Origin: Mycobacterium sp.
GTDB lineage: Bacteria; Actinomycetota; Actinomycetes; Mycobacteriales; Mycobacteriaceae
Reading direction: 5' to 3'
Assembly (NCBI GenBank): GCA_020438845.1
Contig: JAGQTV010000061.1
Span: 1 to 64,000 of the forward strand
Length of the DNA: 64,000 nucleotides
The position numbers and the translations under genes were made by a program. Under the pieces are notes generated by a model. That model was not told where the DNA came from. It was given only the letters and a program-made list of their open reading frames with translations, and ran no database searches. Position 1 is the stretch's first letter, and each line of letters begins with the position of its first letter. Below, in pieces: positions 1 through 64,000 of the stretch.

Positions 1-62
1 GCCATATTCGGCGGCAACAAAAACTCCTGATCACGCACCACCGAGCGATACGAACGAGCCAT
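1..62 (-). mobile_element. IS1182-family transposase, first 20 codons (cut by window edge)
   Basis: A minus-strand ATG at 62 opens a frame reading MARSYRSVVRDQEFLLPPNM before the window ends. The pattern YR-x-V-x-RDQ-x-FLLPP matches the start of IS1182-family transposases as I know them. It lies 92 bp from the purB stop codon, so an insertion sequence probably sits beside purB. The terminal inverted repeat should lie in 63-153, but I cannot identify it without the other end of the element. The call rests on 20 residues only. Confidence 0.55.
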
Positions 63-153
63 ACCCCATGGTTCCGCGATCACCGCCGAACACCAAACAC
101 CCCACTCGGCATTTCGCAACAGCCACTGACCGACAAAATGCGCGCCGAATTCG

Positions 154-1572
154 CTAGAGAATCGCCACGGGGGTGTAACCCGCGGCCTCGGGGTAGGCGG
201 CGACGAGTGCATCGACCGCCGTCACCACCCGATCCACTTGCGAACCAGCCGCACCGGTGAAGGACTGCCGGTCGGCCAGTGCGGCATCCAGTGCCGCCCG
301 GTCCAGCGGCAACCGGGGATCGGCAGCCAGTCGGTCCAGCAGATCCGGTTCGACACCGCGCTCGCGCATCGCCAACGCAACGGCTACGGCGTGTTCCTTG
401 ATCACCTCATGAGCGGTCTCGCGCCCCATCCCGGCGCGCACCGCCGCGATGAGCACTTTGGTGGTGGCCAGGAACGGCAGATAGCGATCAAGTTCACGCT
501 GAATGACCGCGGGGTAGGCACCGAACTCCTCAAGCACGGTCAGGAACGTCTCGATCATGCCGTCGATGGCGAAGAAGGCATCAGGCAGCGCCACCCGACG
601 CACTACCGAGCAGAACACGTCACCTTCGTTCCATTGCGCCCCGGCCAGTTCTGCGGTCATTGAGCCATAGCCGCGCAAGACCACTTGCAGGCCGTTGACC
701 CGCTCGCAGCTGCGGGAGTTCATCTTGTGCGGCATCGCTGACGACCCGACCTGCCCGGCGGCGAACCCCTCGGTGACCAGTTCGTGGCCCGCCATCAGCC
801 GGACGGTGTGCGCCAGCGAGGACGGCCCGGCACCCAGTTGCACCAGAGCCGACACCACGTCATGGTCCAGCGACCGGGGATATACCTGTCCGACGCTGTC
901 CAGCACGGCGCTGAACCCGAGGAATTCAGCGACCCGACGTTCCAGCTCCGCGAGCCGCTCGGCGTCGCTGTCGAACAGATCGAGCATGTCCTGCGCGGTG
1001 CCCATCGGCCCCTTGATGCCGCGCAGCGGGTAGCGGTCCAAAAGTTCCCGGATCCGGGTCAGCGCGATCAGCGTCTCCTGAGCCGCGGAAGCGAACCGCT
1101 TGCCCAGAGTGGTGGCCTGCGCGGCGACGTTGTGGCTGCGGCCGGCCATCACCAGGTCTCGGTAGTTCACCGCCCGATCCGCCAGCCGCGCCGCGACAGC
1201 CACCCCATGGGCGTGCACCAACTCCAGCGACTGCCTGATCTGCAGTTGCTCTACATTCTCGGTGAGGTCGCGGCTGGTCATGCCCTTGTGCACGTGCTCG
1301 TGGCCGGCCAGGGCGTTGAACTCCTCGATACGGGCCTTGACGTCGTGGCGCAACACCCGCTCGCGGGCGGCGATGGCGTCGAGGTCCACCTGTTCGAGCA
1401 CCCGCTCGTAGTCGGCGATGGCCTTCTCGGGGACTTCGACACCGAGTTCGCGCTGCGCCCGCAGCACCGCCAGCCACAGGCGGCGCTCGGCGATGATCTT
1501 TGCCCGCGGGGACCAGATGGCGACCATCTCCGCACTGGCATATCGGGTGGCCAGGACATCAGGAATGGTCAC
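154..1572 (-). CDS. purB: Adenylosuccinate lyase PurB
   Basis: Catalyses two fumarate-releasing steps of purine synthesis (SAICAR to AICAR, adenylosuccinate to AMP) in the cytoplasm. The protein has 472 residues, normal for the family. It carries the fumarase/aspartase superfamily signature SSAMPHKMN at residues 277-285, TSRDL near 99-103, and SHNVAAQ near 146-152 with the conserved histidine. It is divergent from the DUF429 gene, with only 25 bp between the starts. It corresponds to Rv0777. Its downstream neighbour in this window is the transposase start at the left edge. Confidence 0.95.
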   Translation of the reverse strand: MTIPDVLATRYASAEMVAIWSPRAKIIAERRLWLAVLRAQRELGVEVPEKAIADYERVLEQVDLDAIAARERVLRHDVKARIEEFNALAGHEHVHKGMTSRDLTENVEQLQIRQSLELVHAHGVAVAARLADRAVNYRDLVMAGRSHNVAAQATTLGKRFASAAQETLIALTRIRELLDRYPLRGIKGPMGTAQDMLDLFDSDAERLAELERRVAEFLGFSAVLDSVGQVYPRSLDHDVVSALVQLGAGPSSLAHTVRLMAGHELVTEGFAAGQVGSSAMPHKMNSRSCERVNGLQVVLRGYGSMTAELAGAQWNEGDVFCSVVRRVALPDAFFAIDGMIETFLTVLEEFGAYPAVIQRELDRYLPFLATTKVLIAAVRAGMGRETAHEVIKEHAVAVALAMRERGVEPDLLDRLAADPRLPLDRAALDAALADRQSFTGAAGSQVDRVVTAVDALVAAYPEAAGYTPVAIL

Positions 1573-1584
1573 GACCGCACAGTT

Positions 1585-1590
1585 TACGGT
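1585..1590 (+). promoter_or_regulatory. -10 box of a leaderless start for the DUF429 gene
   Basis: TACGGT fits the actinobacterial TANNNT -10 box and ends 7 nt before the ATG at 1598. No ribosome-binding site is present, so transcription and translation probably start together. Confidence 0.5.
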
Positions 1591-1597
1591 TTGGCAG

Positions 1598-2314
1598 ATG
1601 TACTACGTCGGGGTCGACCTTGCCTGGGGCGAGCGCAGTCCCACCGGGTTGGCCGTTCTGGACTGCACCGGCCACCTCAAACATGTGGGGGTGGCGGTCA
1701 GCGACTCCGAAATCGTGGCCCAACTGCAGCCCTACCTGCACGAGGACTGTGTGGTGGCCGTCGACGCTCCGCTGGTCGTCACCAATCCCACCGGGAACCG
1801 CCACTGCGAGGCCGCACTGAACCGGGACTTCCGCCGATTCGACGCCGGCACGCATCCTGCCAACACCGGGCTGGCCTGGTTCGCCGATGGTGGCCGCGGA
1901 GCGCGACTGAGCGCGTTGCTGAATGCGGACAAGACGATAGAGGTCTATCCGCACGCCGCCAGTGTGGCGCTCTTCGGCTTGGACAAGACCCTGAAGTACA
2001 AACAGAAGCCCGGCCGGGGCTTCGACCAATTACAGGCGGAGTTGTTGCGGTTGATGGACTTTCTGGAGTCGCTCCGATCTGCCGAACCCAACCTTGACCT
2101 GGAGACCGACCAATGGGCAGCGCTCAAGGCCACGGTTTTCTCCGCTACCCGCAAGGCCCAGCTTCGCCGAGCCGAGGACCCAGTCGACGCGGTGCTCTGC
2201 GCCTACATCGCCCGGTACGCAACCGAACGACCGGACGACGTGACCGTCTACGGCGATGAGGCGACGGGGTGCATCGTCACACCCACGTATCGGCCGTCGA
2301 CGTCATCGCGCTGA
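1598..2314 (+). CDS. DUF429 family protein (predicted RNase H-fold nuclease)
   Basis: The protein has 238 residues and opens MYYVGVDLAWGE. The early GVDLAW aspartate motif and a later VDAP motif are typical of DUF429, which is predicted to adopt an RNase H/actin-like fold. Its substrate is unknown. I chose the ATG at 1598 because the longer in-frame extension would overlap purB and because a TANNNT box lies 7 nt upstream. The 3' end overlaps the convergent SDR gene by 38 bp. It probably corresponds to Rv0776c. Function is not established. Confidence 0.75.
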   Translation: MYYVGVDLAWGERSPTGLAVLDCTGHLKHVGVAVSDSEIVAQLQPYLHEDCVVAVDAPLVVTNPTGNRHCEAALNRDFRRFDAGTHPANTGLAWFADGGRGARLSALLNADKTIEVYPHAASVALFGLDKTLKYKQKPGRGFDQLQAELLRLMDFLESLRSAEPNLDLETDQWAALKATVFSATRKAQLRRAEDPVDAVLCAYIARYATERPDDVTVYGDEATGCIVTPTYRPSTSSR

Positions 2315-3275
2315 GTTGATGCAGAAACCGCCGTATCGTGGCCTGGTTCTCCTGACGCTGCCAGCCGAAGGTCGTCGGCCGCTGGGCCCGGTCGTGCCAG
2401 AAGTGGCCGGGTTTCGACGCGGGCCGGGTGGCCACCAACCAGACGGCGGTATCGGCGCCGTCGTCGAGGTCGCGCAACAACGGTCTGGTGATGATCCGGA
2501 ATCGCGGCAGATACTCGGCCACCCCCGGGGTGTTCACCCATCCCGGGTGCATGCTTTCCACCCGCACCCCGGTGCCGGCCAGTCTGCGGGCCCACGCGTC
2601 GGCGAGCACCACCTGCATCCGTTTGGTGCGGGCATACGCCTTAACGCCGTTGTACCCGTTGCGATACTCCAAATCGTCGACCACCAACGGGGTGCTGTAC
2701 ATGCCGCCGGAGGAGACGAACACCACCGATGACCCGCGCGCCGCGCGCAACAGCGGCAGCAGCCGTTCGGTCATCAGGTGGGGTCCCAGAACGTGGGTGG
2801 CCAACTGCAGTTCGTGCCCTTGGGGCGTCACCCGGCGCTCTTTGGGCATCAATCCGGCGTTGTGCACCAGACCGTCCAGCGCGGGTACCCGATCGGCAAA
2901 GTCAGCTGTCCAGTTCGCCACTGCCTCCAGGTCGGAGACATCGCAGACCTCACCGATCACTTGGCTGCCGGGCACCTCGGCGGAGATTTCCGCCACAGTC
3001 CGGCGCACCTTCTCGGGATTACGCCCCAGCACGTGCACCGTCGCCCCGAGCCCGGCGAACGCCCGCGCCATCGCTCGGCCGATCCCTGCGGTCGCCCCGG
3101 TCACAACAACCCGTTTGCCGAGCAACGAATCGGACTGCGGGTCGGCCGGCCACCAGCGCCGGCGCAGCCCGGAACCGATCTTGGTGTAACCCAACACCAG
3201 TGCCCGATCCATGGCACCGTCGAGCAGGCCCGTCACGGGTCTGGCGACCCCGGAAAGGGGCCCCGACAAATCCAT
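2277..3275 (-). CDS. Short-chain dehydrogenase/reductase (DHRS12-like)
   Basis: The protein has 332 residues, with a roughly 50-residue N-terminal extension before the Rossmann motif TGATAGIG. It has HNAG, SSGG and the catalytic YARTK (Tyr-x3-Lys), so it is a classical-type SDR with an intact active site. The extension and the C-terminal part resemble DHRS12-like SDRs. It lies 2 bp downstream of the TetR stop codon and is probably co-transcribed with it, which makes it a candidate target. The substrate is unknown. The C-terminus overlaps the DUF429 gene tail to tail. Confidence 0.8.
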   Translation of the reverse strand: MDLSGPLSGVARPVTGLLDGAMDRALVLGYTKIGSGLRRRWWPADPQSDSLLGKRVVVTGATAGIGRAMARAFAGLGATVHVLGRNPEKVRRTVAEISAEVPGSQVIGEVCDVSDLEAVANWTADFADRVPALDGLVHNAGLMPKERRVTPQGHELQLATHVLGPHLMTERLLPLLRAARGSSVVFVSSGGMYSTPLVVDDLEYRNGYNGVKAYARTKRMQVVLADAWARRLAGTGVRVESMHPGWVNTPGVAEYLPRFRIITRPLLRDLDDGADTAVWLVATRPASKPGHFWHDRAQRPTTFGWQRQENQATIRRFLHQLSAMTSTADTWV

Positions 3276-3277
3276 CG

Positions 3278-3877
3278 CTACAACCGCTCGTCGAACGGGG
3301 CCAATAAGTCGATCACGTCTACCAGGGTCGCACGAACGTGGTCGCGGTCGCCGTTGCCGACACCTGCCAGCGCTGATGCCACCGCACCGTCGACGGTGTA
3401 GAGCAGGGCCCGCATCAGCTCCACCTGGGCCCGCCGACCGGACCGGGACATGGCTTCGGCGACGGCATCGACCCGCTGGCTCAACATCCGCTGCTCAACC
3501 CCACGCAATGCAGGGTTTCGCGCACACGCGATGTAGCGCTCGTAGCGGGAAATGGTGTGCTCTCGAGTGGAATCCTCAGCGAGCAGGTCGACGAGCAGGT
3601 CGGCGGAGGCTTCCGCTCCCCGCCGGCGCCGCGGCAGTGCTTGGACTCGTTCCCGCAACTCTGCAGCCTCCACCGCACCGAGGTACTCGACGGCCTGCTC
3701 GACCAACTCCTCCAGCGAGGAGAAGTAGTAGGTGGTGGAAGCCAGCGGAAGACCGGCCCGGTCGGCGACGGCGCGGTGACGCACCGCGTCGAAACCACCC
3801 TCACACAGCAGTTCCGCGGCGGCGGTGACAAGCGCATACCGCCGTCGCTCTCCCTTCCGCGTCACCGCTGCGGTCAC
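3278..3877 (-). CDS. TetR family transcriptional regulator
   Basis: The protein has about 199 residues from the GTG at 3877 (a second GTG lies at 3865). The N-terminal helix-turn-helix runs from RRYALVTAAAELL through the AVADRAGLPLASTTYYF recognition region. The C-terminal part is a helical ligand domain. Upstream in-frame codons would run into the opposite esterase gene, so the long form is unlikely. It matches Rv0775 in size and position. It is divergent from the esterase gene with 88 bp between them and leads into the SDR gene. Confidence 0.85.
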   Translation of the reverse strand: MTAAVTRKGERRRYALVTAAAELLCEGGFDAVRHRAVADRAGLPLASTTYYFSSLEELVEQAVEYLGAVEAAELRERVQALPRRRRGAEASADLLVDLLAEDSTREHTISRYERYIACARNPALRGVEQRMLSQRVDAVAEAMSRSGRRAQVELMRALLYTVDGAVASALAGVGNGDRDHVRATLVDVIDLLAPFDERL

Positions 3878-3965
3878 CAGCGCAATGCTGCCAGTCCGTC
3901 CCGATCGCCCATCGCGCTTTTCCCGAAGAAGTGACCAGTGAGCAAAGCGTGGCAGGATTGGCCAA

Positions 3966-4778
3966 ATGCAGAGCCTGAGTCGTCGCGCGGTGTTGCGGTT
4001 GGGAGCCGGTGCCGCGGCGCTCGGAGCCGTCAGCCGAGCCTTTCCGGCGGCGGCCGAACCGACAGCTGCACCGACGATGACGACCGGCACATTCATCTCG
4101 GCCGCCCGAGGCGGCATACCGACCAACTGGGCGATCGCCCGCCCCCCGGGACAGACCCAACCGCTCCGGCCGGTGATCGCCCTGCACGGCAAGGGCAGCA
4201 ACGCCACCACGGTGATGGCGGGCGGTGTCGAGCAGGGCCTGGCGCAGGCTGTCAACGCCGGCCTGCCGCCGTTCGCCGTGGTGGCCGTCGACGGCGGCGG
4301 CAGCTACTGGCATCAGCGGGCCTCCGGCGAGGACTCCGGAGCGATGGTGCTCAACGAGCTGATCCCGATGCTGTCCGAGAGGGGCCTGGACACCTCCCGG
4401 GTGGGCTTCCTGGGATGGTCGATGGGGGGCTATGGCGCGCTGCTGCTCGGTGCGCGATTGGGTCCGGCGAGGACTGCCGCGATCTGTGCGGTCAGCCCGG
4501 CCCTGTGGCTCTCGCCGGGAGCGACCGCACCCGGGGCGTTCGACGGTGCCGCCGACTTCAACGCAAACAGCGTCTTCGGTTTGCCGGCATTGGGATCGAT
4601 CCCGATTCGGATCGATTGCGGATACAGCGACCCGTTTTACGAGGCAACTAAGGCCTTCGTCGCGCAACTGCCGCATCCGCCGGCCGGCGGATTCTCTCCC
4701 GGGGGCCACGACCCCGCCTTCTGGAGCGCGCAGTTACCCGCTGAGTTGGCGTGGATGGCGCCGTTGCTTACAGCTTGA
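3966..4778 (+). CDS. Tat-exported alpha/beta-hydrolase (esterase)
   Basis: The protein has 270 residues. The N-terminus has a twin-arginine signal (SRRAVLRLG followed by an Ala-rich stretch and AAAEP), so export by Tat is likely. The nucleophile elbow is GWSMGG near residue 158, a candidate acid lies further on, and GGHD near the C-terminus supplies the histidine. It corresponds to Rv0774c, reported as an exported esterase. The last 11 bp overlap purD, which converges. Confidence 0.8.
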
Positions 4779-6036
4779 TGCGACCCTCTGCGGCGGCGAG
4801 GCCAATGTCGATGCGAAAGTGCCCGCCGGGCAGCCGAATCGACGAGATCTTCTGATAGGCGTCGGCGCGGGCCGCCGTCAGATCGGCACCCTTACCGACC
4901 ACCGAGAGCACCCGGCCGCCCGATGAGACCACCGCTCCGTCGTCGCGGCGCGCGGTGCCAGCATGCAGCACCCCGTAGGCCTCCGCGCCGGTGATGACAT
5001 CTCCGGTACGCGGACTTCCCGGATAGTTCTCTACAGCCACCACGACGGTCACCGCTGAGCCTTTGCGCCAGCGCAGAGGCGGTGCTTCGGCAAGGGTTCC
5101 GGTGGCGGTGGCATACAGCAGGTGCCCCAGCGGGGATTCCAGTAGTGCCAGCACCGCCTGAGTCTCGGGATCGCCGAATCGACAATTGAATTCGATCACG
5201 GCGGGACCCTCCCGGGTGATCGCCAGACCGGCGTAGAGGAGACCTGAGAAGGGACAACCCCGTTTGACCATCTCGGCGGCGACGGGCTGAACCACATCGT
5301 CCACGATCGCCTCGGTCACCTTCTCAGGAAGCCAGGGGAGCGGGGCGTAGGCGCCCATCCCGCCGGTGTTGGGCCCGGTGTCCCAGTCACCGACGCGCTT
5401 GAAGTCCTGCGCGGGCAGCAGGGGAACCACGGTGGCACCGTCGACCAAGCAGAACAATGACACCTCGGGACCGTCCAGGAACGACTCCAGCAGAACCGGA
5501 TTACCGTCTTTCAGCACGGCGGCGGCATGCGCGCGGGCTGCCTCCCGATCGCCGGTGACCACCACGCCCTTGCCGGCCGCCAATCCGTCGTCCTTGACCA
5601 CCCAGGCCTGCTGCCCGGCGGACGGCCCAAACCGGTCCAGCGCGGAATCCAGATCGGCCTCGCTGCCGACTGTCTCGCTGGCGGCAGTCCGGACACCGGC
5701 GGCGGCCATCACATCCTTGGCGAAGGCCTTCGAACCCTCGATGCGAGCGGCCTCCTTGGACGGACCGAAGCAGGCGATACCCGCTGCCCGGATCGCGTCA
5801 GCAACCCCAGCCACCAGCGGGATTTCGGGGCCGATGACGACCAGATCAGCTTCAACGCGGGCGACCAGGTCTGTCACCGCTTCGGCGGAGGTGATATCGA
5901 CGGTGAACTGCTCGGCCACCGCGGCGGTCCCCGCGTTGCCGGGAGCGATCGCGACGTAATCGACCTGAGGATCTTTTCGCAGGGCAAGCAGCAGAGCGTG
6001 TTCGCGGGCACCGGACCCGATCACGAGGATGCGCAC
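4768..6036 (-). CDS. purD: Phosphoribosylamine-glycine ligase PurD (GARS)
   Basis: ATP-grasp enzyme joining glycine to phosphoribosylamine in purine synthesis. From the GTG at 6036 it reads [15 protein letters not shown], the canonical PurD start, giving 422 residues. An upstream in-frame GTG at 6060 adds eight non-conserved residues. The ATP-grasp region with [12 protein letters not shown] is intact. It corresponds to Rv0772. Confidence 0.95.
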
Positions 6037-6074
6037 GGGCTCACACCCTACGTGCGTCACTACGATCCGAACCC

Positions 6075-6470
6075 ATGGGCTATCCGCCGCCGTATCCTCC
6101 CTATCCCCCGTACGGGCCGTACCCGCCGCCGGGGGGCCAGCCTGCGTCGCGAACCGCGGACCGCGTCATCTCGATCCTGGTTCTGGCTTTCACGGGCATG
6201 GTCCTCGTGGGCGGCGCGTTCATGGGCTTGATGATGCTGGCCTTCCTCGACCACTGCCCGCGGGCCACCTGCAGCGTCAGCGGGGCGGTGGGGTCCGTCG
6301 TGACCGCCGTCGGCGTCGCCGCCGTGGTCTCTCTGGCCGGACTTGTGGTCACCGTAGTGCGGATGGCGCGACGGCTGACGGCCTGGCCCTTCGCGGTCGG
6401 GACTTTGGGGCTCTGCGTGTTGGCACTGTTCGGCGGGGGGCTCGCCTACTTTGTGGCCGTGGGTGGATGA
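6075..6470 (+). CDS. Small proline/tyrosine-rich membrane protein
   Basis: The protein has 131 residues. The first 25 are a Pro/Tyr/Gly-rich cytosolic tail (repeats of YPP). Three hydrophobic segments follow, near residues 31-55, 68-92 and 102-128. The two Cys of the first loop (HCPRATC) could form an extracytoplasmic disulfide. A TACGAT at 6061-6066, 8 nt before the ATG, suggests a leaderless start. I do not recognise a family beyond small actinobacterial membrane proteins of this design. Confidence 0.7.
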
Positions 6471-6475
6471 CGTTG

Positions 6476-6850
6476 TCAGGGCTTTTCGCCGGCCGCCTTG
6501 CGACGCCGGGCGGCCACCTTCTCGACAACATTGTTGAACGTCGACCCCAACGGGAAGCCCACGTAATGCGTGATGAAGATTGCTAGCTCCCGTAACTCGT
6601 CCTCGGTCATCTCCCCGTTCTGCAGGGCGGCATTGACCTGAATCTCGGCCAGTTCGGCAAGGCCGAGGGCGGTCACGACACTCAACGTCACGAGTCGCTT
6701 GTCGCGCATGGATAGGCCCGGTCGGCTCCAGATGTCGGCGAAGAGGTGGTCGACGGTCAGCGCGAAGTAATCGCCAGGCAAGTCGGGCATCTCCCAGCCA
6801 TAGACTTCGTTCATCTTGGCCAGTCCCTTGCGCCGAACGTCATCCATCAC
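6476..6850 (-). CDS. Carboxymuconolactone decarboxylase family protein
   Basis: The protein has 124 residues with the AhpD-like/CMD helical core (DKRLVTLSVV, then E-x7-A-x2-NG, then ELRELAIFITHYVGFP). The Cys pair of peroxidatic AhpD proteins is absent, so an alkylhydroperoxidase role is unlikely and a decarboxylase or lyase-like role is more plausible. It corresponds to Rv0771. It is the last gene of a tightly packed minus-strand operon: its ATG overlaps the stop of the dehydrogenase gene by 4 bp. Confidence 0.8.
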   Translation of the reverse strand: MMDDVRRKGLAKMNEVYGWEMPDLPGDYFALTVDHLFADIWSRPGLSMRDKRLVTLSVVTALGLAELAEIQVNAALQNGEMTEDELRELAIFITHYVGFPLGSTFNNVVEKVAARRRKAAGEKP

Positions 6851-7698
6851 TGCTCCTCGGGATGCGCAACGCCCAGCCCGTCTGCCAGCCTCTCCAACGC
6901 GATCCGCGCCAGCGGCAGATCAGCGCCGACTGAATCACCCAGAGCTAGTGCCAGATTCAGGTCCTTCTCCCCAAGATCACGGGTGTGGGTGAATGTGTCG
7001 TAAAGCCAGTGGCCCGGGTCGAGGTCGTGCATGTTGTCCCGAATCATGATCACGCCGGGGCCACCGGTTAGCGCGTCGGTGTGCCGGACAACCCGGCCCA
7101 GGGTCTGCAGGTCCACCCCGGAGCGTTCGGCGAGCTGCATGGCTTCGCACGCAGCCGCGAAAGCGGTGAAGGTCAGCATGTTGCGGGCCAACTTCATTCG
7201 AGTGCCCATGCCGGGTTCACCGGCGTGCACCACCAGGGACGCCCAGTGCTTGAACACCGGCTTGACTCGCTCGTAGACGTCCTCGGAGGCGCCCACCATG
7301 GTGGCCAATTCGCCTTTTCCTGCGGCTCCGGCACCGCCGCTGACCGGTGCGTCAATGACGTGGATACCGTGTGGTTCACACTGCCGGGTCAATTCGACGG
7401 CAGTGATGTCACTGATCGTCGAGTGGATCGCAATGACGGTGCCCGGCGAAGCATGCCGAGCCAACTCGCTCACGACGTCACGCACTTGGGCGTCGTCGAG
7501 GACGGTGACGCTGATGACGTCGGCAACGGCAACGTCGGCTACGCTGCCGGCCACCTCGGCGCCGGCCTCGGCGAACGACGCCACAGCCGCATCCCGCACG
7601 TCGTACACGATCAGCCCGCCTGGCCAATCCACCAACCGTTTAGCCATCGGGGCGCCCATGTTCCCCAGCCCGACGTAGCCGAGCCGTGGAGCGGTCAT
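6847..7698 (-). CDS. 3-hydroxyisobutyrate dehydrogenase-like oxidoreductase
   Basis: The protein has 283 residues. The N-terminal NAD(P)-binding motif is GYVGLGNMGAPMAKRL, followed by the beta-hydroxyacid dehydrogenase signature region (DAPVSGGAGAAGKGEL) and a conserved Lys in KLARNML. It corresponds to Rv0770. It overlaps both neighbours by 4 bp, so translation is coupled. Given the adjacent SDR and aldehyde dehydrogenase, it likely oxidises a hydroxyacid formed in the same pathway. The substrate is not known. Confidence 0.85.
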   Translation of the reverse strand: MTAPRLGYVGLGNMGAPMAKRLVDWPGGLIVYDVRDAAVASFAEAGAEVAGSVADVAVADVISVTVLDDAQVRDVVSELARHASPGTVIAIHSTISDITAVELTRQCEPHGIHVIDAPVSGGAGAAGKGELATMVGASEDVYERVKPVFKHWASLVVHAGEPGMGTRMKLARNMLTFTAFAAACEAMQLAERSGVDLQTLGRVVRHTDALTGGPGVIMIRDNMHDLDPGHWLYDTFTHTRDLGEKDLNLALALGDSVGADLPLARIALERLADGLGVAHPEEQ

Positions 7699-8444
7699 CG
7701 GATCACCTGCCCGCCGTCGACGTTGAAGATCTGCCCGGTGATCCAGTCAGCCTTGTCCGACAAGAGGAACAGGCACATGCCGACCAGATCCTCCGGCTGG
7801 CCCATGCGACTCAACGGAATTCGCTTCACCATGTCCTCGACTATCCCCTGTGGTGTCGTAGTTCTGTTGGCCTCGGTGTCGATCGGACCTGGCGCGATAG
7901 CGTTGATGCGGATGTTCTGCCAGCCGAGTTCGCGCGAAAGCTGTTGGGTGAGACTGTTGATACCGGCCTTGGCAAGCCCGTAGTAATTGGAGTAGAGCCA
8001 CGCTGCTGTCGAGGACTGGTTGACGATGGCGCCACCCCCGCCCTCCGCCATCTGCTTGGCGACTGCCCGGGTGCAGAGCAGCGCTCCATCGAGGTTCACA
8101 CTCATGAACTTCTTGTAGTAGTCCCAGTCGACGGTGAGCAGCATGTCCAGTTTCATTCCGCCGAAGATGGCGGCGTTGTTCACCAGGTAGTCGATACCGC
8201 CGAACTCGGCCATGGTCCGCTCCGCCATCCCCCTTGCCGAGTCAGGCTCAGAGACATCGACAGCCACAGCGAGCGCAGTGCCACCTTCGGCCGCAATCCC
8301 GGCAGCCACGCGATCGGCGCCGACACCGTTGATATCGGCTACCACCACTGCAGCGCCCTCACGCGCTAGGGCCTCCGCGTAAGCCTGACCGATGCCCCCG
8401 CCCGCACCGGTGACGATGGCGACCTTGTTGTCGAACTCGCCCAT
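7695..8444 (-). CDS. SDR family oxidoreductase (Rv0769-like)
   Basis: The protein has 249 residues. It has TGAGGGIGQ at the N-terminus, NNAA near residue 91, catalytic Ser in NQSSTAAW, YYGLAK as the Tyr-x3-Lys motif, and a C-terminal GQIFNVDGGQ. All classical SDR active-site residues are present. It overlaps the next gene by 4 bp, and 54 bp separate it from the aldehyde dehydrogenase gene upstream in the operon. Confidence 0.87.
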   Translation of the reverse strand: MGEFDNKVAIVTGAGGGIGQAYAEALAREGAAVVVADINGVGADRVAAGIAAEGGTALAVAVDVSEPDSARGMAERTMAEFGGIDYLVNNAAIFGGMKLDMLLTVDWDYYKKFMSVNLDGALLCTRAVAKQMAEGGGGAIVNQSSTAAWLYSNYYGLAKAGINSLTQQLSRELGWQNIRINAIAPGPIDTEANRTTTPQGIVEDMVKRIPLSRMGQPEDLVGMCLFLLSDKADWITGQIFNVDGGQVIR

Positions 8445-8498
8445 TTCTCTCCTGACTCCCTCTCCTGGCTCGCCGGCGTGAAGTGAGCGTATCGGCGC

Positions 8499-9965
8499 CT
8501 AGACCGCTGTGGCGATGGCTTTGATCTGGAGATACTCCTCGAACCCGGCCACCCCCATCTCGCGTCCCACTCCCGACTGTTTGTAGCCGCCGAACGGCAC
8601 GTCCGGGGAGTACCAGACGCCGCCGTTGACGTTGACCGTGCCGACCCGCAATCGGCTTGCCACCGCCTGCGCCCGACCCGGGTCGGCGCTGAACACCGTG
8701 CCAGAAAGCCCATAGGGCGAATCGTTGGCAATACGCACGGCGTCATCGTCGCCATCGTGGGCAATCACCGTTAGCACCGGGCCGAAGATTTCCTCACGAG
8801 CCACCCGGGCACTGTTATCCAGCCCTATGACCACCGTCGGCTCGATGAAGAAACCACGGTCCCGGTCGGCTGGGCGGCCGCCGCCGCAGGCGAAGCGCCC
8901 GCCCTCGGCGATCACCAGGTCCAGATAGGACTGCACCCGGTCTCGCTGACGTGCAGAAATCAACGGGCCGCAGATGGTTCGGGGGTCGGTGGGATCGCCA
9001 GGTTTGATGCCCAGCATGGTGGCTGCAGCCGCGGCTGCCGCTTCGTCATAATGGGCCCTCGGCACCACCAGCCGGGTGGTGATGGCGCAGCCCTGGCCGG
9101 CGTGCATGGATGCGGTGAAGGCCGCCATCGCGCAGGCGGCCGGCAGGTCGGCGTCGTCGAGCACCAAGAACGCCGACTTGCCGCCCAACTCCAGAAACAG
9201 CTTTTTGACGGTGGGCGCAGCGGACGCCATCACCGCCCGGCCGGTGGTCGTCGAGCCGGTGAACGACACCATGTCGACGCGCGGGTCGCTGGTCAGCATG
9301 GCTCCTACAGCATGGTCGCTGGATGTGACGATGTTGAGCACGCCTGGGGGGATGTCGGTGCGTTCGGCCGCCACCTCGCCGAGAATGGCTGCGCACCAAG
9401 GGGTATCGGGTGCGGGCTTGAGGACGACTGTGTTGCCCGCCGCCAAAGCAGGGCCGATCTTGGCGAGGTTGATCTGGTGCGGGAAGTTCCACGGGGTTAT
9501 GGCGCCGACGACGCCAACGGCCTCACGCACCAGGGTTCGCCGGGTGCGGATGCCCATCGGTGAGGCTATGCCTAGGTCGGTGCGCCAGGGGTAGCTTTCG
9601 GCCGTGTCGGCAGAGAAGTTCAGATCGGCCACCGGGGCTTCCAACTGGGCACCGGCAGTGAGCATTAGGGGGGCGCCGACCTCGGCCATGGTGATGTCAC
9701 GTAGTTGTTCGATGTGCTCGCGCATGGCGTCGCGTAGTTGGCGGATGCAGCGCACCCGCAGTTCGGTGTTGGTCGACCAGTCGGTGGTGTCGAAGGCCCA
9801 ACGGGCCGCCTCGATAGCGCGGCCAATGTCCTCGGCGTCGCCGTCGGCGGCGGTCCCGAGCACTTCTTCGGTGGCGGGGTTGATGGTCGGGAACCGACCG
9901 GAACCACCAGAGAGGAACTGGCCGTCGATGAACAGGTCGCTACTGCACTCAGTTGCTATCGACAC
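8499..9965 (-). CDS. aldA: NAD-dependent aldehyde dehydrogenase
   Basis: The protein has 488 residues from the GTG at 9965. I chose this start because GGGAG lies 6 nt before it and the length matches Rv0768. An upstream in-frame GTG at 9986 would add seven residues and would lie inside the palindrome. Motifs: FTGSTTTGR, the catalytic-base region LELGGKSA, and the nucleophile in GQGCAITTRL. It heads the minus-strand arm of the CYP51 locus and is divergent from a TetR gene, so it is a likely target of that regulator. Confidence 0.88.
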   Translation of the reverse strand: MSIATECSSDLFIDGQFLSGGSGRFPTINPATEEVLGTAADGDAEDIGRAIEAARWAFDTTDWSTNTELRVRCIRQLRDAMREHIEQLRDITMAEVGAPLMLTAGAQLEAPVADLNFSADTAESYPWRTDLGIASPMGIRTRRTLVREAVGVVGAITPWNFPHQINLAKIGPALAAGNTVVLKPAPDTPWCAAILGEVAAERTDIPPGVLNIVTSSDHAVGAMLTSDPRVDMVSFTGSTTTGRAVMASAAPTVKKLFLELGGKSAFLVLDDADLPAACAMAAFTASMHAGQGCAITTRLVVPRAHYDEAAAAAAATMLGIKPGDPTDPRTICGPLISARQRDRVQSYLDLVIAEGGRFACGGGRPADRDRGFFIEPTVVIGLDNSARVAREEIFGPVLTVIAHDGDDDAVRIANDSPYGLSGTVFSADPGRAQAVASRLRVGTVNVNGGVWYSPDVPFGGYKQSGVGREMGVAGFEEYLQIKAIATAV

Positions 9966-9979
9966 CCGCGACTCCCACC

Positions 9980-9993
9980 TGGACACTTGTCCG
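9980..9993. promoter_or_regulatory. Palindromic operator copy 1 (aldehyde dehydrogenase side)
   Basis: TGGACACTTGTCCG has the core GACACNTGTC and is an inverted repeat, 15 bp upstream of the aldehyde dehydrogenase start. Two more copies of the core occur at 10091-10104 and 14792-14805. The likely binder is the adjacent TetR protein. This is inferred from sequence only. Confidence 0.6.
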
Positions 9994-10085
9994 ATTCAGC
10001 TGGCATCTGACGATAGACGCAGGGCTGCTGGACAGGCAAGAATTGGGTTCATACTGGGTTATTGCGCGATACGCACCACCCCGCC

Positions 10086-10091
10086 TACCGT
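10086..10091 (+). promoter_or_regulatory. -10 box of a leaderless start for the TetR gene
   Basis: TACCGT lies 6 nt before the GTG at 10098. The palindrome begins at its last base, so repressor bound there would cover the -10 box, the transcription start and the start codon. Confidence 0.5.
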
Positions 10092-10104
10092 GGACACGTG
10101 TCCA
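10091..10104. promoter_or_regulatory. Palindromic operator copy 2 (TetR start codon)
   Basis: TGGACACGTGTCCA is a perfect 14-bp palindrome. The GTG start codon of the TetR gene (10098-10100) lies inside it, which suggests autorepression. Confidence 0.65.
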
Positions 10105-10667
10105 GTGAAGCGGTGACAACCGCTCGACGGCCGCGGCAGGAGGAAACCTTCCGCAAGCTGGTGCATGCTGCCCTGGGCATGTTGCGGGGATCGTCTTATA
10201 CCGACCTGACGGTACGGGCGGTGGCCGCCCGCGCACACGTGGCGCCTGCGACCGCTTACACCTATTTCTCGTCGAAGAACCACCTTGTGGCCGAGGTGTA
10301 TCTCGACCTAATTCGCCAGGTTCCCTACTTCACCGACGTCAATGACACCCGGTTGACCAGGGTGCAGCACGCACTGCGGAGCTTGGCCCTGGTGGTAGCC
10401 GACGAGCCGGAGGTCGCGGCCGCCTGCACCACCGCGCTGCTGAGCAACGACGCCGCGGTGCGACCGGTACGCGATCGAATCGGGGGCGAGATCCACAACC
10501 GCATCAAATCCGCTTTGGGCCCCGACGCCGACGCCCTCACCGCCGCCGCACTGGAGATGACGTACTTCGGCGCGCAGGTGCAGGCCGGTAGCGGGGCATT
10601 CACCTATCACCAGATCGCCGACCGCCTGGGTTACGTCGTGGGACTGATTCTCGAGGATGGCAGGTGA
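10098..10667 (+). CDS. TetR family regulator of the CYP51 locus
   Basis: The protein has 189 residues from the GTG at 10098, which has a TANNNT box 6 nt upstream and no ribosome-binding site. The helix-turn-helix spans roughly residues 16-60 (TFRKLVHAALGML, then AVAARAHVAPATAYTYFSSK). Its stop overlaps the P450 start (GTGA), so it is the first gene of the cyp51 operon. It matches Rv0767c. Three copies of GACACNTGTC at this junction and before adhB are its likely operators. The ligand is unknown; a sterol or aldehyde intermediate is a guess. Confidence 0.87.
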   Translation: MSSEAVTTARRPRQEETFRKLVHAALGMLRGSSYTDLTVRAVAARAHVAPATAYTYFSSKNHLVAEVYLDLIRQVPYFTDVNDTRLTRVQHALRSLALVVADEPEVAAACTTALLSNDAAVRPVRDRIGGEIHNRIKSALGPDADALTAAALEMTYFGAQVQAGSGAFTYHQIADRLGYVVGLILEDGR

Positions 10668-11869
10668 GCGCCGCCGACGTTGGGGATCCGATCCTTGACC
10701 CCTACGACTACGACTTCCATGAGGACCCCTACCCCTACTACAAGCGCCTGCGCGACGAAGCCCCGGTATACCGCAACGACAACCTGAACTTCTGGGCCCT
10801 GACCCGGCATGCCGACGTGCACAGGGCATTCCGCAACAGCACCGCACTGTCCAACAAGCTTGGGGTATCTCTGGATCCGATCTCTCGAACACCCGAGTCT
10901 TATCGGACCATGTCGTTTCTGGCGATGGACGATCCCGGCCATCTGAGGCTGCGCACGCTGGTGTCCAAGGGCTTCGCCCCGCGACGCATCCGCGAACTCG
11001 AGCCTCGCGTCCTGCAACTCACCCACGAACACCTCGACACAGCGCTGGAGAACAAAAGCTTCGACTACATAACCGAGTTCGCCAGCTTGTTGCCGATGGA
11101 CGTCATCTCTGAACTTGTCGGCGTACCCCGACAAGACCGCCAGCACTTGCGCTCCCTGGCCGATGCGGTGATGCACCGCGAAGACGGCGTCAGCGACGTC
11201 CCGCAAACCGCCCTCGTGGCGGCGATGGACCTGCTGGTCTATTACGCCGACATGGTCAAGCGACGTCGGACAATGCCGGCCGATGACCTCACCAGTGCAC
11301 TACTGGAGGCAGAAATCGACGGGGACCGCCTCGGCGACGACGAGATCATGGCATTCCTGTTTCTGATGGTGGTTGCCGGTAACGAGACCACGACGAAACT
11401 GCTTGGCAATGCAATGTATTGGGGTGCAAGGAACCCCGACCAGATCGCCAGCGTCCACGCCGATCACTCGCTGATCCCACTCTGGGTGGAAGAGACGTTG
11501 CGCTACGACACCTCGAGCCAGATCCTGGCACGAGCGGTATCCAAGGACATCGTGTTCCACAACACCACGCTGCACGAGGGCGACACCCTGCTGTTGGTTC
11601 CGGGCTCCGCTCACCGCGACGAGCGGGTGTTCGACGACCCCGACGAATTCCGCATCGGACGCGACATCGGTTCCAAGCTATTGAGTTTCGGCAGCGGAGC
11701 CCACTTCTGCCTCGGCGCGCATCTAGCCCGCATGGAAGCCCGCGTCGCGCTCGCCGAACTTTTCAACCGAATCGAGAGCTACCAAGTCGACGACACCAAG
11801 GCCGTACGGGTTCACTCCAGCAGCGTGCGCGGATTCGCGCACCTTCCGATCACCGTGAAGAAGTCCTGA
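10664..11869 (+). CDS. Cytochrome P450 (CYP123-like)
   Basis: The protein has 401 residues. The I-helix carries AGNETT near residue 238, the K-helix ExxR is EETLR, and the heme loop is FGSGAHFCLGAH with the cysteine ligand. Position and length match CYP123 (Rv0766c). It overlaps the TetR gene by 4 bp and the following SDR by 1 bp. Electrons probably come from the ferredoxin encoded three genes downstream. The substrate is not known. Confidence 0.88.
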   Translation: MSAADVGDPILDPYDYDFHEDPYPYYKRLRDEAPVYRNDNLNFWALTRHADVHRAFRNSTALSNKLGVSLDPISRTPESYRTMSFLAMDDPGHLRLRTLVSKGFAPRRIRELEPRVLQLTHEHLDTALENKSFDYITEFASLLPMDVISELVGVPRQDRQHLRSLADAVMHREDGVSDVPQTALVAAMDLLVYYADMVKRRRTMPADDLTSALLEAEIDGDRLGDDEIMAFLFLMVVAGNETTTKLLGNAMYWGARNPDQIASVHADHSLIPLWVEETLRYDTSSQILARAVSKDIVFHNTTLHEGDTLLLVPGSAHRDERVFDDPDEFRIGRDIGSKLLSFGSGAHFCLGAHLARMEARVALAELFNRIESYQVDDTKAVRVHSSSVRGFAHLPITVKKS

Positions 11870-12686
11870 TGCCACGTTTCGCCCCCCACCCGGCCCGCCG
11901 ACCCGCATTGATCGCTGGCGCCTCATCGGGCATAGGTGCCGCCACCGCTATTGAACTCGCCGCCCGCGGCTTCCCCGTCGCACTCGGCGCCCGACGGCTG
12001 GCGCGGTGCGAGGAACTCGCCAGCAGAATCCGCAGCGACGGCGGCGAGGCAGTCGCACTCCCCCTCGACGTCACCCACCCGGAGTCGGTACACGACTTCG
12101 TACGCAGCGCCACCCAAGAATTCGGTGACATCGAAGTGCTCGTGGCCGGGGCGGGCGACACCTTCTTCGGCCGGCTGTACGAAATCGACACCGACGATTT
12201 CGAAGCACAGGTCCAGGTCCACCTCATCGGCGCGAACCGACTTGCCACGGCGGTGCTGCCCGGCATGGTGAAACGTCAACGGGGCGACGTCATTTTCATC
12301 GGGTCGGACGTCGCACTGCGACAGCGCCCACACATGGGCGGATACGGCGCGGCCAAAGCCGGCCTGCTGGCAATGGTGACCAATCTGCAGATGGAACTCG
12401 AAGGCACCGGGGTGCGGGCGTCAATCGTGCACCCCGGCCCCACCCAGACAGAGATGGGCTGGAGCCTGCCGCCGGAGACCATCGCCCCCGCACTGGAGGA
12501 CTGGGCCAAGTGGGGCCAGGCACGCCACTCCTATTTCCTCAGAGCGGCCGACCTGGCACGGTGCATCGCATTCGTCGCCGAGACCCCGCGCGGTGGCTTC
12601 GTCGTCTCGATGGAGTTGCAACCGGAGGCGCCACTGTCGGATGCGCCCAGGGAACGTCAGCAACTGAAATATTCGGAGGAATCCCG

Positions 12687-12690
<4 letters not shown>
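11869..12690 (+). CDS. SDR family oxidoreductase (Rv0765c-like)
   Basis: The protein has 273 residues from the ATG at 11869, which overlaps the P450 stop (TGATG). The cofactor motif is AGASSGIGAAT, then AGAG in place of NNAG, and YGAAK as the Tyr-x3-Lys motif. The first residue of the YxxxK region and the preceding Ser (GSDVA) are as in classical SDRs. The substitution of NNAG by AGAG is mildly unusual. Its 3' end carries the GGAGGA that serves cyp51. Confidence 0.83.
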
Positions 12691-14244
<1,554 letters not shown>

Positions 14245-14790
14245 ATGCCCGCCCTTCCCCGCGAACAACTTGAAGACTTCGTCGACCGCTGGCTGCATGC
14301 CAACCGTGAGGCGGAAGCCAAAGGCGACTGGACCGGACTCGCTGACTTCTACGCCGACGATGCCACCTACGGCTGGAACATCGGCCCAAAGGAAGACGTC
14401 ATGTGCGTCGGCAAGCAGGAGATCCGCGACATCGCCCTGGGCTTGGAAATGGCCGGACTTCAGGGCTGGACCTACCCGTACCAGAGGGTGCTCATCGACG
14501 AGAAGATCGGCGAGATCGTCGGCTTCTGGAAGCAGGTCGCCACCGACTCGGAAGGGACCAGCCAGGAGATCTACGGGATCGGCGGCAGCTGGTTCCGGCT
14601 GAACGAACACGGACTCATCGAGTGGCAACGCGACTTCTTCGACTTCGGCCACGTCCAGAAGCTTTATCTACAACTGATGCAACACGGCAAACTGTCCACC
14701 GGGATGCAGAAGCGCATCGAGCGCAGCCTGGCCGGTGAGAAGCTTCCCGGTTACTACCGGCTCGGTCAGGCTCCGGTACCCATCTGGTGA
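14245..14790 (+). CDS. SnoaL/NTF2-like protein (Rv0762c-like)
   Basis: The protein has 181 residues. The pattern of an N-terminal helix pair, then FYADDATYGWNIGP, then a long beta region with EWQRDFFDFG fits the cone-shaped NTF2/SnoaL fold. It starts directly after the ferredoxin stop. Such folds serve as isomerases, hydratases or ligand carriers; the catalytic role here is unknown. Its place after cyp51 and before adhB suggests a role in handling the oxidised product. Confidence 0.75.
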   Translation: MPALPREQLEDFVDRWLHANREAEAKGDWTGLADFYADDATYGWNIGPKEDVMCVGKQEIRDIALGLEMAGLQGWTYPYQRVLIDEKIGEIVGFWKQVATDSEGTSQEIYGIGGSWFRLNEHGLIEWQRDFFDFGHVQKLYLQLMQHGKLSTGMQKRIERSLAGEKLPGYYRLGQAPVPIW

Positions 14791-14791
14791 C

Positions 14792-14805
14792 TTGACACCT
14801 GTCAG
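14792..14805. promoter_or_regulatory. Palindromic operator copy 3 (upstream of adhB)
   Basis: TTGACACCTGTCAG contains TGACA-CC-TGTCA and the GACACNTGTC core shared with the sites at 9980 and 10091. It lies 71 bp before the alcohol dehydrogenase start, in an 85-bp gap that interrupts an otherwise overlapping operon. It suggests a second regulated promoter for adhB and the next gene. Confidence 0.55.
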
Positions 14806-14875
14806 GTCATAGGATGGCCTTACGCGATCACGACCACATTCTGATCGACCGGCAAACATCAAGCGGAGGACTGCA

Positions 14876-16006
14876 GTGAAGACCAAGGGCGCGCTCATCC
14901 GGGAGTTCAACCAGCCGTGGGCGATCGAGGAGATCGAAATCGGCGACCCGGCGAAGCACGAGGTCAAGGTCCAGATGGAGGCCTCCGGGATGTGCCATTC
15001 CGATCACCACCTTGTGACCGGCGGCATCCCGATGCTGGGCTTTCCGGTCCTCGGCGGCCATGAGGGCGCGGGTGTGGTCATCGAGGTCGGCGAAGGCGTG
15101 GAAGGAGTCGCCGTCGGCGACCACGTCGTCATGTCATTCATCCCGTCGTGCGGCAAATGCCCGTCGTGTCAGGCTGGCCTACGCAACCTGTGCGACCTCG
15201 GGGCCGGCTTGCTCGGCGGAGTGGCGATCTCCGACGGCACCCACCGCATCCACACCGCAGACGGCAAGCCGGTGTTCCCGATGACGCTCCTGGGCACGTT
15301 CTCGCCGTACATGGTCGTCCATGAATCCTCGGTGGTGAAGATCGATCCGTCCATCCCGTTCGAGGTGGCATGCCTGGTGGGCTGTGGTGTCACCACCGGT
15401 TACGGCTCAGCGGTGCACACCGCGCAAATCCGTCCCGGCGAGGACGTCGCGATTGTCGGTGTCGGCGGGGTCGGCATGGCGGCCCTGCAGGGCGCGGTCC
15501 TCTCCGGCGCTCGCAACATCTTCGTGATCGACCCGGTGGAGTGGAAGCGCGACCAGGCACTGAAGTTCGGTGCGACCCACGCATACGAGGACATCAACGC
15601 AGCGTTGATGGGCATTGCCGAGGCCACCGGTGGCTTCATGTGCAAGAAGGTGATCGTCACCGTCGGCGAGCTCGACGGCGCCGACGTCGAGAGCTACATG
15701 CAGATCACCAGCAAGTCGGGAACCTGCGTGCTGACCGCCATCGGCAGCATGGTCGACACCAACGTCACGCTTAACCTCGCGATGCTGACACTGATGCAGA
15801 AGAACCTGCAGGGCACCATCTTTGGCGGTGGCAATCCCTACTACGACATCCCGCAACTGCTGTCGATGTACAAGTGCGGCAAGCTCAATCTAGACGACAT
15901 GGTGACCCGCCAGTACCGCCTCGAGCAAATCAACGACGGATACAAGGACATGCTTGAGGGCCGCAACATCCGCGGCGTCATCCGCTACACCGACGAAGAC
16001 CGGTAG
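14876..16006 (+). CDS. adhB: Zinc-dependent alcohol dehydrogenase, NDMA-dependent type
   Basis: The protein has 376 residues. Catalytic zinc ligands are Cys in GMCHSDHH and GGHEGAG with its His-Glu pair. The structural zinc loop is CGKCPSC followed by a fourth Cys. The Rossmann motif is VGVGGVGMAALQG. It matches Rv0761c (AdhB), which resembles NDMA-dependent actinobacterial alcohol dehydrogenases. Start is GTG at 14876 with GCGGAGG upstream. It ends 8 bp before the next gene. Confidence 0.9.
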   Translation: MKTKGALIREFNQPWAIEEIEIGDPAKHEVKVQMEASGMCHSDHHLVTGGIPMLGFPVLGGHEGAGVVIEVGEGVEGVAVGDHVVMSFIPSCGKCPSCQAGLRNLCDLGAGLLGGVAISDGTHRIHTADGKPVFPMTLLGTFSPYMVVHESSVVKIDPSIPFEVACLVGCGVTTGYGSAVHTAQIRPGEDVAIVGVGGVGMAALQGAVLSGARNIFVIDPVEWKRDQALKFGATHAYEDINAALMGIAEATGGFMCKKVIVTVGELDGADVESYMQITSKSGTCVLTAIGSMVDTNVTLNLAMLTLMQKNLQGTIFGGGNPYYDIPQLLSMYKCGKLNLDDMVTRQYRLEQINDGYKDMLEGRNIRGVIRYTDEDR

Positions 16007-16014
16007 GTCGGCAG

Positions 16015-16440
16015 ATGCCGGAGCAGACGGCCGACCTCACGCCTGCCATGGCCGCGTCGCTGGCGTCATGGCGGTGCGTGCAATCCCACGACCGGGAGGG
16101 CTGGTTGGCGCTGATGGCACCCGACGTCGTGGTCGAAGACCCGATCGGCACGTCGATCACCAACCCCGACGGCCTCGGGGTGCGCGGCAAGGAGGCACTG
16201 GCGGCGTTCTACGACACCAACATCGCCGCCAACACGCTCACGGTGACCTGCGAGGAGACCTTCCCGTCCTCCTCACCCAATGAGGTCGCACACATCCTTG
16301 TCCTTCGTAGCGAGTTCGAGGGTGGCTTCACCAGCACGGTGCGGGGCGTGTTCTGCTATCGCGTCGACGACGACGGCCTGATCACCAACCTGCGCGGCTA
16401 CTGGAACCTGGACGCGATGGTGTTCGGGAAACGGGACTGA
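16015..16440 (+). CDS. SnoaL/ketosteroid isomerase-like protein (Rv0760c-like)
   Basis: The protein has 141 residues with an NTF2-like fold (SWRCVQSHDREGWLALMAPDVVVEDPIG at its start, then beta strands with RGVFCYRVDDDGLI). Rv0760c, the match by position, is structurally similar to ketosteroid isomerase and binds steroids in reports I recall, without clear isomerase activity. Last gene of the plus-strand arm. Confidence 0.8.
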   Translation: MPEQTADLTPAMAASLASWRCVQSHDREGWLALMAPDVVVEDPIGTSITNPDGLGVRGKEALAAFYDTNIAANTLTVTCEETFPSSSPNEVAHILVLRSEFEGGFTSTVRGVFCYRVDDDGLITNLRGYWNLDAMVFGKRD

Positions 16441-16454
16441 CGAGCCTCTGCACC

Positions 16455-16460
16455 TAAGCT
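16455..16460 (+). promoter_or_regulatory. -10 box of a leaderless start for the HIT gene
   Basis: TAAGCT lies 7 nt before the ATG at 16468 and there is no ribosome-binding site. Confidence 0.5.
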
Positions 16461-16467
16461 GAATCCC

Positions 16468-16872
16468 ATGCCCTCCGTGTTCACCATGATCATCAACGGC
16501 GATCTTCCGGGCCGATTCGTCTACGAGGATGACGACGTCGTCGCCTTCCTCACCATCGAACCGATGACTCCGGGGCACACCCTGGTGGTGCCGCGCGCCG
16601 AAGTGGACAACTGGCAGAACGTCGACCCTGCGTTGTTCCACAAAGTCATGGAGGTGTCGCAGCGGATCGGCAAAGCGGTGTGCGCGGCGTTCGACACTCA
16701 GCGCGCGGGGGTCATCATCGCCGGCCTTGAAGTGCCGCACCTGCACGTCCACGTCTTCCCAGCCCGCAACCTTTCCGACTTCGGTTTCGCGAACGTCGAC
16801 CGGAACCCCTCGGCAGCGTCGCTCGACGAGGCACAAGCGAAAATCAAAGCCGCGCTGGCTGATTTGAATTGA
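16468..16872 (+). CDS. HIT family hydrolase
   Basis: The protein has 134 residues. The histidine triad HLHVHVFP is near residues 92-99, and FxxIxxxxxPxxxVYED-type N-terminal residues are present ([16 protein letters not shown]). HIT proteins hydrolyse or transfer nucleotides from nucleotide-conjugates. It corresponds to Rv0759c. The last 29 bp overlap phoR, which converges. Confidence 0.88.
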
Positions 16873-18265
16873 TATCGAGCCCTGTGGGCACCTCGGCCAC
16901 TCGGGGCAGACTCACCCTGAAGCAACAACCCTGACCCGGCGCGGTGATCACGGTCACCCGACCGCCATGGGCACGCACCAATGAATCTACGATCGACAGG
17001 CCCAGACCGGTTCCGCCACTCGCCCGGGTTCGCGAAGTGTCGGCCCGGTAGAACCGCTCGAACACCCGTTGGGCATCGGCAGCATCCATGCCAGGCCCCT
17101 CGTCAGCGACCTCGAGGACGGCGTAGTCCCCAACGGTCCCCACACGCAACGTGATTCGCGCCGTGTCCGGGGTATGCCGCAAGGCGTTGGCAACCAGGTT
17201 GGCCAACACCTGCCGAAGCCGAGCCTCGTCCCCAATCACCTCGGGCGTACCAGGGCCGTCGAATACCGCCAAGGTAATGGTGCGATCCGGTGCGACCGAC
17301 CGGACATCGTGGACGGCATCGCTTGCCAAGGCCAGCAGATCGACCCGGCGACGCTCGAGGGGGCGCTGGGCGTCCAGTTGAGCCAGGAGCAGCAGATCCT
17401 CCACCAGACCGCCCATCCGCCGTGATTCACTCTCGATGCGCGACATGAGCATCTCAACGTCATTCGCCGCACCCTGCCGGTACAACTCGGCGAACCCGCG
17501 GATGGTGGTCAACGGGGTGCGAAGTTCGTGGCTGGCATCGGTGATGAAGCGCCGCATCCGGTCCTCGGATTGCCGGGCCTGCTCCGCCGAAGCCTCCGAG
17601 GACGCCACAGCCCGCTGGATCTGGGCCAGCATCCCGTTGAGCGCCAGCGCGAGCTGACCCACCTCGGTGCGCGGATCCCCCTGCGGCACGCGGCTGTCCA
17701 ACTGCCCGCCCGCGATCGCCGCAGCGGTTTTCTCCACTTCCACCAGCGGGCGCAGACTGCGATGCACAACCCAGTAGCCGGCCACCCCGAGGATGAGCAG
17801 CACCGCGGCACCAATACCGGCCTGCAGCCACATCAAGGCGCGAACCGTCGACTGGACGTCCGAAAGGTCGATGGCGACAGTGATCAACTCGCCGTGGGAA
17901 CCGTGCACCGAAACCGCACGCCATTGGACTGTCTGGTCCTCGAGGGACGGGATGGTCACAGGTTGCGGACCCACGTCGTTGCTGTCGGGAAGGTCTGGTT
18001 GCGCTTTCCGATCGTTGATCGCCATCCACACATTGCCGGCCCGGTCGATGCCCTGAACGTAGAAGTTCGACGGCGGCCGGGTGGGGTTTGGCCCCGAATC
18101 CGGCCGGAGCTCTTGACGGGGTTCCTGGGCCCATGTCGTTGACGCCTCGACCAATGACTGATCGACCCGATTCATCAGGCTGTGGCTCAGCATCGTGGTC
18201 ACCGCCAACCCGGACGTCAGCAGGCCGCCGGCCACGAGGACCAGCATCGCCGCGACCAGCCACAC
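16844..18265 (-). CDS. phoR: Sensor histidine kinase PhoR
   Basis: The protein has 473 residues from the GTG at 18265. First membrane segment about residues 3-24, a periplasmic sensor of about 125 residues, second membrane segment near 148-168, then HAMP. The phospho-acceptor is in [12 protein letters not shown] and the ATPase boxes include NALRH, DEGPGM and GTGLGLSIV. Conserved residues LPLR lie just upstream of the chosen start, so the true start may be slightly earlier with an uncommon codon. The partner PhoP is encoded 23 bp upstream. Confidence 0.92.
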
Positions 18266-18288
18266 CCGCAGGGGCAGCCCCCGCCGGA

Positions 18289-19020
18289 CTACTTCGGCTC
18301 CCGCAGGACGTAGCCCACCCCGCGCAGGGTGTGCAGGAGGCGCTTCTCTCCGTTATCGATCTTGCGCCGCAGATAAGACACGTACGACTCGACGACGTTG
18401 ACGTCGCCGCCGAAGTCATAGCGCCAGACGTGGTCGAGAATCTTAGGTTTGCTCAACACGGTTCCGGCGTTGATCACAAAGTAGCGCAGCAGGGTGAATT
18501 CCGTGGGAGACAGTGATACCAGCTCACCGGCCTTCCACACCTCGTGGGTTTCTTCATCGATTTCGATATCGGCGAACTTCAGTCGTGTGGTGCGGGGTTC
18601 GTCCACGCCCTTGCCGGCTCGGCGCAGAATCACCCGCAGTCTGGCTACAACCTCCTCCAGACTGAACGGCTTGGTGACGTAGTCGTCGCCCCCCAGCGTA
18701 AGACCGGTCACCTTGTCCTGCACAGAATCCCGAGCAGTCAGGAACAGTGCGGGCGCGTCGATCCCGTCGGCCCGCAGTCGGCGCAAGACCCCGAAGCCGT
18801 CCATCCCGGGCATCATGACGTCGAGGATCACTGCGTCGGGGCGGACCTCGCGGGCACGGTCCAATGCGGCCGGCCCGCTGCTGGCGGTGCAGACCTCAAA
18901 GCCCTGGAACTTCAAACTCACCGCAAGGAGTTCGACGATATTGGCCTCATCGTCGACGATCAATACCCTGGCCTCCGGTATCGCCTCCGATCGGGGCGCC
19001 CGCTGTACGGCTGAAGACAT
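18289..19020 (-). CDS. phoP: Response regulator PhoP
   Basis: The protein has 243 residues. The receiver domain has DDEAN, phospho-acceptor Asp in VILDVMMPGMDG and the Lys in YVTKPFSLEE. The winged helix has RYDFGGDVNVVESYVSYLRRKID. It controls virulence lipids and acid-response genes in M. tuberculosis. I chose the ATG at 19020; GGAGGT abuts it. A 277-residue frame from further upstream would include non-conserved sequence over the PhoP box. A PhoP-type box lies 45 bp upstream, consistent with autoregulation. Confidence 0.95.
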   Translation of the reverse strand: MSSAVQRAPRSEAIPEARVLIVDDEANIVELLAVSLKFQGFEVCTASSGPAALDRAREVRPDAVILDVMMPGMDGFGVLRRLRADGIDAPALFLTARDSVQDKVTGLTLGGDDYVTKPFSLEEVVARLRVILRRAGKGVDEPRTTRLKFADIEIDEETHEVWKAGELVSLSPTEFTLLRYFVINAGTVLSKPKILDHVWRYDFGGDVNVVESYVSYLRRKIDNGEKRLLHTLRGVGYVLREPK

Positions 19021-19064
19021 ACCTCCACTGTGCTCACCACACAGTGAACAGAAGCTGCACGGGC

Positions 19065-19082
19065 GCTGTGAGCTTCCTGTGA
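19065..19082 (-). promoter_or_regulatory. PhoP box (direct repeat)
   Basis: Read on the minus strand the site is TCACAGGAAGCTCACAGC: two 7-bp units (TCACAGG, TCACAGC) with a 4-bp spacer. This is the known PhoP arrangement. It lies between phoP and the divergent repeat-protein gene, about 58 bp upstream of the latter's predicted transcription start, and could control both. Confidence 0.8.
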
Positions 19083-19126
19083 GTGCGAACCTGCCGGATG
19101 TTGCGGGGTATTGCCTGGTCACGACC

Positions 19127-19132
19127 TACACT
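19127..19132 (+). promoter_or_regulatory. -10 box of a leaderless start for the repeat protein gene
   Basis: TACACT ends 7 nt before the ATG at 19140. No ribosome-binding site is present. Confidence 0.5.
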
Positions 19133-19139
19133 GGGCGCC

Positions 19140-19835
19140 ATGGACCTGGCGCAAACCATCTTCGACATCGCCGCGATGCCCGCACGGGTTGGCCTGGCGG
19201 CCGCCGACGCCAGCCTAGAAGTCGCCAATGCGGCCGTCACCATAGCGCGGCGGGGTCTGGGTGACACCACCGTGGGCTCTGCACGCGACTCGGTCACCAA
19301 TCTGCTGGGTTTGAATGAAACCCTCGAACGCGCGAACCGATTTGCCGCATACCTCGAGGAGGACGCCCCACTTAACCGGGCACTGGCCCCGGAAGGCCCA
19401 GTCGACCGCCTCCTGCGGCCGGGCGGTTTGATCGACCGGCTGACAGCGCCCGACGGGGTGCTGGAACGGCTCACCGAAGAGGGCGGCGGGCTGGACCGCG
19501 CGCTCGCACCCGGGGGTCTGGTGGACCAGTTGTTCGACGAAAACGGGCTCATCGAACGCGTCCTCGCCGAGGACGGCCTAGCGGACCGACTGCTGGCCGA
19601 GGGCGGCGTGATCGACAAGCTGACCGCCAAGAACGGACCCCTTGAGCAGTTGGCCACCGTCACCGACACACTCAACCGGCTGACCCCAGGCCTGGAGGCG
19701 TTGGCCCCGACGATCGAGACCCTGCGCGAGGCGGTGGTAACGCTGAGCTTGGTGGTGAACCCGCTGAGCAATATCGCCGAGCGGATTCCGCTGCCCGGCC
19801 GGCGGCGTTGGCCATTCCGCGAGGACGAAGAGTAA
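19140..19835 (+). CDS. Decapeptide-repeat protein of unknown function
   Basis: The protein has 231 residues and probably corresponds to Rv0756c. Residues 75-174 form ten contiguous 10-residue units with the pattern [GDEN]-G-x-[LIV]-[DE]-[RQK]-L-x-x-[PE], for example GGLIDRLTAP and DGLADRLLAE. The flanks are helical (residues 1-70 and 175-215), and the C-terminus is basic then acidic. There is no signal peptide or membrane segment. The exact spacing suggests a short-turn solenoid or a rod-like scaffold. It is divergent from phoP and shares its PhoP box region. I do not know its function. Confidence 0.75.
   Translation: MDLAQTIFDIAAMPARVGLAAADASLEVANAAVTIARRGLGDTTVGSARDSVTNLLGLNETLERANRFAAYLEEDAPLNRALAPEGPVDRLLRPGGLIDRLTAPDGVLERLTEEGGGLDRALAPGGLVDQLFDENGLIERVLAEDGLADRLLAEGGVIDKLTAKNGPLEQLATVTDTLNRLTPGLEALAPTIETLREAVVTLSLVVNPLSNIAERIPLPGRRRWPFREDEE
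19362..19661 (+). repeat. Ten in-frame 30-bp repeats coding the decapeptide array
   Basis: Ten units of 30 bp with no insertions encode the residues 75-174 array. The repeats are diverged at the nucleotide level but keep strict periodicity. Confidence 0.75.
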
Positions 19836-19874
19836 ACCGTTAGGCTGCTGTAACGGTCAGTCGCTGGCCGTACT

Positions 19875-19946
19875 GCCTCCTTAGCTCAGTGGTAGAGCAC
19901 TCGCCTTGTAAGCGAGCGGTCGTCAGTTCAATCCTGACAGGGGGCT
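19875..19946 (+). tRNA. tRNA-Thr (anticodon UGU)
   Basis: A 72-nt cloverleaf without encoded CCA. The acceptor stem is GCCTCCT with AGGGGGC, the D-loop is AGCTCAGTGGTAGAGC, the anticodon stem is CTCGC/GCGAG with loop CTTGTAA, and the T-arm is TTCAATC. The anticodon TGT is at 19907-19909. It sits at the junction between two blocks that are apart in M. tuberculosis as I recall. Confidence 0.95.
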
Positions 19947-19949
19947 CAG

Positions 19950-20959
19950 TTACTCAGTCCGGTCAGGCTCAGGGACTTTGGGTGAATAGTGAATTCCCTT
20001 GCCGCGTTCGCTCTCTGGTGGGAGGTTTCGCGCCGGGGTCTCCACCAGAGGAGCATCCGACGGGAGCCGCCCCTGCGCCCGGTCCCATCCGGCACGGGCC
20101 CGCGGGTGCATCCGCCGTCGCCGGGGCACGCATTTGAACGCAAAGTTCACCGCCCGCCCGAACAGCCGATGAAACCATTCGTCGCGTCCAGACCAGGAGT
20201 ACCCCATCAACTCGCGCACCGGTTCGTCGTAAAGTCCGACCGTCAGCCACACCACAAATGGGTTCGTGACAAACAGGAACGCCGACCACGCCAGATCCGG
20301 GATCCACTCACCGTTGGGCGGCTTCGGCATCGAGGACAGATCGAGAACTTGCTGTGCGGCCCAGGTGTTCTCCAGCACCTCCCGGCACATCCGGTTCCGG
20401 AAACCTGAAAGTCCTCCCAGGTTTCCGGAACCGGCTGCATGCTCATCCCATACATGCGGTACCAGGTGATGTGTTCCTCGAACAGTTGCCGCTTGTCAGC
20501 CTCGGTGAGCCCGTCGCCGAAGTGCTCAGCGGTCAGGATGGTGCCCATGAAGAAGGTAGCGTGCGCCCAGTAGAAGACGTCGGGATTCAACGCGCTGTAA
20601 CGTCGCCCTTTTTCGTCGACTCCCTTGATCGTGATGTGGTAATCGCGCACCTGCGCACCCGTCGTCGGCGCACGATCACCGTCGAAGACGACCCCGCCGA
20701 TGGGATACAAGGAGCGGAATAGTCGTGGGATGCGCTCCGTGAAAAAGATCGAGTGGTCCTTCACCGCCGCCCCGAGTTGGGGATGCATGTTCTGCATGGA
20801 CCCAGCCCACGGGCCCTGTAATAGGCCACGCCAGTCGCCGAAAAGCTTCCAGGTCAGCGAATCAAGGCCAAGGGGGATCGGGCGATCGTCGTAGCGGCCG
20901 CCGCTGACCGGACGGCCTGATGTCGTCAACGACTCAGCGATCGATTCCACTGGTGGCAC
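19950..20959 (-). pseudogene. DUF2236 (MpaB/latex-clearing-like) oxygenase, frameshifted
   Basis: Two overlapping frames encode one DUF2236 protein. The N-terminal part (20959 down to about 20400) has FGDWRGLLQGPWAGSMQNMHP, HATFFMGT and MSMQPVPETWEDF. The C-terminal part continues in another frame from RMCREVLENTWAAQQVLDL to the stop at 19950. One missing base near 20398-20405 explains the break: adding a T would read DFQ-VFRNRM-CREVL. The junction lies at a perfect 16-bp inverted repeat (20391-20406 and 20419-20434). DUF2236 proteins are heme-dependent oxidases. This could be a true pseudogene or a sequencing error. Confidence 0.75.
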
Positions 20960-20976
20960 AAAGCCAGCGTGCCGGA

Positions 20977-21432
20977 CTAGCCCCCACCCGCCGCAGAATC
21001 CGCCGCCGCCTGTTCCGCCGCCGCTTGAGCCGCTTGAGCCGCTGCCTGTTGCTGAGCGTACTGCTCCTCAGCCTGCTCTCGAGCAGCCCGACCCTCCGGA
21101 CTGGCCAGAGAGTTCCCCGGAGCATTGGCCGTGGCGAACGGGTAATTGCAGTTCAAATCCACCATCACCACGCTGCCTCTGTTGCTGCCACTGGAGTTCA
21201 GCAACGTCGCCTTGTGCGAACCGCTGACAATGCAATTGTAAGTGGACAAATACGTACCTTGCCGCGATGCGATCACCGGCCTTGCACCCGAGCCCCAGAT
21301 CTGACCCGAGGCCTCGCCGTAGGTCATTCCCTTGTATTCGTTGACCGCGGACGCGGGTCCGCACCCGAACACGGCAAACAACGCGGCCACTCCGCTGATC
21401 ACCGCACCGCCGCGGACCAGGGCCTTTTTCAC
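20977..21432 (-). CDS. Small secreted protein with Ala/Gln-rich tail
   Basis: The protein has 151 residues from the GTG at 21432, supported by GGAGG 8 nt before it. The signal peptide covers about 30 residues (VKKALVRGG then a hydrophobic stretch ending in PASA). The mature part has MTYGEASGQI, typical of small mycobacterial secreted proteins that sample a PASTA-like or DUF732-like fold, and two Cys (YNC, LNC) that could pair. The last 40 residues are Ala/Gln-rich and helical. The gene ends 17 bp before the DUF2236 start. Function unknown. Confidence 0.7.
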   Translation of the reverse strand: MKKALVRGGAVISGVAALFAVFGCGPASAVNEYKGMTYGEASGQIWGSGARPVIASRQGTYLSTYNCIVSGSHKATLLNSSGSNRGSVVMVDLNCNYPFATANAPGNSLASPEGRAAREQAEEQYAQQQAAAQAAQAAAEQAAADSAAGGG

Positions 21433-21532
21433 CGTTGCTACCTCCAGCATCAACAAAAAACGATGTCCCCAAATATACCGTCGCCGACACACCTGCGCAC
21501 TACCTCTCGACATGCCGCAAACGTAGATGAAC

Positions 21533-21562
21533 TTGAATGTCACCGTCCGACACAGATATATT
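21533..21562 (+). promoter_or_regulatory. Predicted sigma-A-type promoter of desA1
   Basis: TTGAAT (21533-21538) and TATATT (21557-21562) are separated by 18 bp. They precede a short 5' leader and the GGAGGA ribosome-binding site of desA1. Confidence 0.5.
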
Positions 21563-21597
21563 GGTGCAACCAAGAGGTACAGATAACCGGAGGACCA

Positions 21598-22596
21598 ATG
21601 TCCCAAGAGTTGCCCAACGTCGATCTGCTGCGCGAGCTTGAGCCCGTCGCTGAAAAGCTGATCAACCGGCACATGTCGATGTTCAAGGAATGGAACCCCC
21701 ACGATTACATCCCGTGGTCGGATGGCAAGAACTACTACGCCCTGGGCGGAGAGGACTGGCATCCCGAGCAAGCCCAGCTCTCCGAAGTGGCCCGCACCGC
21801 CCTGGTGCAGAACCTCCTCACCGAGGACAACCTGCCCGCCTACCACCGCGAGATCGCAATGAACTTCTCGATGGACGGCCCTTGGGGCTACTGGGTGAAC
21901 CGCTGGACCGCTGAAGAGAACCGCCACGGCATCTCCATCCGCGACTACCTGGTGGTCACCCGCAACTGCGACCCGATCGAACTCGAAGAGCTGCGGATGG
22001 AACAGATGACTCGCGGTTTCTCCCCCGGCCAGAACCAGCAGGGTGACCTGTTCGCGGAGAGCATCTTCGACTCGGTGATGTACGTCAGCTTCCAAGAACT
22101 GGCCACCCGGGTGTCGCACCGCAACACCGGCAAAGCCTGCCAGGAGCCGGTCGCCGAGCAGCTTCTCGCGCGAATCTCCCACGACGAGAACCTGCACATG
22201 ATCTTCTACCGCGACGTCAGCGAAGCCGGCTTCGACGTTGCCCCCAACCAGGCAATGCGCTCGCTTCACCGGGTGCTGCGCAACTTCAAGATGCCTGGGT
22301 TCACGGTTCCAGAATTCCGCCGCAAGGCCGTGATCATCGCCATGGGCGGGGTTTACGACCCGCGGATCCACCTCGACGATGTGGTGATGCCGGTGCTCAA
22401 GAAGTGGCGCATCTTCGAACGCGACGACTTCACCGGCGAGGCTGCCAGGATGCGCGACGACCTCGCTGACCTGTTGAAGGAACTCGAGGAGACCTGCGAC
22501 AGGTTCGAGGACGCCAAGGCGCGCAAACTTGAGCGCGACGCCCGGCTCGCTGAGAAGCGTGCCGCCAAGGCGCAGTTGGCCGGAGCAACCACATAG
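21598..22596 (+). CDS. desA1: Acyl-ACP desaturase DesA1
   Basis: The protein has 332 residues. The di-iron ligand motifs are EENRH near residue 106 and DENLH near residue 200, both complete. DesA1 is an essential mycobacterial desaturase linked to mycolic acid synthesis. GGAGGA lies just upstream of the ATG at 21598. The C-terminal 50 residues are highly charged and helical (EELEETCDRFEDAKARKLER). A strong hairpin immediately after the stop (22620-22660) probably ends its transcript. Confidence 0.93.
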   Translation: MSQELPNVDLLRELEPVAEKLINRHMSMFKEWNPHDYIPWSDGKNYYALGGEDWHPEQAQLSEVARTALVQNLLTEDNLPAYHREIAMNFSMDGPWGYWVNRWTAEENRHGISIRDYLVVTRNCDPIELEELRMEQMTRGFSPGQNQQGDLFAESIFDSVMYVSFQELATRVSHRNTGKACQEPVAEQLLARISHDENLHMIFYRDVSEAGFDVAPNQAMRSLHRVLRNFKMPGFTVPEFRRKAVIIAMGGVYDPRIHLDDVVMPVLKKWRIFERDDFTGEAARMRDDLADLLKELEETCDRFEDAKARKLERDARLAEKRAAKAQLAGATT

Positions 22597-22619
22597 CTCC
22601 GCCGGAACGCACGCCACAC

Positions 22620-22660
22620 ACCGGGCTGCGGATCGGGTCACTGACCCTCCGCAGCCCGGT
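22620..22660 (+). terminator. Strong hairpin, likely desA1 terminator, inside the dus 5' region
   Basis: ACCGGGCTGCGGA (22620-22632) pairs fully with TCCGCAGCCCGGT (22648-22660). Inside is a second stem, GGGTC/GACCC, with an ACT loop. A GGTTTTGG tract follows. The 3' arm ends at the GTG start of the dus gene. The same bases also encode residues that resemble the conserved N-terminus of Dus. Confidence 0.7.
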
Positions 22661-23759
22661 GGTTTTGGCACCCATGGCAGGAGTGACCAACGTCGCCTTC
22701 CGGACGTTGTGCCGCGAGATCGAATGCCGCCGAGTCGGGACCGTAAGCGGCCTGTATGTCTGCGAAATGGTCACAGCACGCGCATTGGTCGAGCGCCAAC
22801 CCGTCACCATGCACATGACGACGTTCGCGCCAGATGAATCGCCGCGCTCCCTCCAGCTGTACACCGTGGATCCGGCGACCACCTACGAGGCGGCGAGGAT
22901 GATCGTCGACGAGCATCTTGCCGACCACATCGACATGAACTTCGGCTGCCCGGTGCCCAAGGTCACCCGACGCGGTGGTGGGGCGGCTCTGCCCTATAAA
23001 CGCCGCTTGTTCGGCCAGATCGTCGCCGCCGCCGTGCGCGCTGTCGAGGGCACGCCGATTCCGGTGACCGTGAAGTTCCGCATCGGAATCGACGACGACC
23101 ACCCCACTCACCTCGACGCCGGCCGGATCGCCGAGCAGGAGGGCGCTGCTGCAGTGGCCCTGCATGCCCGCACGGCCGCCCAGCGCTACTCCGGCAGCGC
23201 CGACTGGCACCAGATCGCTCGCCTGAAAGAAGCCGTGACCACGATCCCGGTTCTCGGCAACGGTGACATCTTCGACGCCGACGACGCGCTGGCGATGATG
23301 GCTACCACCGGCTGCGACGGGGTCGTTATCGGTCGGGGTTGCCTGGGCCGGCCGTGGCTGTTCGCCGAGTTGTCCGCCGCATTCACCAACCTCCCCGCAC
23401 CAGAACCGCCAAACCTCGGAGAGGTGGCCGACGTTATCCGCCGACACGGAGCCCTCCTGACTGCCCACTTCGGCGAGGACAAAGGTATGCGCGATATCCG
23501 CAAGCACATCGCGTGGTACCTGCACGGCTTCCCTGCCGGCTCCGACTTGAGGCGTGCTCTGGCCCTGGTGACAACGCGTGATGAACTCGACGGCCTATTG
23601 GACCAACTTCAGCGCGACGTGCCGTTCCCCGCCGTTGGGTCCGGTCCCCGTGGTCGGCAAGGCTCCGCGGCGTCAGTGAGCCTGCCCGAGGGCTGGCTGG
23701 ACGATCCTGACGACTGCACCGTCCCGGCTGGTGCTGAGGTGATGAGCTCCGGGGGATGA
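22659..23759 (+). CDS. tRNA-dihydrouridine synthase family protein
   Basis: FMN-dependent reductase of tRNA uridine. The protein has 366 residues from the GTG at 22659. Motifs: LAPMAGVTN, MNFGCP with the catalytic Cys, VKFRIG, HARTAAQRYSG, NGDI and GRGCLGRPW. It matches Rv0823c. The usual first strand (LRIGSLTLRSP here) is encoded upstream of the GTG, but no ATG, GTG or TTG precedes it in frame before a stop. A CTG (22626) or ATA (22593) may be used, or the start was lost. Confidence 0.8.
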   Translation: MVLAPMAGVTNVAFRTLCREIECRRVGTVSGLYVCEMVTARALVERQPVTMHMTTFAPDESPRSLQLYTVDPATTYEAARMIVDEHLADHIDMNFGCPVPKVTRRGGGAALPYKRRLFGQIVAAAVRAVEGTPIPVTVKFRIGIDDDHPTHLDAGRIAEQEGAAAVALHARTAAQRYSGSADWHQIARLKEAVTTIPVLGNGDIFDADDALAMMATTGCDGVVIGRGCLGRPWLFAELSAAFTNLPAPEPPNLGEVADVIRRHGALLTAHFGEDKGMRDIRKHIAWYLHGFPAGSDLRRALALVTTRDELDGLLDQLQRDVPFPAVGSGPRGRQGSAASVSLPEGWLDDPDDCTVPAGAEVMSSGG

Positions 23760-23854
23760 GCGCTAGCCTCTTCTCAGGTTGAGTCAGTACCATCTGACCA
23801 TTCGGACCCTGGGTCCACGGTGCCCTGAGACCGGCACCTCGTGTACGTAGTGCA

Positions 23855-25732
23855 GTGACGCACGTCGTGAATTCCACCGAACCGGAGGCTGGCTGGAAGA
23901 TGAGTGACGGTGGTACCGCCTCTCCCCCGCCGCCCTCCGACGGGGGTCCGTGGGAGCGCGTTTCGGCACAGCAGCCACCCGGCAACCACAGCCAGGGCGT
24001 ACCCGTCGCTGAACTGATTGCACGAGTCAACGCCAGCCGACAGCCCGATCTAGCCACTTACCGTAGCCCAGCTGGCGGTCGACTCAACAGCTCGGACCGC
24101 ACGCCCACAACTGCCGCGCGGAGGCGGCACGTGGGGCACCTGATTGCCCGTTCGGCGACGGTACTGGTCGCCGTCTCCGCCCTTGCAATGACCGGTGCCG
24201 CCTGGCAATGGCAGTCCGCCAAAGACAGACTCCTGACCAGCATCGCAGCCCTGGACCCCGATTCCAGCGACATCCGTGACCCCAGCGCCCAAGTCGGCGA
24301 CGAAAACTTCCTGATCATCGGGGTCGACAGTCGGATCGGCGCCAACAGCGAGATGGGGGCCGGCGATACCGAGATCGTCGAGGGCGCCCGTTCGGACACC
24401 ATCATGCTGGTGAACATCCCGGCCAGCCGCAAACGGGTGGTTGCTGTGTCTTTCCCCCGCGACCTTGCGATTTCCCCGATGAATTGCCAGGCCTGGAACC
24501 CCGAAACCGGCAAGTACGGACCCGTCTACGACCAGTCCAGTGGCGAGTGGAGCGATAACGAACGCTTGACCGGCACCAAACTCAACTCCGCGTACGCCTT
24601 CGGCGGCCCCAAATGCCTGGTGAAGGTGATCCAGAAGATCTCCGGTCTGGCTATCAACCGGTTCATGGCCGTCGACTTCGCTGGCTTCGCCAAGATGGTG
24701 GATGCGATCGGCGGTGTCGAGGTGTGCAGCACCACCCCTCTCGAGGACGGCGAGCTAGGCACAGTGCTGGCGACGGCCGGCCGCCAAACTGTCGACGGCA
24801 CAACAGCGCTGAATTACGTCCGTGCCCGTACCATCGAAAGCGAGGGGAACGGCGACTACGGCCGCATCAAACGCCAACAACTCTTCCTGGCGTCGCTAAT
24901 GCGATCCATCATTTCCACCGAGACCCTGTTCAACATCGAGCGACTCGACGGCGTAGTTAACACCTTCATCGAGGACACCTACGTCGACAACGTCAAGACC
25001 CGTGATCTCGTCCAACTCGGGCAATCACTTCAGGGAATCAACGCCGGGCACATCACCTTCGTAACGCTGCCCACCACGGGCCAGCCCGACGACGAGGGCA
25101 ACGAGGTACCCCGCACACAAGACATCCGGGCGCTGTTCGACGCAATCATCGACGACAAGCCACTGCCCGGCGAGAACGACAACAACGAGACGCTGAGCCC
25201 GTTGACCGCGGCGACGATGTCCACCGCCACGACCAGCGAGTCCGTCTCTCCGGAATCCTCGGCCGACATCTCGTCCGGCGTCGAGTCCGATCAGTTGCTC
25301 ACCACTACCGAAAGGGTCAAGGTGGTCGCCGGAGACCCTCGTGACATCACCATGCAGGTCGGTAACGCCACCGAGACCGCGGGTTTGGCCACGGCTGCTA
25401 CCCAGGAGTTCGAAGCCTACGGGTTCAAAGTCCTGGACCCGGACTATTCCGACTGGGGAACCAAGTCGACCACGACCGTCTACTACTCCCTAGGTAACGA
25501 GCAGGCCGCCGCGACCGTTGCCGCGACGCTACCCGGCGCCAGGATCGAGCGGATCAATGGACTCGGCGAGACGGTGCAGGTGGTGCTGGGATCCGACTTC
25601 AAAGTCGTCAAGTATCCGCAGGCCAGTGGAACAGCGCTGAGCGTCTCGGTCACTCACACCGGCAGCAGCACTCCAACCAAGCTGCCACTAGATCTCACCG
25701 TGACCAACGGCGCTGACGTAACCTGCGAATGA
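23855..25732 (+). CDS. LytR-CpsA-Psr (LCP) family cell-wall ligase with LytR_C domain
   Basis: LCP enzymes attach arabinogalactan-type polymers to peptidoglycan. The protein has 625 residues: a Pro-rich cytosolic head, one membrane segment near residues 95-117, the LCP domain about 150-390 with GARSDTIML and the catalytic Arg region SFPRDLA, an acidic Ser/Thr linker, and a C-terminal LytR_C domain near 490-595. Start is GTG at 23855. An ATG at 23900 is an alternative. It matches Rv0822c. Confidence 0.88.
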   Translation: MTHVVNSTEPEAGWKMSDGGTASPPPPSDGGPWERVSAQQPPGNHSQGVPVAELIARVNASRQPDLATYRSPAGGRLNSSDRTPTTAARRRHVGHLIARSATVLVAVSALAMTGAAWQWQSAKDRLLTSIAALDPDSSDIRDPSAQVGDENFLIIGVDSRIGANSEMGAGDTEIVEGARSDTIMLVNIPASRKRVVAVSFPRDLAISPMNCQAWNPETGKYGPVYDQSSGEWSDNERLTGTKLNSAYAFGGPKCLVKVIQKISGLAINRFMAVDFAGFAKMVDAIGGVEVCSTTPLEDGELGTVLATAGRQTVDGTTALNYVRARTIESEGNGDYGRIKRQQLFLASLMRSIISTETLFNIERLDGVVNTFIEDTYVDNVKTRDLVQLGQSLQGINAGHITFVTLPTTGQPDDEGNEVPRTQDIRALFDAIIDDKPLPGENDNNETLSPLTAATMSTATTSESVSPESSADISSGVESDQLLTTTERVKVVAGDPRDITMQVGNATETAGLATAATQEFEAYGFKVLDPDYSDWGTKSTTTVYYSLGNEQAAATVAATLPGARIERINGLGETVQVVLGSDFKVVKYPQASGTALSVSVTHTGSSTPTKLPLDLTVTNGADVTCE

Positions 25733-25788
25733 CAGCCGTTCACCGCGAATTCAATTTTGCGCTTCCTGCCTTCAGCTAGTTCGGCACG

Positions 25789-25794
25789 TAGGCT
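25789..25794 (+). promoter_or_regulatory. -10 box of a leaderless start for phoU
   Basis: TAGGCT ends 6 nt before the ATG at 25801, and there is no ribosome-binding site. Confidence 0.5.
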
Positions 25795-25800
25795 TACCAG

Positions 25801-26466
25801 ATGCGCACCGCCTACCACGAGCAGCTTGCGGCGCTGACCCAGCAACTCGCTGAGATGTGTCGGATGGCCGGAGTCGCGATGGAACGCGCCACTCAGGCCC
25901 TGCTTCAGGCTGACTTGGTGCTTGCCGAGCAGGTCATCGGGGACCACGAGAAACTATCCACCGCCAGCGCCCGCGCCGAGGAAGCGGCCTTCGTACTGCT
26001 CGCCCTGCAGGCCCCGGTAGCCGGCGACCTCCGGGCCATCGTCAGCTCGATCCAAATCGTCGCCGATGTGGAGCGGATGGGCGCCCTGGCTCTGCACGTC
26101 GCCAAAATCGCCCGACGGCGCCATCCCCAACACACACTGCCCGAGGAAGTCAACGGCTACTTCGCTGAAATGGGCAGGGTTGCAGTCGAATTAGGCGACA
26201 GCGCTCGCGAAGTCATCCTCTCCCGCGATCCCGAGAAAGCGGCAAGAATCCGCGAGGAAGACGATGCGATGGACGACCTGCATCGCCACCTGTTCAGCGT
26301 GCTCATGGATCGGGAGTGGCGGCACGGCGTAGCCTCAGCCGTCGACATCACGCTGCTAGGCCGCTTCTACGAGCGTTTCGCCGACCACGCTGTCGAAATC
26401 TCCCGACGAGTGATCTTCCAAGTAACCGGGCAGTTGCCAGCGGAGGAAGAGATCGCGACCTATTAG
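25801..26466 (+). CDS. phoY2: Phosphate transport regulator PhoU (PhoY2)
   Basis: The protein has 221 residues with two PhoU three-helix repeats (first near residues 10-105, second near 115-210). The metal-binding patterns E/DxxxD are present ([11 protein letters not shown] in the second). It signals phosphate status to the SenX3-RegX3 system in mycobacteria and affects persistence. In M. tuberculosis (Rv0821c) phoT follows it; here a low-G+C asparagine synthase gene converges instead, with 14 bp between stop codons. Confidence 0.92.
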
Positions 26467-26480
26467 GGCGGACCTGGCGA

Positions 26481-28319
26481 TCAGAACCATCCTCGGGCCA
26501 ACATGTCGCGGTGCCAAACCTCCAGCGATAATAATGTCCAGATTCGATTCTCTTCGTTTCTGCTTCCGCTGAGATGAGCGTCTAACAGCTTCACAATCTC
26601 TGATTTGGAGAACCTGGCTCCCACATAGGACGACGGACCTGTTAGACAATCGTAGGCGTAATCCCTGAGACCCCCTCTGAACCAATCGTTCAGGGGCACC
26701 TTGAATCCGATCTTTGGTCGATTGACCACCTCGGCGGGCAAGTGTTTCAGCGCCACCTGCTTCAGTATCCATTTTGTCGTGCCGCGCCTGACTTTGTACC
26801 GGCTCGGCAGGGCGTATGCGAGTTCGACTAGCCGGTAATCGAGGAACGGCGGCCGAGTCTCCAGCGACGCGGCCATCGACATCCGGTCACCGCGCTCGAG
26901 CAAATTATCGGAAAGCCACGTGAACATGTCCGCGTAGAGCATTTGCTGAAGAGCGTCGCCGTGACCACGAAGATAAGGATCGAGGACCGTCCGGGCGGGC
27001 AGACCGCCCAGGAGACGATGGCGCTCAGCACCCGAGAACGGCGCGAACCAGGCCCGCATCCGTTCAGCATGACTCGGCTCTGAAAGCGCACGAACGGCGA
27101 TCCGCAGTCGGGACTTTCCCGCCGGAAGCGACCGCTCCACGAGACGAAGCAGCCCGCTGGCAGGCCTGCCTCCCAGCCATCGTGTCTGCCGCGCATACCG
27201 ATATTTCGGATACCCGCCGAAAAGTTCGTCACTTCCCTCGCCGCTCAAGACCACTTTGACTTGTTCACGAGCCAACTTCGCAAGGTGGTAGATGGCGACG
27301 TCCGCGGGTTCAGACAAAGGACCGTCACGGTGCCAGCTCAGCTTGGCCCAGTTGTTCTGGAAGTCCTCTGCGGTAACGGCCACCTCATGGTGAGTTGTCC
27401 TGAAGATACCCGCAACTTTTCGCGCCCAGGCGCTTTCGTCCAGACGATGTTCACCGAAACTCGCGCTGAAGGTATGAAGCGCCTCATTGCCGTGCTCCCG
27501 CGCCGCAAGTGCGGTTAATAAGCTGCTATCGACGCCACCGGATAGGTACAGGCCCACGGGAACGTCTGCGATAAGTGCCTCCCGGACGGAATCGGTGAGC
27601 GTTTCATCGATGCGTCGAATCGCCTCATCAGGGGCGATCTTCAGTGTCGGAGGGTTATTGGGCACTTGCCAGTACGGCTCGGTTGTCACGGTCCCGTCGG
27701 CGCAAACCACCAGGTGATGACCCGGTAAAACCTTACGGACGCCCCGAATCAGCGTGTAGGGGGCGGGCACCACGCGGTGACTCAGGTAGTCGTGAAGGCT
27801 CTCGTCATCCACGCTGCGTTCTGGCAGCAGTGGGAGTAGCGCCTTGATTTCGGAAGCGAACACGAAGAAGTTTCGGTCCGAGTAGTAGTAGAGCGGCAAA
27901 ATGCCAAGGCGGTCGCGAAAAAGGTGCGTCTCAGCCGTGGCGGCGTCATGAATGGCGTAGGCGAATTGGCCCCGCAGGTGAGAAACGCCAGCCGGCCCGT
28001 ATTTTCGGTAGATCGCCAGTAGCACCTCGGTGTCGCCGTCCGTACGGAACGGGTAGGAGAGTTCTCCCCGCAAGTCCCTGTAGTTGAGAATCTCTCCGTT
28101 GAAGACCAGATGAACCAGTCCGTCATCGGTCGCCATCGGCTGGTGCGAACTACCCAAGTCGATGATGGATAGCCGCGCATGGGCGAATGCGACTGAATCG
28201 TCAATCCACACGCCCATCTCGTCCGGGCCCCGATGACTCAGATGCTCCGCCATACGGCGAACTGCAATGGGGTCGACACCTTCGCCGTCGAAACGACGGA
28301 TGCCGGCAATACCGCACAC
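26481..28319 (-). CDS. asnB: Glutamine-hydrolysing asparagine synthase
   Basis: The protein has 612 residues. The GTG start at 28319 places the nucleophile Cys at position 2 (CGIAG), which decides the start. The glutaminase domain has LSHRGPDE and FNGEI. The synthetase domain has the SGGVDSS PPi-loop and SGEGSDELFGGY. All catalytic elements are intact. G+C is visibly lower than in the neighbours: 26521-26640 is a little under half G+C by hand count. This points to acquisition by transfer. Such enzymes also occur in glycan or antibiotic loci, so the acceptor may not be free aspartate. Confidence 0.88.
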   Translation of the reverse strand: MCGIAGIRRFDGEGVDPIAVRRMAEHLSHRGPDEMGVWIDDSVAFAHARLSIIDLGSSHQPMATDDGLVHLVFNGEILNYRDLRGELSYPFRTDGDTEVLLAIYRKYGPAGVSHLRGQFAYAIHDAATAETHLFRDRLGILPLYYYSDRNFFVFASEIKALLPLLPERSVDDESLHDYLSHRVVPAPYTLIRGVRKVLPGHHLVVCADGTVTTEPYWQVPNNPPTLKIAPDEAIRRIDETLTDSVREALIADVPVGLYLSGGVDSSLLTALAAREHGNEALHTFSASFGEHRLDESAWARKVAGIFRTTHHEVAVTAEDFQNNWAKLSWHRDGPLSEPADVAIYHLAKLAREQVKVVLSGEGSDELFGGYPKYRYARQTRWLGGRPASGLLRLVERSLPAGKSRLRIAVRALSEPSHAERMRAWFAPFSGAERHRLLGGLPARTVLDPYLRGHGDALQQMLYADMFTWLSDNLLERGDRMSMAASLETRPPFLDYRLVELAYALPSRYKVRRGTTKWILKQVALKHLPAEVVNRPKIGFKVPLNDWFRGGLRDYAYDCLTGPSSYVGARFSKSEIVKLLDAHLSGSRNEENRIWTLLSLEVWHRDMLARGWF

Positions 28320-28385
28320 AGGTTTGATCAACCCTTCGAAGGCAACAATGGGATCCCCGAATCGTACCCTGGGAGATGCCTTCAG

Positions 28386-30064
<1,679 letters not shown>

Positions 30065-30134
30065 AACTTTAACGCGCTACCTGCTGATGCGACGATCTGA
30101 GCGCATCGCGGCAGGGGTAAGCGACAATGTCCGG

Positions 30135-30932
30135 ATGCGCAAGCTGACTACCGCCATGGGAGCCTCAGTGCTGGCAGTCGTCCTCGCGACGGTCGGCGTC
30201 GACACCGGTGCGGCCGTCTATGCCGAGTACCACGTAGCCCGTCACGTCCGCAGCGCCGCAGGCCTCCCGTTCGACCCCTGGGTGGCAATCCTCGGATTTC
30301 CGTTCATCCCGCAAGCCACCCGGCACCGATACCACGAATTGGAGATCAAAGCCGGTGGGGTCGACCAACCGATGGTGGGCAAGGCCAACTTGGAAGCAAC
30401 GATGCACGACATCGGCCTCACCCAGGCTTCCTGGCTGATGCGCCCCGACGCGGACATGCCGGTGGGCAAGCTGGAGAGCCGGATCATCATCGACTCCCGA
30501 CACGTCGGAGAGTTCATTGGCATCAAGGATCTTTCTGTAGAGGCGCCGCAGGCGGACACCAACGACGCCACCGGCGGCACCACGGAGTCCGGAATCTCGA
30601 GCGCTAAGGGGCTGGTGTTCACCGGTACACCGAAGAAGGCTGGTTTTGACAAGCTGGTCAGCGTGACGGTGGACTTGTCGATCGTGGGCCCCGAACAGAC
30701 CACCCTCGTCTTCACTCCGACTGGTGTGGTTACCGGTCCGAACACCGCCGACCAAGTGGTCCCCGCCGACCAACGCGCCGCGGTGCTCGGCGCTTTCGCC
30801 GCGACGCTGCCTAACCAAAAGTTGCCGTTCGGACTCCGGCCTACCAGCGAGGGGGCGCGTGGTTCGGACCTCATCATCGAAGGCATCGCCGAGGAAGTGA
30901 CCGTCCGTCTCGACGGGTTCAGGCAGAAATGA
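30135..30932 (+). CDS. lmeA: LmeA, periplasmic lipid-binding protein (DUF2993)
   Basis: The protein has 265 residues with an N-terminal signal or anchor (MRKLTTAMGASVLAVVLATVG, residues 1-21) followed by a DUF2993 domain. In M. smegmatis LmeA is needed for full-length lipomannan and binds phospholipids. Start is ATG at 30135 with no clear ribosome-binding site. A short divergent region of 70 bp separates it from the GlnR-type regulator. It overlaps the thioredoxin gene by 4 bp. It matches Rv0817c. Confidence 0.85.
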   Translation: MRKLTTAMGASVLAVVLATVGVDTGAAVYAEYHVARHVRSAAGLPFDPWVAILGFPFIPQATRHRYHELEIKAGGVDQPMVGKANLEATMHDIGLTQASWLMRPDADMPVGKLESRIIIDSRHVGEFIGIKDLSVEAPQADTNDATGGTTESGISSAKGLVFTGTPKKAGFDKLVSVTVDLSIVGPEQTTLVFTPTGVVTGPNTADQVVPADQRAAVLGAFAATLPNQKLPFGLRPTSEGARGSDLIIEGIAEEVTVRLDGFRQK

Positions 30933-31351
30933 GCCCAGCCCTGGCCACTGCGGGTGCGGCTGTTGTTTCGGCACTGAGCCTTGCTGCCGTCATCGGGATG
31001 CTTCACAATCGTCGGCACGGGGTGCTCCGCGACGCCGAGCATCCCAGCGACCTCGACACCGCCGATCTCGGTCTGTCGAGCTCGGGGCCGACCATCGTGC
31101 ATTTCACCGCCGTGTGGTGCGGTCCGTGCGCCGGGGTTCGCCGAGTGATCGACCAAGTCCGTGCCGACCTACCACAAGTGGCGCATGTGGAGATCGACAT
31201 GGATTCCAATCCGGCTGCGGCACGCAAACTCTCAGTGCTCTCGCTACCGACGACATTCGTCTTCGACGCCAACGGTCAGCAGCGGTACAGATCCTCGGGC
31301 GTACCCAAGGCAGCCGACCTGCGAGCGGCTTTGGAACCAATGTTGACCTGA
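30929..31351 (+). CDS. thiX: Membrane-anchored thioredoxin-like protein
   Basis: The protein has 140 residues. An N-terminal hydrophobic segment (residues 4-24) probably anchors it. The thioredoxin domain has the active site AVWCGPC near residue 61 and the cis-Pro in LPTTFVF. It matches Rv0816c. Start overlaps the lmeA stop by 4 bp (ATGA). It lies 28 bp before the polycysteine leader, so the next transcript is likely separate but in the same functional neighbourhood of sulfur metabolism. Confidence 0.87.
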   Translation: MSPALATAGAAVVSALSLAAVIGMLHNRRHGVLRDAEHPSDLDTADLGLSSSGPTIVHFTAVWCGPCAGVRRVIDQVRADLPQVAHVEIDMDSNPAAARKLSVLSLPTTFVFDANGQQRYRSSGVPKAADLRAALEPMLT

Positions 31352-31367
31352 ACCGGGGATTATTGGG

Positions 31368-31373
31368 TAGCAT
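31368..31373 (+). promoter_or_regulatory. -10 box of the polycysteine leader transcript
   Basis: TAGCAT (TANNNT type) ends 6 nt before the GTG at 31380. Start of transcription at that G would give a leaderless leader ORF. Confidence 0.6.
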
Positions 31374-31379
31374 GGCGAC

Positions 31380-31472
31380 GTGCCCACCCGACTCGAGCTT
31401 CGGCTCACTAAGCGCCGCGCAGTTGATCTGTGCCGCACCGCGGGTTGTTGCTGTTGTTGCTGTTGCTGCTGA
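31380..31472 (+). CDS. Polycysteine leader peptide (cysteine-responsive attenuator)
   Basis: A 30-residue ORF starts with GTG and ends in eight consecutive Cys codons before TGA (residues 23-30), with another Cys at residue 18. It has a -10 box 6 nt upstream and no ribosome-binding site. Leaderless polycysteine ORFs that tune sulfur operons by cysteine supply are known in mycobacteria upstream of the cysA2/sseC genes. Here it precedes DUF4395 and sseC, and a rhodanese gene is missing. It is too short for usual annotation. Confidence 0.85.
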   Translation: MPTRLELRLTKRRAVDLCRTAGCCCCCCCC

Positions 31473-31530
31473 GTTAGCCGCGGCTTTTTCGTAGTTCTCT
31501 TACGCCGCCGCCGCCTCGCAGCCGACGCGG

Positions 31531-31562
31531 CCTGTTTTTTCCAGCCTGCCCAGCAACAGGAG
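31531..31562 (+). promoter_or_regulatory. Possible anti-Shine-Dalgarno hairpin before DUF4395
   Basis: CCTGTT (31531-31536) can pair with AACAGG (31555-31560), which overlaps the AGGAG ribosome-binding site at 31558-31562, 8 nt before the ATG. Stalling on the cysteine codons upstream could alter this pairing. This is a structural inference only. Confidence 0.4.
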
Positions 31563-31570
31563 TTTCTTGC

Positions 31571-32044
31571 ATGTCGACCAACACCATCACTTCCGGAACG
31601 GCTCCACTCGCCGCCGCACAGGTGGATGTCCGGGGACCCCGGTTCGCCGCATGGGTAACCTCAGCCGTGCTGCTCATCGTGCTGGTTCTTTCCGGAGTCA
31701 ACGAGACCGCCGCGGCCCTTCTGCTAGGCGCCCAGGCCGGCGTTTTTCTCATCGGAGCACTGCACGGCCCACGTCGACACCTATACGGCCGGATCTTCGC
31801 CACGCTGGTAGCGCCACGACTGGGTCCAGTCAGCGAACGTGAGCCGGTGCAACCATTGCGGTTCGCCCAACTCGTGGGCCTGCTCTTCGCTCTGGTCGGG
31901 ACCGCCGGATTCGTGTTTGGCGCACCCCTGATCGGCGTCGTCGCCACCGCCTTCGCACTGACAGCCGCGTTTCTCAACGCGGCGTTCGGGATCTGTCTGG
32001 GCTGTCAGGTCTACCCGCTCATTGCCCGGCTAAAAACCTCCTGA
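31571..32044 (+). CDS. DUF4395 membrane protein
   Basis: The protein has 157 residues with four hydrophobic segments (near residues 28-46, 49-66, 93-112 and 114-135). Conserved Cys occur in GICLGCQVY near the C-terminus, as is usual for DUF4395. DUF4395 genes commonly accompany rhodanese, thioredoxin and sseC genes, which suggests a role in sulfur transfer at the membrane. The ribosome-binding site AGGAG is clear. It is the first structural gene behind the polycysteine leader. Confidence 0.8.
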   Translation: MSTNTITSGTAPLAAAQVDVRGPRFAAWVTSAVLLIVLVLSGVNETAAALLLGAQAGVFLIGALHGPRRHLYGRIFATLVAPRLGPVSEREPVQPLRFAQLVGLLFALVGTAGFVFGAPLIGVVATAFALTAAFLNAAFGICLGCQVYPLIARLKTS

Positions 32045-32071
32045 CACCACCTCGAAAAGGAAACTTCTGAC

Positions 32072-32374
32072 ATGAGCTTCGCCACCATTGACGAACTTGA
32101 CCAGTCGCCCAGCATCGACCTGACGAAGGAGACCGTCATCACCGGTCGGGTGGTCGACGGGGCCGGACAGGCCGTCAGCGGCGCCTCGGTGCGCCTGCTG
32201 GACGGCGCCGAGAGCTTCACAGCCGAACTGCTCTCGAACGCCGACGGCGACTTCCGGTTCTTCACCGTGCCGGGCACCTGGACGGTGTGGGCGGTGTCGA
32301 CGGCCGGGAGCGGCGACGTCACTCTCGCCCCGACTGCCTTCGGTCTCCATGAGGTGGACGTCAAAGTCGCCTGA
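32072..32374 (+). CDS. sseC: DUF1416 protein SseC
   Basis: The protein has 100 residues with a single beta-sandwich (transthyretin/carboxypeptidase regulatory-like) domain: VITGRVVDGAGQAVSGASVRLLD then FRFFTVPGTWTV. It matches SseC2 (Rv0814c), which normally follows the thiosulfate sulfurtransferase cysA2. That gene is not present here. Ribosome-binding site AAAGGAAA. Biochemical function is not known. Confidence 0.85.
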   Translation: MSFATIDELDQSPSIDLTKETVITGRVVDGAGQAVSGASVRLLDGAESFTAELLSNADGDFRFFTVPGTWTVWAVSTAGSGDVTLAPTAFGLHEVDVKVA

Positions 32375-32411
32375 GCCGCGATATCGGCGCCTACGGACGG
32401 CCGAACAGAGA

Positions 32412-32417
32412 TAGACT
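32412..32417 (+). promoter_or_regulatory. -10 box of a leaderless start for the 32-residue protein
   Basis: TAGACT ends 7 nt before the GTG at 32425. Confidence 0.55.
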
Positions 32418-32424
32418 TCCGGCC

Positions 32425-32523
32425 GTGGTGCTGTTCTTCGAGATTCTGCTGGTCATCTCCACCGTGGTGATCACCTGGTTCGCGCTGTACGCGGTCTACC
32501 GACTGATCACCGACGAGTCGTGA
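32425..32523 (+). CDS. Small single-span membrane protein (32 residues)
   Basis: GTG at 32425 encodes a 32-residue protein whose residues 3-24 form one hydrophobic helix ([20 protein letters not shown]), followed by the tail [16 protein letters not shown] box 7 nt upstream supports a leaderless start. Its TGA overlaps the GTG of the nitrobindin-like gene (GTGA), so the two are translationally coupled. I recall similar unnamed small proteins at this place in other mycobacteria. Function unknown. Confidence 0.75.
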
Positions 32524-33194
32524 CCGGGCCGGAGAGCCCAGGCGATTCGGTGAGACCCGGGGACATCGCCGGCAGCGGAGATCGTGCTGTTGCGGCGGCC
32601 GCGGAGCGGGCCAAACAGACGGCCGGGCGCAACATCCCGGTTTTCGACGATCTGCCGATGACCGACACCGCCAATCTCCGCCATGGCGCTGATTTCAATG
32701 ACGCGCTACTCGCTCTGCTACCACTGGTGGGTGTGTGGCGTGGAGAGGGCGAAGGCCGCGGATCGCACGGCGACTACAGGTTTGGTCAGCAGATCATCGT
32801 GTCCCACGACGGGGGCGACTATTTGAACTGGGAGGCTCGCTCCTGGCGGTTGGACGAAGCGGGCGAGTACCACAGCCCTGGTTTGCGCGAGACCGGGTTT
32901 TGGCGGTTCGTCCACGACCCGGCCGACCCGGACGAATCCCAGGCGATCGAGTTGCTGCTGGCTCATTCCACCGGTTATGTCGAACTGTTCTACGGTCATC
33001 CCCGCAACCAGTCCTCCTGGGAGTTGGTGACGGACGCGTTGGCGCGCAGCAAGTCCGGCATGCTGGTCGGCGGCGCCAAACGCCTCTACGGGATCGTCGA
33101 GAACGGCGATCTTGCTTACGTCGAGGAACGGGTGGACCCCGACGGAGGTCTGGTCCCACACCTGTCCGCACGCCTGGCAAGGTATGTCGGGTGA
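32520..33194 (+). CDS. Nitrobindin-like heme-binding beta-barrel protein
   Basis: The protein has 224 residues. After a roughly 55-residue disordered head, the barrel begins with the GxWxGxGxG motif ([11 protein letters not shown]). The C-terminal [12 protein letters not shown] contains the His that ligates heme in nitrobindins. It matches Rv0813c, which has a fatty-acid-binding-protein-like fold. Family members bind ferric heme and isomerise peroxynitrite. Start GTG overlaps the small membrane protein's stop, and its own stop overlaps the lipoprotein start. Confidence 0.83.
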
Positions 33195-33454
33195 CACGAG
33201 TACTTATCGGCCTAATCGCTTGCGCTCTGGCGGTGACGGGGTGTTCTTCGAAGTCTGCCCCTTCGCAACCGGAGTCTGCTCCGACTGCACCCGCCGCGCA
33301 CGGCTCCCTCGCCGCGTGCCTGCATTCCCATGGGGTGCCTGCATCCACCGGTCCCGCGGCTGGACTTGGGCGCCCCGACGGGGTCGACCAAGAAACGTGG
33401 GACAAGGCGATGCAGGAGTGCGCAAAGCTGGGGCCCGGGCCAGCCGGATCCTGA
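33191..33454 (+). CDS. Small lipoprotein
   Basis: The protein has 87 residues from the GTG at 33191 (GTGA overlap with the nitrobindin gene). The signal peptide [18 protein letters not shown] ends in a lipobox with Cys at residue 18. The mature part is Ser/Pro/Ala-rich, then has ACLHSHGV and QECAKLG, whose two Cys probably pair. The CLHxHGV pattern resembles a common type of small actinobacterial lipoprotein. Coupling to the nitrobindin gene suggests a shared task. Confidence 0.75.
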
Positions 33455-33457
33455 TCT

Positions 33458-34324
33458 TCAGCCGTCGCCGAGAATCGCCGCTTGGACGAGGCGTTTCACT
33501 TGGGCTGCCATCGGCGACGGTGCCAGTGCGCGCCCGTCCAGAGTGTGCACCCGTGCCGCGAGCGTGATGCTCGACACTAGCCAAATACCTTGGGCGGCAG
33601 AGAGATCCATAGGTTTCAACTGCTCGTAACCACAGCCGAGGCCCTCGGCCCTGGCCACCTCGAACAGTGCCTGCTGGGTAGTGCCGCGCAAGATCGGGTA
33701 CTCCGGAGGCGGCGTCAGCAAGCGCCCCTCGACAGCGATCACCACAGTGGAACGGGGGCCCTCCAGAATGTAGCCATCGGAACTGACGAAGATGACGTCG
33801 TCGGCACCAAGCCTGACGCTATGACGCAGCGCTGCCATGTTCACCGCATACGACAACGTCTTCGCTCCGGCCAATAGCCAGGGTGTCGACTCAGACCCTC
33901 GCACGGGCAGCCCGCGGTCAAGCAGTACTGCGCTCACCCCATCGCGACGCGCAGCCTCGACCCGGTCAGCCACCGGGCTGACTGTCAGGTACGCCGACGG
34001 CGGTCCACCGCTCTCCCTTCCCCGGCTGTACACCAGTCGCAGCGCCCCTTCCCCTGGGCTCTGCGCCGTCCACCGCGTGGCAGCGATGGCGATGGCCCGC
34101 TGCCACGCTGGCAGGTCCGGTTCGGGAAGATCCAACATCGCCGCCGAGTGAACCAACCGCCGCAGATGGGCGTCGACCAGGCAGGCGCGACCCTCGCGCA
34201 CCAGCAGCGTCTCGAACAAGCCGTCGCCACGCACCGCTGCAAGGTCGTCAGCGCACAACAGCGGCGTGTCGGGATCCTTGGCGGCACCGTCGAGGGTGAC
34301 GAGCACCGAGGGCCGGCCGGACAT
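33458..34324 (-). CDS. pabC: Aminotransferase class IV, aminodeoxychorismate lyase-like
   Basis: The protein has 288 residues from the ATG at 34324, matching Rv0812 (289 residues). PLP-dependent fold type IV is shown by GDGLFETLLVREG, the Lys in AGAKTLSYAVN, and EGPRSTVVI. It is annotated as 4-amino-4-deoxychorismate lyase (folate synthesis) or as a D-amino-acid/branched-chain aminotransferase; the exact activity cannot be read from sequence. It is divergent from ygfZ with 39 bp between starts. Confidence 0.8.
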   Translation of the reverse strand: MSGRPSVLVTLDGAAKDPDTPLLCADDLAAVRGDGLFETLLVREGRACLVDAHLRRLVHSAAMLDLPEPDLPAWQRAIAIAATRWTAQSPGEGALRLVYSRGRESGGPPSAYLTVSPVADRVEAARRDGVSAVLLDRGLPVRGSESTPWLLAGAKTLSYAVNMAALRHSVRLGADDVIFVSSDGYILEGPRSTVVIAVEGRLLTPPPEYPILRGTTQQALFEVARAEGLGCGYEQLKPMDLSAAQGIWLVSSITLAARVHTLDGRALAPSPMAAQVKRLVQAAILGDG

Positions 34325-34351
34325 GGGGCAGAAGCCTACCGAGCCGACTCG

Positions 34352-34357
34352 TAAAGT
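34352..34357 (+). promoter_or_regulatory. -10 box of a leaderless start for ygfZ
   Basis: TAAAGT ends 6 nt before the GTG at 34364. Confidence 0.55.
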
Positions 34358-34363
34358 GAAGTT

Positions 34364-35434
34364 GTGACAGCCGTGATCGCCCCCGAGGGTTCCCCCGACG
34401 CCGGTGCTGTGTGGCACTACGGCGACCCGCTCGGCGAACAACGGGCCGCCGAGCATGACGCCGTGGTGGTGGATCGCTCACACCGCGCCGTGATCACCCT
34501 CACCGGCAAAGATCGACAGACGTGGCTGCACTCCCTCTCCACCCAGCACGTCGCAGATCTGCCTGAGGGGGCCTGCACCGAGAACCTCAGCCTCGACGGC
34601 AAAGGCCGGGTGGAGGATCACTGGCAACAGACCGAACTGGGCGGTATCACGTATCTGGACACCGAGCCGTGGCGCGGGGAGTCGCTGCTGGCCTATTTGA
34701 AGAAGATGGTGTTCTGGGCCGACGTGCAACCAGCCCAGGCCGACCTGGCGGTGTTGTCACTGATCGGTCCCCATTCGGCTGACACCAACATCGCCCAGGC
34801 GCTTGGCATCGACGGTCTTCCCGACGAGGCGCAGGCCGCGGCACTGCCTGGGGGCGGTTTCGTGCGCCCGATACCGGGCGCCGAACTGGAACTCGACCTG
34901 CTGGTGCCCCGTAGTGACCGTGAGCAGTGGTTGCGCCGCCTGGAGGGCGCCGGGGTCCGGCGGGCCGGAATCTGGGCATATGAGGCCCACCGGGTGGCCG
35001 CGCGGCAGCCCCGACTCGGGGTGGATACCGACGAGCGCACCATCCCCCACGAAGTCGACTGGATCGGGCGCGCCGTGCATCTGGACAAGGGCTGCTACCG
35101 CGGCCAGGAGACCGTGGCGCGCGTACACAACCTGGGACGCCCGCCCCGCATGCTGGTGCTTCTCCACCTCGACGGCGCCGAGGAACGGCCCCAACCGGGC
35201 GATCCGCTGCTGGCCGGCGGCCGCTCGGTCGGTCGATTGGGGACCGTTGTCGACCACGTCGATCTCGGCCCAATCGCTCTGGCCCTGCTCAAACGCGGCA
35301 TCCCGGCCGCCACCACGCTGACCACCGGCGGTGAACACCCAGTCACCGCTCAGATCGACCCCGACTCCCTACCCGCCCCCGACGTCGCCGGTGCCGGCCG
35401 GGTCGCTGTCGAAAGATTGCGTGGCGGAAGCTGA
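34364..35434 (+). CDS. ygfZ: YgfZ/GcvT-like folate-binding protein
   Basis: The protein has 356 residues. The YgfZ signature is KGCYRGQETVARVHNLG near residue 244. The GcvT-like N-terminal domain is present. YgfZ proteins support iron-sulfur cluster enzymes using tetrahydrofolate, so a place beside a possible folate-pathway gene makes sense. It matches Rv0811c. A leaderless start fits the -10 box 6 nt upstream. Confidence 0.88.
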   Translation: MTAVIAPEGSPDAGAVWHYGDPLGEQRAAEHDAVVVDRSHRAVITLTGKDRQTWLHSLSTQHVADLPEGACTENLSLDGKGRVEDHWQQTELGGITYLDTEPWRGESLLAYLKKMVFWADVQPAQADLAVLSLIGPHSADTNIAQALGIDGLPDEAQAAALPGGGFVRPIPGAELELDLLVPRSDREQWLRRLEGAGVRRAGIWAYEAHRVAARQPRLGVDTDERTIPHEVDWIGRAVHLDKGCYRGQETVARVHNLGRPPRMLVLLHLDGAEERPQPGDPLLAGGRSVGRLGTVVDHVDLGPIALALLKRGIPAATTLTTGGEHPVTAQIDPDSLPAPDVAGAGRVAVERLRGGS

Positions 35435-35463
35435 CGTTCCCCGGCAGGCAGGCTCCGCTCGCA

Positions 35464-36552
35464 CTACTCGTGCACCCCACGGATAACCCCGCAGATTTCG
35501 TCGATATCGGCATCAGAGAGTCCCGTGTGCACGGGCAGGCACAATCCCTTCGCGTAAAGCTCCTCCGACACAGGCAATGATCCGCCTGCGTACTTCTGCA
35601 ACGAGGGCTGCAGATGAAGCGGGAAGAAGAAGCCTCGGGTCTGAATTCCTGCCGTCTCCAGCGCTGCCGCTACCTCGGCCTTCCGGTCGGTGAGCATCGC
35701 GAATCGGAATGGGACGAAGGTTGACCCGTCCTGAACGGTCTGCAACCGCACCCCGTCGACATCGGCCAATCCCGCGACATAGCGCGCATAGTTGTGTCGC
35801 TTGCGCGCAACGATCTCGGGCAGCTTCTGCAATTGGACGTTGCCGACCGCGCATTGCATGTCGGTCACCCGGAAGTTCATGCCGAGGCTCTCGTGGACGA
35901 ACGTCCCGCTATGTTCGCGGCCCTGGTTACGCAACAGCCGAAGGCGGCGGTAAAGCGCGTCATCATCGGTCAGGACCACACCGCCCTCGCCGGTCGTCAC
36001 GGTCTTGTCAGCGAAGAAGGAAATCACCCCTGCCGCACCGAAGGTCCCCGCATGCCGCCCCTGGTAAGTGACGCCATAAAGCTGCGCAGCATCCTCGAGG
36101 ACCTTCAGTCCGTGGCGCTCAGCGACGTCCATAACCCGGTCCATGGGAGGGGTGTGACCGTAGACGCCGACCGGCATGATGGCTGTCGTCTGGTCGGTGA
36201 TCAATGATTCCAGAGAGTCGACGTCGAAATTGAAGGTCTGTGGGTCGGCATCGACGAACACCGGTCGCAGACCCGCGAACACTGCCGCAGAGGCCGACGC
36301 GAAAAAGGTGAACGAGGGGACCAGGATCTCGCTGCCGCGTGGTAGGTCCAACGCAAGCAGCGCCAGGAACAAACCCAGGGTGCCATTGGGAGCAAGCACG
36401 CCGTGCCGGGCGCCGGTATCCGACTGGATCTTGGCGAGGAATCTCTCGGCGTGAGGACCCTCGGTGAGCCAGTCGCGGCGCACGGTGTCACCGACTTCTG
36501 CGAGTTCGTCGTCACCCAGGTCTGGTTGCACCTGAGTGATCCGCCATGCCAC
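35464..36552 (-). CDS. DegT/DnrJ/EryC1/StrS aminotransferase
   Basis: The protein has 362 residues from the GTG at 36552. PLP enzymes of this family aminate keto-sugars in glycan or antibiotic synthesis. Motifs: NGTLGLFLAL (cofactor phosphate site), EDAAQLYG, and the PLP Lys in FFADKTVTTGEGG. The gene is absent from the matching M. tuberculosis block and stands without other sugar genes, 40 bp before lhgO in transcription order. It may act on a nucleotide sugar made elsewhere. Substrate unknown. Confidence 0.83.
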   Translation of the reverse strand: MAWRITQVQPDLGDDELAEVGDTVRRDWLTEGPHAERFLAKIQSDTGARHGVLAPNGTLGLFLALLALDLPRGSEILVPSFTFFASASAAVFAGLRPVFVDADPQTFNFDVDSLESLITDQTTAIMPVGVYGHTPPMDRVMDVAERHGLKVLEDAAQLYGVTYQGRHAGTFGAAGVISFFADKTVTTGEGGVVLTDDDALYRRLRLLRNQGREHSGTFVHESLGMNFRVTDMQCAVGNVQLQKLPEIVARKRHNYARYVAGLADVDGVRLQTVQDGSTFVPFRFAMLTDRKAEVAAALETAGIQTRGFFFPLHLQPSLQKYAGGSLPVSEELYAKGLCLPVHTGLSDADIDEICGVIRGVHE

Positions 36553-36592
36553 GGCTCCCGATCGTAGTAGGCAACCGGGCCGGGCCCGCCGG

Positions 36593-37789
36593 CTAGCTCC
36601 CGACCACTCGATCGACCAGTTCACGCCCCAAAGCGAATGCCGAGGTCGCGGCTGGGGACGGTGCGTTGCGTACATGTGAAACCGGACCCTGGCCGGAGAT
36701 GACGAAATCGTCCACCAACGATCCGTCATGTCCGACAGCCTGAGCACGGACGCCGGCGTGCGAACTGCCGTCGAGGTCGTCCACCGTCAATCCCGGCATG
36801 TAGCGCGATGCGGCGGCCACGAACGCCCGGCGGCTAGCGGCCATGCGGATCTCGTCGATGCCGACCTGCCAGTATTTCCGGGCCACTTTCCAGCTACCCG
36901 GCCAGGTCAGCGATTCCCAGCTGTCACGCAGGCTGACTCTCCGCAGTGAGTATGCGTCACGGGCTGCGACCATCATGGCGGTCGGCCCCAGGGTTACCTC
37001 GCCGTGGATGTGCTTGGTGATGTGCACGCCCAGAAACGGCAGCTCCGGGTTGGGCACCGGGTAGATCATGCCGTTGAGCCGTGGCTGCGGGGTGGCCCTC
37101 AGACCGAGGTAGGCGCCCCGGAACGGCACGATCTGCGGGTCGCGGGGCGCACCGGCCGCCCGTGCGAGCCGATCGGCCCACAACCCGGCGCAGACGATCA
37201 CCCGTCGAGCCTTGACCGGGCCGGTCGAGGTGTGCACGACCGCCGGACTGTCCCCGTCGATCGCTGTGACCGAGGTGCCGAATCGGACATCGACACCGTG
37301 GTTGGCCAACTCCGTGACCATGGTCGTCGCTACCGCCACATAGTCGACGATTCCGGTATTTGGCGCGTGAAGCGCTTGCAGCCCAACAGCTTTGGGCTCG
37401 ATCTCGGAGATCTCTTCGGCGTTGATGCGGCGCAGTCCGGGGACCGCGTTGGCGATTCCTCGGGCTTCGAGGTGATCCAGGCGGGTCAGTTCCTCCGGTT
37501 CCACCGCCACGATCAACTTGCCGCACCGCTGATGGGCGATGTCGTGTTGCTCGCAGTACTCGTACATCAATCGGGCGCCCTCGACACACAGCCGGGCCTT
37601 CAGCGAGCCCGGTTGGTAATAGATGCCGCCGTGAATGACGCCCGAGTTGTGCCCCGTCTGGTGCTGGGCCGGCCCCGGCTCGCGTTCCAATACGGCGACT
37701 GAATCTGCGGGGTGTCGCTGCGTCCATTCCCGCGCAACCGCCAGGCCGACGATTCCCGCACCGACCACTACCAAGTCATGCATAGCCAT
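36593..37789 (-). CDS. lhgO: L-2-hydroxyglutarate oxidase LhgO
   Basis: FAD enzyme oxidising L-2-hydroxyglutarate to 2-oxoglutarate. The protein has 398 residues with the FAD motif VVGAGIVGLAVAREW, the HNSGVIHGGIYY segment typical of LhgO, and GLRAT and VQAVGHDG regions in the C-terminal half. Start is ATG at 37789 (an ATG two codons later is an alternative). It is the first gene of a two-gene unit with the DegT gene and lies 18 bp after the TetR gene on the same strand. Confidence 0.88.
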   Translation of the reverse strand: MAMHDLVVVGAGIVGLAVAREWTQRHPADSVAVLEREPGPAQHQTGHNSGVIHGGIYYQPGSLKARLCVEGARLMYEYCEQHDIAHQRCGKLIVAVEPEELTRLDHLEARGIANAVPGLRRINAEEISEIEPKAVGLQALHAPNTGIVDYVAVATTMVTELANHGVDVRFGTSVTAIDGDSPAVVHTSTGPVKARRVIVCAGLWADRLARAAGAPRDPQIVPFRGAYLGLRATPQPRLNGMIYPVPNPELPFLGVHITKHIHGEVTLGPTAMMVAARDAYSLRRVSLRDSWESLTWPGSWKVARKYWQVGIDEIRMAASRRAFVAAASRYMPGLTVDDLDGSSHAGVRAQAVGHDGSLVDDFVISGQGPVSHVRNAPSPAATSAFALGRELVDRVVGS

Positions 37790-37807
37790 AGTGCTCGGCA
37801 GGCTGCC

Positions 37808-38383
37808 TCAGCGGCGGCGGACGCCGTTCAGCATCAGGTCGACGACGTACTCGCAGTGTTCGTCGGTGACTGGAAGGTCATAGAACAGCAGAGGAGTGCC
37901 AAGGCAGGAACACAGCATGTCGATGAGCAGGACCGGGTCGGTGTCCTCCGAGCATTCGCCACGCTCGATGCCACGACGCACCATGCCGGTGAGCGCCTCG
38001 CGGCGTCCCGCCAGGAAGTGTTCCCGCGAGCCTGCTACGTCCCAATCCTCGGGCTTGACAATCAACGTATCGAGCAGTCGGCGACCGATCGGCGAATTGA
38101 AGCACAGGGCATAGGACTTCGCGAACTGCAGCATGTCCCCGCGCAGCGTCCCGGTATCCGGAATTGGCATGTATTTCTTGGCGAACGCCAACAGGGCTGC
38201 AGTGAACAGTTCCGGGGCGTTGGCCCACAGTTGCTTGATCGTGAGTACGTCGACGCCCGCCCGCGCTGCGACCCCGTCCAGGTTGAAGGCCCCCACATTC
38301 TTCGCAGCCAATTCCCCGACTGCGGCATACAGGACCATCTCTGGAGTTTGGTCGGTATTTCGAACATCAGAGGCGCCAGTCAT
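37808..38383 (-). CDS. TetR family transcriptional regulator
   Basis: The protein has 191 residues from the ATG at 38383, which has GGGGGG four bases upstream. The helix-turn-helix is recognisable (ETVLY-like AAVGELAAKNVGAFNLDGVAARAGVDVLTIKQLW). The C-terminal domain has CFNSPIGRRLLDTL and LCSCLGTPLLFYDL. It is 18 bp from lhgO in the same direction and may regulate it. An upstream in-frame start at 38416 would add 11 residues. Confidence 0.8.
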   Translation of the reverse strand: MTGASDVRNTDQTPEMVLYAAVGELAAKNVGAFNLDGVAARAGVDVLTIKQLWANAPELFTAALLAFAKKYMPIPDTGTLRGDMLQFAKSYALCFNSPIGRRLLDTLIVKPEDWDVAGSREHFLAGRREALTGMVRRGIERGECSEDTDPVLLIDMLCSCLGTPLLFYDLPVTDEHCEYVVDLMLNGVRRR

Positions 38384-38547
38384 GTTCCCCCCGTCAACGC
38401 CACTGGCCGCGATCACCGCAGACTCTCAGGCGATATCTCACACCGATCACGACGGAGCCGTCAATATTTCCCGGAGGCCTGTACTTCCTGCTAGCTTACC
38501 GACCTGGCGTCGAAGCCAACTGCATGACACCACTGAGGGGAGACGCT

Positions 38548-38916
38548 GTGCCCGGTTTGAGTCAGACGCTGACAGGGATGTCGGCCGACCGCGAACAGCT
38601 GACCCGATTGACCCGCAGTTTGGCCGCTGACCTCGATGAACTGGATCGGCAGCTATCGGACCTCACCTGGCGCCAGCGCAGCCTGGCCACTACACCCGCC
38701 GACCACGAGGGTTCCGCAATGCTGGCCCGGCGCGAGCAACTGACATCCCGCCTGCTGGGCTTCGCCCGACAGTTGAACGATCTGGACGCGACGCTGTCGA
38801 ACTTGACGGGACAGCCGGAACGACCTGCGGGACGGGTGGGAATCTGCCCGCACTGCGGGTATCCCAGCCTGGACTCCGGGCTGTGCGCATACTGTCGCCC
38901 CTACGTGGCGCGTTAA
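38548..38916 (+). CDS. Coiled-coil protein with C-terminal zinc ribbon
   Basis: The protein has 122 residues from the GTG at 38548, supported by GAGGGGAG upstream. Residues 10-90 are heptad-like helices (LTRLTRSLAADLDELDRQL, then LTSRLLGFARQLNDL). Residues 98-118 hold a four-Cys zinc ribbon, CPHCGYP to CAYC. The design resembles a small nucleic-acid- or protein-binding adaptor. It overlaps the 3' end of the kinase gene by 4 bp (convergent). Function unknown. Confidence 0.75.
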   Translation: MPGLSQTLTGMSADREQLTRLTRSLAADLDELDRQLSDLTWRQRSLATTPADHEGSAMLARREQLTSRLLGFARQLNDLDATLSNLTGQPERPAGRVGICPHCGYPSLDSGLCAYCRPYVAR

Positions 38917-40454
38917 GCTGGCCCGATCCGCTCGGAGTCGTAGATCAGCAGCCGGCCGTCCTTCGCAATGACGCTGAGCCAGCGGTTCTCGGTGTCGACT
39001 CGGCCGTCCCGCAGCGCGTAACGCACGGTAGCCACCACGCTGTTTGCGTCGCGCGGGCGGACTTGCAACAGCGATACCGATTGGATGGACGACCAGAATC
39101 CCAGGTAGCCCTGCAGTCCGTTGCGCTGCTGATAGTGGATGTCCAATTCGTTCCAGGCATTCCTAGCGTTAGCGGGAAGCTGGCCATAAAACCTGGTGAC
39201 CAGATCTTTCATCGACTCAAAAGTCACCGGCGTTGCCAACGTGGTCGTAGCAGCTGTCGTGGCGATGGGCGACGTCGTCGACGTCGTCGACGTTGCAGTC
39301 GACGCAGCCGTCGACGTGGTAGGCGGCCGCGATGACGAGGTGACCGGTAGCCGGTCCTGCGAATCCGACCCGTCGCTGCGCGACCAAACGGCATAGAGCA
39401 ACGCGCCGAGGATGAGCGCAAGCGAGATGACGGCCACCGCCCAGAGCCATCGGCGCGCCGGGGGTGCGCTAACTACCTCGACGGGTCCGTCGGCTTCCTG
39501 AAAGCTGGCCGGCAGCACCGCGGTGTGGCTGCGGGACGGAATCTGCTGCGAGCGGGCAACGGGCAACGCTGGACTGGTCGGCAGGTCCTGGTAGCGCCTC
39601 GTTTCCTCCACCTTCGCATTCAGGGCTTGCCGCATCGCGTCGGCGAATTCGGTGCAGCTGCGGAATCGGTCCTCGGGCCGCTTCGCAAGGGCCTTGGCTA
39701 TGACGGGATCAAGCCAGGCCAAGTCGGGCCGGGTCTCGGTCAGACTCGGTGGCGGCGAGTTCAGGTGCTGGCTGATCACCACCGCCGGATTGGACGAGCC
39801 GAATACCGGTGCACCGGTGAGCAGGTGGTAGGCCGTCGCCGCAAGGCCGTACTGGTCGGCGCGACCATCTATCGTCGACCCCATCAATTGCTCGGGGGCG
39901 GCGTAGTTGACCGTGCCCAGCGCCATGTTGGTGTCGGTCAGGCCATGGGTGTCGCCGGCGTCGCGAGCGATCCCGAAATCGGCCAGCAGGACACGTCGGC
40001 GGCCGCGTTCGGGTTTGGTCAGCAGGATGTTGGGCGGCTTGATGTCCCGGTGGAGCAGGCCGCGGGCGTGCGCGTGGTCGAGAGCGTCAGCCACCGCGGA
40101 GACGATCTCGATAACCTCCCAGACCGGCAACCCGGCCGGGTAATGCTCACGCAGCAGTCGGCCGGCGTCGGGTCCGTCGATGTAGTCCATCGAGATCCAC
40201 AGTTGGCCGGCGTGTTCGCCTCGGTCATGAATGCCGACGATATGCGGGTTGTACAAGCCGGCCGCCAATTCGGCTTCCCTGTTGAACCGGGCTCGGTACT
40301 CCGCGTCCGACGACATCTCGACGGGCAGGATCTTCAGGGCATCGTGGCGCGGCAGCCGCGGATGCTGAACCAAGTAGACCTCGCCCATCCCGCCGAATCC
40401 CAGCGGGCGGATGATCTGGAAGCCGGCGAAGGAATCACCACTGGCCAACGGCAT
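38913..40454 (-). CDS. Transmembrane Ser/Thr protein kinase (PknF/PknI-like)
   Basis: The protein has 513 residues from the ATG at 40454. The kinase domain is residues 1-270, opening FAGFQIIRPLGFGGMGEVYL. It has Lys in ALKIL, HRDIKPPNIL and ADFGIAR, all catalytically complete. A juxtamembrane linker leads to a membrane segment near residues 326-350. The Thr/Ser-rich extracellular linker (about 360-415) ends in a ~95-residue domain that resembles NTF2-like/SnoaL sensor folds. The N-terminus closely matches mycobacterial PknF. Confidence 0.88.
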   Translation of the reverse strand: MPLASGDSFAGFQIIRPLGFGGMGEVYLVQHPRLPRHDALKILPVEMSSDAEYRARFNREAELAAGLYNPHIVGIHDRGEHAGQLWISMDYIDGPDAGRLLREHYPAGLPVWEVIEIVSAVADALDHAHARGLLHRDIKPPNILLTKPERGRRRVLLADFGIARDAGDTHGLTDTNMALGTVNYAAPEQLMGSTIDGRADQYGLAATAYHLLTGAPVFGSSNPAVVISQHLNSPPPSLTETRPDLAWLDPVIAKALAKRPEDRFRSCTEFADAMRQALNAKVEETRRYQDLPTSPALPVARSQQIPSRSHTAVLPASFQEADGPVEVVSAPPARRWLWAVAVISLALILGALLYAVWSRSDGSDSQDRLPVTSSSRPPTTSTAASTATSTTSTTSPIATTAATTTLATPVTFESMKDLVTRFYGQLPANARNAWNELDIHYQQRNGLQGYLGFWSSIQSVSLLQVRPRDANSVVATVRYALRDGRVDTENRWLSVIAKDGRLLIYDSERIGPA

Positions 40455-40521
40455 GGCCGGAATGGTATCCGCGCGCAGGTCAGTCGGGTTCGTGAATGTC
40501 CCGCGGTGGCTCCGCGACGAC

Positions 40522-41778
40522 TCAGATGAGCGGTCGGCGCACCTGCTGGTGGCCGTGCACCCCTTCGGCATAGGCCGTCTCGGCGTGCTGGGCGAAGTCG
40601 ACGCCACCGGCCTCGTCCTCGGGACTGACGCGGAAGCCCATGATCTTGTCGATGAGCCGCGCCAGGCAGTAGGTCACAGCGAACGCGTAGCCGCCGACCA
40701 CGCCCACCGCCAGCAGTTGCTTACCCAGTTGCCCCAGACCGCCGCCGAAGAACGTCCCTTGCGCGCCGCCGGTCATCACGGAGGTGGCCAGCAGACCGAT
40801 CAGGACCACACCGATCACTCCACCGACGAAGTGCACACCAACGACGTCCAGCGAGTCGTCATAGTTGAGCTTGAACTTGAGCCCGATCGCGAACGAGCAC
40901 ACCACGCCTGCCGCCAGACCCACGACCGCCGCGCCGAGGGTGTTCACGGTGCCGCACGACGGGGTGATGGCCACAAGCCCTGCTACCACTCCCGAGGCGG
41001 CGCCGAAAGTGGTGGGCTTGCCGTCGCGGATCTGCTCGACCGAGAGCCAGCCCAGCATGCCCAGACACCCGGCCACCAGGGTGTTGAGGAAGATCGCTGC
41101 CGCCAACCCGTTGGCGGCCAACGCCGACCCGGCGTTGAACCCGAACCAGCCGAACCACAGGAGCCCGACACCCAACAGCACGAACGGGAGGTTGTGCGGG
41201 CGCATCGGCTCCACCTTGAAACCGATCCGTGGGCCCAGGACCAGTGCAAGAGCCAGAGCGGAGGCCCCAGAGACGATTTCGACGACCAACCCGCCCGCGT
41301 AATCCAAGGCCCCCAGCTTGAACAGCCAACCACCAGGAGCCCATACCCAGTGGGCCACAACGGAATACACCGCGATCGCCCAGATCGGGACGAACACCAT
41401 CCACGCGGCGAACCGGGCACGGTCGGCAATCGCGCCGCTGACCAAGGCTGCGGTGATGATGGCAAAGCTCAATTGGAATGTCGCGAACAGCAGCTCGGGC
41501 ACAGCACCGTGCAGCGTGTCCGGGCCTATCCCCCGCATGCCGACGTGGGCGAAGTCCCCGATCAGCCCCCCGTCTCCGGAGAACGCCAGACTGTAGCCGA
41601 CCAGCAGCCAGACCACTGTGACCAGAGGGATGGCGATGAAGCTCATCATGATCATGTTGAGCACGCCGGTGGTCCGGACCATGCCCCCGTAAAAGATCGC
41701 GAGCCCTGGCGTCATCAGCAACACGAGTGCGGTGCTGGTCAACAGCCACGCAGTGGCGGCGGGATCGATCGCGTCCAA
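40522..41778 (-). CDS. amt: Ammonium transporter Amt
   Basis: The protein has 418 residues from the TTG at 41778, chosen because GAGGAG ends 6 nt before it and because the frame further upstream does not match the family. About 11 membrane segments, beginning ATAWLLTSTALVLLMTPGLAIFYGGM. The pore His region GVHFVGGVIG is present near residue 300. The C-terminus is soluble and acidic, where PII proteins dock. A GlnR-like pair of GAAAC half-sites lies 76 bp upstream. Confidence 0.9.
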   Translation of the reverse strand: MDAIDPAATAWLLTSTALVLLMTPGLAIFYGGMVRTTGVLNMIMMSFIAIPLVTVVWLLVGYSLAFSGDGGLIGDFAHVGMRGIGPDTLHGAVPELLFATFQLSFAIITAALVSGAIADRARFAAWMVFVPIWAIAVYSVVAHWVWAPGGWLFKLGALDYAGGLVVEIVSGASALALALVLGPRIGFKVEPMRPHNLPFVLLGVGLLWFGWFGFNAGSALAANGLAAAIFLNTLVAGCLGMLGWLSVEQIRDGKPTTFGAASGVVAGLVAITPSCGTVNTLGAAVVGLAAGVVCSFAIGLKFKLNYDDSLDVVGVHFVGGVIGVVLIGLLATSVMTGGAQGTFFGGGLGQLGKQLLAVGVVGGYAFAVTYCLARLIDKIMGFRVSPEDEAGGVDFAQHAETAYAEGVHGHQQVRRPLI

Positions 41779-41853
41779 GTCGGGCTCCTCGGAATCCTGA
41801 TGCAGGTCGCCGATGAGGATGTCGGCGCGGTGTTGCAAGCATGCGGCGACCGT

Positions 41854-41869
41854 GTTTCGGTGATGTTTC
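41854..41869 (-). promoter_or_regulatory. GlnR-like operator upstream of amt
   Basis: On the minus strand the site reads GAAAC-N6-GAAAC. This matches the GlnR half-site spacing I know (GNAAC-type units 6 bp apart). It lies 76 bp before the amt start codon. Confidence 0.5.
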
Positions 41870-41911
41870 GCGCCGAGTCTGGGGATGCTTCCCTCGGGCC
41901 TCAAAAAGCGC

Positions 41912-42406
41912 TCACCAGCCGTGCGAGCCGGGTCCCCCTTTGAATGGGCCGACGACCTGGCTCGTGATCCAGCCGCCATAGAAACCACCCGGTTGCGGCA
42001 CCACCGCTTCGCCGTCGACGGTGCACCGGTCAACCATCCCGGCCATGACCGCGATCGCGCCGGCGATCGGCTCGAATCCCGCAGTTGGATCCGGGTAGCT
42101 CCAGGCCGCCTTCCTCGCGACCCGAGCCGGGGTCACCAGGTCGAAGTAGCGGGCTCGTCCCTTCCACTCGCACAGGGAAATGCCGGCAGCGTCACGCAGC
42201 ACACCGTCTTGAAATGCCGACCGTGGCAGGTAGTACGTGGGCGGATGACTCGTTTCAAGCACCCGCCAGCAGTGTTCGGCGACGGCGATGACCTCACCGC
42301 CGAGTTCAATGCTGACCCGCGTGGCACTCGGTTCCAGCCTCGGCGGCCGCGGATAGTCCCAGACCGACTCCTGGCCCGGGCCCGGCGGCTCTGGGCGGGG
42401 TCGCAT
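41912..42406 (-). CDS. DUF427 family protein
   Basis: The protein has 164 residues from the ATG at 42406, which overlaps the SDR stop (ATGA). The DUF427 core is recognisable: VIAVAEHCWRVLETSHPPTYYLPR, then LCEWKGRARYFDL, then AAWSYPDP. The beta-rich fold may bind small ligands. No catalytic function is established. Coupled to the SDR gene upstream. Confidence 0.8.
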   Translation of the reverse strand: MRPRPEPPGPGQESVWDYPRPPRLEPSATRVSIELGGEVIAVAEHCWRVLETSHPPTYYLPRSAFQDGVLRDAAGISLCEWKGRARYFDLVTPARVARKAAWSYPDPTAGFEPIAGAIAVMAGMVDRCTVDGEAVVPQPGGFYGGWITSQVVGPFKGGPGSHGW

Positions 42407-43233
42407 CAGACCACTCCCCGCAACCCGTCGGGCCCGAACACCGGCTCGAGCATCGCCGACATGTCCGGCCCCCGACGCAGCCCGTGGCCGCCGTCGACGT
42501 TGATGATCTGTCCGGTGATCCAACTGGCCGCATCGCTGAGCAGGAACATCGCCAGGTTGGCGATGTCGTCTACCTCCCCGACCCGGGGCAGCGGCGTGCA
42601 CTGGCGGTAGTCCTCGCTGATCTCCGGTGAGTCCAGAATCACCTGGACGAGATCGGTGCGGATCAGGCCGGGCCGAATGCCGTTGACCCGGACCCACGAC
42701 GGGCCCAGTTCGTCGGCGGCCAGCATCAGCAGATGGTCGAGCGCCGACTTGGTTACCCCGTAGGCACCGAACCAGCGGTGGATGTTGCTGGCCGCGATGG
42801 AGGAAATGGCGACGAAGGATCCACCACCCCCGCGGACCATCTCCCGCGCGGCGTGCTTGAGGACGTACATGCTGCCGTTCACGTTGAGGTCAACGGTGCG
42901 ACGCCAGGCCTCGGAATCCATTTGAGTGACCGGGCCGATGGTCTGCGATCCGCCCGCGCAGTGCACAACCCCGTGCAGCCTGTCATGCCAGCCCGCGGCG
43001 TCCGCCACGGCCCGTTCGACCTGTTCCTCGTCGGTGACGTCGGCCGGATGGCTTCTCACCGTTCCGCCACCCCGAGCGGTGATCTCCTCGGCGACGCCGG
43101 CAAGTCGCTCAGCGTTACGACCGACGATCACGACGTCGGCCCCCGAACCGGCAAGCCCGGCCGCGACGCCCTTGCCGATTCCGCTGCCGCCGCCGGTGAC
43201 CAGATAGGTCCGATCGGTGAACCCGCGCTGCAT
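42406..43233 (-). CDS. SDR family oxidoreductase
   Basis: The protein has 275 residues from the ATG at 43233, with AAGGAG 6 nt upstream. Rossmann motif TGGGSGIGKG, HCAGG in place of NNAG, catalytic Ser in ISSIAAS, YGVTK (Tyr-x3-Lys), and C-terminal GQIINVDGG. It resembles SDRs annotated as acetoacetyl- or 2,4-dienoyl-CoA reductases. The pairing with DUF427 is preserved by a 1-bp stop/start overlap. Substrate unknown. Confidence 0.83.
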   Translation of the reverse strand: MQRGFTDRTYLVTGGGSGIGKGVAAGLAGSGADVVIVGRNAERLAGVAEEITARGGGTVRSHPADVTDEEQVERAVADAAGWHDRLHGVVHCAGGSQTIGPVTQMDSEAWRRTVDLNVNGSMYVLKHAAREMVRGGGGSFVAISSIAASNIHRWFGAYGVTKSALDHLLMLAADELGPSWVRVNGIRPGLIRTDLVQVILDSPEISEDYRQCTPLPRVGEVDDIANLAMFLLSDAASWITGQIINVDGGHGLRRGPDMSAMLEPVFGPDGLRGVV

Positions 43234-43398
43234 CCCGGTCTCCTTCGAAAACGCCAGACTCTGTCCCAAGCTAGCCGAAAGGTCTTCTACTACGGGCGGC
43301 CTACGACGTCGGTAGGCTGATGTAACGCGGGCAGCCCGTGCGGCGAATCACCGGATAGATCTCCTCAACGGCTCCCTTCAACGAAGCAGGAACACGCC

Positions 43399-43809
43399 AT
43401 GGCCACTTTGACCAACGCCGCGCGCCGGTGTCTGCTGGCGGGCGGATTCGCATTCGCTGCGGCCGCCGCTCCACTCACGATGACACTGTCCGCCCAATCC
43501 CAGAGTTCGCCTTCGGTGGCATATTGCCCGCCCGGAGAGGTGGAGAACGCCGCATCCGGTGCCTGCAAACCGATCACCGACCAGCCGCCGACGACGCTGA
43601 ACCCGATCGACCCGGAGAAGAACCCCTTCCAGCCTGGCGAGATCACCTCGTCGCGCACCGGGAACGTCGGCGAACTCCCGGAGATCAACGGGATTCCTTG
43701 CAACAGCAATCACAGCGGTGGTGGCAGCACCGGGGAGTGCATTGGACTGGAGCAGGAGCAGAGCCTGATTCCCACTCTGAAGCCGCCAATCCCTGTCGTG
43801 TCCCCCTAA
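43399..43809 (+). CDS. Secreted small protein, copy A of a tandem pair
   Basis: The protein has 136 residues. Signal peptide residues 1-32 (a hydrophobic Ala-rich core, ending near SAQS). The mature part is Pro-rich, with Cys in YCPPGEV and GACKPI and a C-terminal motif ELPEINGIPC followed by GECIGLE. The four Cys suggest two disulfides. Copy B begins 36 bp downstream and shares P-x-ING-x-PC. I recognise no named family. Confidence 0.7.
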   Translation: MATLTNAARRCLLAGGFAFAAAAAPLTMTLSAQSQSSPSVAYCPPGEVENAASGACKPITDQPPTTLNPIDPEKNPFQPGEITSSRTGNVGELPEINGIPCNSNHSGGGSTGECIGLEQEQSLIPTLKPPIPVVSP

Positions 43810-43845
43810 TTAACCGATTGCCTTGAGTAGCAGAAGGATTCACAC

Positions 43846-44265
43846 ATGAAATTCGTCAACCGCCACCGTCGGGCCGCCCTGCTGACCGGGGCCTTGCTGA
43901 CTGCAGGGACATTGTTCGCCCCCACCGCATACGCAGATCCAGGTGGCGGCGGAGTGCCCGGGCCCGGTGACCCCGTCCCCTGGCCGGCTCCCGGAGGGGT
44001 GTCGGAGAGTGACAGCAATGGTTGCCAGGGCAGTGAAGTACGAGTCGACGGTAACTGCATACCGGGGGCGGGCGAACAGGCGGCAGCGGGTCCACAGCAG
44101 GAAGAACAAGCTACGGGGACGACAGACGCATTCGAGAACCCCGTCGACAACATGCCCAACATCAATGGTGATCCGTGCGAGGGCCAGTGGGTGTCGGTGG
44201 TCTGCTACGCGGAGGGCAACGTGGCCCCGGTAGACCCGCACTCCGAAATCTCGGCAAGCCCGTAA
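43846..44265 (+). CDS. Secreted small protein, copy B of a tandem pair
   Basis: The protein has 139 residues. Signal peptide residues 1-30 (MKFVNRHRRAALLTG, ending TAYA/DP). The mature part has a Gly/Pro-rich start, then Cys in NGCQG and GNCIPG, then NMPNINGDPCEG and VCYAEGN. The Cys pattern and the PxINGxPC motif mirror copy A, so the two are probably ancient duplicates. The region between has acidic Gln-rich sequence. Function unknown. Confidence 0.7.
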   Translation: MKFVNRHRRAALLTGALLTAGTLFAPTAYADPGGGGVPGPGDPVPWPAPGGVSESDSNGCQGSEVRVDGNCIPGAGEQAAAGPQQEEQATGTTDAFENPVDNMPNINGDPCEGQWVSVVCYAEGNVAPVDPHSEISASP

Positions 44266-44268
44266 AGT
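44263..44268 (+). promoter_or_regulatory. -10 box of a leaderless start for the ORF before otsA
   Basis: TAAAGT ends 7 nt before the ATG at 44276. It overlaps the stop of the secreted protein gene. Confidence 0.5.
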
Positions 44269-44275
44269 TAGGGGC

Positions 44276-44437
44276 ATGCCTGCGAAAGCTGACCCAGATA
44301 TCGACGACGTGGAGCCGCTGACAGACAGCACGGCTCGCCAGGCGCGGCGCGTCGTGGCGGCCTACGCGGCCGATGCCGACGAGTGCCGGGTTCTTCTCTC
44401 GATGCTCGGTATCGGGCCCGCCAAGCTCGAGGTCTGA
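44276..44437 (+). CDS. Small helical protein upstream of otsA (Rv3489-like)
   Basis: The protein has 53 residues. An acidic N-terminus is followed by helix-forming sequence ([23 protein letters not shown]) ending [13 protein letters not shown]. tuberculosis Rv3489 has this size and place, just before otsA. The stop codon region supplies the GGAGG used by otsA, so the two are co-transcribed. The composition suggests a regulator or small adaptor, without proof. Confidence 0.75.
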
Positions 44438-44450
44438 GGAGGACGACGAG

Positions 44451-45920
44451 GTGACCTCCGGGGTGAACAGCGGCAAAGCAGGCTCCGGAACCGCCGACTT
44501 CGTCGTGGTCGCCAACCGGTTGCCCATCGACATGGAGCGACAACCGGACGGCACGGTGGTTTGGAAGCGCAGCCCGGGCGGATTGGTCACCGCGTTGGGG
44601 CCGTTGTTGCGAAAGCAACACGGCGCCTGGATCGGCTGGCCCGGAGTTGTTGACGGGGACGAGGAACCCATCGTCCACGCCGATCTGCGTCTGTACCCGG
44701 TGCGGCTTAGCGGCGACGACGTCGCCTGCTACTACGAGGGATTTTCCAACGGCACGCTATGGCCGCTATACCACGACGTCATCGTCAAGCCGATCTACCA
44801 CCGCGACTGGTGGCACAGTTACGTCGAGGTCAACAAACGCTTCGCCGAGGCGGCAGCGCGGGTGGCCGCCAAGAATGCCACCGTATGGGTGCAGGACTAC
44901 CAGCTGCAATTGGTGCCGAAAATGCTGCGGGCGCTGCGGCCGGACGTCACCATCGGCTTCTTCATGCACATCCCCTTCCCGCCGGTGGAACTGTTCATGC
45001 AACTACCCTGGCGGACCGAGATCATCGACGGTCTGCTGGGAGCTGATCTGGTCGGTTTCCATCTCCCGGGGGGTGCCCAGAACTTCCTGGTGCTGGCCCG
45101 CCGACTAAAGGGATTGGAGGCGTCTCGAGCGTCGGTCGGTGTGCGGTCGCGTTTGGGTGAAGTCAACCTCGGCTCACGCATCGTGAAGGTGGGTGCGTTC
45201 CCGATTTCCATCGACTCCGAGGAACTCGACGGTCTGGCCCGCAACCGTGAAACGCGCCGGCGTGCCCAGCAGATCCGCGCCGAATTAGGGAACCCCCGCA
45301 CGATTTTGCTCGGCGTTGACCGCATGGACTACACCAAGGGCATCGACGTTCGACTCAAGGCATATGCCGAAATGCTCGAAGAGGGTCGGATCAAACCCGA
45401 GGACACCGTATTGGTGCAATTGACCACCCCGAGTCGGGAGCGGGTCGAGAGTTACCGGATCCTGCGCAGCGAGATAGAACAACAGGTCGGCCACATCAAC
45501 GGCGAGTACGCCGAGATCGGCCATCAGGGGGCGGTGCACTACGTGCACCGGGCGGTGCCCTTCCACGACTTGATCGCCTTCTTCGTGGCTGCCGACGTCA
45601 TGCTGGTGACTCCGTTGCGAGATGGCATGAACCTGGTCGCCAAGGAGTATGTCGCCTGCCGGAGCGACCTGGGCGGTGCGCTAGTGCTCAGCGAGTTCAC
45701 CGGCGCAGCAGCGGAATTACGCCAGGCGTACCTGATCAACCCTCATGACCTCGAAAGCGTCAAAGACGCGATCGAGGCGGCCATCAACCAGACACCCGAA
45801 GAGGGTCGACGTCGGATGCGCGCACTGCGACGCCAAGTGCTGACCCATGACGTGGATCTCTGGGCGAGGGCGTTCCTCAGTGCGCTCGCGCAAACGAAGA
45901 CCGCGCAGGCCGCGAAATAG
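44451..45920 (+). CDS. otsA: Trehalose-6-phosphate synthase OtsA
   Basis: Makes trehalose 6-phosphate from a nucleotide-glucose donor and glucose 6-phosphate. The protein has 489 residues from the GTG at 44451, with GGAGG 8 nt upstream. GT20 motifs: [49 protein letters not shown], and [12 protein letters not shown] near the C-terminus. Complete. It matches Rv3490. The stop is directly followed by the converging stop of hsd4A. Confidence 0.94.
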
Positions 45921-46835
45921 TCAGTCGCCCATCAAACCGGTCGCGCTGAAGCCCCGTTGCGGGTCACGGCCGGCGAAGTAGTCCCGCATGGATGCACTGA
46001 GCGCCTCCGGATCCCACGCGCCGCCGCCGGCCTGGAAGCGGTGCTCGACGGTGGGCGCAGCCACCAGGGTGACGGTGGGCCCGTAGACGACGAATAGCTG
46101 TCCATTGACGTGGTCGGCGGCCGATGAAGCCAGGAAACGGACCAGGGTGACGACGTGTTCGGGGGACAACGGGTCAATCTCGCCCTCCCCGAGTTCGGGA
46201 GGAGCGCCGAAGACGTCGGCCGTCATTTCGGTTCGTGCGCGTGGGCAGATCGCGTTGGCGCGCACCCCGTAACGCTCCAAAGCGCGTGCGGCCGTGAGGG
46301 TCAGCGCTGTGATGCCGGCCTTGGCGGCCCCGTAGTTCGCCTGACCCACCGGACCGAAAAGACCGGCTTCCGAGGAGGTATTGATGATCCGGCCGTAGAC
46401 CGACCCGCCGCGTTCCTTGGCTTTGGCCCGCCAGTAGGTCGCGGCATTGCGGGTAAGCAGGAAGTGACCGCGCAGATGCACCGCGATGACGGCATCCCAG
46501 TCCTCGTCGCTCATGTTGAACAGCATGCGATCACGCGTGATACCAGCGTTATTGACGACGATGTCCAGGCCACCGAGGCTCTCGGCGCAACGCAGCAACT
46601 CGTCTGCGGTGGAACGCTGACTGACATCGCCGGCGACCGCAACGCCACCGGATCCAGTAGCGGTGATCGCGTCGAGGACGTCGGAGGCCTCCAGCGACTG
46701 GGGCATGTCATTGACGATGACGGTCGCCCCGGATCGGGCGAGCCCGATCGACTCGGCGCGGCCCAAACCGGCGGCCGCACCAGTTACCACGGCGACCCGA
46801 CCGGTGAGGTCCAGGCCTGCTTCAGCGGCTCCCAA
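45921..46835 (-). CDS. hsd4A: 17-beta-hydroxysteroid dehydrogenase Hsd4A (SDR)
   Basis: The protein has 304 residues. Rossmann motif TGAAAGLGRAE, NNAG, Ser in TSSEAG, YGAAK. The region is that of the N-terminal dehydrogenase domain of the multifunctional peroxisomal enzyme family. Rv3502c (Hsd4A) acts in sterol side-chain degradation. Start is TTG at 46835; the next possible start is further in. It is 12 bp downstream of the ferredoxin gene and lies under the same KstR-type operator. Confidence 0.88.
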   Translation of the reverse strand: MGAAEAGLDLTGRVAVVTGAAAGLGRAESIGLARSGATVIVNDMPQSLEASDVLDAITATGSGGVAVAGDVSQRSTADELLRCAESLGGLDIVVNNAGITRDRMLFNMSDEDWDAVIAVHLRGHFLLTRNAATYWRAKAKERGGSVYGRIINTSSEAGLFGPVGQANYGAAKAGITALTLTAARALERYGVRANAICPRARTEMTADVFGAPPELGEGEIDPLSPEHVVTLVRFLASSAADHVNGQLFVVYGPTVTLVAAPTVEHRFQAGGGAWDPEALSASMRDYFAGRDPQRGFSATGLMGD

Positions 46836-46847
46836 CGGTAAAAACCT

Positions 46848-47039
46848 CTAGTCCTTGCGCGTCAGCGCGGCGCGGGGGCATTCAGCGATGGCCTGTTCGG
46901 CCAGCGCCTCCTCGTCGGCAGGGATCGGGTCCTTAGTCACCATCACGTAGTCGTCGTCATCGAGTACGAACAGGTCCGGTGCGATTCCCACGCAGACGGC
47001 GTTACCCTCGCAGCGATCACGGTCGACTACGACGCGCAT
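46848..47039 (-). CDS. fdxD: 3Fe-4S ferredoxin FdxD (Rv3503c-like)
   Basis: The protein has 63 residues. Cluster Cys in RCEGNAVC near residues 9-15 and in ECPRAAL near residue 54. GN replaces the second Cys of a four-Cys set, so the cluster is 3Fe-4S. GGAGGAGTC precedes the ATG. It is the likely electron donor to sterol P450s of the locus. It begins the minus-strand side of the first KstR box. Confidence 0.88.
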   Translation of the reverse strand: MRVVVDRDRCEGNAVCVGIAPDLFVLDDDDYVMVTKDPIPADEEALAEQAIAECPRAALTRKD

Positions 47040-47090
47040 GACTCCTCCTTGGACGCTCTGCCCTCCACGATACGACCTGGACCCTAAGAC

Positions 47091-47104
47091 TAGAACGTGT
47101 TACA
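47091..47104. promoter_or_regulatory. KstR operator 1 (fdxD / fadE26)
   Basis: TAGAACGTGTTACA matches the KstR motif (TAGAAC...GTT half-sites). It lies between the divergent fdxD (start 47039) and fadE26 (start 47159). Confidence 0.85.
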
Positions 47105-47158
47105 ACCGAGGGGAATCGGCGGGCCTCCTGACTCCCGCCTGATCGGGAGGACCCAGGC

Positions 47159-48340
47159 GTGCGGATTAGCTACACCCCCGAGCAGGAGGAGTTGCGTCGC
47201 GAGCTGCGGACGTATTTCACCAGTCTGATCACCCCTGAACGCCGGGAAGCGTTGATGTCGACATCCGGCGAGTACGGCAGCGGAAATGTCTACCGGGACA
47301 CCGTGGCGCAGATGGGTCAAGACGGCTGGCTGGCATTGGGGTGGCCAACACAGTACGGCGGCCAGGCGCGCTCGGCCATGGACCAGTTGATCTTCACCGA
47401 CGAGGCCGCCATCGCCGGTGCTCCGGTTCCGTTTCTGACGATCAACAGCGTCGCCCCGACCATCATGACCTTTGGCACCGAGGAGCAGAAGAAGTTCTAC
47501 TTGCCGAAGATCGCCGCGGGCGAGATCCATTTCGCCATCGGCTATTCCGAGCCCGAGGCGGGCACCGACCTGGCTAATCTGCGCACCTCTGCGGTGCGGG
47601 ACGGGTCCGAGTACGTGGTCAACGGCCAGAAGATGTGGACCAGCCTCATCCAATACGCCGACTACGTCTGGCTGGCGGTCCGGACCAACACCGAGGCCAA
47701 GAAGCACCGCGGCATCTCGGTTCTGATTGTGCCCACGAATTCCGAGGGTTTCTCCTGGACGCCGGTGCACACCATGGCCGGCCCGTCCACCAGTGCCACG
47801 TACTACTCCGATGTACGGGTGCCCGCCGACAATCTCGTCGGCGAGGAGAACGGCGGCTGGAAACTGGTCACCAACCAGCTGAACCACGAGCGCGTAGCGC
47901 TGGTCTCGGCGCAACCGATCTTCACCGCGCTGGACCAGGTACGCCGGTGGGCACAGCAGACGCGAGGCGTCGACGGGGCCCGGCTGATCGACTCCGAGTG
48001 GGTGCAACTCAACCTGGCCCGGGTTCATGCGAAAGCTGAGTACCTCAAGCTCATCAACTGGGAGTTGGCATCCTCGCGTGCCGCTGACCCCTCGCCTGCG
48101 GATGCCTCGGCGGCCAAGGTGTTCGGCACCGAACTGGCCACGGAGGCCTACCGACTCCTGATGGAGATCCTTGGGCCGTCAGCGACGCTGCGGCAGGACT
48201 CGCCCGGGGCGCTCTTGCGGGGCCGCGTGGAGCGCATGCACCGAGCCGCGCTGATCCTCACCTTCGGCGGCGGCACCAACGAGATTCAGCGAGACATCAT
48301 CGGCATGGTGGCCCTTGGCCTTCCCCGAGTGAATCGCTGA
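47159..48340 (+). CDS. fadE26: Acyl-CoA dehydrogenase FadE26 (ChsE4)
   Basis: The protein has 393 residues. ACAD motifs: FAIGYSEPEAGTDLANL for FAD and substrate binding, and C-terminal FGGGTNEIQRDIIG. ChsE4 pairs with ChsE5 (FadE27) as an alpha2beta2 enzyme that dehydrogenates 3-oxo-cholest-4-en-26-oyl-CoA. Start is GTG at 47159 with GGAGG 8 nt upstream. Last 12 bp separate it from fadE27. Confidence 0.9.
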   Translation: MRISYTPEQEELRRELRTYFTSLITPERREALMSTSGEYGSGNVYRDTVAQMGQDGWLALGWPTQYGGQARSAMDQLIFTDEAAIAGAPVPFLTINSVAPTIMTFGTEEQKKFYLPKIAAGEIHFAIGYSEPEAGTDLANLRTSAVRDGSEYVVNGQKMWTSLIQYADYVWLAVRTNTEAKKHRGISVLIVPTNSEGFSWTPVHTMAGPSTSATYYSDVRVPADNLVGEENGGWKLVTNQLNHERVALVSAQPIFTALDQVRRWAQQTRGVDGARLIDSEWVQLNLARVHAKAEYLKLINWELASSRAADPSPADASAAKVFGTELATEAYRLLMEILGPSATLRQDSPGALLRGRVERMHRAALILTFGGGTNEIQRDIIGMVALGLPRVNR

Positions 48341-48352
48341 GAGGGCGACGAC

Positions 48353-49441
48353 ATGGACTTCGCTAGAACCGAAGCAGCGCAGGATCTTTCGGATCTGGTC
48401 GGCACCATCACCACGGCGGTGTGCACCCCGGAGCATCAGCGCAGCCTCGACGGTCTGGCCCAACGTTTCGACACGGCACTGTGGCGCAAACTCATCGACG
48501 CCGACATCGTGAGCGCCGCCGCACCGGAGTCGGCTGGCGGCGGCGGGTTCGGGGTACTGGAACAGACGGCCATTCTCACCGCACTGGGCCGACAGTTGGC
48601 CGCGGTGCCCTACCTGGACTCGGTGATGCTGGGGGCCGGCGGATTGGCCCGGTTCGGGACGGCACTCGAGTGGGCGAGGACGGCGGCGGCTGGGGAGAAG
48701 GTGCTGACCATCGCCGTGGACGGTGAAGTCGGTTCCCCACCCGTGCAGGCTGTCCCTTCCGAGCAGGGATTCCGCCTGACCGGAACCCGCACCCAGGTGC
48801 CGTTCGGCCCGGTGGCTGACGCTTTCCTCGTGCCCGCCGAAAATGACAGCAGCGCAGTGGTTTTCCTGGTCATGGCCGACGATCCAGGGGTTGCGGTGAC
48901 GCCATTGCAGACCACCGGGCTTACCAGTTCCGGTGAGTTGAAATTGACCGGCGTAGCGGTGGACCCCGATCGGGTGGTAGGTGGCGTAGAGGTTTTGGAT
49001 TGGCTTAACACTCGGCGAGCAGTAGGACTGGCGGCCTATCAACTCGGCGTGCTGGAACGTGCGCTGGAGTTGACCGCCGAGTACGCGCGCACTCGCGAGC
49101 AGTTCGACCGCCCGATCGGCAGTTTCCAGGCGGTCGCGCAGCGGCTGGCAGACGGCTACATCGATGTCAAGGGTTTGCGCCTGACTCTGCAGCAAGCATC
49201 CTGGCGCCTGTCGGAGAACCTTCAAGCGGACAGCGAGGTGGCCACCGCGGCGTTCTGGGCCGCTGAGGCGGGCCACCGGGTTGCGCACACCACGGTGCAT
49301 GTCCACGGCGGGGTGGGCATCGACGTCGACCACCCGGTGCACCGCTATTTCATCGCCGCCAAGCAGACTGAATTCGCTCTGGGCGGTGCGTCCGCTGCAT
49401 TGCGCGTCATCGGCCGCGGCTTGGCTGACACGCCCGTCTAG
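48353..49441 (+). CDS. fadE27: Acyl-CoA dehydrogenase FadE27 (ChsE5)
   Basis: The protein has 362 residues, shorter than FadE26, as expected for the second subunit of the heterotetramer. The ACAD C-terminal region is recognisable (ARTREQFDRPIGSFQAVAQRLAD, VHGGVGIDVDHPVHRYF). Some FAD-binding elements are degenerate, consistent with the paired-subunit design. It matches Rv3505. Its stop overlaps the fadD17 start by one base. Confidence 0.9.
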   Translation: MDFARTEAAQDLSDLVGTITTAVCTPEHQRSLDGLAQRFDTALWRKLIDADIVSAAAPESAGGGGFGVLEQTAILTALGRQLAAVPYLDSVMLGAGGLARFGTALEWARTAAAGEKVLTIAVDGEVGSPPVQAVPSEQGFRLTGTRTQVPFGPVADAFLVPAENDSSAVVFLVMADDPGVAVTPLQTTGLTSSGELKLTGVAVDPDRVVGGVEVLDWLNTRRAVGLAAYQLGVLERALELTAEYARTREQFDRPIGSFQAVAQRLADGYIDVKGLRLTLQQASWRLSENLQADSEVATAAFWAAEAGHRVAHTTVHVHGGVGIDVDHPVHRYFIAAKQTEFALGGASAALRVIGRGLADTPV

Positions 49442-50946
49442 TGTTCCCCACCGTCACGCGCCTGCTTGAGCCGTTGGCCGAGGTCGACGACCGCGGGATT
49501 TGGGCCGATGACAGCTCGTATTCGACTTGGCGTGAACACATTCAGGATGCGGCGGACCTCGGGGCGCTTCTAGGGGCAAGACTGGACCCAGACAGGCCGC
49601 CGCATGTCGGAGTCCTGCTGGGAAACACCCCGTTGTTCTCAGCGGTGCTGGTTGCCGCCGGACTCAGCGGCTTGGTTCCCGTCGGGCTCAATCCGACCCG
49701 GCGCGGTTCGGCACTCCTTCGCGACATCACCCATGCCGACTGCCAGCTGGTGCTGACCGACGCCGACCCCGCGACCTATGGACTAGCTGCCGCGCTGCCC
49801 ATCCTGGATGTCAGCTCCACGCAGTGGTCTGCCGAACTCGACTCGGTACGCGGATCGCCGATCACGTTCGTCAACAGTGGATTCGAGGATCTGTTCATGC
49901 TGATCTTCACCTCCGGCACCAGCGGCGAGCCCAAGGCGGTGCGCTGCACCCACGAGAAGGTCGCCGTTCCCGGGGTGATGCTCGCCGAGCGTTTGGGCCT
50001 GGGGCCGTCCGACACCTGCTACTTGTCGATGCCGCTGTTTCACTCCAACGCGGTCATGGCGGGCTGGTCGCCGGCAATCGCAGCGCAAGCGTCGATTGCA
50101 TTGCGCCGCCGGTTCTCTGCATCGCAATTCATCCCCGACGTCCGGCGCTTCCACGCCACCTACGCCAACTATGTCGGCAAGCCGATGTCCTACATCCTGG
50201 CCACCCCGGAACGGCCGGACGATGCCGACAATCCTCTGCGAATCATGTATGGCAACGAGGGTGCGCCACGCGACCTGGAGCGGTTCGCGGAGAGGTTCGG
50301 CGTCACGGTGATCGACGGCTTCGGCTCCACCGAGGGCGGGGTGTCCATCGGCCGCACCCCTGACACTCCGGAAGGCTCGCTGGGGCCGTTGACCGACGAT
50401 TTGGACATAGTCGACGTCGAGACGGGCGAGTCGTGCCCACCGGGCGTTGTCGGCGAGTTGGTCAATCGTTCAGGGGTCGGCCAGTTCCGCGGCTACTACA
50501 AAGACGACGCGGCCGAGAAGGCCCGCATGAGCGGGGGCGTCTACCACAGCGGCGATCTGGCCTATCGCGATGAGTCAGGCTTCGTGTACTTCGCCGGTCG
50601 CCTTGGCGACTGGATGCGCGTGGACGGCGAGAACCTCGGCACCGCGCCGATCGAACGGGTGCTGATGCGTTACCCGGGGGTAACAGAAGTTGCGGTCTAC
50701 GGGATTCCCGATGCTATCGGCGACCGAGTGATGGCGGCACTGGTCCTACCCGAGGGAATGGCATTCGATCCGGTTCACTTCCAACAGTTCCTCGCCGAGC
50801 AAGCAGATCTCGGACCCAAGCAGTGGCCCTCGTACGTGCGCGTCGCAACATCCCTACCGCGGACCGAGACGTTTAAAGTACTCAAGCGTGTGCTCGTGGC
50901 CGAGGCGCTCGAGTGTGGGGACGCGGTCTTCGAGATCCCCCGGTAG
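49441..50946 (+). CDS. fadD17: Acyl-CoA ligase FadD17
   Basis: The protein has 501 residues. AMP-binding motif TSGTSGEPKAV near residue 157, then GFGSTEGG, YHSGDLAYRDESGFVYF, and a Lys near the C-terminus in RTETFKVLKR. It matches Rv3506, reported as a steroid-CoA ligase for C5-type or C24 side chains. Start is GTG at 49441, sharing a base with the fadE27 stop, so translation is coupled. Confidence 0.88.
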   Translation: MFPTVTRLLEPLAEVDDRGIWADDSSYSTWREHIQDAADLGALLGARLDPDRPPHVGVLLGNTPLFSAVLVAAGLSGLVPVGLNPTRRGSALLRDITHADCQLVLTDADPATYGLAAALPILDVSSTQWSAELDSVRGSPITFVNSGFEDLFMLIFTSGTSGEPKAVRCTHEKVAVPGVMLAERLGLGPSDTCYLSMPLFHSNAVMAGWSPAIAAQASIALRRRFSASQFIPDVRRFHATYANYVGKPMSYILATPERPDDADNPLRIMYGNEGAPRDLERFAERFGVTVIDGFGSTEGGVSIGRTPDTPEGSLGPLTDDLDIVDVETGESCPPGVVGELVNRSGVGQFRGYYKDDAAEKARMSGGVYHSGDLAYRDESGFVYFAGRLGDWMRVDGENLGTAPIERVLMRYPGVTEVAVYGIPDAIGDRVMAALVLPEGMAFDPVHFQQFLAEQADLGPKQWPSYVRVATSLPRTETFKVLKRVLVAEALECGDAVFEIPR

Positions 50947-50949
50947 GGT
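50944..50949 (+). promoter_or_regulatory. -10 box of a leaderless start for the cutinase-like gene
   Basis: TAGGGT lies 6 nt before the GTG at 50956 and contains the fadD17 stop. Confidence 0.45.
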
Positions 50950-50955
50950 GGCGCG

Positions 50956-51591
50956 GTGATACCCAAACTGGTAATCGCAGCTATCGCGTCGGTGTCGTCA
51001 CTGTCCGTGATCGTTGTGCCGACTGCAGGTGCCGACGCGTGTCCCGACGCGGACGTCTCCTTCGCCCGAGGAACAAACGAGCCGCCGGGCCTCGGCGGAA
51101 CAGGGCAGGAATTCGTCGACTCGTTCAGGTCTGATCTAGGTGATGCCAAGAGTGTCACCGTGTATCCGGTGAACTACCCGGCCACGATGGACTACTCGTC
51201 GGCGATCGCAGGCCAAGCAGACGCGACTGCCCATGTTCTTGACATGGCGGCGAGGTGTCCATCGACCAAAATGGTGCTGGGCGGCTACTCCCAGGGCGCG
51301 GGAGTGATGGCTCTGGTGACCGCCAATGGCGCTTCCGCCAGCCCCCAGGTCGCCGATAAGGTTGCAGCGGTAGCGTTATTCGGCAAGCCGTCAGCAAACC
51401 TGTTGAACTCCATGGATATTCCGCCAGTGACGATCGGACCGCTTTACGCGACAAAGACCATCGACCTCTGCATCGCCGGAGACCCGATCTGCAACGGACA
51501 AGTGGGCAGCCCCGATGTCGTCACCCACCTGCTCTACGGGGTGAATGGATTGGTGTCCCAGGCAGCGGACTTCGCGGCTGGCCGGGTGTAG
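50956..51591 (+). CDS. Cutinase-like secreted serine esterase
   Basis: The protein has 211 residues. Signal peptide residues 1-26 (ending TAGA/DA). Cutinase family elements: CPDADVSFARGTNEPPGLGGTGQEFV, the nucleophile motif GGYSQGAGVM, and DxxCxxGDPICN with the His of VVTHLLYG. Cutinase-like proteins of mycobacteria are lipases or phospholipases. It is not in the corresponding M. tuberculosis block as I recall; it sits between fadD17 and an amidohydrolase. It has a probable own promoter. Confidence 0.87.
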   Translation: MIPKLVIAAIASVSSLSVIVVPTAGADACPDADVSFARGTNEPPGLGGTGQEFVDSFRSDLGDAKSVTVYPVNYPATMDYSSAIAGQADATAHVLDMAARCPSTKMVLGGYSQGAGVMALVTANGASASPQVADKVAAVALFGKPSANLLNSMDIPPVTIGPLYATKTIDLCIAGDPICNGQVGSPDVVTHLLYGVNGLVSQAADFAAGRV

Positions 51592-51600
51592 TTCATCTAC

Positions 51601-52416
51601 TCAGAGCCGGAACACTCGTTCGGCATTGCCGTGCAGGAAGTCCGACCTGGCAGGGACCGACAAGCCGAGTTCATCCAGTCCGTCGAGACAGTGCGCATGC
51701 CCGATCATCGGAAAGTTGCTGCCGAACAACACCTTCCTCGACCCCGTCCGAGTCTTCATGAAACCAACCAGCTCAGCCGGGGGCCTTCGGACGGTGTAGG
51801 CCGAGGTGTCGATGTAAACGTTCTCGTGCTTGCGGGCGACCGCAATCATCTCCTCGGTCCACGGATAGCCGACGTGGCCGCACACGATGGTCAGCTCCGG
51901 GAAATCCAGGGCGATCTGGTCGATGTAGGGAATCGGCCTACCCGTCTCCGAAGGCCGCAGCGGGCCGGTATGCCCGACCTGCGTGCAGAACGGCACACCA
52001 AGTTCGACGCATTCGGCGAACAGAGGATAGAAACGGCGGTCCGTCGGTGGCACGCCCCACAGCCACGGCAGCAACCGGAGGCCGACGAATCCGTCGTCCG
52101 TCACCCGCCTTCGCAGTTCCCGGACAGCGACCATCGGGCGGTCGAGGTCCACCGTCGCGAGTCCCCGGAAGCGGTCCGGGTATTGCCGGACCCACTGGGC
52201 CACTTCGTCGTTGGAGATGAAGTCCTGCCCGTACGGACCGCGCCAAGCGGTAAGCAGCCCGAGGCGGACTCCCGCAGCGTCCATTGCTTCGACGGTTGCG
52301 GCGATCGGTGGCTCGTGCTCGGGGATGGCTCCGCCCGTCCAGCGCACGAGCGGAGCGAACAGGTCGCTGGCCAGCAGTTGGGTAGTCGGCTGTTGCATCC
52401 ACACGTCGATAGTCAT
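51601..52416 (-). CDS. Amidohydrolase-2 family protein
   Basis: The protein has 271 residues from the ATG at 52416, which overlaps the fadD19 stop (ATGA). The TIM-barrel metal-hydrolase pattern is DVWMQQ at the N-terminus, GLRLLPWLW, HVGYPWTEEM, and a late Asp-type region SNFPM. The first-strand HxH is replaced by WMQQ, so the metal site is atypical. Coupling to fadD19 places it in sterol degradation; similar proteins hydrolyse or decarboxylate ring products. Substrate unknown. Confidence 0.8.
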   Translation of the reverse strand: MTIDVWMQQPTTQLLASDLFAPLVRWTGGAIPEHEPPIAATVEAMDAAGVRLGLLTAWRGPYGQDFISNDEVAQWVRQYPDRFRGLATVDLDRPMVAVRELRRRVTDDGFVGLRLLPWLWGVPPTDRRFYPLFAECVELGVPFCTQVGHTGPLRPSETGRPIPYIDQIALDFPELTIVCGHVGYPWTEEMIAVARKHENVYIDTSAYTVRRPPAELVGFMKTRTGSRKVLFGSNFPMIGHAHCLDGLDELGLSVPARSDFLHGNAERVFRL

Positions 52417-54032
52417 CGGGCACGGGTTTCGTCGGCGGGGCGCTGTTCGGTGAACTCCTTGGCCCACTTGTAGTCGGGCTTACCTGCCGGAGACCGTTTG
52501 ACCTCGTCAACGAGCCATAGGCTCCGCGGCACCTTGTAGCCGGCAATCTGCTTGCGCACGAAGGCATCCAATTCCGTCAGCTTCGGTCGAGCACCCTTGC
52601 GCGGGGCCACCACCGCAGCCACATGTTGCCCGAAGCGATCGTCGGGCACCCCGACCACCAGTGCGTCGAAGACGTCGGGATGGCCCTTCAGCGCCGCCTC
52701 GACCTCCTCGGGATAGACCTTCTCCCCGCCGGTATTGATCGACACCGACCCGCGGCCCAGCATCGTCACCGTCCCATCGGCCTCGACCTGGGCATAGTCG
52801 CCCGGAATCGCGTACCGGACGCCATTTATGGTGCGGAAGGTCTCGGCGGTCTTCGCCGCGTCCTTGTAGTAGCCGACCGGGATGTTGCCCCGTTTGGCCA
52901 GAATGCCCCGCATCCCCGATCCGGGCTTGACCTCGTTGCCCTCGGCGTCGAGCACAACGGTGTTCTTGTCGATGGCGACGCGGGGACCGCCGGCCTGCGA
53001 TGCGCCCTTGGCCACGATGCTGGTGCCGCCGAAACCGGTCTCCGATGAGCCGATGGAATCGGTGATCACCCGGTTGGGCAGCAGTTCCAGGAAACGCTCT
53101 TTGAGGCTGGGCGAGAACAGCGCCGCGGTACTGGCGAGCAGGAACAGCGACGACAGGTCGTACCCGGAATTTTCAAGAGCGTCGAGAAGGGGACGGCCCA
53201 TGGCGTCGCCGGTGAAGAACAACAGGTTGACCTTGCGGTCGGCGACGGTGCGCCAAACCTCTTCGGCATCGAATTCCGGCGCCATGACGACGGTGCCGCC
53301 GGCGAAGAGTGCCATCCAGGTGGCCGATTGAGTGGCGCCGTGGATCATCGGCGGTATCGGGAAGCGCACCATCGGGGGGCCGGCGGCGGCCAGTTTGGCG
53401 TGATGATATTCGTCTTGCACGAATTCACCTGTGCCGAAGTCGGTTCCACCGAGCAGCACCCGGTAGATGTCCTCGTGGCGCCACATCACGCCTTTGGGGA
53501 AGCCCGTTGTGCCACCCGTGTAGAGCAGGTAGATGTCGTCGGGGCTGCGTTCACCGAAGTCGCGGTCGGGCGAGCCCTGCGCGATGGCATCGTGGAACTC
53601 CACGCCGCCATAGCGTCGGAAGTCCTTGTCGGAACCGTCCTCAACGACCAGGACCGTCTTGACGTGCGGGGTGTTAGGCAGCACATTGGCCACCCGGTCG
53701 GCGTACTGCCGCTCATGCACCAGGGCCACCATGTCGGAATTCTCGAACAGGTAGCGCAGTTCGGCCTCGACGTAGCGGTAGTTGACGTTGACCAGGATTG
53801 CGCCGGCTTTGACGATGCCCAGCATCGCGATGACGATCTCGATGCGGTTGCGACAGTAAAGGCCGACCTTGTCGTCCTTCTTGACGCCGTGATCGATGAG
53901 GTAGTGGGCCAGACGGTTCGCCTTCTCCTCGAGTTCGGCGTAGGTGATCTGCTCTTCTCCGCAGATCAGGGCCACCCGGTCCGGCACCGCGTCGATGGCG
54001 TGCTCGGCGAGATCGGCGATGTTCAGAGCCAC
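52413..54032 (-). CDS. fadD19: Steroid-CoA ligase FadD19
   Basis: The protein has 539 residues from the GTG at 54032 (VALNIADLAEHA). That start has TAGTTT 7 nt upstream, so it is leaderless. AMP-binding motif YTGGTTGFPKGVMW, SIGSSETGFGG, and RSPAGKPDYKW with the catalytic Lys. It matches M. tuberculosis FadD19 nearly end to end. It activates C24-branched and other sterol side-chain acids. It is divergent from echA19 with a KstR box between. Confidence 0.93.
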   Translation of the reverse strand: MALNIADLAEHAIDAVPDRVALICGEEQITYAELEEKANRLAHYLIDHGVKKDDKVGLYCRNRIEIVIAMLGIVKAGAILVNVNYRYVEAELRYLFENSDMVALVHERQYADRVANVLPNTPHVKTVLVVEDGSDKDFRRYGGVEFHDAIAQGSPDRDFGERSPDDIYLLYTGGTTGFPKGVMWRHEDIYRVLLGGTDFGTGEFVQDEYHHAKLAAAGPPMVRFPIPPMIHGATQSATWMALFAGGTVVMAPEFDAEEVWRTVADRKVNLLFFTGDAMGRPLLDALENSGYDLSSLFLLASTAALFSPSLKERFLELLPNRVITDSIGSSETGFGGTSIVAKGASQAGGPRVAIDKNTVVLDAEGNEVKPGSGMRGILAKRGNIPVGYYKDAAKTAETFRTINGVRYAIPGDYAQVEADGTVTMLGRGSVSINTGGEKVYPEEVEAALKGHPDVFDALVVGVPDDRFGQHVAAVVAPRKGARPKLTELDAFVRKQIAGYKVPRSLWLVDEVKRSPAGKPDYKWAKEFTEQRPADETRAR

Positions 54033-54039
54033 AGTGCCC

Positions 54040-54045
54040 AAACTA
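54040..54045 (-). promoter_or_regulatory. -10 box of a leaderless start for fadD19
   Basis: On the minus strand TAGTTT ends 7 nt before the GTG at 54032. The KstR box overlaps it by two bases, so repressor binding would block the promoter. Confidence 0.55.
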
Positions 54046-54057
54046 GAACGTGTTACA
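54044..54057. promoter_or_regulatory. KstR operator 2 (fadD19 / echA19)
   Basis: TAGAACGTGTTACA is identical to operator 1. It lies between fadD19 (start 54032) and echA19 (start 54089). Confidence 0.87.
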
Positions 54058-54088
54058 TTTTTTCTCAAGCATAGGAAGGCGGACACAG

Positions 54089-54871
54089 ATGGCTGACGCC
54101 CTCATCGAACGGCGCGGGCACGTCCTCATCGTGACAATGAACCGCCCGGAAGCCCGTAACGCTCTCACCGGCGAGATGCTGTCGATCATGGTCGAGGCCT
54201 GGGATCGCGTCGACAACGATCCCGATATCCGGGTGTGCATCCTCACCGGTGCCGGCGGCTACTTCTGCGCAGGCATGGACCTCAAGGCGGCGACTGCGAA
54301 ACCGCCGGGCGATTCGTTCAGAGACGGCAGCTACGACCCGTCACGCATCGACGGTCTGCTCAAAGGGCGGCGGTTGACCAAGCCGTTGATCGCCGCCGTC
54401 GAGGGCCCGGCGATCGCCGGGGGCACCGAGATCCTGCAGGGCACCGACATCCGGGTGGCCGGCGAGAGCGCGAAGTTCGGGATCTCCGAGGCGAAGTGGA
54501 GCCTCTACCCGATGGGCGGTTCGGCGGTGCGCCTCGTGCGGCAGATCCCGTACACCATCGCCTGCGATCTGCTCCTGACCGGACGGCACATCACCGCAGC
54601 AGAGGCGCTCGAGTACGGGTTGATCGGGCACGTTGTGCCCGACGGCCAGGCGCTGGAACGGGCACTGGAAATCGCAGAGGTGATCGCGGCCAACGGACCC
54701 CTTGCGGTCCAGGCGATCCTGCGCTCGATCCGCGAGACCGAGGGCATGCCCGAGAATGAGGCGTTCAAGACCGACACCCGGATCGGCATCGAGGTGTTCC
54801 TTTCCGAGGACGCGAAGGAAGGGCCTCTCGCGTTCAAGGAGAAGCGGGCGCCGGCGTTCAAAGGGCGGTAG
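54089..54871 (+). CDS. echA19: Enoyl-CoA hydratase EchA19
   Basis: The protein has 260 residues. Crotonase motifs: [13 protein letters not shown] (oxyanion loop), [17 protein letters not shown], and the Glu/Asp pair of the hydratase region ([15 protein letters not shown]). EchA19 hydrates sterol side-chain enoyl-CoA. GGAAGG lies 10 nt before the ATG at 54089. It matches Rv3516. Confidence 0.9.
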
Positions 54872-54958
54872 GTCCACAGGCGCAACGCCTTCCGCCGACT
54901 GTGCGGTTCCTTGCGCGACACGCCGGTGCGGCGGAGAAATCCGCACACTCGGGGTGCA

Positions 54959-56152
54959 TCACACCAGCACTCGTGCCGACGGGGTGAACACCACCGGCAT
55001 CGCCTCCAGACCACTGACGAAGTTCGCGGGCCGCAACGGCAACGCCGAGTCCTCGGCCAATCGAAGGTCCGGCATCCGGGCGACCAGCTTGCGAACCATA
55101 GTGGTGAGCTCCAGGCGGGCCAGCTGATTGCCCAGGCAGAAGTGCGTTCCGAAGCCGAACGCCAAGTGGCTATTCGGATTTCGGTCGATGCGGAAGCTAT
55201 CTGGATCACCGAAGACGGCCTCGTCAAAATTGGCCGACTCGAACAGCAACAGCATTTTCTCCCCCGCTGTTAACTGCGTGCCGTGGAACTCGATGTCGCG
55301 CAGTACCGTCCGGGCCATGTTCTTCACCGGCGAGGTCCAGCGCAGCATCTCTTCGACGGCAGACGGCACCAATGTCGAGTCCTCAAGCCGGTCCCACTGA
55401 TCGCGGTGGCGTAGTAGTTGCTCGACACCACCGGACAGGGTGTGCCGCGTGGTCTCGTCTCCGCCGATGAGGATCAGCAGCGTCTCGAAGACGATCTCGT
55501 CGTCGGACATCCGCTGACCGTCGACCTCGGCATGCGAGAGGATCGAGAACAGGTCGTCGGCGGGCACCTCCCGCCGCACGGCGATCGCTTCCAACGCGTA
55601 GGCCTGGTAGCCGGCGAATGCCCCCATCAGCGCCTGCAGAGCGGCTTCGTCAGCGGTCGAATTCAGCCCACAGACCAGGTCGTCGGACCATTGCAGCAAC
55701 ATCGCCCGCTGGGCGGGCAGCACGCCCAGCATGTCCCCAATGACTGCCATTGGCAGCGGGGCGGCGATGTCGCGGACGAAGTCGCACTCCCCGCGTTCAC
55801 ACACCCCGTCGATCAGCACATCGCACAGGATGTCGATACTGGACACTTTGTCGGCCAACCGCTTACGGGTGAACCCGGCGTTGACCAGCTTGCGCCGCAG
55901 CAGATGCGCAGGGTCGTCCATATCGATCATGTACGGCATCGCCGGTTGGTCGGGTCGGATGCCGCCGGTGTTGGAGAACACCTCGGGCCGTCGCTCTGCC
56001 TCCAGCACGGCCTGATACGTGGCCGCTGCGGCCAGCCCGTTACGATCGCGGAACACCGGTTCGTTGGCGCGCATCCATCGGTAGGTGCTCCGGGCGCCAC
56101 CGTCGGCAAAGAATTGCCCGTCGGTCAGATCAACATCCGGTTTGCCACTCAC
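54959..56152 (-). CDS. cyp142: Cytochrome P450 CYP142
   Basis: Oxidises the cholesterol side-chain at C26/C27. The protein has 397 residues and aligns closely with M. tuberculosis CYP142A1 (e.g. YRWMRANEPVFRDRNGLAAA). I-helix GGDETT, EEMLR, and heme loop FGFGTHFCLGNQLARLE. Start is GTG at 56152, 30 bp from the divergent Rv3519-like start. No KstR box is visible in that gap. Confidence 0.94.
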   Translation of the reverse strand: MSGKPDVDLTDGQFFADGGARSTYRWMRANEPVFRDRNGLAAAATYQAVLEAERRPEVFSNTGGIRPDQPAMPYMIDMDDPAHLLRRKLVNAGFTRKRLADKVSSIDILCDVLIDGVCERGECDFVRDIAAPLPMAVIGDMLGVLPAQRAMLLQWSDDLVCGLNSTADEAALQALMGAFAGYQAYALEAIAVRREVPADDLFSILSHAEVDGQRMSDDEIVFETLLILIGGDETTRHTLSGGVEQLLRHRDQWDRLEDSTLVPSAVEEMLRWTSPVKNMARTVLRDIEFHGTQLTAGEKMLLLFESANFDEAVFGDPDSFRIDRNPNSHLAFGFGTHFCLGNQLARLELTTMVRKLVARMPDLRLAEDSALPLRPANFVSGLEAMPVVFTPSARVLV

Positions 56153-56168
56153 CAGGGCTCATCCCATC

Positions 56169-56174
56169 TACAGT
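56169..56174 (+). promoter_or_regulatory. -10 box of a leaderless start for the Rv3519-like gene
   Basis: TACAGT ends 7 nt before the ATG at 56182. Confidence 0.5.
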
Positions 56175-56181
56175 TGAATTC

Positions 56182-56901
56182 ATGGTCGGTTCGCAGCACA
56201 CGGTCGCGGGAACCGTCTTGACCATGCCTGTCCGGGTCCGCAAGGCCGACGTGCACACTGCGATGTTCTCGGTATCTGCCGAGGCCGCCCAGCGGTTGAT
56301 CGACTACAGCGGATTGCAGGTGTGCGAATTCCGGCCCGGCCGCGCAGTGGTGACATTGATGCTGGCCCGCTACTTCGACGGCGATTTGGGCCGCTACAAC
56401 GAGTTCGGTACATGCGTCATGGTGAATCCGCTTGGCTCGTCGGCCCGCGGTGTGAAAGCGCTGGCCGACGCCGCGGCCTTCGTCCATCACCTGCCGGTTG
56501 ACCAGGCATTCACCCTGGAGGCAGGCAGGAGCATCTGGGGATTTCCGAAGATCATGGCGGACTTCGTCGTTCGGGACTCTCATCCGTTCCGCTTCGAACT
56601 GTCCGAAGGCGGTTCGCTGATCGCGGCGATGGACTTTCGCAGCGGACTGCCGGTTCCGTCGTTGCGTTCGCGCCCCCGGGTTCTCAAGACCTACACCTTC
56701 GCCGAGGGTGCCACCCGCGAAGTGCCTTGGGAGATGCGAGTGTCGCGGGTGCACCTTCGGCCGGGCGGAGCTCACTTGCGACTCGGCGACCACCCATACG
56801 CGGCGGAATTGGCCTCCCTCGGACTGCCCAAACGTCCGATGACGTCCGGATCGATCGGCAACGTGGAGATGACGTTCGGCGACGCTCACGTCGTACCCTG
56901 A
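56182..56901 (+). CDS. Acetoacetate decarboxylase-like protein (Rv3519-like)
   Basis: The protein has 239 residues. It resembles the acetoacetate decarboxylase fold (GRYNEFGTCVMVNP, LEAGRSIWGFPKIMADFVV with a Lys in PKI, FGDAHVVP at the end). The decarboxylase Lys-Lys pair is not clear, so catalysis is uncertain. An internal ATG at 56224 is an alternative start, but the -10 box supports 56182. It lies between cyp142 and the luciferase-like gene. Confidence 0.78.
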   Translation: MVGSQHTVAGTVLTMPVRVRKADVHTAMFSVSAEAAQRLIDYSGLQVCEFRPGRAVVTLMLARYFDGDLGRYNEFGTCVMVNPLGSSARGVKALADAAAFVHHLPVDQAFTLEAGRSIWGFPKIMADFVVRDSHPFRFELSEGGSLIAAMDFRSGLPVPSLRSRPRVLKTYTFAEGATREVPWEMRVSRVHLRPGGAHLRLGDHPYAAELASLGLPKRPMTSGSIGNVEMTFGDAHVVP

Positions 56902-56903
56902 CA

Positions 56904-57935
56904 TCACAGCAGTGCCGCGAGATCGGCTATCTGCTCGCGACTGTGTGCACTGACGACCATCATGGTGACCCCGGCGGCCTCCCATACGGCTATCTGCTTG
57001 CGCACGTGGTCAACGTCGCCGACGATCGCCGCGTCGTCGACCAGTTCGTCTGGGATGACAGCGGCCGCTTTCTCTTTCTGCCCGGAGCGGAACAGCTTTG
57101 TGACGTCCTCGACCACCTCGGCATAGCCCATCCGTCGATAGACGTCGGCGTGAAAGTTGGTGTCCTCCGATCCCATCCCGCCCATGTAGAGCGCCACGAA
57201 CGGCTTGATTGCCTGCATCATCGCGGGACGATCGTCGGTGACCACAACCTGAGCGGTGGCGCAGATCTCGAAGTCGGCACGGGAACGGCGGGCACCCGGA
57301 CGGGCGAATCCTTCGTCGAGCCACTCGTTGTACATGTCGGCCAGCCTCGGGGAGTAGAAGATCGGTAGCCAGCCGTCACAGATTTCGGCGGCCAGTGCGA
57401 CGTTCTTGGGACCTTCGGCGCCCAGCATGATCGGGATATCGGCACGCAGGGGGTGCACAATCGGCTTGAGCACCTTGCCCAGCCCTGTTGTTCCCTCACC
57501 GGTCAGCGGCAGCGGGTAGTGCGGGCCCGGGCTGGTTACCGGCGCTTGTCGTGCCCAGACCTGTCGCACGATGTCGACGTACTCGCGGGTGCGGGCCAGG
57601 GGTTTGGGGAAGCGCTGCCCGTACCAGCCCTCGACCACTTGCGGTCCGGATACCCCCAAACCCAGGATGTGGCGGCCACCGGAGAGATGGTCGAGGGTGA
57701 GCGAAGCCATGGCGCAGGCCGTTGGAGTGCGCGCCGAGAGTTGCACAACCGAGGTGCCCAGCCGCATCCGCACTGTCTGGCGGCCCCACCACGCGAGCGG
57801 AGTGAAGGCATCCGAGCCCCAGGCCTCGGCGGTGAAGACCGTGTCGAAGTCGGCTTCCTCGGCGGCGGCGACCAATTCGGCGTGGTTGGTAGGCGGTTGC
57901 GCGCCCCAGTATCCGAGTTGCAGACCGAGCTTCAT
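56904..57935 (-). CDS. F420-dependent luciferase-like oxidoreductase (Rv3520c-like)
   Basis: The protein has 343 residues from the ATG at 57935. TIM-barrel luciferase family: MKLGLQLGYWGAQP, LGTSVVQLSARTP, HILGLGVSGPQVVEGW, IPIMLGAEGPKNVALAAE. Such proteins in mycobacteria often use F420. It ends 2 bp after the convergent acetoacetate decarboxylase-like gene. The minus-strand start is next to KstR operator 3. Substrate in sterol degradation is unknown. Confidence 0.85.
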   Translation of the reverse strand: MKLGLQLGYWGAQPPTNHAELVAAAEEADFDTVFTAEAWGSDAFTPLAWWGRQTVRMRLGTSVVQLSARTPTACAMASLTLDHLSGGRHILGLGVSGPQVVEGWYGQRFPKPLARTREYVDIVRQVWARQAPVTSPGPHYPLPLTGEGTTGLGKVLKPIVHPLRADIPIMLGAEGPKNVALAAEICDGWLPIFYSPRLADMYNEWLDEGFARPGARRSRADFEICATAQVVVTDDRPAMMQAIKPFVALYMGGMGSEDTNFHADVYRRMGYAEVVEDVTKLFRSGQKEKAAAVIPDELVDDAAIVGDVDHVRKQIAVWEAAGVTMMVVSAHSREQIADLAALL

Positions 57936-57970
57936 CCGCTGCCGCCTTCCGGGCTTCTTGCGAGGGTTCT

Positions 57971-57984
57971 TAGAACCTGTTCTA
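57971..57984. promoter_or_regulatory. KstR operator 3 (Rv3520c-like / DUF35)
   Basis: TAGAACCTGTTCTA is a near-perfect inverted repeat with TAGAAC and GTTCTA half-sites. It lies between the luciferase-like start (57935) and the DUF35 start (57994). Confidence 0.88.
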
Positions 57985-57993
57985 CTCGATGCC

Positions 57994-58974
57994 GTGAGCG
58001 TCAGCCAGAGCATCTCTGCCTTGATAGATTCGCACGAACCTCCGCTATCGGCCCCGCTGACACTGTCCTTTGACTACACCCGTTCGGTCGGTCCGACCCT
58101 GGGCGCGTTCTTCACGGCACTGCGCGACCGGCACTTCGTGGGCATTCGCGGTTCTGACGGACGCGTGCACGTTCCCGTCATCGAGTACGACCCGGTCACC
58201 TGTGAACCGCTGTCCGAGATCGTGCCGGTGGCCAGTGTCGGCACAGTGGTGTCCTGGACCTGGCAGGCCGAACCGCTCGAGGGCCAACCGCTGGACCGGC
58301 CGTTCGCATGGGCGCTCATCAAGCTCGACGGCGCCGACACCGCCCTACTGCACGCAGTCAACGGACCGGTCAAGACAGGTGACCGCGTGTACGCCCACTG
58401 GGTCGATGAGCCGGTGGGGGCGATCACAGACGTCGCCTATTTCGTCGTTGGGGAAAGTCCGGAAGCGGTCCCCGGCCTCTACGACGACCGCGACCCAGTC
58501 ACGATGATTACCGTGCCGACGAGTATTTCGATTGAACACAGCGCTTCCCGCCCCGAAAGCATCTACCTGCGCGCGTTGCAGCAAGGCACGCTGCTGGGCG
58601 CACGCACTGGCGACCACGGAAAAGTGTATTTCCCTCCGCGGGAGGCCGATCCGGCCACTGGCAAGGAACTCGACCAGTTCGTCGAGCTTCCGGATACCGG
58701 CACGGTCACGACTTTCGCGATCATCAACATCCCGTTTCCCGGGCAGCGCATCAAGCCGCCGTACGTTGCCGCCTACATCCTTCTCGACGGCGCCGATATC
58801 CCGTTTCTGCACCTGGTTACCGGTATAGAGGCCAGCGACGTGCGAATGGGCATGCGGGTCAAGGCGGTGTGGAAACCGCGCGAGGATTGGGGGCTGGGGA
58901 TCGACAACATCGAATGCTTCGAGCCCACCGGCGAACCCGACGCCGACTACGCGACCTACAAGCAGCACTTATGA
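57994..58974 (+). CDS. Double DUF35 OB-fold protein (Rv3521-like)
   Basis: The protein has 326 residues from the GTG at 57994. It contains two DUF35-like units: about residues 25-150 (FFTALRDRHFVGIRG, VASVGTVVSWTW, PFAWALIKLDGADTALLH) and about 180-310 (YLRALQQGTLLGAR, LPDTGTVTTFAIIN, PYVAAYILLDGADIPFLH). DUF35 proteins partner with lipid-transfer-type thiolases to form sterol side-chain aldolases. The usual Cys zinc ribbon is missing in both units. It overlaps ltp4 (ATGA). Confidence 0.85.
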   Translation: MSVSQSISALIDSHEPPLSAPLTLSFDYTRSVGPTLGAFFTALRDRHFVGIRGSDGRVHVPVIEYDPVTCEPLSEIVPVASVGTVVSWTWQAEPLEGQPLDRPFAWALIKLDGADTALLHAVNGPVKTGDRVYAHWVDEPVGAITDVAYFVVGESPEAVPGLYDDRDPVTMITVPTSISIEHSASRPESIYLRALQQGTLLGARTGDHGKVYFPPREADPATGKELDQFVELPDTGTVTTFAIINIPFPGQRIKPPYVAAYILLDGADIPFLHLVTGIEASDVRMGMRVKAVWKPREDWGLGIDNIECFEPTGEPDADYATYKQHL

Positions 58975-60032
58975 CGAGAGAAGTTGCCGTCGTCGGCTTC
59001 ACCCATGCCCCGCACGTGCGCCGCACCGAGGGCACCACCAACGGTGTCGAGATGCTGATGCCGTGCTTCGCCGACTTGTACGACGAGCTGGGCATCACCC
59101 AGCGCGACATCGGGTTCTGGTGCTCAGGGTCGTCGGATTACCCTGCCGGGCGGGCGTTCTCGTTCATCTCCGCGATCGACTCGATCGGCGCTGTGCCGCC
59201 GATCAACGAATCCCACGTCGAGATGGACGCCGCCTGGGCGCTCTACGAGGCCTATATCAAAGTCCTCACCGGCGAAGTCGATACCGCCCTGGTCTACGGG
59301 TTCGGAAAGTCCAGTGCCGGGAGTTTGCGCAGGGTCCTTGCGCTACAGACCGATCCGTATACCGTCGCGCCGTTGGTACCCGACGCGGTCTCACTGGCCG
59401 GACTGCAGGCGCGCCTCGGTCTGGATGCCGGCAAGTGGACCGAAGGGCAGATGGCTCAGGTCGCGCTAGCCAGTCTCACCGCGGCACGCCGCATCGACTC
59501 GGTGGAACCGGCCGCGAGCGTGGAGGAGCTACTGGCCCGACCATTCTTTGCCGATCCGCTTCGCCGCCATGACATCGCACCCATCACGGACGGTGCTTCC
59601 GCGATCGTCATCGCCGCCGACGACAGAGCCCGTGAACTGCGCGAAAGGCCAGCTTGGATCACCGGTTTCGAGCATCGCGTCGAAACTCCGGTTCTCGGGG
59701 CCCGAGACCTGACCACCTCGCCGTCGACCACGGCGTCCGCCGCTATTGCGAGCGCCGGCGACGTCCGCTCAATCGAAGTCGCCGAAATCTACGCGCCGTT
59801 CAGCCATCAGCAGTTGATCCTCGCTGAGGCGATTGGGCTGGGACCGTCGACCCGTATCAACCCTTCCGGCGGAGCGCTGGCCGCCCATCCGATGTTCTCC
59901 GCCGGACTAGAGCGCATCGGCTTCGCAGCCCGACACATCTTCGACGGCTCTGCGCAACGGGTTCTTGCCCATGCCACCAGTGGTCCTGTTCTGCAACAAA
60001 ATCTGGTCGCGGTGATGGGGGCCAACCCGTGA
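58971..60032 (+). CDS. ltp4: Thiolase-fold lipid-transfer protein Ltp4
   Basis: The protein has 353 residues (Rv3522-like). It has the thiolase fold but no nucleophilic Cys at the expected place: the segment reads NESHVEMDAAW. The late motif NPSGGALAAHPMFSAG keeps a His. This fits an aldolase-type role rather than a thiolase. Ltp3 and Ltp4 are known to be needed for C24-branched sterol side chains in actinobacteria. Start overlaps the DUF35 stop, and its stop overlaps ltp3. Confidence 0.87.
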   Translation: MTREVAVVGFTHAPHVRRTEGTTNGVEMLMPCFADLYDELGITQRDIGFWCSGSSDYPAGRAFSFISAIDSIGAVPPINESHVEMDAAWALYEAYIKVLTGEVDTALVYGFGKSSAGSLRRVLALQTDPYTVAPLVPDAVSLAGLQARLGLDAGKWTEGQMAQVALASLTAARRIDSVEPAASVEELLARPFFADPLRRHDIAPITDGASAIVIAADDRARELRERPAWITGFEHRVETPVLGARDLTTSPSTTASAAIASAGDVRSIEVAEIYAPFSHQQLILAEAIGLGPSTRINPSGGALAAHPMFSAGLERIGFAARHIFDGSAQRVLAHATSGPVLQQNLVAVMGANP

Positions 60033-61231
60033 AGCACCCCGCCGCCGTCCTGGGCACCGGGCAGACCAAATACGTCGCCAAACGGCATGACGTGTCGATG
60101 AGTGGACTGGTGCGGGAGGCCATCGACAAGGCACTGGCCGACAGCGGGTCGACGTTCGCCGACATCGACGCCGTAGTCGTCGGGAAGGCGCCTGACTTCT
60201 TCGAGGGCGTGATGATGCCCGAACTCTTCATGGCCGACGCGATGGGGGCGACCGGCAAGCCGCTGATCCGGGTACACACCGCCGGTTCGGTGGGCGGTTC
60301 CACCGCAGTGGTCGCCGCCAGCCTGGTGCAGTCCGGCAAGTACCAACGCGTCTTGGCGGTCGCCTGGGAGAAGCAGTCTGAGTCGAATGCCATGTGGGCA
60401 CTGTCGATTCCGATCCCCTTCTCCAAACCGGTGGGCGCTGGGGCGGGCGGCTACTTCGCCCCGCACATCCGCGCCTACATCCGCCGTTCCGGCGCCCCGT
60501 CGCACATTGGGGCCATGGTGGCGGTCAAGGACCGGCTCAACGGTGCAAGAAACCCGTTGGCCCATCTCCGCCAGCCCGACATCACGCTCGAGAAGGTGTT
60601 GCAGTCCCCGATGTTGTGGGATCCGATCCGGTTCGACGAGACCTGCCCGTCCTCGGATGGTGCAGCCGCAATCGTCATCGGAGATGAGGCGATCGCCGAT
60701 CAGCATGTTCAAAGTGGCCACCCCGTCGCATGGATCCATGCGACAGCTTTGCGAACCGAGCCATTGGCCTATTCGGGGCGCGACCAGGTCAATCCGCAGG
60801 CGGGCCGGGACGCCGCCGCAGCATTGTGGAAGGCGGCCGGTATTCAGAGCCCGATCGACGAGATCGACGTCGCTGAGATCTACGTCCCGTTCTCCTGGTT
60901 CGAGCCGATGTGGCTGGAAAATCTCGGCTTTGCCCCCGAAGGCGAGGGCTGGAAACTCACCGAAGCCGGAGAAACCGCCATCGGCGGACAGATTCCAGTG
61001 AACCCGTCCGGTGGTGTGTTGTCATCGAACCCCATCGGGGCGTCGGGCATGATCCGCTTCGCCGAGGCGGCGATCCAGGTGATGGGCCGCGCCGGCGACC
61101 ATCAGGTGGCTGGCGCCCGCAGGGCCCTTGGTCACGCCTACGGCGGCGGATCGCAGTATTACTCGATGTGGGTGGTCGGCTCCGACAGACCAGGATCCGA
61201 GGGCCCGGCCTCTTTCAACCCGACCAGGTAG
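60029..61231 (+). CDS. ltp3: Thiolase-fold lipid-transfer protein Ltp3
   Basis: The protein has 400 residues from the GTG at 60029 (Rv3523-like). The expected Cys site reads HTAGSVGGST, so a catalytic Cys is missing here too. The late region is NPSGGVLSSNPIGASGMIRF, where Asn replaces the His of Ltp4. ChsH-like aldolases pair such proteins with a DUF35 partner; the operon order DUF35-ltp4-ltp3 supports a trimeric relation. Last 73 bp overlap the convergent next gene. Confidence 0.88.
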   Translation: MKHPAAVLGTGQTKYVAKRHDVSMSGLVREAIDKALADSGSTFADIDAVVVGKAPDFFEGVMMPELFMADAMGATGKPLIRVHTAGSVGGSTAVVAASLVQSGKYQRVLAVAWEKQSESNAMWALSIPIPFSKPVGAGAGGYFAPHIRAYIRRSGAPSHIGAMVAVKDRLNGARNPLAHLRQPDITLEKVLQSPMLWDPIRFDETCPSSDGAAAIVIGDEAIADQHVQSGHPVAWIHATALRTEPLAYSGRDQVNPQAGRDAAAALWKAAGIQSPIDEIDVAEIYVPFSWFEPMWLENLGFAPEGEGWKLTEAGETAIGGQIPVNPSGGVLSSNPIGASGMIRFAEAAIQVMGRAGDHQVAGARRALGHAYGGGSQYYSMWVVGSDRPGSEGPASFNPTR

Positions 61232-61728
61232 CGCTGCGCGAGGTCACGGTAAGCCTGCGGGTTCGCATTGACCCACATCTCCGCACCGGTGCCGGCAATC
61301 GGTCCCTTGACCTTGGCTGGCGCACCGGTGACGAGCACTTCAGCTGGGATCTGGGTGCCGCCGACCACCAGGGAATGCGCCGCGATCAGGGTGCGGGCGC
61401 CGATCACTGCGCCGTCGAGGATGGTGCAGTGGTTGGCGATCAACGCCTCGGCGCCGATGTGGGCGCCGTGGATGGTGCACATGTGCGCGATGGTGGCGTT
61501 CGGCCCGACGTCGACCGGAATCCCAGGGGGTGCATGCAAAACCGATCCGTCCTGCACGTTGGCACCCTCCCGGATGACCACCGGCGCGTAGTCGGCCCGC
61601 AGGACGGCGTTGAACCACACCGACGCGCCTGCCTCGACGGTCACATCGCCAATCAGGACTGCGGTGGGTGCGACGAATGCGGTGGGGTCGATCTTGGGTG
61701 AGCGGCCTTCGATGGCGTACATCGGCAT
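61159..61728 (-). CDS. Gamma-carbonic anhydrase-like hexapeptide protein
   Basis: The protein has 189 residues (Rv3525c-like). Left-handed beta-helix repeats: GDVTVEAGASVWFNAVLRAD, IREGANVQDGSVLHA, VGPNATIAHMCTIHG, HIGAEALIANHCTILDG. The zinc-binding His triad is at HAPP, HMC/HG and NHC. The gamma-CA-like fold may act as a hydratase or a coenzyme-A-related enzyme; activity is not established. It overlaps ltp3 by 73 bp tail to tail. Confidence 0.85.
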   Translation of the reverse strand: MPMYAIEGRSPKIDPTAFVAPTAVLIGDVTVEAGASVWFNAVLRADYAPVVIREGANVQDGSVLHAPPGIPVDVGPNATIAHMCTIHGAHIGAEALIANHCTILDGAVIGARTLIAAHSLVVGGTQIPAEVLVTGAPAKVKGPIAGTGAEMWVNANPQAYRDLAQRYLVGLKEAGPSDPGLSEPTTHIE

Positions 61729-61814
61729 GGCTCAGATATACCCCAGCGCGGGGCGCCGCGCTCATCAACACTGCCCGGGATGCGGCGCTTTGTTGCGTCA
61801 CACAATGACAAAAC

Positions 61815-61828
61815 TGTAACGTGTTCTA
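61815..61828. promoter_or_regulatory. KstR operator 4 (upstream of kshA)
   Basis: TGTAACGTGTTCTA is the reverse complement of operators 1 and 2 except at one position (TAGAACACGTTACA). It lies between the gamma-CA-like start (61728) and kshA (61856). Confidence 0.85.
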
Positions 61829-61855
61829 GTTATAGAGACGAGTGTGGAGGCGCCC

Positions 61856-62986
61856 GTGAGCACCGGTATCCGCGAGATCGACACCGGAACCCTTCCCGAC
61901 CGCTACGCGCGCGGCTGGCACTGCCTGGGACTTGTTCGCGACTTCACCGACGGGACACCGCATTCGGTCCGTGCCTTCGGTACGAAGCTTGTGGTTTTCG
62001 CCGATTCGAACGGCGATCTGCACGTTCTGGACGGCTATTGCAGGCATCTGGGCGGCGACCTATCGCAGGGAACTATCAAGGGCGATGAGATCGCCTGCCC
62101 GTTCCACGACTGGCGGTGGGGCGGCGACGGCCGCTGCAAACTGGTTCCCTACGCAAAGCGCACTCCGAAGCTGGCGCGAACCCGCTCCTGGCACACCGAC
62201 ATGCGCGGCGGCATGCTGTTCGTCTGGCACGACCACGAGGGCAACCCACCGCCGCCTGAGGTTCGCATTCCCGACGTCCCGGAGTTCGCGAGCGACGAGT
62301 GGACGGATTGGAATTGGAACTCGATGTTGATCGAGGGATCCAACTGCCGGGAGATCGTCGACAACGTCACCGACATGGCGCACTTCTACTACATCCACTT
62401 CGGTCTGCCAACGTATTTCAAGAACGTCTTCGAGGGTCATATCGCTTCGCAGTACCTGCACAACGTAGGTCGGCCGGACATCGGCGGCATGGGGACCGCC
62501 TACGGCGAATCCCATTTGGATTCCGAAGCAAGCTATTTCGGACCGTCGTTCATGATCAACTGGCTGCACAACACCTATGGGGACTTCAAAGCCGAGTCCA
62601 TCCTCATTAACTGCCACTATCCGGTCAGCCAGAATTCGTTCATGCTGCAGTGGGGGGTGATCGTGCAGAAGCCGACGGGTCTGGCTCCGGAAATGGCCGA
62701 CCGTCTCTCGACTGCGTTCACGGCCGGTGTCAGCAAGGGCTTTCTGCAGGACGTTGAGATCTGGAAACACAAGACGCGCATCGAGAATCCGCTACTGGTC
62801 GAGGAGGACGGTGCGGTCTACCAGATGCGCCGCTGGTACCAGCAGTTCTACGTCGACGTCGCCGATATCACGCCCGAAATGACCGACCGCTTCGAACTCG
62901 AGGTCGACACCACCAAAGCCAACGAGAAGTGGAACGTTGAGGTCACCGAGAACCTCCGCCGACAGGCCGAACGGGCTGCGCCGTGA
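61856..62986 (+). CDS. kshA: 3-ketosteroid 9-alpha-hydroxylase oxygenase KshA
   Basis: Rieske oxygenase opening ring B in cholesterol degradation. The protein has 376 residues from the GTG at 61856, with GGAGG 5 nt upstream; a GTG at 61844 lacks that site. Rieske ligands: CRHLGGDL and CPFHDW. Mononuclear iron site: NVTDMAHFYYIH with the two His and a later Asp. It aligns closely with Rv3526. It needs a KshB reductase, which is not in this window. Confidence 0.94.
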   Translation: MSTGIREIDTGTLPDRYARGWHCLGLVRDFTDGTPHSVRAFGTKLVVFADSNGDLHVLDGYCRHLGGDLSQGTIKGDEIACPFHDWRWGGDGRCKLVPYAKRTPKLARTRSWHTDMRGGMLFVWHDHEGNPPPPEVRIPDVPEFASDEWTDWNWNSMLIEGSNCREIVDNVTDMAHFYYIHFGLPTYFKNVFEGHIASQYLHNVGRPDIGGMGTAYGESHLDSEASYFGPSFMINWLHNTYGDFKAESILINCHYPVSQNSFMLQWGVIVQKPTGLAPEMADRLSTAFTAGVSKGFLQDVEIWKHKTRIENPLLVEEDGAVYQMRRWYQQFYVDVADITPEMTDRFELEVDTTKANEKWNVEVTENLRRQAERAAP

Positions 62987-63435
62987 CCGAGCAGGGTCCG
63001 GATGTCGACGATCTCGCCCGATCCATGTTGCTGTTGCACGGTGTTCACGACGACGGGCAGCCCGGTGCCGACGACGAAAATATCCTCCTCTGGGCCAAGG
63101 CACCCGACTTCGCCAATAACCCCGAGCGGGCGGCGGTCGTCCGCGAGGCCACGCGCCGTGACCGCGAGCGCTACCTGACTTCAGGCCTTGCCCAAGTCGA
63201 CTGCCGCTTCTGCCACGCCTCGGTTCAGGTGAAGAAACTGGGCGCCCCTCATACCGCGGTGCAGTGGAGCACCGAGGCTTTGGCCCGTTGTGCATTTTTC
63301 TCGGAGATACGCGCCGTCGGCGGCAGCAGCGCCCGCACCCCTTCGTGCCCGAAGTTGGCCGACAGCATCCGCCATGCGGTTAGTGAGGGGTGCTTGGAGG
63401 AATATTCGAGCGCGCCCGCGCCGGGGGACGGGTGA
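62983..63435 (+). CDS. Conserved Cys-containing protein (Rv3527-like)
   Basis: The protein has 150 residues; GTG at 62983 overlaps the kshA stop. A possible metal site is CRFCHASVQVKKLG with later Cys (RCAFF, SCPKL, GCLEE). Size and place match Rv3527, of unknown function. The unit with kshA suggests an accessory role in the hydroxylase. The C-terminal residues may be less conserved, ending in Pro/Ala/Gly. Confidence 0.75.
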   Translation: MTEQGPDVDDLARSMLLLHGVHDDGQPGADDENILLWAKAPDFANNPERAAVVREATRRDRERYLTSGLAQVDCRFCHASVQVKKLGAPHTAVQWSTEALARCAFFSEIRAVGGSSARTPSCPKLADSIRHAVSEGCLEEYSSAPAPGDG

Positions 63436-63516
63436 GGTCGGCAAGTTTCAGGGACGATTAGCTCGGCTGCGCCCGGACCACGGCCAGGTCCTGGGCTTGC
63501 GCAGCCTCACGCCCTA

Positions 63517-63660
63517 ATGCGAGTCTCCTACGAAGCAGGACCGCCAGGCTTCGGTCTGGCGCGGGCTATCAGTTCGGCCGGGATGGTGTGCCCGGTGGCT
63601 AGTCGAAGCTCTGGGCCGAACGTCCTGGCCCGCTGTCTCCGCGCCCAACCGGCAGAGTAA
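63517..63660 (+). pseudogene. IS110-family transposase remnant
   Basis: A 47-codon frame opens MRVSYEAGPPGFGLARAI and reads SSAGMVCPVA. This is the central YEAGPTGFGLARAL/AAGI(E)CVVAA motif of IS110-family transposases. After about 28 residues it diverges, then stops at 63660. No flanking transposase parts are present. It marks an old insertion at the end of the sterol block. Confidence 0.6.
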
Positions 63661-63795
63661 TATCGCCTTTGCCTATGAATAATTCTTCGGCCGCATACCA
63701 GCCCTTGAGGGTTTGCCCAGCTAACTCCAAATCACAGAGGAATTCCATGACGCCGCCCTACCGCCATCCGGCGGTCTGCAGTTAGCCCGCGACGG
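63661..63795. other. Low-G+C spacer with a 12-codon ORF
   Basis: This 135-bp region is A+T-rich relative to the neighbours. It contains AGAGGAATTCC then an ATG at 63747, encoding 12 codons to a TAG at 63785, and ends 10 bp before the glycosyltransferase start. I cannot say whether the ORF is translated. Nothing else is recognisable. Confidence 0.35.
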
Positions 63796-64000
63796 TTGGC
63801 TGTTCGATCGGGAATCAGCCGTTGGAGGCGGCCACTGGGCAAGCTACGCCGGCCCGGCGGCCGTCACGTACTCATACTCGTCGAGAACTTGTCAGTTCCA
63901 TTCGATCGGCGGGTGTGGCAAGAGAGTCGGGCGCTGGTAGACGCTGGTTATCAGGTCACGGTGATTTGTCCAGCCGGCAACAAGCGGGACAAGGAACCCG
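63796..64000 (+). CDS. Glycosyltransferase family 4, N-terminus (cut by window edge)
   Basis: From the TTG at 63796 it reads to the window end. After an Arg-rich start comes RHVLILVENLSVPFDRRVW, then QESRALVDAGYQVTVICPAGN. The motif VENLSVPFDRRVWxEA and VTVICP is typical of family-4 glycosyltransferases of exopolysaccharide loci. It follows the IS110 remnant and may open a glycan cluster outside the window. The start codon is uncertain. Confidence 0.7.
   Translation, partial: MAVRSGISRWRRPLGKLRRPGGRHVLILVENLSVPFDRRVWQESRALVDAGYQVTVICPAGNKRDKEP

Follow-up and report, generated by a model that had tools for sequence, protein, structure and literature searches.

A polycysteine leader is retained in a Mycobacterium genome that lacks cysA2 and encodes a cysteine-free SseC

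The window, by which we mean the whole 64,000-nt stretch of DNA analyzed here, comes from a Mycobacterium sp. genome (G000) assembled to 4.53 Mb in 118 contigs at 99.8% completeness. Along its forward strand lie, in order, an LmeA-like gene, ThiX, a short leader ORF, DUF4395, SseC/DUF1416, a 32-aa membrane-type peptide and a nitrobindin-like gene, where ThiX, SseC and nitrobindin are names that we presume to apply to the window genes. The leader ORF (31380..31472, +) begins with GTG, runs for 30 codons before a TGA stop, encodes the peptide MPTRLELRLTKRRAVDLCRTAGCCCCCCCC, and is kept in relatives; eight consecutive Cys codons close it (31446..31469, +), and a TANNNT box of the −10 type, TAGCAT, lies six bases before its GTG (31368..31373, +). 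The leader ORF, its Cys run and the box, which a preliminary description had listed, were verified in the sequence, and Pfam matches likewise verified the two genes placed downstream: DUF4395, a membrane-type protein with a CLGC motif (31571..32044, +; PF14340, E 2.2e-41), and SseC/DUF1416, which has no cysteine at all (32072..32374, +; PF07210, E 1.3e-26). The two are separated by a 27-base junction (32045..32071, +) that locus comparison identifies as the site of cysA2 in relatives. An earlier suggestion that ThiX had taken over finds no support, because this thioredoxin-like gene (30929-31351, +) precedes the start of the leader and is not on its transcript. The 32-aa peptide between sseC and the nitrobindin-like gene (32425-32523, +) is probably an overlooked small protein, since 65 of 113 loci match a rough motif for it.

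We compared the leader across 118 loci, made up of the window, L044 and other loci of the genus. A strict motif finds it in 108, a laxer look adds variant leaders at 2 more, 3 loci are interrupted by a contig end, and 5 are without any leader. All 108 strict-motif leaders have GTG at the homologous codon, and a TANNNT box stands directly before it in 107 of them, as compared with 11 of 5400 control positions; the spacing of this box fits a predicted transcript start at the leader GTG. Counting Cys runs of at least three in the six-frame translation of the window gives seven with 3 residues, two with 4 and one with 8, the last being that of the leader and the sole run longer than 4. Across 23 aligned relatives, the leader has long runs without change even at third codon positions, and invariant short hairpins precede the Cys codons, which suggests a constraint on the leader at the RNA level beyond that on the peptide. 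A second polycysteine leader occurs elsewhere in the same genome (L097; contig C16, near 78553, − strand), its peptide ending in VCSCCCCPA; we read the long ORF that follows as sulfite reductase NirA, from its own sequence and from the nirA leader described in PMC4633059.

The leader itself is not new, because it is the published polycysteine leader of cysA2, which Shell 2015 described upstream of that gene in both M. tuberculosis and M. smegmatis and, in the second species, found occupied by ribosomes (PMC4633059). The Rv0815c / Msmeg_5788 leader reported there shares with the window leader its operon position, its leaderless GTG start and its C-terminal Cys run, and the genus-wide alignment makes the two the same element; position and conservation thus bear out the earlier assignment to this mycobacterial type. 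Cysteine-dependent attenuation was shown in M. smegmatis by Canestrari et al. 2020, according to a review (PMC9031893). Unlike the Rv0815c / Msmeg_5788 locus, the window has no cysA2, and its leader stands before DUF4395 and a cysteine-free SseC.

The usual order in the genus is leader, DUF4395, cysA2, sseC: DUF4395 and cysA2 occur together in 94 of the 118 loci, cysA2 alone of the two in 20, and DUF4395 alone in 4. Among cysA2-less loci whose leader region was visible, the leader is present at 11 of 11 (the window, L050, L051, L312, L313 and L315-L318, plus L319 and L320 by eye), and the CLGC motif of DUF4395 is kept in 11 of 11 readable cysA2-less loci, one of them a broken gene. Five other loci (L122, L123, L129, L130 and L169) have cysA2 and sseC with neither DUF4395 nor a detectable leader, and DUF4395 and leader may have been lost together there. 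The window genome also encodes a second DUF4395 protein (L048 5251-5739, contig C75), 53% identical to the window copy, in which CLN replaces CLGC and a CC stands near its end.

With 27 bases only between DUF4395 and sseC, the window has no cysA2 where the preliminary description had noted it missing, and the absence extends to the whole genome. Searching G000 with the CysA2 of L044 returned a single match, 53% identical; in two control genomes, the same search found CysA2 at 82% and 86% identity plus a 51% protein. The neighbors of the 53% protein are a carboxylase, a Maf-like protein and PurK, as read from their sequences, and a SufE gene. As SseA sits beside such neighbors, we take the 53% protein to be the SseA orthologue, and it is the only homologue found. 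Genus-wide, CysA2 is detected at E<=1e-112 in 301 of 326 genomes and is missing from 25, which include incomplete assemblies; among 300 genomes of good quality, 13 are without it. The CysA2 of G587, in the same genus, is identical to that of L044. Several genomes preserve partial copies: among the 25, G038 (L135, oriented bases 3642-3989) encodes an in-frame hybrid of 116 aa in which the beginning of the first half of CysA2 runs straight into the end of the second half, G089 has a broken copy, and the junctions of G530 and G557 still carry remnants of the cysA2 end. Three trees were built, from 53, 23 and 69 chosen loci. In the 23-locus tree, the four cysA2-less loci group together with support of just 61/64, while the 69-locus tree, from which two rows were omitted for the cysteine trait, places L044 and L172, both with cysA2, among cysA2-less loci and gives five cysA2 changes over all rows. 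A single loss in the clade of the window is unsupported on both counts, and these trees indicate that cysA2 may have been lost repeatedly, or lost and then regained.

How the leader might act on the gene that follows it can be read in part from base pairing. The Cys codons at 31460-31468 are perfectly complementary, over nine bases, to 31551-31559, a length reached by 0 of 200 shuffles; this complement is part of CAGCAACAGGAG (31551..31562, +), identified by complementarity and consensus fold, which overlaps the ribosome-binding site of DUF4395 (AGGAG, 31558-31562). In the minimum-energy fold of the window leader, 31450-31462 is paired with 31551-31563, and CAGCAACAG is a stretch of this putative masking helix. 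A helix of Cys codons and binding site also appears in the consensus fold of 23 chosen leaders. The complement CARCAG occurs beside the binding site of the leader-adjacent gene in 65 of 86 loci having DUF4395 and cysA2, and at later starts in 1 of 92 for cysA2 and 0 of 92 for sseC. By the energy model, opening the AGGAG of the window takes 5.3 kcal/mol when the RNA is free and 2.4 when a ribosome covers the Cys codons. The saving from stalling exceeds 1 kcal/mol for just 6 of 10 chosen leaders, and accessibility of AGGAG under a stalled ribosome gave a mixed outcome over 22 leaders. Folding of the whole leader was no better than that of many shuffles (z -1.08, with 27 of 200 as good), and the helix shows hardly any covariation among the 23 leaders, whose columns are near-invariant (term -0.19). 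A binding site was found for 99 of the 108 leaders and none in the other 9; among the 55 of these 99 in which CARCAG abuts GAG, comparing own with swapped pairs of Cys codons and complements gave no signal of coevolution (959 of 5000 permutations at least as high as observed). On the strength of the complementarity and the computed folds, sequestration of the DUF4395 binding site by the Cys codons, relieved by a stalled ribosome, is the likely mechanism.

Two other routes of control were considered. The preliminary description had proposed that CCTGTT and AACAGG pair to mask the DUF4395 binding site, and it is conceivable that this hairpin alone does so while the Cys codons act in some other way. 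Both strings do exist in the sequence, yet their pairing appears in no minimum-energy, centroid or consensus fold, and it would stay closed under a stalled ribosome. As the main mask we rejected it, since in the computed folds the binding site is taken up by the Cys codons, and only this second pairing would open under a waiting ribosome; as the sole mask, it is very improbable. Alternatively, transcription could terminate after the leader, leaving the ribosome-binding site out of the control: AGCCGCGGCT followed by TTTTT lies just past the leader stop in the window, and the ilvB1 attenuator of M. tuberculosis is reported to combine a leader ORF with a terminator (PMC13236596). Against this, a terminator scan gave 1 match where 0.5 were expected, and that match falls within the leader ORF, away from AGCCGCGGCT, the T run is not seen after the leader in the near relatives L044, L050 and L070, and the same 2026 paper terms the cysteine loci of M. 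smegmatis translation attenuation. Termination is therefore an unlikely account of this leader, if a less remote one than the hairpin, and we continue with masking by the Cys codons.

The new observation downstream concerns the N-terminal cysteine of SseC. SseC was found in 116 of 118 genus genomes searched and, at the wider scale of a class sample, SseC/DUF1416 at E<=1e-10 in 99 of 128 genomes. Of the 114 genus loci with SseC beside CysA2, 113 encode an SseC that begins MC; the sole exception is G075, a 3.3 Mb genome in which CysA2 is present and SseC starts MFSGPKQE. Outside the genus, the N-terminal Cys motif and an adjacent CysA2 occur together in 90 of 90 loci (from 89 of the 94 outside-genus genomes, plus L045). 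By comparison, the four cysA2-less genomes of the first sample (G000, G003, G032 and G106) encode SseC without any cysteine. Once the hypothesis had been written down, 19 further cysA2-less genomes were searched, along with two that gave partial CysA2 matches; of the 19, 9 had traces of sseC and 10, most of them incomplete, had no match. The readable SseC proteins of G451, G478, G479, G530 and G557 have no N-terminal cysteine, that of G444 begins MSCVISG, with the cysteine present and the arm absent, the sseC of G434 is in pieces, and G527 and G581 are unreadable at the sseC start. Taken together, traces of sseC remain in 13 cysA2-less genomes: 9 are without the N-terminal Cys, 1 has a cysteine without the arm, 2 are unreadable and 1 is broken. 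The two genomes with a truncated or broken cysA2, G038 and G089, retain an intact MCS start in the SseC beside it. Outside the class, G156 (L204) has a CysA2-like neighbor (61%) and an SseC without the N-terminal Cys, and no CysA2 was seen at the other outside-class DUF1416 loci, L205-L219. A sign test on the tree found 4 independent pairs, 3 agreeing, 0 opposing and 1 showing no difference (p 0.25); the association between the SseC cysteine and CysA2 is strong by count yet rests on few events. The tendency for the only cysteine of SseC to disappear along with CysA2 suggests a function for this protein.

The window SseC is itself at the edge of its family. It scores about 92 bits (91.8-92.8) against PF07210, with a cut-off of 23 and a match beginning at profile position 12, and is the lowest-scoring intact member of the genus sample, the other first matches ranging from 111 to 147 bits; it lacks the N-terminal Cys common to class loci with an adjacent CysA2. 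Using 9 cysA2-less and 17 cysA2-containing chosen loci, with final ratios computed on the first 8 of the 9, we found the pN of the SseC core relative to nitrobindin to be 2.22 without CysA2 versus 0.88 with it. This faster evolution would be expected from simple decay, by which cysA2 disappeared by chance, often in small-genome lineages, and left SseC, DUF4395 and the leader behind as relics; the start of sseC would have gone with the deletion itself, and Cys2 and CysA2 would not be functionally linked. The few bases that separate cysA2 and sseC starts, the breakage of both DUF4395 and SseC in G434, and the 10 of 19 further genomes without an SseC match, even if most are incomplete, are in line with decay as well. 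Decay fits poorly with the reading frame of SseC, which stays open with a pN/pS of 0.34 across the nine cysA2-less loci, with the retained leader and CLGC motif, and with G530, where the start-codon context and the arm persist and the cysteine alone is gone (MSLGPSQG). We consider decay unlikely as the full explanation, and prefer to see in the lost cysteine the loss of a sulfur acceptor for CysA2.

Structure and analogy bear on that preference. In the model of canonical SseC, as distinct from the window protein, the one conserved cysteine, Cys2, is predicted to lie exposed on a low-confidence arm of a sandwich, and the nearest folds listed are other sandwich domains. The sulfur carrier SoxY is a small sandwich with one cysteine near its chain end. 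SseC would share this layout but has its cysteine at the N-terminus. The 50 matches listed for the SseC model include no SoxY chain, which excludes nothing, and a sequence search of solved structures with SseC gave four matches at E 0.63 to 0.65 that we take as chance. A closer parallel is offered by SseA, which is bound and activated by its neighbor SufE(Mtb) (PMC12375888): here too, a double-domain rhodanese is encoded next to a small protein that has a single key cysteine. The SseA-SufE gene pair is present in the window genome. In contrast to SufE, SseC is predicted to be a beta-sandwich of the carboxypeptidase-regulatory type, and its pairing with CysA2 is putative. The parallel also serves a different reading, in which SseC is no acceptor and its N-terminal Cys arm docks on CysA2 or forms a disulfide or metal site, for example in regulating CysA2. 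SufE also acts on SseA as an activator (PMC12375888), and docking or regulation would be expected to leave an identical comparative pattern; nothing in the present data counts decisively against it. We hold this reading to be about as doubtful as decay, and retain the acceptor role for SseC. Our literature search, which covered few subscription papers, found no functional study of SseC or DUF4395, and the mentions of DUF1416 in the texts it reached are single table rows, including one for Gordonia alkanivorans in which a DUF1416 protein is among the raised features of a table that also has a sulfur acquisition oxidoreductase (PMC11852219).

The explanation that we favor, at a probability of roughly 55%, is that the leader is the known mycobacterial cysteine attenuator, that SseC is the sulfur acceptor of CysA2, and that after the loss of cysA2 the switch governs DUF4395 and a cysteine-free SseC. 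It draws on the anatomy of the leader, its conservation, the loss of cysA2 and the joint loss of the SseC cysteine, all direct results of this analysis, together with the predicted pairing obtained here. When cysteine is ample, ribosomes would clear the Cys codons, these codons would pair with the DUF4395 binding site, and the operon would stay low; when charged Cys-tRNA is scarce, a ribosome would wait on the Cys codons, the binding site would be freed, and the operon would be translated. CysA2, the rhodanese, would have SseC as its dedicated partner. Sulfur would pass from CysA2 to the sole cysteine of SseC, a small beta-sandwich in which this residue would sit on a flexible arm at the N-terminus. 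In the lineage of the window, cysA2 would have been deleted, after which SseC would have lost its arm cysteine and come under weaker constraint while leader and DUF4395 stayed intact; a switch presumed to be still working in the window organism would then control DUF4395 and the cysteine-free SseC. A broader version is more tentative, and we would put it somewhat short of an even chance: SseC would be a new protein sulfur carrier, a carboxypeptidase-regulatory-like sandwich with a swinging Cys arm, dedicated to CysA2 throughout the class, and lineages without cysA2 would keep its cysteine-free core and DUF4395 for a second function under the cysteine switch.

What is new is the loss of cysA2 under a retained leader, together with the joint loss of the SseC cysteine. 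The latter is worth following because it makes an unstudied conserved protein a testable candidate for a sulfur carrier: natural deletions of CysA2 single out the N-terminal cysteine of SseC, whose role is directly testable and parallels the SseA-SufE pair. For the leader, the window points to a cysteine attenuator able to outlive the enzyme for which it was known.
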